From IMG/VR virus record IMGVR_UViG_3300010885_012900, positions 1 through 21,440 of that record: a DNA stretch of 21,440 nt; one strand, written 5' to 3'. The stretch's first letter is position 1; each line of letters begins with the position of its first letter. Under the pieces are notes generated by a model that did no database searches, was not told the DNA's origin, and saw nothing but the letters and a program-made list of their open reading frames with translations. The translations under genes and the position numbers were made by a program. Source of the DNA: a virus. This document shows positions 1 to 21,440 of this stretch, one piece after another.

Positions 1-11
1 ATTTGGTAAAA

Positions 12-84
12 TGTCCCTGCTAGGAATCGAACCTAGATAATTCGCTTAGAAGGCGAATGTTCTATCCATTGAACTACAGGGACA
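12..84 (-). tRNA. tRNA-Arg (anticodon TCT)
   Basis: A full 73-nt cloverleaf folds on the minus strand. The acceptor stem is TGTCCCT with AGGGACA, the anticodon stem TTCGC/GCGAA encloses loop CTTCTAA, and the T arm carries the usual TTCGATT loop. The anticodon TCT reads AGA. The 3' CCA is not encoded. It lies 6 nt downstream of the ERF gene on the same strand, so it is probably processed from that operon transcript. AGA is frequent in late genes such as the one at 12326-13582, which suggests the tRNA supplements host decoding. Confidence 0.95.
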
Positions 85-90
85 GATTGG

Positions 91-861
91 TTAGAACGGA
101 ACTTCGTCTTGGGATTCGGGTTCAGAGTCTACACCATTCTGCTTCAAAGCCCAGAGAGCCTGTGCAGATTTCTTGAGGGACTGGTCTTTAGCACCGACCT
201 TACCAGTCTTTTCCCACGGCTTAGGCTCCCACTTGTTAGCCCAGTAGTCGAGGTCGCTATCAGGAAGGGCAGACAGAGAAGTACCCTTGTTCTTGCCGAA
301 CGGAACAGCGAGTTCGAAATCGATTCCAACGCTACCAGTGTGGGGTGCAACAAAGGTAGCAATAGGAGCCGACTTCTTTACAGCCACAGGAGCGGAGGAA
401 GTCTTAACCACTCGGTCTGCTTCACAGTCATCATCCGTGGTAGCCAGACCCCCGATGGAAGCCAGACAATAGCGTCTCAGGTAGGTCAGGATAGCACCAG
501 CCTGTTGACCAGTAGCCTGTTCACCTACAGGAACGATGCAGGAGGATTCGATGCTCGTGCCGTTCTTGTGGGCAATAATGGTCTTAATGCCAATGCCATT
601 GTCGTGGAACTCGGAGGTCGGCAGTTGAATCACCGTAAGACCGTGCTTGTGGAACAGGGGCTTAAGATAAGACAAGTGAGCCGATAGGCTGGCGAATTTC
701 GATTTAAAATGCGGATTAAAATCATCCGCAACAATGTCTTTCGTCTCAGAATGCACATTGCCTAGGGCGATGTACAACTCAGACAGGTTTGGCTTAGGTA
801 GCGTATCGTTTTGCATATCGATTCGTTTCCAGAGTTCGTTACTTCTTGCTAACCACTTCAT
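91..861 (-). CDS. erf: ERF-family single-strand annealing protein
   Basis: Likely 256-aa recombinase that anneals complementary single strands, probably those made by the exonuclease encoded upstream. The ERF signature is clear: an aromatic/Leu helix region at about 56-79, then a segment at about 119-145 with the QQAGAILTYLRRY pattern and the TTDDD end typical of the family. Residues about 186-216 (VPFGKNKGTSLSALP and following) resemble the small DUF3820-type module. The tail SQDEVPF resembles the acidic tip of SSB. The ATG at 861 was chosen because AAAGG lies 7 nt upstream. A longer start at 903 has no usable ribosome binding site and would overlap the upstream gene by 65 bases instead of 23. 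Last protein gene of the operon, just before tRNA-Arg. Family call is confident; the roles of the C-terminal module and tail are inferred. Confidence 0.88.
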   Translation of the reverse strand: MKWLARSNELWKRIDMQNDTLPKPNLSELYIALGNVHSETKDIVADDFNPHFKSKFASLSAHLSYLKPLFHKHGLTVIQLPTSEFHDNGIGIKTIIAHKNGTSIESSCIVPVGEQATGQQAGAILTYLRRYCLASIGGLATTDDDCEADRVVKTSSAPVAVKKSAPIATFVAPHTGSVGIDFELAVPFGKNKGTSLSALPDSDLDYWANKWEPKPWEKTGKVGAKDQSLKKSAQALWALKQNGVDSEPESQDEVPF

Positions 862-1054
862 CGTTAACCTTTCGGCTATTGGATGCATTGATTCGAACAG
901 CATTGCCTTGGTCGTTGATGAACGAATAGTACAGGTAGTGCTTAACCTTTACAGGCTTCAGCAATCGTGCCATTCGACCATCTGGGAGTACGATGTACTT
1001 CCGTGCGTTATTGACCTCAATGATAGAGGCCGTTTCGGTATTTTGGGTTTCCAT
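839..1054 (-). CDS. Small hypothetical protein between helicase loader and ERF
   Basis: Not recognised. The 71-aa product begins METQNTETASIIEV and has a central segment (ARKYIVLPDGRMARLLKPVK) that looks like a short beta-rich fold, with a Lys/Arg-rich C-terminus. The open frame extends back to 1222, but that part overlaps the helicase loader gene. The ATG at 1054 leaves a 16-base gap after the loader stop, so it is preferred although no Shine-Dalgarno is seen. It overlaps the ERF start by 23 bases. Its position in a replication/recombination operon suggests an accessory role there, with no direct evidence. Confidence 0.6.
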   Translation of the reverse strand: METQNTETASIIEVNNARKYIVLPDGRMARLLKPVKVKHYLYYSFINDQGNAVRINASNSRKVNDEVVSKK

Positions 1055-1070
1055 ATGTTTGGGTGGGAAA

Positions 1071-1757
1071 TTACTGAGCGGCTCCGTAGATTCGGAAGTA
1101 GTCCTTAAGTCTGCGAATGATTGCAGAGCCTGTCTCTCCGTTTGAGAATCTGTCGGATAGTCCGCTTCCGTTGTAGTTGGTTGTGATAATGGTCGGGCGT
1201 TTATTGGATGTTCGCTCGTCAATGATAGAGAATAAATCGCTCTCCATTCGTTGGGTCAAGCGTTCTTTTCCTAAATCGTCAATGACCAGCAGGGAGCAAG
1301 AAGTCAGACGCTCGATGACATCACCGTGGTTCTGGTTGGCAAAGCCCTTCTCGATTTCAGACTCCAGTTTACGCATCGTCAGGAAGATGCTATGCTTCGG
1401 GTAGAAGTGTAGCCACGCCTTGTTGTACATCGCCCACGCACACCGTGTCTTGCCTGTGCCAGTGACACCGTGAAGCAGGACGCTCTGCTCTGGTGTGTAC
1501 TCCTGCAACGCCACCTGCATCTGCTGTGCAAGTTTGCTTTCGATGGTATCGTGGAACGCCAGAGGAGTGGAAGGATGCATCGACTTGAAGCACCAGTTGT
1601 GCTTGTTGAAGACATCCTTGTAGTAGTACGGATACTCGTGATGTTCCTTGTGAGGGAAGCAGTCAAGGCACACTGCGATAAACGGTTTAAACTTTTGACT
1701 TGTTGAGTCCCAGACAGGGACTGCGTCAGCCTTACAGTGAATGCACTTAGAAGCCAT
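1071..1757 (-). CDS. dnaC: DnaC/IstB-like helicase loader ATPase
   Basis: AAA+ ATPase of the DnaC/IstB type, 228 aa, expected to load a replicative helicase at the phage origin. An N-terminal zinc site is suggested by Cys5/Cys8 and Cys30/Cys33. Walker A is GVTGTGKT at 97-104, Walker B is LLVIDD at 156-161, sensor 1 is TIITTNYN near 189-196, and a paired arginine at 215-216 (AIIRRLKDYF) fits the arginine-finger region. Its start lies inside the last codons of the initiator gene (11-base overlap), so the two are translated together, as with lambda O and P. No helicase gene is seen in the window, so a host helicase is the likely partner, unless one is encoded elsewhere in the phage. No Shine-Dalgarno precedes the ATG. 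Confidence 0.9.
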   Translation of the reverse strand: MASKCIHCKADAVPVWDSTSQKFKPFIAVCLDCFPHKEHHEYPYYYKDVFNKHNWCFKSMHPSTPLAFHDTIESKLAQQMQVALQEYTPEQSVLLHGVTGTGKTRCAWAMYNKAWLHFYPKHSIFLTMRKLESEIEKGFANQNHGDVIERLTSCSLLVIDDLGKERLTQRMESDLFSIIDERTSNKRPTIITTNYNGSGLSDRFSNGETGSAIIRRLKDYFRIYGAAQ

Positions 1758-2376
1758 TGGCGTGGTCGTTGTTGGTTAGCGTTTTGGTTTTGTTGGCAGT
1801 TACTACAAAAAGACCCTGCCAGCCGAAAGCAATGCTTTTGTTGATTGAATCAATTGCGTTTGTTTCGTTTGCCCAAGAGCCAAGCATTGTCAACTGCTCT
1901 TGTTGCGTCATCTCAGACAAAGGCTTCTTGATTTGCTTTCGATAATCTTTCCATTTGTGCCAAGACACTTTGAATGCGTCTCCGTAAGGAAGGGTTAGGG
2001 TAGGTTTATCCTCTTTTTTATCTACTGTTCTATCTGTAGGAAGTCTACTTCCCCCCCTGCGGGAAATAGGTTTCCCCCTCCCTAGGAAATCTGTAGCACC
2101 CACCAAGGCTTGCTTCTCCACTGTCCGTAGGATGCGTTTGCCGTTCACTTCGATGCGGACTACCAACTGGTAGTCGATAAGCGTTTTGAGGACATTCTTG
2201 ACCTGTCTGTCGCTCAGTTGCAGGGTCTGTGCAAGGTAGCCATTGGAGGCGAAACAGCCTTCTTCATTGTCGAGGGCGTTTACGATTCCGTACACCACCT
2301 TCTCGGTGATGGTAAGGGTTTCCATCTGGAAGACCTCTACAGGAATCCAGACACCAGTAAATGATGGCTTACTCAT
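1747..2376 (-). CDS. Phage replication initiator with winged-helix N-terminus
   Basis: A 209-aa protein. Residues about 20-85 form a winged helix-turn-helix (LTITEKVVYGIVNALD, then SDRQVKNVLKTLIDYQLVV), as in phage O-like and replisome-organiser proteins. Residues about 96-114 are a Gly/Arg/Pro-rich linker whose DNA carries three iterons. The C-terminal part (about 130-209) contains W/K-rich helices and may contact the helicase loader encoded next. Start and stop overlap both neighbours (ATGA with the exonuclease, 11 bases with the loader). The N-terminal DNA-binding domain, the linker iterons and the loader gene next door together make a lambda-O-like initiator the best reading. It could instead be a DnaD-like primosome protein, which would fill a similar role. 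Confidence 0.75.
   Translation of the reverse strand: MSKPSFTGVWIPVEVFQMETLTITEKVVYGIVNALDNEEGCFASNGYLAQTLQLSDRQVKNVLKTLIDYQLVVRIEVNGKRILRTVEKQALVGATDFLGRGKPISRRGGSRLPTDRTVDKKEDKPTLTLPYGDAFKVSWHKWKDYRKQIKKPLSEMTQQEQLTMLGSWANETNAIDSINKSIAFGWQGLFVVTANKTKTLTNNDHANGF
2005..2090 (-). repeat. Iteron cluster A inside the initiator gene (putative origin)
   Basis: On the minus strand, three related units begin at 2090, 2067 and 2044, exactly 23 bases apart: ATTTCCTAGGGAGGGGG, ATTTCCCGCAGGGGGGG and ACTTCCTACAGATAGAACAG. They are followed at about 2005-2030 by an A/T-rich tract (GTAGATAAAAAAGAGGATAA) that could serve as the unwinding element. Spacing of about two helical turns plus an adjacent AT-rich tract is typical of iteron origins. 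A second copy of the cluster occurs at 10969-11055. Use as an origin is inferred. Confidence 0.72.
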
Positions 2377-3155
2377 ACGATGTTTAAGTCTTCAAGAATT
2401 CCACCCTGTGGGCCTTCCCAGAAGTCGGAATGATTGCAATCCACATAGTCAAACAGACGCAAAAGAACGGCATTCTTCCACTTAACCAGTTCTTCAGGAG
2501 AAACCTGCCAGAAAGCACAAGTGCTAGGCTCAGAGGTTTCAACAGCGATAAACTCAAAACTGAACGGCTTGCCATAGCATTCTTCAGCCAGCAGACAGTA
2601 GAAAGCGGCCTGTACCCAGTACATCCTGTCTTTCACTGTGTACTTAAACTTAGTTCCAGATACATCGTCACACGATTTGATGTCCCTGATGATTCCGTTT
2701 TCGACATCAATGATATCGAGGCGAGCCTTACAGTCGATGCCAGCCAACTTGCCAAGCAGGACTAACTCTTTACGGATAGAAACCTGAGCCGCCATCCTCT
2801 GCCAGTCAGAGTTCTGATTGATAGCCTTGATGGCCCGAAGCACTACTGCCTCAGAGTCAGCCTTCAGGATGGTCTTGCCGATAGCACCCTCCTCAAAGGC
2901 TTGCTTGATGGCCTTACCCTCCTTGGTGCGTCCGTCCACATCAGGGAAGTAGGCAATAGTCTTGAGGTAATCCTCAGGCTGGAGCATAGCCGTGTGGATG
3001 GCAGTGCCAATCCTCATAGCCTCGGTTGTCTCAACCTCCTTCTGGTTACGGAAGTGATAGGGTGAGCGGAAGAACGCCTTGAAGCGGGAAGCATTCAGGG
3101 CGGGAAGAGAGCGGTATTCGCTCTCCGACATAGTGCTGACTAGCGTTGTTTTCAT
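2373..3155 (-). CDS. RecE-like PD-(D/E)XK exonuclease
   Basis: A 260-aa nuclease of the exodeoxyribonuclease VIII/PDDEXK type, expected to resect double-stranded ends for the ERF annealing protein. Visible motifs in order are MRIGTAIHTAML (His54), the acidic residue in KARLDII (Asp147), the IRDIKS motif (Asp158, Lys160), and the QxxxY helix (Gln182 to Tyr186). This is the expected catalytic set. The start at 3155 makes an ATGA overlap with the RusA-like gene and the end makes another ATGA overlap with the initiator gene. An internal ATG at 3131 is possible but would break the coupling. Exonuclease plus annealing protein is the standard two-component phage recombination pair. Confidence 0.87.
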   Translation of the reverse strand: MKTTLVSTMSESEYRSLPALNASRFKAFFRSPYHFRNQKEVETTEAMRIGTAIHTAMLQPEDYLKTIAYFPDVDGRTKEGKAIKQAFEEGAIGKTILKADSEAVVLRAIKAINQNSDWQRMAAQVSIRKELVLLGKLAGIDCKARLDIIDVENGIIRDIKSCDDVSGTKFKYTVKDRMYWVQAAFYCLLAEECYGKPFSFEFIAVETSEPSTCAFWQVSPEELVKWKNAVLLRLFDYVDCNHSDFWEGPQGGILEDLNIV

Positions 3156-3598
3156 TGGTTGTTTTGGTCGTAGTACATTTGCACAGATGGCTCCGTGCTC
3201 CAGTACTTCTCAATCTGTATGCTCCAGATTTGGGCATCGTCAAGCCAGTATCCGATTTTGGTAAATTCATCCAGAATGACCTTGACAACATTGTCCACAT
3301 CTGGTTTGGTGGTTTTTACAAGTGTTTTACACTTGCTAATTTTTGGTAAAAGGTACTTTGGGGGGCTATAGTAAAGCCTAATGTAGACCCTGATTGGCCC
3401 TTCGCAGGGCTTATCGGGCTTCCCAGCCACCATATACGGCCTAGCAAGGTCTACCCAAGCGGATACTTTGTTGTTTTTCATTTTTCCGACAAACATTTTG
3501 CCGCTTTTAGACCTAAGAACCCTCAAATTAGCCTGATGGGTGCTCTTGGGCGGCTCGATGGGCATAACTAACCAACATTGACTTGTAGGCAAATTCAT
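3152..3598 (-). CDS. rusA: RusA-like Holliday junction resolvase
   Basis: A 148-aa endodeoxyribonuclease of the RusA family, which cuts four-way junctions formed in recombination or replication. The diagnostic region is KTTKPDVDNVVKVILDEF followed by GYWLDDAQIWSIQIEKYW. The acidic residues of KPDVDN (about 100 and 102) and of LDDAQ (about 120-121) and the later Lys match the family's metal site. Length is close to typical RusA proteins. The frame is open to 3646, but the ATG at 3598 avoids overlap with the divergent gene starting at 3615. No Shine-Dalgarno is present. First gene of the minus-strand operon, so its promoter must lie in the 16-base gap or inside the divergent HTH gene. Confidence 0.88.
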   Translation of the reverse strand: MNLPTSQCWLVMPIEPPKSTHQANLRVLRSKSGKMFVGKMKNNKVSAWVDLARPYMVAGKPDKPCEGPIRVYIRLYYSPPKYLLPKISKCKTLVKTTKPDVDNVVKVILDEFTKIGYWLDDAQIWSIQIEKYWSTEPSVQMYYDQNNQ

Positions 3599-3614
3599 AA
3601 TAGCGTTGTTTTGT

Positions 3615-4070
3615 ATGGAATCTGAATCCAAATATGAAAGAGTCAAGAATGATAAGAAATCAACAACTCTTGAAAAACTTGACGCTAAAAAGAAGGAAGA
3701 AATTGTGTGGATGACCGAACAGGGCCATACTCAGAAGGAAATCGAGGAGAAAGTTGAGGTTTCTAGTCATACTGTGGTCGCTGTACGCCAAGATATGGGC
3801 AGTCAGGAGTCCCTAGACCTGAAGACTTACAAGGCCAAGACTTCTGACCTGTTTAAGTCTATCATTATGAAGGGTGCTCTCAGGCTTGATACTGAGATTG
3901 ATAAACTGCCTATCAGCCAGATGCCATTGGCACTAGCGATTCTCATCGACAAAGTACAGACCCTCAATGACCAGCCTGTAGTAGTTACTGAGCATCGCCT
4001 TAGAATCAAGCACGAAGATATTAATAAAATGATTTCAGGCGAGATTATTGACATTCCAGATTCAAAGTAA
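3615..4070 (+). CDS. Helix-turn-helix protein divergent from the replication operon
   Basis: A 151-aa protein with a strongly charged N-terminus and a helix-turn-helix at about residues 25-62 (KKEEIVWMTEQGHTQKEIEEKVEVSSHTVVAVRQD, read as two segments). The C-terminal half is helical (MPLALAILIDKVQTL) and ends in an acidic segment (HEDINKMISGEIIDI). The ATG at 3615 was chosen over a TTG nine bases earlier. It is divergent from the replication operon with only 16 bp between start codons, a layout typical of a regulator acting on both promoters. A small terminase subunit is a real alternative, since such proteins share this HTH plus helical layout and no other small subunit is recognised here. 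Confidence 0.7.
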   Translation: MESESKYERVKNDKKSTTLEKLDAKKKEEIVWMTEQGHTQKEIEEKVEVSSHTVVAVRQDMGSQESLDLKTYKAKTSDLFKSIIMKGALRLDTEIDKLPISQMPLALAILIDKVQTLNDQPVVVTEHRLRIKHEDINKMISGEIIDIPDSK

Positions 4071-4175
4071 GGCAATTTTGTCCCAAAACAATTTTAGCAA
4101 AAATCTTATAAGGTTAGGTCTTAACAGGGTAACAGGAGGAAGGTTTGAGGTCGGATTGGCTCGTGGCTCCACGAT

Positions 4176-4208
4176 TTTCATTTCTCGCCACAGGTCTTCG
4201 GGTATAAT
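4176..4208 (+). promoter_or_regulatory. Promoter of the middle operon, copy 1
   Basis: A perfect TATAAT (4203-4208) lies within TTCGGGTATAATGGATGT. The same arrangement recurs at 9881-9920: TTTCA, one base, TTTCTCG, then TTCGG, one base, TATAATG, one base, ATGT. The conserved TTTCTC is 16 bases upstream of the -10 and is the likely -35 equivalent, though it is far from TTGACA. Conservation between two intergenic sites supports a real promoter; the sigma factor is not known. Confidence 0.75.
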
Positions 4209-4239
4209 GGATGTAAGCAAGTAGAGGCGGTCACACTGA

Positions 4240-4274
4240 TTCGGGTATCGAGTGCCACTACGGCACTCACCGAA
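4240..4274 (+). other. Leader hairpin
   Basis: Stem GAGTGCC/GGCACTC with loop ACTAC, extended by TTCGG/CCGAA across an asymmetric internal loop. It lies in the leader downstream of promoter copy 1. The loop-side sequence CTACGGCACT recurs in the leader after promoter copy 2 (about 9926-9935), although the full hairpin is not conserved there. It may stabilise or regulate the mRNA. Confidence 0.5.
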
Positions 4275-4350
4275 ACATCTGCTCCATTCGTTAACCCAAA
4301 ATAAAACGAGTGAGTGGAAGGTGCAGACTAAATCGAAAGCGATATACGAT

Positions 4351-4875
4351 ATGGAAACCTCAACTAACCTGATGGTTCTGATGGCGAAGATTCAGTGCGT
4401 GGAAGTGTTCACCTTCCACCCCTTCCACTACTCCGCTCCGATTATGGGCGAAGACAAGTACGAAGGCGAAGGCAAGTTCCTCAAAGCGTTCCACGCTATC
4501 CTGCGGTCTGGCGGTCAGCCGTTCATCTACATCACCGAAAAAGATGAGAGCGGCTGGTGCTATCGCCACTCCATCACTGCATACAAGTTCGTGCAGTTGC
4601 TCGGCTTCGAAATCCTCAGCACTGGGCTGAAAGGTTTCACCGCACGGATGTTCGCCAACGAGAACGGCATCGGCAAGGATGCCGAAGCGGTCATCGCTGA
4701 AAACACCAAGGAGGTCTACGCTTCCTTCGAAAATGGCGAACGCTACTGGAAGAATATGGTCGCTCAGGAGCAGGACATCGCTGATGCCAAGGCTCGCTTG
4801 TCTGCATACGAAGCCGCCATCAAGAAGTATAACGAGACGAAGGGTGGCGAAGAGAACATCGCTCTGGACGCTTAA
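4351..4875 (+). CDS. Hypothetical protein, first gene of the middle operon
   Basis: Not recognised. A 174-aa protein from the ATG at 4351, with an aromatic-rich N-terminal half (VFTFHPFHYSAPIMGEDKYEGEG) and a helical, probably coiled-coil C-terminal part from about residue 125 (NMVAQEQDIADAKARLSAYEAAIKKYNE). The frame is open further upstream, with an in-frame GTG at 4321, and internal ATGs at 4372 and 4381 are also possible. No start has a good Shine-Dalgarno. Codons are strongly biased to C-ending and CGT/CGC types, as in the rest of this block, suggesting high expression. It directly follows the strong promoter and ends before a terminator-like hairpin. Confidence 0.7.
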   Translation: METSTNLMVLMAKIQCVEVFTFHPFHYSAPIMGEDKYEGEGKFLKAFHAILRSGGQPFIYITEKDESGWCYRHSITAYKFVQLLGFEILSTGLKGFTARMFANENGIGKDAEAVIAENTKEVYASFENGERYWKNMVAQEQDIADAKARLSAYEAAIKKYNETKGGEENIALDA

Positions 4876-4897
4876 CACGAACCAGCACCACCGACTG

Positions 4898-4940
4898 TGG
4901 AGAGGAGAGGCGAGCAATCGCTTCTCCTCTCTGCTTTTAT
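4898..4940 (+). terminator. GCAA-capped hairpin with T-rich 3' side
   Basis: A 14-bp stem (4900-4913 with 4918-4931) closes a GCAA tetraloop. All pairs are canonical except one G.T, and two more wobble pairs extend the base. The 3' side runs into TGCTTTTATTTCC. This fits an intrinsic terminator or attenuator after the first middle gene. The same tetraloop caps long hairpins at 8852 and 10783. Confidence 0.65.
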
Positions 4941-4963
4941 TTCCTCCCAAACACATACCATAT

Positions 4964-5743
4964 ATGGACAACACAGATTGGAAGAAGACCAAACAATTGT
5001 TCAACTTCGACAACGCAAAGACGAAGAAGGGCAATCATCTTGGATACAGCACTGCTATCCTATACCTCGCATCATCCGATATGTCGGGTGTTGTTAATGT
5101 GTGCAAACACGCCACGAAAGAATGTCGTGAAGACTGTCTCGTGTTCGCTGGCCTCGCAGGAATCTTTCCGAAGATTAATGCGGCTCGTGTTCACAAGACG
5201 AAGTGGATGCATATGTACCCAGATACTTTCTGGGCGAAGGTTGACCGAGAGATTCTTAATCACGAGAACCTCTGCTATCGCAACACGAAGCGATTGAAGC
5301 GTAAGTTGAAGCCGTGCGTTCGTATCAACGGCACATCAGATATCTGGAACTCAGATATGGAAACGATTATGTATCGTCATCCTGATGTGCAATTCTACGA
5401 CTACAGTAAGGACTTCCAACGCATTGTCGATTGGACGATGGGCAGACTGCCTCTCAACTATCATCTCACCTATTCGTATGGTGGCGGTGATGCTAAGAAC
5501 GCAATCTGGTGTCTCGATAACGGAGTCAATGTTGCTGTCGTGTTCGATGTGAAGCGTGGCGATAAACTGCCCGACCATCATTGGGGATACACTGTTGTTG
5601 ATGGAGATACGCACGACCTGCGTTTCCTCGACCAGAAAGACCCGAACAAGTATGGTCGCATCATCGGACTCCGTGCGAAAGGCAAAGCCGCTGGAAAAGA
5701 AGGACGAAGCAATTCGTTCATCCAGAAAGGAGCCGTGTCGTGA
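4964..5743 (+). CDS. Gp88-like phage protein
   Basis: A 259-aa protein resembling the phage Gp88 family found in diverse phages, whose biochemical role is not established. A cysteine cluster near the N-terminus (Cys47, Cys54, Cys58 in VCKHATKECREDCLV) is typical of the family and may bind metal. It is followed by a basic region (NTKRLKRKLKPCVRING), the conserved-looking GTSDIWN, and later a Gly-rich YSYGGGDAKNAIW segment. The ATG at 4964 is preceded by the A/C-rich leader AACACATACCAT and no Shine-Dalgarno. The gene ends in a GTGA overlap with the next gene. The family assignment is from memory of the sequence pattern, so moderate confidence. Confidence 0.6.
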   Translation: MDNTDWKKTKQLFNFDNAKTKKGNHLGYSTAILYLASSDMSGVVNVCKHATKECREDCLVFAGLAGIFPKINAARVHKTKWMHMYPDTFWAKVDREILNHENLCYRNTKRLKRKLKPCVRINGTSDIWNSDMETIMYRHPDVQFYDYSKDFQRIVDWTMGRLPLNYHLTYSYGGGDAKNAIWCLDNGVNVAVVFDVKRGDKLPDHHWGYTVVDGDTHDLRFLDQKDPNKYGRIIGLRAKGKAAGKEGRSNSFIQKGAVS

Positions 5744-6147
5744 AACACGAAAGGTTGTTCCCTCAGGCATACGAAGCGGTTGTTGCTAACCCCACTAAGC
5801 GATATTGGACTGATGGCGATATCGTTCACCGAGTTAGCAAGTGTGAGTGCGATAAGTGCAAACTGATTATGCAGGAACGACTCTCTCGCAGGGTTAAGTA
5901 TACTGCCGATTACAGAAATGCTAATCGAGCAAAACTGCATAATTATCAGAGAGCACTTCGAGCACACTCCACATCGCTTGGAAGACCTACGCACATACAA
6001 GTGATGTGGTGCGGTAGCCCTTGGATTGAGAAAGACTTTGAATTCTACACACAGTGCAGAGAGTTTGCGAAGAGCAACTCTATGTCTGTTAATGAATTCG
6101 TTAGGTCTGCTCTCTCTGATGCAATCAAGAAAGGAGTCCGCTCGTGA
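5740..6147 (+). CDS. Hypothetical protein with Cys motif and RHH-like C-terminus
   Basis: A 135-aa protein starting at GTG, coupled to the preceding gene by a GTGA overlap and preceded by a good AAAGGAG 8 bases upstream. Cys35, Cys37 and Cys40 (CECDKC) suggest a small metal site. The last 35 residues (QCREFAKSNSMSVNEFVRSA and onward) resemble a ribbon-helix-helix or MetJ/Arc-like segment, which would make it a DNA-binding protein. A basic middle region (RLSRRVKY, NRAKLHNYQR) fits nucleic-acid contact. Function is unproven. Confidence 0.7.
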   Translation: MKHERLFPQAYEAVVANPTKRYWTDGDIVHRVSKCECDKCKLIMQERLSRRVKYTADYRNANRAKLHNYQRALRAHSTSLGRPTHIQVMWCGSPWIEKDFEFYTQCREFAKSNSMSVNEFVRSALSDAIKKGVRS

Positions 6148-6401
6148 GTACTGATGCTGAATTCCATCGTGCTTTAAGCGAGTTCCTCGATGCGGAAGAT
6201 AAGTGGCTCAATCACCAATCAACTTGGCTCGATGACCACCATCCTATTCGCAACGAGCACAGCGATAAGCAACTCGATATCATTTACAGCAATGTAAAGT
6301 TTCGAGTCGAAGAACTCCGTACCATCGCCAACAAACTTGGCGGTGAGTATGTGAGGACTGCCGAGTATGCACTCGGCAAAAACTTCGGGCTTAAACGATG
6401 A
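6144..6401 (+). CDS. Small hypothetical protein
   Basis: Not recognised. An 85-aa helical protein starting at GTG in a GTGA overlap, with AAAGGAG upstream. It begins MSTDAEFHRALSEFLDAEDKW, carries a His/Asp-rich patch (WLDDHHPIRNEH), and ends in basic residues. It ends in an ATGA overlap with the next gene, so it is the middle cistron of a coupled series. Confidence 0.7.
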   Translation: MSTDAEFHRALSEFLDAEDKWLNHQSTWLDDHHPIRNEHSDKQLDIIYSNVKFRVEELRTIANKLGGEYVRTAEYALGKNFGLKR

Positions 6402-6577
6402 GCAATCCTAATCAGTGCTCCTGCGAAAGCCATAAGCATTGGTATTGGCTAACTGATGGATACGGAATCCCTCTCTGCAAAGTCTGCGAAGACTGTAAGG
6501 AGAAAAAGTTGCGTCTATATCGACCCGACATCTTCACTGCATATGAAGCGGAAGAGCCTATCAACCCAGACGAATAA
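6398..6577 (+). CDS. Small cysteine-rich (zinc-ribbon-like) protein
   Basis: A 59-aa protein with an ATGA overlap to the preceding stop. The N-terminal half has the pattern CSCESHKHWYW and then CKVCEDCKEKK about 18 residues later, a plausible zinc-binding arrangement. The C-terminus is acidic (AYEAEEPINPDE). Codon choice and coupling match neighbouring genes. A frame-shifted longer ORF over the same DNA is the less likely reading. It could act as a small adaptor to nucleic acid or a host protein; no function can be assigned. Confidence 0.7.
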   Translation: MSNPNQCSCESHKHWYWLTDGYGIPLCKVCEDCKEKKLRLYRPDIFTAYEAEEPINPDE

Positions 6578-6594
6578 ATCTCGTCTGTCTCAGT

Positions 6595-6635
6595 GGGAGG
6601 AAGAACACGAAGTTCTTCTTTCCACTTTTCTTTCT
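6595..6635 (+). terminator. Intrinsic terminator candidate
   Basis: Stem GGGAGGAAGAAC (6595-6606) pairs with GTTCTTCTTTCC (6612-6623), with two G.T pairs and loop ACGAA. It is followed by a pyrimidine-rich ACTTTTCTTTCT. It sits in the 170-base gap after the cysteine-rich gene and before the acidic repeat gene. The remaining gap to 6747 is A/C-rich leader with no gene seen. Confidence 0.55.
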
Positions 6636-6747
6636 CAGGCAACTGAGGAAACCAAAAACTCCGACAGCGTGAACCCCGCCCAACCTAACAGGGTAGTAAC
6701 GCTGAACGAGCAAACCGAAACGAAACGAAACAAATAACACAACGCAT

Positions 6748-7548
6748 ATGAAACAAATGATTGGTAAACTCCTCGCTTGGTTCCTACCAGCGAGCAAGGC
6801 AGAGCACACGCTTCTCGACTTAGAGATGCGTATTATGGGATTGGAACAGGATGTTCATCACCTCAAAGGTTTGCTTAAGACCGACAGCATCTCGCTGGCT
6901 GGTATGAGCAAGAAGAGTCACGATGAGCACTTCCAGACCATCGTTCGTGAAGCAACTGAGGAGTCGTTCGACTTCGATACGCTTGTAAGTGAAGCGATTG
7001 AGAATCACGACTTCACCGACAGCATCAGTGATGCACTCGATGATGCCATCAGCAATAAAGATTGGGACTACGAACTGCGTGAGGCTATCGATTGGGACAA
7101 GGTCGCTGACAAGGTCGTGGACAAGATTGATTGGTCTGATGTAGTCAGCGACAACTGTCTGCTCACCAGCGATGATATCGATATCGATGACCTGATGCTC
7201 CAGTCGGAGCAGATGTCTGATGACGATGTGATGAAGCGTAGCGACCTGAGCGATGAAGTCATCAGCGAGTTGAAGCGTGATTGGTTCACGCAGATGCTCA
7301 AAGATGAAGTCAAGTCTCTCTTCAAGTCCACGCTGTCTGAGGCTCGTGAGACTGAAAACGCCAACGCTCGCAACTGCATCGATGACGAAATCGAAATCAA
7401 ACTCGATGTACTCATCCGTGAGCAGATGACAGCCAAGTTCGGTGAGCAGTGGGACAATTGGTATAACGAGAACACTCGTCACTGCGTCAAGATTGTGCTC
7501 GGTGAGTTCCTCGCCTCCGCATACGAACAGACCAAGGAGACTAAGTAA
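6748..7548 (+). CDS. Highly acidic repeat protein
   Basis: Not assigned to a family. A 266-aa protein with a short hydrophobic N-terminus (MIGKLLAWFLP), a heptad-like segment at about 20-45, then at about 73-134 a series of degenerate repeats in which an aromatic next to Asp (FDF, HDF, KDW, IDW, IDW) is followed by a V/I-rich helix with A or D. The region to about 170 is very rich in Asp/Glu (SDDIDIDDLM, SDDDVMKR). Preceded by the leader AACACAACGCAT and no Shine-Dalgarno. The acidity allows a DNA-mimic or scaffold role, but this is speculation. The repeated aromatic-Asp motif is the most unusual protein feature in this block. Confidence 0.75.
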   Translation: MKQMIGKLLAWFLPASKAEHTLLDLEMRIMGLEQDVHHLKGLLKTDSISLAGMSKKSHDEHFQTIVREATEESFDFDTLVSEAIENHDFTDSISDALDDAISNKDWDYELREAIDWDKVADKVVDKIDWSDVVSDNCLLTSDDIDIDDLMLQSEQMSDDDVMKRSDLSDEVISELKRDWFTQMLKDEVKSLFKSTLSEARETENANARNCIDDEIEIKLDVLIREQMTAKFGEQWDNWYNENTRHCVKIVLGEFLASAYEQTKETK

Positions 7549-7549
7549 T

Positions 7550-7801
7550 ATGTCCAAGGTATCTGCAAAGCGTCTCGCTGAACTCGTCTCAATGTTGGAG
7601 ATTCCAGAAACCATTCAGCGTGAGGATTATCCTCCTGCATCACTGAGCGGTAGCGGAAACATCTTCATCGACATCGCCGCCGCTTCACGAGCGTGGCGTA
7701 AGGTTGATGTTGGTGTATCCAGCAGGGTGATGAGCGTCATCAATGCCAACTGCCAGAGCGAACACGAAGTAGACGCTCTCCTTAACCACATTACTCTTTA
7801 A
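7550..7801 (+). CDS. Small hypothetical protein
   Basis: Not recognised. An 83-aa protein starting with the ATG one base after the preceding stop, with AGGAG 10 bases upstream. The N-terminus (MSKVSAKRLAELVSMLEIPETIQ) is helical and could be an HTH-like or oligomerisation segment. The middle contains a Gly/Ser-rich loop (PASLSGSGNIFIDIAAASRAW). Co-transcribed with the acidic repeat gene. Confidence 0.65.
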   Translation: MSKVSAKRLAELVSMLEIPETIQREDYPPASLSGSGNIFIDIAAASRAWRKVDVGVSSRVMSVINANCQSEHEVDALLNHITL

Positions 7802-7902
7802 CCCAGAGTAATTTATTCCGTCCAAAACTTTGTGCGAAAAGCGAAGGAATTGCGTCAGGTTCCAACGCCAAGTAGCACATAAACCAAAACGAAACACATA
7901 CT

Positions 7903-8844
7903 ATGCTACACAGCATCCAGACAGCCGCTGACCTGTCTCTAATCCGTCAGCAATACGAGCGTGAAGTAGAAATGCATCACGCCAACAGCCCGAAGGTTAC
8001 TTCGGGTTCCAACGCCCACAACTATTCCGTTCGCTCTGTGCCGCTCTATACGGCTAATGGCGTTCCTGCGAATTGCTGGGGCAATCAGCGGTGCGACAAT
8101 GGTGTCATCATCGGAAAGACTTCCGATAAGTACGGCATCATTCAGAACGATGTGTTCGAACGCACCATCCGCACTGGCTTCGAACAGAATGGTCTGTCGC
8201 CTACTGCGTTCCAGTCCATCGTGACTCGCCGTGGTGCTCGCACTCATATGCAGTTCGACTTCGCCACTGAGAAGGCAGACATCACTCGCAAGGGTGATAT
8301 CGTTGCGTTGCGAATCACCGCTAAGAACTCGTTTGACGGCACTAGCCGCTCTTCGATTTCTGTCGGTGCTCTTCGTCTCATCTGCACGAATGGTATGACA
8401 TCCTTCCGTGAGGATATGATGTTCTCTGTGCGTCACACCTCCAATGTGAACTATGAGTTCGTCAACGATGTCGTCATCCAAGCGATGAGCGAATGGTCTT
8501 CGCTTCGCACTGTCTGGCAGAACCTCGCCAACATCCCGCTCACGCAACAGCAGGGTTGGAACGCTATCGAGAATATGGTGAACCGAGGTTACCTTGGTGC
8601 ATCCGTTCGCAAGCGTGTCCACGATGTGTGGTCTGTTCCTAATTACGATGCCGACAAGGCCCGTAATTTGTGGAACTTGTACAACGCTCACACGCAGGTG
8701 CTCACGCATCAGTTCAGCGAGCAGAAGTACGAGATGACGAACCGCACTTCGTCTCAGGTTCTCCACGCACTGCACCACGCCACCACGAGTCACGATGAGT
8801 TCATAAACCTCATCGCCTCTCCTGACGAGGTTCGTAGCAACTGA
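7903..8844 (+). CDS. DUF932-like phage/plasmid protein
   Basis: A 313-aa protein resembling the DUF932 phage/plasmid family: SDKYGIIQND near residues 86-95, then a central segment with NSFDGTSRSSISVGALRLICTNG, which carries the family's typical S-x-G-x-x-R-x-x-C-x-N-G pattern. Members occur widely in phages and plasmids, and their biochemical role is not settled; an association with replication or recombination has been suggested. The ATG follows the leader AACACATACT, with no Shine-Dalgarno. No AGA codons are seen here, in contrast to the late gene at 12326. It stands alone, with a 101-base gap before it and a long hairpin after it. Confidence 0.75.
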   Translation: MLHSIQTAADLSLIRQQYEREVEMHHANSPKVTSGSNAHNYSVRSVPLYTANGVPANCWGNQRCDNGVIIGKTSDKYGIIQNDVFERTIRTGFEQNGLSPTAFQSIVTRRGARTHMQFDFATEKADITRKGDIVALRITAKNSFDGTSRSSISVGALRLICTNGMTSFREDMMFSVRHTSNVNYEFVNDVVIQAMSEWSSLRTVWQNLANIPLTQQQGWNAIENMVNRGYLGASVRKRVHDVWSVPNYDADKARNLWNLYNAHTQVLTHQFSEQKYEMTNRTSSQVLHALHHATTSHDEFINLIASPDEVRSN

Positions 8845-8851
8845 TAACGCT

Positions 8852-8881
8852 GGGACTCATCATCGCAAGGTGGTGAGTCCC
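8852..8881 (+). other. 13-bp intergenic hairpin with GCAA tetraloop
   Basis: GGGACTCATCATC (8852-8864) pairs over its full length with GGTGGTGAGTCCC (8869-8881), with two T.G wobbles, around loop GCAA. There is no T-run after it, so a standard terminator is unlikely. It occupies most of the 47-base gap between the DUF932-like gene and the next gene, ending 10 bases before the ATG at 8892. An RNA-stability or translation-control element is possible. Confidence 0.7.
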
Positions 8882-8891
8882 TCCTATCACT

Positions 8892-9092
8892 ATGATTACG
8901 ATTAACGCAGTGTCGCTCACTAACGAGCAGTTGGAAGCACTCATCAAGTTGGTGAATTGTGGCTGGGTATTAGACTACTCATCCATTCACAAACTCCCCG
9001 CAGAGCAATGCATTTTGATTGCTGTCACTGGCCCTAACACTGGTGCGAAGATGGTCTTCGGCATCGAAGCAGACGGATACACACACTCGTGA
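8892..9092 (+). CDS. Small hypothetical protein
   Basis: Not recognised. A 66-aa protein (MITINAVSLTNEQLEALIKL at the start) with alternating helix and strand character and a Gly-rich VTGPNTGAKMVFGI segment. The start lies just downstream of the GCAA hairpin, with no Shine-Dalgarno. It ends in a GTGA overlap with the next gene. Confidence 0.65.
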   Translation: MITINAVSLTNEQLEALIKLVNCGWVLDYSSIHKLPAEQCILIAVTGPNTGAKMVFGIEADGYTHS

Positions 9093-9541
9093 GCCTCGAC
9101 TTCGAATTCGCTGAAGGTATCGACCGCAAGTTGATTGAGTACACGCAAGCCGATGGCTCGCTCCATTGGTTGCCTCGTGCTCAGTCGTTTGTGTTCTATC
9201 AGATGGGTCTGCAACACGACATCGATGGTGAGATGACAGATGTCAAACTTATTGAGTGTGCGAGGCGTATCGCACTGCTCGATATGATGGCTCATCACGC
9301 TCACTACTGGGAAACTGTTGATGGTATTCAGTATGGTTACCGCCACTCACTCGCTGATGTGGTAACTTATTGGGGACTTACCACCAATGTTTCTCACAAG
9401 ACGAGGACGCAGTGGGATTCGTACTTCCAGAAGTGCTGGATTAATACCACGAACAAGCGTTACGACTCTGATGTCAAAGAGGTCATCGAGCGTTTGTCCA
9501 AGCGTGTGCCATTCAGCACACACAAGAATACCGAGTCGTGA
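9089..9541 (+). CDS. Hypothetical protein
   Basis: Not recognised. A 150-aa protein starting at GTG in a GTGA overlap. It contains histidine clusters (MMAHHAHYWETVDGIQYGYRHS) and tryptophans in the second half (TYWGLTTN, QWDSYFQKCW). The His-rich stretch could bind metal but no known motif is evident. It is the middle cistron of a three-gene coupled run that ends with the zinc-ribbon-like gene. Confidence 0.65.
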   Translation: MSLDFEFAEGIDRKLIEYTQADGSLHWLPRAQSFVFYQMGLQHDIDGEMTDVKLIECARRIALLDMMAHHAHYWETVDGIQYGYRHSLADVVTYWGLTTNVSHKTRTQWDSYFQKCWINTTNKRYDSDVKEVIERLSKRVPFSTHKNTES

Positions 9542-9726
9542 GCATCTATCCTCGCAAGGCACGACATAGGGCTGGATACAGATGCTGTGCTATGTGTCGC
9601 AAGACTAAGCAGAACGAATCGTTCTATGTGCTTAGCAATGTGACCAAGTACCTGTCATCGTATTGCAAGCCTTGTATGTCCATCTATATGCGTAGCAGGT
9701 ATCTCTATCATAAGAAGAATGCCTAA
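9538..9726 (+). CDS. Small zinc-ribbon protein with two CxxC pairs
   Basis: A 62-aa protein starting at GTG (GTGA overlap). It has CAMC at residues 17-20 and CKPC at 43-46, separated by KTKQNESFYVL. The spacing and the Phe-Tyr segment match the small zinc ribbon often seen in phage HNH/endonuclease VII-like proteins, but the downstream catalytic residues are absent. The C-terminus is strongly basic (YMRSRYLYHKK), fitting nucleic-acid binding. It could be a stand-alone zinc module rather than a broken nuclease. Confidence 0.7.
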   Translation: MSIYPRKARHRAGYRCCAMCRKTKQNESFYVLSNVTKYLSSYCKPCMSIYMRSRYLYHKKNA

Positions 9727-9790
9727 CGCAGTAGAGGTAGTGGTAGTTACGCTCTGGTTAATCGCCCTCATTAAAATCTCACGCAAGTGA
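9719..9790 (+). CDS. Putative 23-aa hydrophobic peptide
   Basis: An ATG inside the end of the zinc-ribbon gene (8-base overlap) opens a 23-codon frame, MPNAVEVVVVTLWLIALIKI followed by SRK and TGA. The centre is a continuous hydrophobic stretch long enough to span a membrane, with basic residues after it. It is the last reading frame before the non-coding gap at 9791. A second peptide of the same design is at 10692. Translation is not proven. Confidence 0.4.
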   Translation: MPNAVEVVVVTLWLIALIKISRK

Positions 9791-9880
9791 GTTTCAATTA
9801 AGGCAAAAATCTTGCGTGCCATCAGGTTTTACTGAGCACCAAGCAGTGGGTAGCAGGACATCAAACACCCTGTTGCCCAC

Positions 9881-9914
9881 TTTCACTTTCTCGGCAAATA
9901 GTTTCGGATATAAT
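9881..9914 (+). promoter_or_regulatory. Promoter of the middle operon, copy 2
   Basis: TATAAT at 9909-9914 inside TTCGGATATAATGAATGT, with TTTCACTTTCTCGG upstream. It matches promoter copy 1 in the -10, the upstream TTTCTC 16 bases away, and the start-site region. The 207-base gap 9791-9997 holds this promoter and an unstructured leader with GTACCCGC twice (about 9921 and 9951) and a weak CCGCAC/GTGCGG hairpin; no gene is seen in it. Confidence 0.75.
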
Positions 9915-9997
9915 GAATGTGTACCCGCTACGGCACTGACGCACGAGCGAGTACCCGCACGAACCAACAACAAGTGCGGTGATGGTTATCAACCAGT

Positions 9998-10426
9998 ATG
10001 AAAAAGAAAACTGTCGGTAAGAGCAAGGCCACGAAGGCCACGCTCACTGCAAAACAATTCGGTGAGACGCTCACGCCTCTCGCTGAGTTCGTCGGCGGCA
10101 AGACGCACAAGGTCGGACAGGAACGACTCCTGAACGAAAAGGTAATCACTGACGAAGAGTGCTTCGCTTGGGTTCTCAACATCGGCAAGACTCTGCCCGA
10201 ATTGTTGAAGACCATCAAGGCCGCCGCCAATCAGGCGAAGGCCGAAGGCGATGGCAAACTCATCAAGGGCGTGACCAGCGTTATCGCCGCTAAGAAAAAG
10301 TCGAAGGCTCCGAAGATTAATGTGAGCAAGGTTCGCAAGGCCGCATTGGCCGAGATGAAGACTGTTCGCAACATCGTCACCGCCGCCGCAATCCTCACGC
10401 CTTACATCAAGGCCGATTCCAAGTGA
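9998..10426 (+). CDS. Lysine-rich basic hypothetical protein
   Basis: A 142-aa, very basic protein: N-terminus MKKKTVGKSKATKATLTAKQ, C-terminal half with AAKKKSKAPKINVSKVRKAALAE split by short helices. The middle (FGETLTPLAEFVGGKTHKVG, ECFAWVLNIGKTLPELLKTI) is helical. The amino-acid make-up recalls histone-like DNA-binding proteins, but no known fold is recognised. First gene after promoter copy 2, so probably strongly expressed; codon bias agrees. GTGA overlap with the next gene. Confidence 0.7.
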   Translation: MKKKTVGKSKATKATLTAKQFGETLTPLAEFVGGKTHKVGQERLLNEKVITDEECFAWVLNIGKTLPELLKTIKAAANQAKAEGDGKLIKGVTSVIAAKKKSKAPKINVSKVRKAALAEMKTVRNIVTAAAILTPYIKADSK

Positions 10427-10695
10427 GCATCAACGGCAAGATGGTGAAGGCGGTTCCAGCCAAGGCCACGCTCGCAAAACGATGCGAGCAAATCCGCATC
10501 GCTCATCACGCTCACTACAAAGCACGCAAAATGCTTCGCACGATGCGAGACGAACTCGTGGCGGCTAAGGCCGATGCGTATCGTGCAATCAATGACGCTA
10601 AGGACTCGGTGACCGAAGCACGGCTTCACCTGCTCCTCGCCAAGATTGATGTGATGCGTACCAAGCGTTCAATTCGCCAAGCGAAATGTCAGTGA
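10423..10695 (+). CDS. Small basic helical protein
   Basis: Not recognised. A 90-aa protein starting at GTG (GTGA overlap), almost entirely helical and rich in Ala, Lys and Arg (ARKMLRTMRDELVAAKADAY, then LHLLLAKIDVMRTKRS). It resembles the preceding basic protein in composition and may work with it, for example in DNA binding or as a coiled coil. Function is unknown. Confidence 0.65.
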   Translation: MSINGKMVKAVPAKATLAKRCEQIRIAHHAHYKARKMLRTMRDELVAAKADAYRAINDAKDSVTEARLHLLLAKIDVMRTKRSIRQAKCQ

Positions 10696-10751
10696 GCGTT
10701 ATCGCATTGGCATTGCTCCTGATTGTGATGCGTTGCTTAGACAGTAAGTGA
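10692..10751 (+). CDS. Putative 19-aa hydrophobic peptide
   Basis: A GTG in a GTGA overlap with the preceding stop opens the frame MSVIALALLLIVMRCLDSK and stop. The first 13 residues are hydrophobic and the tail is charged, a minimal membrane-anchor layout. It ends the operon just before the hairpin at 10775. Very short, so it may be chance; the coupling and its similarity to the peptide at 9719 are the only support. Confidence 0.38.
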   Translation: MSVIALALLLIVMRCLDSK

Positions 10752-10774
10752 TGCGTTGATACAGGCACGGCATT

Positions 10775-10837
10775 GTGAGAAAGAATCTCTGCTCCTCACG
10801 CAAGTGGGGGGCGGGGGTTCTCCTCACTTTTTCTCAC
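10775..10837 (+). terminator. Two-layer hairpin with GCAA tetraloop ending the middle operon
   Basis: A 17-bp stem (10783-10799 with 10804-10820) closes a GCAA loop. It uses several T.G pairs, giving a pyrimidine-rich left arm and a G-rich right arm. An outer layer pairs GTGAGAAA (10775-10782) with TTTCTCAC (10830-10837), leaving a bulge. A TTTTT run lies at 10828-10832. Likely the terminator of the middle operon, but its size and layering exceed what a terminator needs. Confidence 0.65.
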
Positions 10838-10968
10838 CCCTCTTCTACGGATTACAACACACACATTATATATGCAAAAGACATATAAGTCTGTGTAGGA
10901 AGGGGGTTATTAGGGGGATTGTTGGTTATGTCTGTCAAGCGGAATCTGTTAGTTTAGTGTTTTGGGTA
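10838..10968 (+). other. Non-coding junction with AT-rich segment and G-tracts
   Basis: Part of the 358-base gene-free stretch 10752-11109. It contains an AT-rich segment at about 10862-10890 with TATATG/CATATA inverted arms, then two G5 tracts at 10902-10906 and 10913-10917 that continue into the iteron cluster. A reading frame over 10756-11010 has unnatural composition and is not called. Confidence 0.6.
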
Positions 10969-11055
10969 GGGGGAAATCTATTTCCTAGGGGGGTGAAGCA
11001 GATTTCCTAGGGGGGGGTGCTATGGATTTCCTACATATAGAATAGTCTCATAGAA
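10969..11055 (+). repeat. Iteron cluster B in the middle/late junction
   Basis: Three units on the plus strand start at 10980, 11002 and 11026: ATTTCCTAGGGGGG, ATTTCCTAGGGGGGGG and ATTTCCTACATATAGAATAG, spaced 22 and 24 bases. They follow the same order as cluster A in the initiator gene; the third unit with its flank matches the third unit of A at 18 of 21 positions. Unit 1 also forms an inverted repeat GGAAAT-CT-ATTTCC (10972-10985). An AT-rich stretch with TAGAATAG twice follows. Likely binding sites for the same initiator: a second origin or a regulatory site for the late promoter. Confidence 0.72.
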
Positions 11056-11076
11056 TAGTATATCGATACAATAGGG

Positions 11077-11103
11077 TTGACATAGGTATTCATTGAGTAA
11101 TCT
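11077..11103 (+). promoter_or_regulatory. Candidate late promoter
   Basis: A perfect TTGACA (11077-11082) is followed 15 bases later by TAATCT (11098-11103), a short spacer but a reasonable -10. The start point would fall at or near the ATG at 11110, giving a nearly leaderless message. It lies directly downstream of iteron cluster B, so initiator binding could affect it. No second copy supports it. Confidence 0.35.
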
Positions 11104-11109
11104 GGGGGT

Positions 11110-11595
11110 ATGAACATCAAAGAAAGCGAACTGATTGAGAAGAACGGCTGGCTGAAGTCCGATTTGAAGGCGGTTCGCCACGATGCCATCGAGTTTGAGG
11201 GTATGCGGCTCTGGTTCCGTGAAGAATCGAAGAAACCTAAGCATCTTCAGACCATCTGGTGGACGGATGTTGGAGTTTTGTATCTGACTGAGTACTTCAG
11301 AGTTAAGACAGAACTTGAAACTCAACCTCCAATGCAAGAAAGTCGTGTTATGTCCAAGGAAGAGTTTGTTAAGTTGGTAAACAACTCTAAGTGGGTAGGC
11401 CGTGTTGTTAGAAATGGCTACAAGAACTTCAACACAGTTATGGTTGAACACGACTCTGGGTTTATGGTTCTAGTCAATTGTCGTAACAACAAAACCCTTC
11501 CAAAGAACTCGTATGTTGAAGTTGACACCAAGAATAACAACCACACCATTCGCAAACCCGCATTTAAATCCTATGAAAAAGCCAAGCAAGCCTAA
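11110..11595 (+). CDS. Hypothetical protein, first late gene
   Basis: Not recognised. A 161-aa protein with a charged N-terminal half (IKESELIEKNGWLKSDLKAV), a tryptophan-rich middle (MRLWFREE, LQTIWWTDVGVLYLTEYFRV), and a second half of strand-like segments (WVGRVVRNGYKNFNTVMVEH, FMVLVNCRNNKTLPKNSYVE) that could be a small beta-barrel. From about 11290 on, codon use shifts towards the AT-richer late style. It overlaps the next gene by 23 bases. A small terminase role cannot be excluded from position, but nothing in the sequence shows it. Confidence 0.7.
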   Translation: MNIKESELIEKNGWLKSDLKAVRHDAIEFEGMRLWFREESKKPKHLQTIWWTDVGVLYLTEYFRVKTELETQPPMQESRVMSKEEFVKLVNNSKWVGRVVRNGYKNFNTVMVEHDSGFMVLVNCRNNKTLPKNSYVEVDTKNNNHTIRKPAFKSYEKAKQA

Positions 11596-11764
11596 CAAGT
11601 CTAAGTTTAAACAGCCCGATGCTATGCACGAGGCTCTCGATATTCCTAAGTATACCAAAATGCCAGCCGATGATGGTTCTGAAGGCGAAGGTATGAAGCA
11701 CGAAAAGTCCGAATCGAAGAAGAAAGAGTGCAAAGAGTGCAAGAAGAAGCCCTGTAAATGCTAA
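11573..11764 (+). CDS. Small Lys/Cys-rich protein
   Basis: A 63-aa protein that begins MKKPSKPNKSKFKQPDAMHE and ends in a Lys/Cys-rich tail (KKKECKECKKKPCKC). The four cysteines in CKEC and CKC spacing could bind metal. The frame is open back to 11513 but that part is a shadow of the preceding gene; the ATG at 11573 is the better start. The acidic/Gly middle (ADDGSEGEG) contrasts with the basic ends. Function unknown. Confidence 0.6.
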   Translation: MKKPSKPNKSKFKQPDAMHEALDIPKYTKMPADDGSEGEGMKHEKSESKKKECKECKKKPCKC

Positions 11765-11877
11765 CCGAGCCAAATGATGAAGACGAAGAGGAGTCCACAG
11801 ACCCTCTAGACTTTATCTGGCTTAAAAAAATTGAAGCGATGCGTTGCTTTGCAACGCACAGATACACGCCACAGTAG
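11758..11877 (+). CDS. Putative 39-aa acidic peptide overlapping tRNA-Thr
   Basis: An ATG in an ATGCTAA overlap with the preceding gene opens a 39-codon frame: MLTEPNDEDEEESTDPLDFI, then WLKKIEAMRCFATHRYTPQ and TAG. The stop lies inside the 5' end of tRNA-Thr, so coding and tRNA overlap by 10 bases. The coupling and a protein-like C-terminal half support it; the overlap with a structural RNA argues for caution. Confidence 0.42.
   Translation: MLTEPNDEDEEESTDPLDFIWLKKIEAMRCFATHRYTPQ
11840..11858 (+). other. Hairpin just upstream of tRNA-Thr
   Basis: TGCGTTGC pairs perfectly with GCAACGCA around a TTT loop, ending 9 bases before the tRNA. There is no T-run, so a terminator is unlikely. It may mark or help 5' processing of the tRNA from the late transcript, and it overlaps the putative 39-codon frame. 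Confidence 0.5.
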
Positions 11878-11942
11878 CACAATGGTTGTGCAACAGTTTT
11901 GTAAACTGTAGGTTGTCGGTTCAAGTCCGACCTGCGGCCCCA
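11868..11942 (+). tRNA. tRNA-Thr (anticodon TGT) with encoded CCA
   Basis: Cloverleaf with acceptor GCCACAG/CTGCGGC (one A.C mismatch at the fourth pair), D stem GCAC/GTGC, anticodon stem ACAGT/ACTGT with loop TTTGTAA, and T stem GTCGG/CCGAC. Anticodon TGT reads ACA. The discriminator base is C, unusual for tRNA-Thr, and CCA is encoded (11940-11942), unlike the tRNA-Arg at 12-84. The HNH gene starts 5 bases later. Confidence 0.88.
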
Positions 11943-11946
11943 CTTT

Positions 11947-12324
11947 ATGGAAGAATGGAAGCCAGTACCAATCGAGCAATTTAAGGGCTTGTACGAGATT
12001 TCAAGCCTTGGACGGCTCAGGGCTTGCCCAAAGACCACAAGTGACGGCAGAAGGCTTCCTGAGCGGCTTGTTAAGCCTACTATCATCAACAGTGGCTATC
12101 TTCAGTTTAAGTTGCACAACAATAAGTTTAGGTTTAATGTAAACGCACATAAACTTGTTGCAATTACTTTTGGACTTATATACTGGAACGAACATTCCAA
12201 CTCTAACCTACAAATTAACCACATTGACGGCAATAAGCACAACAATGCGGTTTCTAACCTTGAAGCGTGTACACCTAGTGAAAACCTTCAACACGCTTGG
12301 AGAACTGGACTAAGAAAAAACTAA
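11947..12324 (+). CDS. NUMOD4-HNH homing endonuclease
   Basis: A 125-aa free-standing homing endonuclease. Residues about 3-25 (EWKPVPIEQFKGLYEISSLG plus RLR) match the NUMOD4 motif. The C-terminal part carries the HNH_3 pattern: NAHKLVAITFG, then LQINHIDGNKHNNAVSNLEA and SENLQHAWRTG, with the catalytic His in NHIDGNK and the NN pair present. Such genes cut DNA at a specific site and spread by repair. It starts 5 bases after the tRNA-Thr CCA end and ends 2 bases before the next gene, typical of an insertion that adds no function to the operon. No Shine-Dalgarno. Confidence 0.9.
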   Translation: MEEWKPVPIEQFKGLYEISSLGRLRACPKTTSDGRRLPERLVKPTIINSGYLQFKLHNNKFRFNVNAHKLVAITFGLIYWNEHSNSNLQINHIDGNKHNNAVSNLEACTPSENLQHAWRTGLRKN

Positions 12325-12325
12325 T

Positions 12326-13582
12326 ATGGCTGAACCTATTGACCTTGACGAAATCTTTTCACCTTATGCCCTAGGACAACCTAAGGAAAAGATGAAAGGT
12401 AGAGATAATTCCTCTGTAATTGATATTATAAAAGATTCATTTAAAGAAGGAAAGGGAGGTTATTTGCTTGGAGGAGCAGGTGTGGTTACAGCAGGTGCTG
12501 GAGTAAGAATGGCTTGGAATAAATCTGTTAAAAGCAATTTAGAGTTAGTTCAGCAAGCGGCTAAAGCAGAAGCAAGTGCTATGACTGAAGCAACAGGTGC
12601 TGGATACAAGGCAAGACCTGTAACCCTTAATAGACCTTTGACTGGTGTTGTGTCTGGTGCTACAACTTCTGGGGTAGGGCTTCCAGTTGCTGAGGCTGAA
12701 CAACTTGCTCTTGCAAAAGACATTACTAGAAGCAAATGGCTTCGTCCTTTTGGTCTTGGTCAGTATGCTGACTCTGCACTTACGCCTAAACTTGAAATTA
12801 GACCTACTATGGTTCGTCCAGCACTTGCTGGAGAAAGAACACTTGGTCTTACTGGACTGACAGAAACACATACTCCTAGACCTTTTGTTGTTTCTGCAAA
12901 AGATATTCCTAATATTGTTGCTGGTGGAAATGAAAATTCTGCTGGTCGTGCAATTGCGGCTAATATGCCAGCACCAAGAGAAGGGCTTCCATTTAATGCT
13001 TACCAAAAGGCTGGAAGGGCTTTGTTTAATATGCAGTATGGAAATGCTGGTATTCCTCTTAACTCTGCTTCAAATATTGGAAAATCTTTGTTTAAAAGCG
13101 GTGCTGGATTACAGGCTGTTATGGAAGCAGGTACTGCCGCTTATGATACTTGGCCTGAGTTTCTTGGTGGTAGTGGAAACAATGTTTACGGAAGAACTGT
13201 ACAAGAACTTCGTAAAGGTGTTAATCCTGAACTAAACCCATTTGAATATAATGCAGTTGCTCCTTTTGGTGGAGCACTTGCTAATGCAAAGCGTTGGGGT
13301 TATGGTGCGGCTAATGCTGGCCTTGCTGGAATCCCACTGCTATACAATACTTTGATGGAAACTGCTGAAATGGATGCAAAAAATAAAGCATCACTTGAAA
13401 AAGCATTTGCTGAAAAACCAGAACAATTTAATCCAGATGAACTGGAAAGACAAAGACTTAGAAGAATTGAACTAGGCGTTGCTTCTGCTAGTGATGAACT
13501 TAGATTAAATACACCAGAAGCACACGAAGCATATAAAGCCAAAGTAAAAGAACTTGAAGAAAAGAAAAAGTCTAAGAAGTGA
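12326..13582 (+). CDS. Gly/Ala-rich hypothetical protein upstream of terminase
   Basis: Not recognised. A 418-aa protein. Residues about 44-64 (GGYLLGGAGVVTAGAGVRMAW) could be a membrane-active or glycine-zipper segment. The middle is rich in Gly, Ala, Asn and Pro with low-complexity character. The last 70 residues are charged and helical, ending ELEEKKKSKK. Codon use is the most AT-rich of the window: about three times as many AGA as CGT codons. It overlaps terminase by GTGA. A virion or ejection-type protein is possible given the amphipathic segments, but it lies outside the usual place for these genes. Confidence 0.75.
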   Translation: MAEPIDLDEIFSPYALGQPKEKMKGRDNSSVIDIIKDSFKEGKGGYLLGGAGVVTAGAGVRMAWNKSVKSNLELVQQAAKAEASAMTEATGAGYKARPVTLNRPLTGVVSGATTSGVGLPVAEAEQLALAKDITRSKWLRPFGLGQYADSALTPKLEIRPTMVRPALAGERTLGLTGLTETHTPRPFVVSAKDIPNIVAGGNENSAGRAIAANMPAPREGLPFNAYQKAGRALFNMQYGNAGIPLNSASNIGKSLFKSGAGLQAVMEAGTAAYDTWPEFLGGSGNNVYGRTVQELRKGVNPELNPFEYNAVAPFGGALANAKRWGYGAANAGLAGIPLLYNTLMETAEMDAKNKASLEKAFAEKPEQFNPDELERQRLRRIELGVASASDELRLNTPEAHEAYKAKVKELEEKKKSKK

Positions 13583-15186
13583 TTGATTCTGAATTCAAGC
13601 CAACGCCTCATCCAGTCATCAAGATGCCAGACATCAAGATGCTGGTTGAGCGTTTTGGAATTGAAAAAACGGCTCAAATTCTTGAACTAAGAGAAGACAA
13701 GATTCTTGCAGAACAGGTAGACCCTTATCGTCACGGATTTGAACCTGACCATTGGAAAGACGCTGACAAAATCATTAAAGATAAACAGGAACTGCTTGTT
13801 CTTGGCGGCAATCGTGCTGGTAAGACTGAATGGATGGCTAAAAGAGTCATTCAAACACTAGTCAACAAGGAGAAATCAATGGTTTGGTGTCTGCATACGA
13901 CTCAAAAGTCCAGTATTCAAATGCAACAAAATGTTGTCTGGAAGTATATGCCTCCAGAATTAAAAAATTGCAAAAAGACCAAGGTAACAAACATTGCATA
14001 CAGCCAAAAGAATGGATTTTCAGAAGAGTCCTTCATTCTTCCTAATGGTTCTCAGTGCGTGTTTATGAATTATGCTCAGAAACGAGATGTCATTGAAGGT
14101 GGCGAGTGTGATTTGGTATGGTGCGATGAACTTGTGCCTATGGATTGGGTCGAAACCCTCCGCTATCGACTGGTTACACGAAGAGGAAAACTGGTAATCA
14201 CTTTCACGCCTGTTGCTGGATACTCGCAAGTCGTTAAGGAGTTTGTGTCTGGTTCTAAATTTACAAAAACGCTTCCTGCCACTGTCCTAGACCAGAATGT
14301 TGTTCATTGTAATGGTGCTCCAAGGGGCCATATGCCATATACTGCTGAAAGCCATCGTGGAAATGCGGGAGTTATGTGGTTTCACTCTCAACTTAACCCC
14401 TATAACCCATTTGATGAACTGATTAAGACTTTGCAGGGCAAAAACCTGTATGAGAAGAAAATTAGAGCCTACGGATGGGCAGATAACACTGTAGGTAACC
14501 AGTTTCCAAGATTTGGAGAGCATAACATCATCAAAGATAGCGATGTACCCGCTGAGGGGACTAACTATATGGTAACCGACCCCGCTGGAGCCAGAAACTG
14601 GTTTATGCTATGGATGCGGGTTGGAACTGATGGTAATTACTACATTTACAGGGAGTTCCCAGACATCAGTTATGGCGAATGGGCCTTGCCGTGTGAGAAA
14701 CCAGATGGCAAGGAGGGTATGGCTCAGCGTAATGGTGCTGGTATGGGTATTGACGATTACAAGCGTCTTATCCGTTCCCTAGAGGGGTCAGAGGAGATAT
14801 TGGAAAGGTATATCGACCCTCGTGCAGGTGCAACACAGGCGGTTGGTCGTGACGGAGGAACATCAGTCATTGAACTACTAGACTCAGGCGATGACCCAAT
14901 GTATTTTGCACCTGCGGCTGGTGTGGCTATCGAACAAGGGGTTGCTATGATTAATGACCTCCTTGCATATGACATCTGTCAGCCGATATCTCCGCTCAAC
15001 CAGCCAAAACTTTTTGTAACAGACAGTTGCAAGAACCTTATATATTCACTTAAGGAGTGGACTAACGCAGATGGAGACAAAGGGGCTTCAAAAGACCCTG
15101 TTGACTGTTTGCGGTATTTAGTTGTTATGTCTCCTATTCATATTGACCATTCTAAGAATCCAGTGAATCAACCCTTTTCATACTAA
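13579..15186 (+). CDS. terL: Terminase large subunit
   Basis: A 535-aa packaging motor that pumps DNA into the prohead and cuts it. The ATPase domain has Walker A GGNRAGKT at 76-83, Walker B LVWCDE at 179-184, and a coupling motif KLVITFTP near 204-211. The nuclease domain carries the expected acidic residues in VTDPAG (Asp334), YIDPRAG (Asp413) and DPVDCLRY (Asp506/Asp509). It starts at GTG in a GTGA overlap with the preceding gene; the next ATG, at residue 16, is less likely. The length is normal for the family. It is directly followed by the portal gene (TAATG overlap), the standard packaging order. No small subunit is recognised next to it. Confidence 0.96.
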   Translation: MIDSEFKPTPHPVIKMPDIKMLVERFGIEKTAQILELREDKILAEQVDPYRHGFEPDHWKDADKIIKDKQELLVLGGNRAGKTEWMAKRVIQTLVNKEKSMVWCLHTTQKSSIQMQQNVVWKYMPPELKNCKKTKVTNIAYSQKNGFSEESFILPNGSQCVFMNYAQKRDVIEGGECDLVWCDELVPMDWVETLRYRLVTRRGKLVITFTPVAGYSQVVKEFVSGSKFTKTLPATVLDQNVVHCNGAPRGHMPYTAESHRGNAGVMWFHSQLNPYNPFDELIKTLQGKNLYEKKIRAYGWADNTVGNQFPRFGEHNIIKDSDVPAEGTNYMVTDPAGARNWFMLWMRVGTDGNYYIYREFPDISYGEWALPCEKPDGKEGMAQRNGAGMGIDDYKRLIRSLEGSEEILERYIDPRAGATQAVGRDGGTSVIELLDSGDDPMYFAPAAGVAIEQGVAMINDLLAYDICQPISPLNQPKLFVTDSCKNLIYSLKEWTNADGDKGASKDPVDCLRYLVVMSPIHIDHSKNPVNQPFSY

Positions 15187-17405
15187 TGCAATCTACTAAT
15201 TATAACGATGAAACAGCAGACCAACTGCTTTATGCGTCTAAAGAGCCAAATATTCAGGCTCTTCACGCTGAGTTGGCTCGTTCTTACCTTTTTGGTGCTA
15301 ATGTCACAGAACTTAACCTTAATGATGACCTTAGATTTTGCAGATGGAATGGTCAGACTTCTGACGGCAAAAAATTTAGCAAAAACCGAGACGAAGATGA
15401 CCCCGCTTTGCCGTGGGAAGGTTCTTCCGATGTAAGAGTCAGACTTATTGATAGAGTCATTAACGAACAGGTATCTCTTTGGATGAACTCACTTAAGAAT
15501 GCCAAACTTGGCGTTTCTGGAAGAACTTCTGAAGACGCTCAGTCTGCTGGTGCGATGTCAACGCTTCTTGAGTATGTTGGTGCTGGAAGAAACAAGCAGG
15601 AAATGAGAAGAGATGCTGAACTGCTTGCTCAGTATACAAATCAGTATGGTTGGTCTGTTATGCACATTGGCTGGGAGCAGGAAATGGGTATGCGTGAGCA
15701 GAAGTTTACAATCACGGATTTGGTTAATATGGCTCAACAGGCCGCAGTTAACAATCCGCAGTCTCCGTTGGCTTCTCTTCCGTCTATGGTAATGAACAAA
15801 GAGCAGGAAGAACTTGCCGTTGCCGTTGCTCAGTCTGCCCTTCCTACCTACGAGGAAAAAGAAATTAGACGGATGGTTAAAGAACTTAGAGAAGAAGGAT
15901 TTACCAGTATTTTTGAGGAAGCGATTATGAAGAACCTTCCTGTCGTTACGGCTCTTAAACCATATGATGAGATTACCTTCCCTCCTGAAACAATTGACCT
16001 TCAGAAAGCCAGAATTGTCTTTAGACGAGTGTATATGACAGAGGTAGAGGTTCGTGCAATGATTAACACAGATGGATGGAGTGAAGAAGGAATTGAAGAG
16101 GCTGTTAAGACGAAGGGACAGTTCTTTTGGTATCGTGACCCTAATGTTGTTCCAATCAATAGGCTTAATCAGGATTATCGCCTTAGAACAAATAACCTTA
16201 TTGAAGTCTGTTATGCATACTACAGACAATTGAACGAGAACGGAAACCCCTGTGTTTATTACACAATCTTCTCTCCAAATGCTGGAACAGAAGTTTGCCT
16301 TAAGCACGACAAACTTGGTTACGCTCACGGAAAGTATCCTTTTGTAGTTCTTCGCAGAGAGCATATTAGAAAAGCAGTTTATGAAAGCAGAGGAATCACG
16401 GACATTCTCCAAACCGACCAGTCTGAACTTAAGGCTCAGCAGGACTCCCTCAGAGATAGAACCGCAATCGAAACAGTACCACCTATTATGGTTAAGCGTA
16501 GGGGTGTTGGTGGTATTGGCAGAATTGGCCCAGCGATGCAAATCCCTGTCACTGGCCCTGATGACTTCAAGTTTATGGAGCCACCCAAGGGTACTCCTAC
16601 TATTGCGGAGTTTGTAATTGCTAATGTTGAAAAGAGCACGGCTACTTACTTTGGGCTTAATCACCTAGAGACACCGCCTCCGCTGGCTCAGATGCTTCAG
16701 CAATCTTCTGTTGACAACTGGCTTACTGCTTGGTCTGAAATCTATACCCAGATGCTTCAACTTTGCCTCCAGTATATGGACAGCGAAGAACTGGCTCGTA
16801 TTGCTGGCGTAGATATCCCAAAAGGAATTGACGACATTGTTAAGCAGTATGACTTTGAAGTACGATTTGACATCAGAAACCTGTATAGCGACCTAGTGAT
16901 GGAAAAACTTCAGGCCATCAGCCAGTTTGTTATTCCTTTGGATTCTGCTGGTGTAATTGACCGCTCTAAGTTGGTTCAGAAGGCTGTTGAGGCTATTAGC
17001 CCTGATGCGGCTAAGGAACTTGTCATTAATCAACAAACTGCTTCTCAGAAGATGTATCGTGATGTTCAGACGGATATTGGAATGATGATGCTTGGTAACG
17101 AAGCCAACTATGTGGAAAATGACCCCACGGCTCAAACCAAGATGCAGTACCTTCAGGAAATTATGCAGAAGAATCCTAAGGCTCAACAGGCGGCTCAGTC
17201 TGACCAAATCTTCCAGATGCTCCTTCAGAACTACCAGAAGAATCTTCAGATGTCTGTAATGCAACAGCAGAACAAGCAAATTGGTAGAATTGGCGTGTCT
17301 CCTATGGCTGACAAGATGCAGGAAATGGTTCAGCAGTCTCAGGCTAATCTCAATAATGCTAAAACTCAGCAGATTAACCAAGGTCAGCAGAGAGGCGGTT
17401 ACTAA
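15186..17405 (+). CDS. Portal protein
   Basis: A 739-aa portal, the ring through which DNA enters and leaves the capsid. Identification rests on its place between terminase and scaffold/capsid genes, its length, and the N-terminal pattern DDPALPWEGSSDVRVRLIDR followed by VINEQVSLWMNSL, which recurs in long podovirus-type portals. Residues about 160-240 include a variable Gln/Ala-rich insertion. The C-terminal 80 residues are extremely Gln-rich (MQQQNKQIGR, VQQSQANLNNAKTQQINQGQ), typical of the barrel or crown region. TAATG overlaps at both ends indicate coupled translation. Confidence 0.88.
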   Translation: MQSTNYNDETADQLLYASKEPNIQALHAELARSYLFGANVTELNLNDDLRFCRWNGQTSDGKKFSKNRDEDDPALPWEGSSDVRVRLIDRVINEQVSLWMNSLKNAKLGVSGRTSEDAQSAGAMSTLLEYVGAGRNKQEMRRDAELLAQYTNQYGWSVMHIGWEQEMGMREQKFTITDLVNMAQQAAVNNPQSPLASLPSMVMNKEQEELAVAVAQSALPTYEEKEIRRMVKELREEGFTSIFEEAIMKNLPVVTALKPYDEITFPPETIDLQKARIVFRRVYMTEVEVRAMINTDGWSEEGIEEAVKTKGQFFWYRDPNVVPINRLNQDYRLRTNNLIEVCYAYYRQLNENGNPCVYYTIFSPNAGTEVCLKHDKLGYAHGKYPFVVLRREHIRKAVYESRGITDILQTDQSELKAQQDSLRDRTAIETVPPIMVKRRGVGGIGRIGPAMQIPVTGPDDFKFMEPPKGTPTIAEFVIANVEKSTATYFGLNHLETPPPLAQMLQQSSVDNWLTAWSEIYTQMLQLCLQYMDSEELARIAGVDIPKGIDDIVKQYDFEVRFDIRNLYSDLVMEKLQAISQFVIPLDSAGVIDRSKLVQKAVEAISPDAAKELVINQQTASQKMYRDVQTDIGMMMLGNEANYVENDPTAQTKMQYLQEIMQKNPKAQQAAQSDQIFQMLLQNYQKNLQMSVMQQQNKQIGRIGVSPMADKMQEMVQQSQANLNNAKTQQINQGQQRGGY

Positions 17406-17650
17406 TGAAAGAATCTGAATACAGGGTGTCTGTTTTTGGTTTTACGCAACCAAATGAACTTTGGGAGCATATTTTGTATATTGTTGACATAAACGCAGAA
17501 GCGGAATCTTCAGTTGCTACTGGAGTTGAGGTTTCTGGTGAACAGCGTATCCACGCTTGCGGAAGAGCACAGGCTTGGAAAGACATCAAAACCCTACTGC
17601 TTGAAGAGCGTAAAAAAGGGCTTGATGCTAACGGAATAAATAACTCGTAA
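17405..17650 (+). CDS. Small hypothetical protein after portal
   Basis: Not recognised. An 81-aa protein with an N-terminal beta-like half (YRVSVFGFTQPNELWEHILY) and a basic helical end (AWKDIKTLLLEERKKGL). Its start overlaps the portal stop by TAATG. It could be a head-assembly accessory protein, by position only. Confidence 0.65.
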   Translation: MKESEYRVSVFGFTQPNELWEHILYIVDINAEAESSVATGVEVSGEQRIHACGRAQAWKDIKTLLLEERKKGLDANGINNS

Positions 17651-17654
17651 ATTT

Positions 17655-17683
17655 ATTTGACAGTTGTAAAAAGAGTGTCAAAT
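17655..17683 (+). promoter_or_regulatory. Inverted repeat/possible operator-promoter before the scaffold gene
   Basis: ATTTGACA (17655-17662) and TGTCAAAT (17676-17683) form a perfect 8-base inverted repeat with 13 bases between. The left arm contains TTGACA, which could be a -35; AAATTA 17 bases downstream is a weak -10. It lies in the 101-base gap before the scaffold gene. No T-run follows, so a terminator is unlikely. Nothing else is seen in the gap apart from a short GCCT/AGGC pairing near 17720. Confidence 0.45.
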
Positions 17684-17751
17684 TAACCCCAACAGTTTCT
17701 GGGAGTCTGCAAAAACCCTGCCTTAAAAATAGGCACTTTAGACCTTATCTA

Positions 17752-18738
17752 ATGACCACAGAAAATAATAATCAGGGAGAAGTGAACGAATCCCAGTCGC
17801 AAGACGCAAACAGTTCAAACGAGCAGAATGGTGCTCGCACTGCTAGAGACTTAAACAATCGCTTGGCAGAACTACTTGGAGACGACCCACTTATCGCCCA
17901 AGCGGAAGCAGACGAATCCGACAGTAATCAGTCTGAAGACCAAGAATCAGAAGGTGAGCCAGAAACGGACACCAATACTGAGGATGGCGAAGAGGTTCAT
18001 TCACAGTCCGAGGATAATGAAGATGAAAATGTCTCTCGTGGAGTACAGAAGAGAATTGATAAACTGACTGCTAAGCGTAAGGATGCGGAAACGCAACTGG
18101 AAGCCCTGCGGAAAGAAGTCGATGACCTGAAGGCTCAACAGAGTGCTCCTAGACCGAGTACAATTCTTCCTGATGTTCCTCATTCCAATCTGGATTCCGT
18201 TGTAGAAATCGAGGCAGAGATTGCCCAAGCACGAAATGTTAGAAATTGGGCTGAGACTAACGCAGAAGGATTTACACAGACTAACGAGGACGGCACTGAA
18301 ACATATTATGACTCTGCCCAAATCAGGCAGATTAAGGTTAATGCTATGAAGGCTCTTGAAGAGTCCCTTCCTCAGCGATACCAGTATGTTCAAGCCAGAG
18401 ACAGTATCGAACCTATTGCTAATAAGGAGTACCCTTGGTGGAAGGATAAGTCCAGTTCTGAACGGCAGATTGCCGAGAAGTTCCTGAACGCATTCCCACA
18501 AATCAAGAAGTTCCCTGATTACAAGATGGTGATTGGCGACTATATTCGTGGTGTCAAAGCACGGGAAAACAACCTTAAGTCTAATAAGGCAATTCCGAAG
18601 GCTCCTACATTCCCTCGTTCAAGCGGTTCAGTGCCAAGTATGAATAAACAGGACATTCAGAAAAGCAATGCAATGGCTCGTTTCCAGAAGACTGGAAAAG
18701 TTGATGACCTTAATTCAGTGATAGAAGATTACCTGTAA
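17752..18738 (+). CDS. Scaffold-like head assembly protein
   Basis: A 328-aa protein with an acidic, Asn/Gln/Ser-rich N-terminus (residues 1-100, with SQSEDNEDENVS and similar stretches), a coiled-coil at about 104-130 (IDKLTAKRKDAETQLEALRK), and a basic helical C-terminal third (FLNAFPQIKKFPDYKMVIGD, then RGVKARENNL). This layout and the position between portal and major capsid genes fit a scaffold, whose basic C-terminal helix binds coat protein. No protease motif is seen. Sequence identity to a known scaffold cannot be judged here. Confidence 0.75.
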   Translation: MTTENNNQGEVNESQSQDANSSNEQNGARTARDLNNRLAELLGDDPLIAQAEADESDSNQSEDQESEGEPETDTNTEDGEEVHSQSEDNEDENVSRGVQKRIDKLTAKRKDAETQLEALRKEVDDLKAQQSAPRPSTILPDVPHSNLDSVVEIEAEIAQARNVRNWAETNAEGFTQTNEDGTETYYDSAQIRQIKVNAMKALEESLPQRYQYVQARDSIEPIANKEYPWWKDKSSSERQIAEKFLNAFPQIKKFPDYKMVIGDYIRGVKARENNLKSNKAIPKAPTFPRSSGSVPSMNKQDIQKSNAMARFQKTGKVDDLNSVIEDYL

Positions 18739-18758
18739 ACCCTAATTATTATACTACT

Positions 18759-19787
18759 ATGGCTTCTCTAACAGAAAGAAATATTGTGAGCGGTAAGCGT
18801 GAGGCTCTTGCGGACATCATCTCGATGATTGACGCTAAGTCCACACCCTTCACCTCTATGGCCCCGAAGGTTGCAAAACCTGGAAATACTCTCTTCCGCT
18901 GGCAGGTTGACTCCCTCCCAACTGTGTCCGCTGAACAGGCTGGCATTGTCGATGGTACGGATGTCTCCCCGACTGCTGATACTAAAAACTATGTCAAGGA
19001 TGGCGGCACTCAGTACCGCTATGAAATGTCTAACCACATCCAGATTTTCCGTGAAGCCGTCCGTGTGTCCCCGCTGACACTCGACATTGCTGTCGTGGCT
19101 GGTGTGAAGTCTGAACTTGCCAACAATGTGTCTAAGGGCATTGAAGTTGTTAAGCGTAAGATTGAAAAGACCCTTTGCTCTGCCAATCTTCCCAAGGCTG
19201 ACGATGGTGCTTCGCAGGGCTACGCTACTCGTGGTCTGGACTCGTGGGTCAAGAACGACTTTACAAGTGACTCATATCTTGTTGTTCCTTCTTCGTTCCG
19301 TACTCCTACTGCCTCTATCTCGACTGTTGGCACTGCCGCTCTTGATGAAACGGCTGTTCAGGATATCCTTGCCTCCGTCTTTAACCAGACTGGTCGTATG
19401 CAGGAATTCGATGGTATCGTTGGCTACAAGTTGAAGCAAGCGTTCACCAACCTGACTTACACGACTAAGCAGGGTTCAGGCACTGCCCCGATGCAGGCTA
19501 TCCGCACCCTTAATCGTGAACAGGGTCAGAACTCCTACATCTCTGGTATCGATGTGTTTGAAGGTGACTTCGGCTCGATTCGTCTCCACACCTCGCTCTT
19601 CCTCAAGAACAACTTCTGCGGTTACCTGCTGAATATGGACTTGGTTGGCGTTGGCTACGGAGGCAATATCGCTCAGGTCAAGGAACTGACTGACAATGGT
19701 GGTGGCCCTGCTCGTCTTATCGAAGCCGTGGCTACTTGCATCGTCAAGAATCCTCTTGGCCTCGCTAAGTTCGACTTCACTACCTAA
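18759..19787 (+). CDS. Major capsid protein (DUF5309/SU10-like)
   Basis: A 342-aa coat protein, expected HK97 fold. The N-terminal region (NIVSGKREALADIISMIDAK, then STPFTSMAPKVAKPGNTLFRWQVDSL read in segments) matches the DUF5309/SU10-type capsid family. Residues about 85-135 carry the long spine-like helix (VAGVKSELANNVSKGIEVVK). The C-terminal part contains VDLVGVGYGG-like glycine-rich loops (NMDLVGVGYGGNIAQVKEL). Codons are strongly biased to CGT/CGC, unlike the AT-rich genes just upstream, as expected for the most abundant protein. Its start follows ACTACT with no Shine-Dalgarno. Confidence 0.88.
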   Translation: MASLTERNIVSGKREALADIISMIDAKSTPFTSMAPKVAKPGNTLFRWQVDSLPTVSAEQAGIVDGTDVSPTADTKNYVKDGGTQYRYEMSNHIQIFREAVRVSPLTLDIAVVAGVKSELANNVSKGIEVVKRKIEKTLCSANLPKADDGASQGYATRGLDSWVKNDFTSDSYLVVPSSFRTPTASISTVGTAALDETAVQDILASVFNQTGRMQEFDGIVGYKLKQAFTNLTYTTKQGSGTAPMQAIRTLNREQGQNSYISGIDVFEGDFGSIRLHTSLFLKNNFCGYLLNMDLVGVGYGGNIAQVKELTDNGGGPARLIEAVATCIVKNPLGLAKFDFTT

Positions 19788-19792
19788 GGTTG

Positions 19793-20158
19793 ATGGCTGA
19801 CGACATCGTCCAGTCGTTGGTTGAAGTCATCCCTCCTCATCTTCAAAAAGAGATGGAGAGGGAACTCATCAACGGCTGGAGGATGCGTGAGTCAGTTGCT
19901 AAGGCTGAATCGATTCAACACGGACACTTCGATAGGTTTAATGAAGCCAAAGAAGTGGCTGGTCTTGGTAGGAAAGTAGCACAAATCCCCGCTGATGCGT
20001 ACCACTACTGGGGCCAGCGTCTGGGCTATGAATGCTGGAAGGATAAGCAGTTTATGAAGGAGTTTCTTCGTGACAACGAGCAGTGTGCTGTTCGTAATTA
20101 TGTCAAGAAGACAGTCGTTCAAGGCACTGTATTCGGTGCAGATGGCTTCGCAGTATGA
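19793..20158 (+). CDS. Hypothetical protein after the capsid gene
   Basis: A 121-aa protein, not recognised. Helical N-terminus (VQSLVEVIPPHLQKEMEREL), then a Tyr/Trp-rich core (ADAYHYWGQRLGYECWKDKQ). The ATG at 19793 is used; a TTG three bases earlier is in frame. AAGG lies 3 bases upstream of the ATG, too close for a good ribosome binding site. It overlaps the next gene by ATGA. Position between capsid and connector genes suggests a head-completion or head-stabilising role. Confidence 0.7.
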   Translation: MADDIVQSLVEVIPPHLQKEMERELINGWRMRESVAKAESIQHGHFDRFNEAKEVAGLGRKVAQIPADAYHYWGQRLGYECWKDKQFMKEFLRDNEQCAVRNYVKKTVVQGTVFGADGFAV

Positions 20159-20925
20159 GAACTACCAATTTTTCCCAAATCCTATTTGAAGCCCTGCAAG
20201 TCAGCGGCAACGATAGGTACAACATTAGCAAAGAGACATTTGGTCAATTTCGAGACTTTTGTAATTCCCGCCTAAGAGAGGCTTGGGAAGGACAAGAGTG
20301 GCAAGACCTTTGTCGAGTCGCACAGTTTACTACACTGTATGATGCCGCTGGTGTTGGATACTTTATTCCAGCCACTGATTGTGGCGAGGTTCTTGGTGTT
20401 TTTAACCTGAACCCCTTGCTTTCTAGCAGGGCTGTTGGTATGACCTATCAATTGTACGATACTGGAACAGAACAGCGTATTGTGCTTGAAAAGACTACCA
20501 TCCTTGAAGGTTGGTATTACTATAGAACAAAGGTTCCAGCCCTTACTGGAGATTTGTGGGATGCAAATACTGTGTATTATCCTAACTCTCAGTGTTACTT
20601 TGATAGTGGTTCTGGAACAGGTACATATGCTCCTGTGCTTGGTAAGCCTCATTCTGCTAACTTCTATACTTGCCTAGCGGTTACATCTGATGGTGAAAGT
20701 CCCACTACACATCCTGCAAAGTGGAAACTGGAGCCTATTCCTTATATCTTTGCTCAATTTATGGTGTGGGGTTCTTGTGCTAATTGGCTTGTGTCTGAAT
20801 CTATGTTCCAAGAGGCTCTTGCAGTCGATGCTAAGGCTAGACAGGTTCTTGACGAAGAAATTGACAAGGTCGTCAGACAGCAGAACCAGACCCCTAAACT
20901 CAAATTTACTAATCCATACAGATAA
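20155..20925 (+). CDS. Putative head-tail connector/adaptor with Trp/Tyr-rich insertion
   Basis: A 256-aa protein starting in an ATGA overlap. The N-terminal 55 residues (FGQFRDFCNSRLREAWEGQE and WQDL) have the helical character of phage adaptor proteins. Residues about 135-190 form a Trp/Tyr/Gly-rich segment (LWDANTVYYPNSQCYFDSGS, NFYTCLAVTSDG, HPAKWKLEP) that resembles the small chitin-binding or CBM5/12-type fold. The C-terminus returns to helices (LAVDAKARQVLDEEIDKVVR). The adaptor call is from position and shape; the sugar-binding-like insertion is an observation of pattern, not a proven domain. Confidence 0.6.
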   Translation: MRTTNFSQILFEALQVSGNDRYNISKETFGQFRDFCNSRLREAWEGQEWQDLCRVAQFTTLYDAAGVGYFIPATDCGEVLGVFNLNPLLSSRAVGMTYQLYDTGTEQRIVLEKTTILEGWYYYRTKVPALTGDLWDANTVYYPNSQCYFDSGSGTGTYAPVLGKPHSANFYTCLAVTSDGESPTTHPAKWKLEPIPYIFAQFMVWGSCANWLVSESMFQEALAVDAKARQVLDEEIDKVVRQQNQTPKLKFTNPYR

Positions 20926-21230
20926 TGTCCTCCTCTAATATCCAATTCTCCTCCCCCTTCCTCCGTGGTTTTAACCACACCGATGTCACAGTTGGCACAT
21001 CTGCCTCTACCGCCCTTGCGGTTGCCGTTACCCCCGAAAGGCGTATTAGCGTCATCATCCAGAATCAACACGCTACGGCTACTCTGACCGTCATCTTTGC
21101 CGCTACTGGTTCTGCTGGTCTGAAGGTCAAGGCTGGCGAAAGCATCTCCCTCGACAACTACAACGGCATCGTGCGTTGTGTTTCTGATACCGCCTCTACC
21201 CCTGTTCATATCGCCTACGCCACCTGCTAA
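20925..21230 (+). CDS. Small beta-rich protein, possible decoration or tail-associated protein
   Basis: A 101-aa protein of mostly beta character with many small residues: MSSSNIQFSSPFLRGFNHTD, TSASTALAVAVTPERRISVI, then TLTVIFAATGSAGLKVKAGE. The pattern (strand, RRISVIIQNQ, TLTVIF, GESISLDNYNG) is that of a single beta-sandwich, as in small phage decoration or baseplate-associated proteins. Overlaps its neighbours by TAATG at both ends. Biased codons suggest good expression. Function is inferred from shape and position only. Confidence 0.6.
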   Translation: MSSSNIQFSSPFLRGFNHTDVTVGTSASTALAVAVTPERRISVIIQNQHATATLTVIFAATGSAGLKVKAGESISLDNYNGIVRCVSDTASTPVHIAYATC

Positions 21231-21440
21231 TGGCGGTTGACCTACATTGGATTGGCACAGGCATCTCGTCTGGCAGAAGCCGTAATGGGTTCGGAAGCAT
21301 TGTGTCGTTTCCCAGCGTCTCGTTCCCTGCGTATGGGACTGTGCTATCTACGGGTTATGGAGTGGATTACGAAAATGGTGCTACACAGGCTTATTCAAGT
21401 ATCCTTGCTCACTGGGTTTATACTCAAACCTGTGATGTTG
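21230..21440 (+). CDS. Partial late gene running off the window
   Basis: An ATG in a TAATG overlap opens a frame that stays open to the last base, giving 70 residues: MAVDLHWIGTGISSGRSRNG, FGSIVSFPSVSFPAYGTVLS, then TGYGVDYENGATQAYSSILA and HWVYTQTCDV. Rich in Gly, Ser and Tyr with short strand-like segments, as in tail or head-fibre proteins, but too short to assign. No 3' end is available. Confidence 0.65.
   Translation, partial: MAVDLHWIGTGISSGRSRNGFGSIVSFPSVSFPAYGTVLSTGYGVDYENGATQAYSSILAHWVYTQTCDV

Follow-up and report, generated by a model that had tools for sequence, protein, structure and literature searches.

A probable second origin-like site at the middle/late junction of a phage genome, paired with an iteron cluster in the initiator gene

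The window described here, a stretch of 21,440 nucleotides that constitutes a 21.4 kb virus record, contains two clusters of dyad-like units that each adjoin an AT-rich tract. Cluster A lies inside the gene for a predicted lambda O-like replication initiator, and cluster B occupies part of the intergenic DNA from 10695 to 11110, immediately before the first late gene (Table 1). Cluster B is very probably an origin-like site bound by the initiator, as judged from its likeness to cluster A and from the joint variation of the two clusters among related phages. On balance we favor the broader interpretation that it is a second origin-like site of the O-like initiator, paired with A, whose later role would be that of a second start or a fork barrier. 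The 14 phage genomes in two groups with co-varying sites, set against 17 relatives that yielded no second site, offer a natural comparison for addressing the purpose of a second phage origin.

Genome organization

The early genes are on the minus strand and the late genes on the plus strand, the latter including those for TerL, the portal, a scaffold-like protein and an SU10-type major capsid protein. The annotated phage collection contains no DNA closely matching the window, and among cultured phage records the best identities are 29.8% for the initiator (Pseudomonas phage Cruim01) and 30.3% for TerL (Phage C75C1). Searches of Pfam and PHROG give no family for the first late gene. Its product is modelled with a winged helix at the N terminus and, at the C terminus, an OB fold resembling translation initiation factor IF1, and could be a small terminase or else a late regulator. 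Within the late module there is a tRNA-Thr directly followed by a NUMOD4/HNH endonuclease gene (window 11868-12324).

Table 1. Coordinates of features in the window.
Feature	Coordinates	Strand	Basis or remark
ERF-type single-strand annealing protein	91..903	-	PF04404 4e-15
DnaC-like helicase loader	1071..1757	-	phrog_50 8.8e-29
Lambda O-like replication initiator	1747..2376	-	phrog_678 'replication initiation O-like' 3.6e-15, HTH_36 1.1e-7, structure model
AT-rich tract beside cluster A, lower-coordinate side, coding	2005..2038	-	stability
Cluster A, three units (2085-2098, 2062-2075, 2039-2052)	2039..2098	-	dyad scan; within initiator gene
Exonuclease VIII-like PD-(D/E)XK nuclease	2373..3155	-	Pfam / PHROG searches
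RusA-type Holliday junction resolvase	3152..3646	-	PF05866 2.8e-19
Terminator-like hairpin after middle genes	10782..10821	+	computed
Conserved GGGGGTTATTAGGGGG ... TGTCAAG block upstream of B	10902..10939	+	alignment of relatives
Cluster B overall	10965-11076	+	three 14-bp dyad-like units, then AT-rich tract
Cluster B unit 1, GGAAATCTATTTCC, perfect dyad	10972..10985	+	dyad scan; relatives
Cluster B unit 2, TGAAGCAGATTTCC, imperfect dyad	10994..11007	+	dyad scan; relatives
Cluster B unit 3, TGCTATGGATTTCC, one strong half-site	11018..11031	+	dyad scan; relatives
Cluster B AT-rich tract, candidate unwinding element	11034..11076	+	stability; resembles tract beside A
TTGACA at far end of B AT-rich tract	11077..11082	+	starts 33 bp before first late gene
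First late gene	11110..11595	+	predicted winged helix plus IF1-like OB fold

Anatomy of cluster B

The three units of cluster B were recognized in an earlier note made from the sequence alone, and ATTTCCTA is indeed present on the plus strand at 10980, 11002 and 11026, with TTTCCTA at 10981, 11003 and 11027. Successive units begin at intervals of 22 and 24 bp in B and of 23 bp, twice, in A. Among the six units in the window phage, three are good dyads and the rest retain one half-site (ATTTCC). The third B unit and its flank share 18 of 21 positions with the third A unit (a count by eye), as the same note had it. Its placing of the clusters 8.9 kb apart and in inverted orientation is recovered by blastn of window 1-3000 against its own record, which gives an opposite-strand match of 67 bp (76%, E 8.4e-6), and a repeat search links A and B through the inverted pairs I1, I6 and I7. 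When cluster A is compared with the rest of the window, B scores 30 and the next best place 13, and scores in 100 dinucleotide-preserving shuffles reach at most 18. Among 40-bp stretches of the window, only one is less stable than the segment 11034-11074 within the B tract; at cluster A, which with its tract spans 2005-2098 on the minus strand, the least stable stretch is 2005-2045.

Cluster B lies outside any gene, again in agreement with what had been claimed. The sole open reading frame that overlaps it, a mechanically called one with a TTG start (10756-11010) covering its left half, is closed in the other 21/21 B sequences, each having at least two stops in the frame at the same offset, with indels ignored. 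Mean column identity among 22 aligned B sequences is 0.82 for the units and 0.74 for the AT-rich tract, compared with 0.62 for the spacer just upstream and 0.44 for the TTGACA-to-ATG interval, all of these values being inflated by the choice of the sequences for their G runs and a downstream TTGACA. The block at 10900-10922 upstream of B has a column identity of 0.82, equal to that of the units, and GGGGGTTATTAGGGGG followed by TGTCAAG is kept in most of the 22 sequences, being missing in L022, L152 and L209. Because the 22-sequence set was selected on TTGACA, this motif was counted only in the set anchored on iterons, where it follows the tract in 19/19 B copies found by the iteron pattern, some of them near-identical.

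Three TerL relatives without B (L071, L079 and L080) have TGTCAAG and CTTGACA about 60 bp apart and facing outward, with C-rich arms on both sides, an arrangement that looks like a divergent promoter pair or some other recognition site.

Cluster A and the initiator

The cluster A units and their AT-rich tract encode approximately residues 93-124 of the initiator. The predicted structure has an N-terminal winged helix, a low-confidence linker, which is the part encoded by cluster A, and a C-terminal helical domain, with pLDDT below 50 at residues 96-110 and 118-124. Foldseek with this model returns top hits titled 'initiator' and 'Rep-DNA complex', with PDB 4pql, 4pt7 and 5kbj among the top or near-top matches; these are winged-helix N-terminal initiators, which we take to be plasmid RepA proteins, and their structural likeness to the phage initiator is weak (best E 9.4e-3, TM-score about 0.3, none at E<=0.001). 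A search of the initiator profile against solved structures yields no initiator, the best match being a transcription regulator at E 0.006. With an O-like initiator gene product, and with inverted-repeat iterons followed by an A+T-rich tract within the gene, cluster A has the features of the lambda-type class of origins, the dyads being partly degenerate in the window and cleaner in relatives such as G021.

Cluster B in related phages

Scans of viral contigs provided 29 initiator loci and 194 TerL loci, of which the best 80 were taken, together with further loci from scans with three more distant initiators, and each genome was searched with its own cluster A by blastn. Cluster B is present in 11/11 close genomes that hold both an initiator and TerL (G001, G002, G003, G004, G006, G007, G008, G010, G014, G017 and G048), and their initiators are as little as 52% identical to that of the window. 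G001 is the window's own phage and is identical to it in the proteins compared. Throughout these 11 genomes B is inverted relative to A with its AT-rich side towards TerL, and the best E value of the own-A search is 2.9e-8 or lower in eight of them, with weaker matches in G017 (2.4e-7), G001 (7.3e-7) and G002 (1.0e-6). The earlier note had held that a lack of B in close relatives that keep A would count against it; B accompanies A throughout this close set, with the caution that G054 and 16 more distant relatives call for.

A distant group comprising G029, G045 and G046, with initiators 32-34% identical to the window's, has B in 3/3 genomes, built on the group's own dyad (E 1.4e-6, 4e-11 and 3e-9). 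Another record, L073, shows B and is without an initiator match. The A and B clusters are inverted with AT-rich sides pointing apart in 13/14 genomes; in G029, as in L073, B is flipped and still lies just upstream of the first late gene.

The other 17 relatives with both initiator and TerL yielded neither B (blastn, E 0.01) nor a second dyad cluster. The whole A-to-TerL interval was searched in 11 of these (G002b, G012, G021, G025, G027, G032, G033, G041, G056, G057 and G058), and in the remaining six (G022, G026, G028, G052, G054 and G059) the interval wraps around the contig end or was partly fetched. A dyad scan of the 17 reveals only single sites, namely a lone dyad in G002b, 1.1 kb ahead of TerL, and a dyad with a mismatch in G022, together with scattered short-pattern matches in G026. 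G054 contains A and shows no B in the part searched; its TerL is 71% identical to the window's, and the TerL identity of B-carrying genomes starts at 72%. Given the 17 relatives without B, and a TerL in G054 about as close as those of the carriers, the second site would appear to be dispensable in the wider group.

At the TerL end, 24 of 29 loci examined show B; L049 and L060 among the 29 have too little upstream DNA, and B is absent at the examined loci L066, L067 and L071 (TerL 65-66%). The genome counts omit G044, in which the initiator is cut, and G011, G013, G034, G035, G036 and G037, which have no TerL or no upstream side to it. G005 carries a B cut by the contig end. In one set of 17 records, 8 are without a TerL match and are uncounted, and one of these eight, G049 (L212), does have B.

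Co-variation of the two clusters

The dyads differ strongly between groups, including GGAAAT/ATTTCC in the window, GTGTAAT/ATTACAC and TTGCAC types in G008 and G048, GGCAA/TTGCC in G021 and G032, TGCGG/CCGCA in G012, and GCCAG/CTGGC in G029, and B, where present, is built on a close variant of the dyad of its own A. Thus G029 has GCCAGNNNNCTGGC dyads and CACATATAGTAATAG at both A and B, and G045 has CTGGCACCATATAAGACTA at A and B where its relative G046 has CTAGCACCATATAAGACTA at both, the identical change occurring twice. The start of the AT-rich tract is identical at A and B in G003, G004, G006, G029, G045 and G046, and is not letter-identical in others, including the window's phage. The earlier note had suggested aligning the two clusters across relatives to see whether they co-vary, and A and B do co-vary within phages.

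Random re-pairing reached the level of own A-B pairing in 0/20,000 permutations for the 14 genomes and 1/20,000 for the 11 close ones, and in 0/20,000 for both sets after subtraction of dinucleotide-shuffle scores; the permutation treats related genomes as exchangeable and these figures are not strict probabilities. Within the 11 close genomes the AT-rich side gives 0 in the same test, and the units alone a weaker signal (130/20,000, or 133/20,000 corrected). The own-pair effect is weak in G001, whose A is matched better by six of the ten other close Bs than by its own, and in G002, for which the count is eight of ten. Such own-pairing would not be expected from a single divergence followed by drift; it is explained by concerted change under a common initiator, or by B having been copied from A more than once. 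The presumed recognition helix of the initiator (model residues 56-68) reads SDRQVKNVL in the window and SESSVRSSI in G029, and the pairing of several such helices with their half-sites would help in decoding how this initiator family reads DNA.

A strand-specific role for the G runs between units, such as a G-quadruplex, was considered and discarded: the run is of G in some phages and of C in others, G029 having C at A and G at B, and G045 and G046 having C at both sites.

Comparison with known phage origins

Cluster B is best read as a counterpart of oriR of the Bacillus subtilis phage SPP1, which similarly has one origin within its initiator gene and a second, non-coding one in the late region. 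As described in the accounts cited, SPP1 oriL lies inside gene 38 and oriR in a long intergenic stretch, both consist of repeats plus an AT-rich unwinding element and are bound by G38P, and in the proposed model G38P bound at oriR stalls a fork, with recombination proteins including a RusA-type resolvase restarting a fork that makes concatemers (PMC6316719, PMC3485210, PMC5615212). The window phage correspondingly has a second non-coding copy in its late region with the same kind of repeats and an A+T-rich tract, and it encodes, as SPP1 does, a helicase loader, an exonuclease, an annealing protein and a RusA-type resolvase. The origins are 12-13 kb apart in SPP1 and about 7.7-9 kb (close genomes) or 10-12 kb (distant group) apart here. 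Unlike those described for SPP1, the sites here are inverted relative to each other, with AT-rich sides pointing apart, the units are dyad-like with G or C runs between them, and B abuts the first late gene. In the open-licence literature searched, SPP1 is the only phage that we recognized as having one initiator bound to two separated origins; it is the one clear precedent found, and the role of its second origin is itself still a proposal.

Phages P1 and T4 have several origins by other routes, and the other origin of P1 uses a different initiator. The lytic oriL of P1 is postulated to lie within repL, and is like cluster A in being located in an initiator gene (PMC9948254). The lambda origin also resembles cluster A, being situated inside gene O and composed of inverted-repeat iterons bound by initiator dimers with a neighboring A+T-rich stretch, whereas the account cited describes one unique lambda origin and, in that description, no counterpart of cluster B (PMC5043065).

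Promoter-like sequences and GC skew at the junction

A late promoter of the sigma-70 type would have a -35/-10 pair adjoining B; the TTGACA is without a called -10, and no promoter-like site (sigma-70 type only) is called in 10600-11300. A candidate late promoter element at 10846-10892 scored above the best of 20 shuffles in 7/10 close genomes, one of them the window's, and in 2/18 B-lacking ones, and we make no claim for it. GC skew is higher to the right of B than to the left in 10/10 B-carrying genomes, and the cumulative skew minimum is within about 250 bp of B in 4/9 genomes and further off in 5/9. The skew also rises at the same junction in 11/12 B-lacking relatives, and for that reason it says nothing about B and was set aside as support.

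Proposed role of cluster B and its alternatives

Cluster A would be the paired origin-like site inside the initiator gene, and dimers of the initiator's winged-helix domain would bind the dyad units of both clusters. The units are spaced at about two helical turns, so that bound dimers could line up, and the AT-rich tract adjoining the last unit would then be opened. By analogy with SPP1, one site may start theta replication early, and the other, initiator-bound site at the middle/late junction may serve later as a second start or a fork barrier, where recombination-dependent synthesis of concatemers would begin through the ERF protein, exonuclease and RusA resolvase encoded beside the initiator. 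The assignment to B of such a theta-to-sigma role, which draws on the SPP1 analogy, is put forward tentatively.

The earlier note left a choice between paired origins and an initiator-bound switch coupling replication to late transcription. The paired origins find support in the units, spacing and AT-rich tract common to both clusters and in the constant association of B with A in the close genomes and the co-variation of the two; the switch has so far found none. If B were an operator that never fires, at which bound initiator represses or activates late transcription and coupling is through initiator concentration, then its situation would suit such a role, as in 11/11 close genomes 36-65 bp separate the blastn B match from the start of the match to the first late gene, the AT-rich side of B faces this gene, and the TTGACA follows the tract in all 19 iteron-anchored copies. 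An operator would not need the AT-rich tract that A and B have in common, however, and besides the lack of a called promoter, in G029 and L073 B is in place yet reversed with respect to the late genes, and the relatives without B keep their late genes, including TerL. A late-promoter switch thus appears less likely than a second origin, and we regard the operator as unlikely. Initiator binding at B could instead limit initiator activity at A by titration or handcuffing, without B being an origin, and the cited work on Vibrio cholerae describes a remote initiator-binding site that controls chromosome 2 (RctB, crtS; PMC11711613). A pure titration site would need no AT-rich tract, but that of B is conserved, co-varies with the tract of A and ranks close to the least stable DNA in the window, and this explanation seems quite improbable.

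The position of B where the late and packaging module begins, adjoining a predicted DNA-binding protein, would also suit a packaging or terminase-recognition site or an operator of the neighboring winged-helix protein. Neither would explain why B copies the units in the initiator gene and changes with them, and some relatives lacking B (for example G012, G022 and G032) retain a match to the neighboring gene, so that we give this reading hardly any credence. A functionless, accidental duplication of A would be consistent with two groups having B and many relatives not, as if such copies arise now and then, although it is very unlikely given that B is kept in 11/11 close genomes, with initiator identities down to 52%, while the TTGACA-to-ATG interval and the upstream spacer diverge around it.

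Returning to B as a second origin, late transcription could possibly help to open it, by analogy with lambda, whose origin can be activated by a promoter directed away from it (PMC5043065). An RNA polymerase that starts beside the B tract and travels away from it would trail negative supercoiling, which would help bound initiator to open B. The fuller proposal, that two origins directed away from each other evolve together under a single initiator, with late transcription itself switching on the late one, we consider rather unlikely. If true, the onset of late expression would time the changeover to concatemer synthesis, and two phage groups would have acquired or kept such origins independently.

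Genome ends and composite records

The 88,287-base record IMGVR_UViG_3300010970_000150 (L004, L040 and L161) contains a pair of initiators whose identities to that of the window are 94% and 47%, along with two TerL genes separated by about 44 kb, and may therefore be two phage genomes joined in assembly. The end of G014 (IMGVR_UViG_3300032286_000345) is an exact 123-base repeat of its start, and the same 73-base B match is found at both contig ends of G048 (IMGVR_UViG_3300028025_003567), as expected for circular or circularly permuted genomes.
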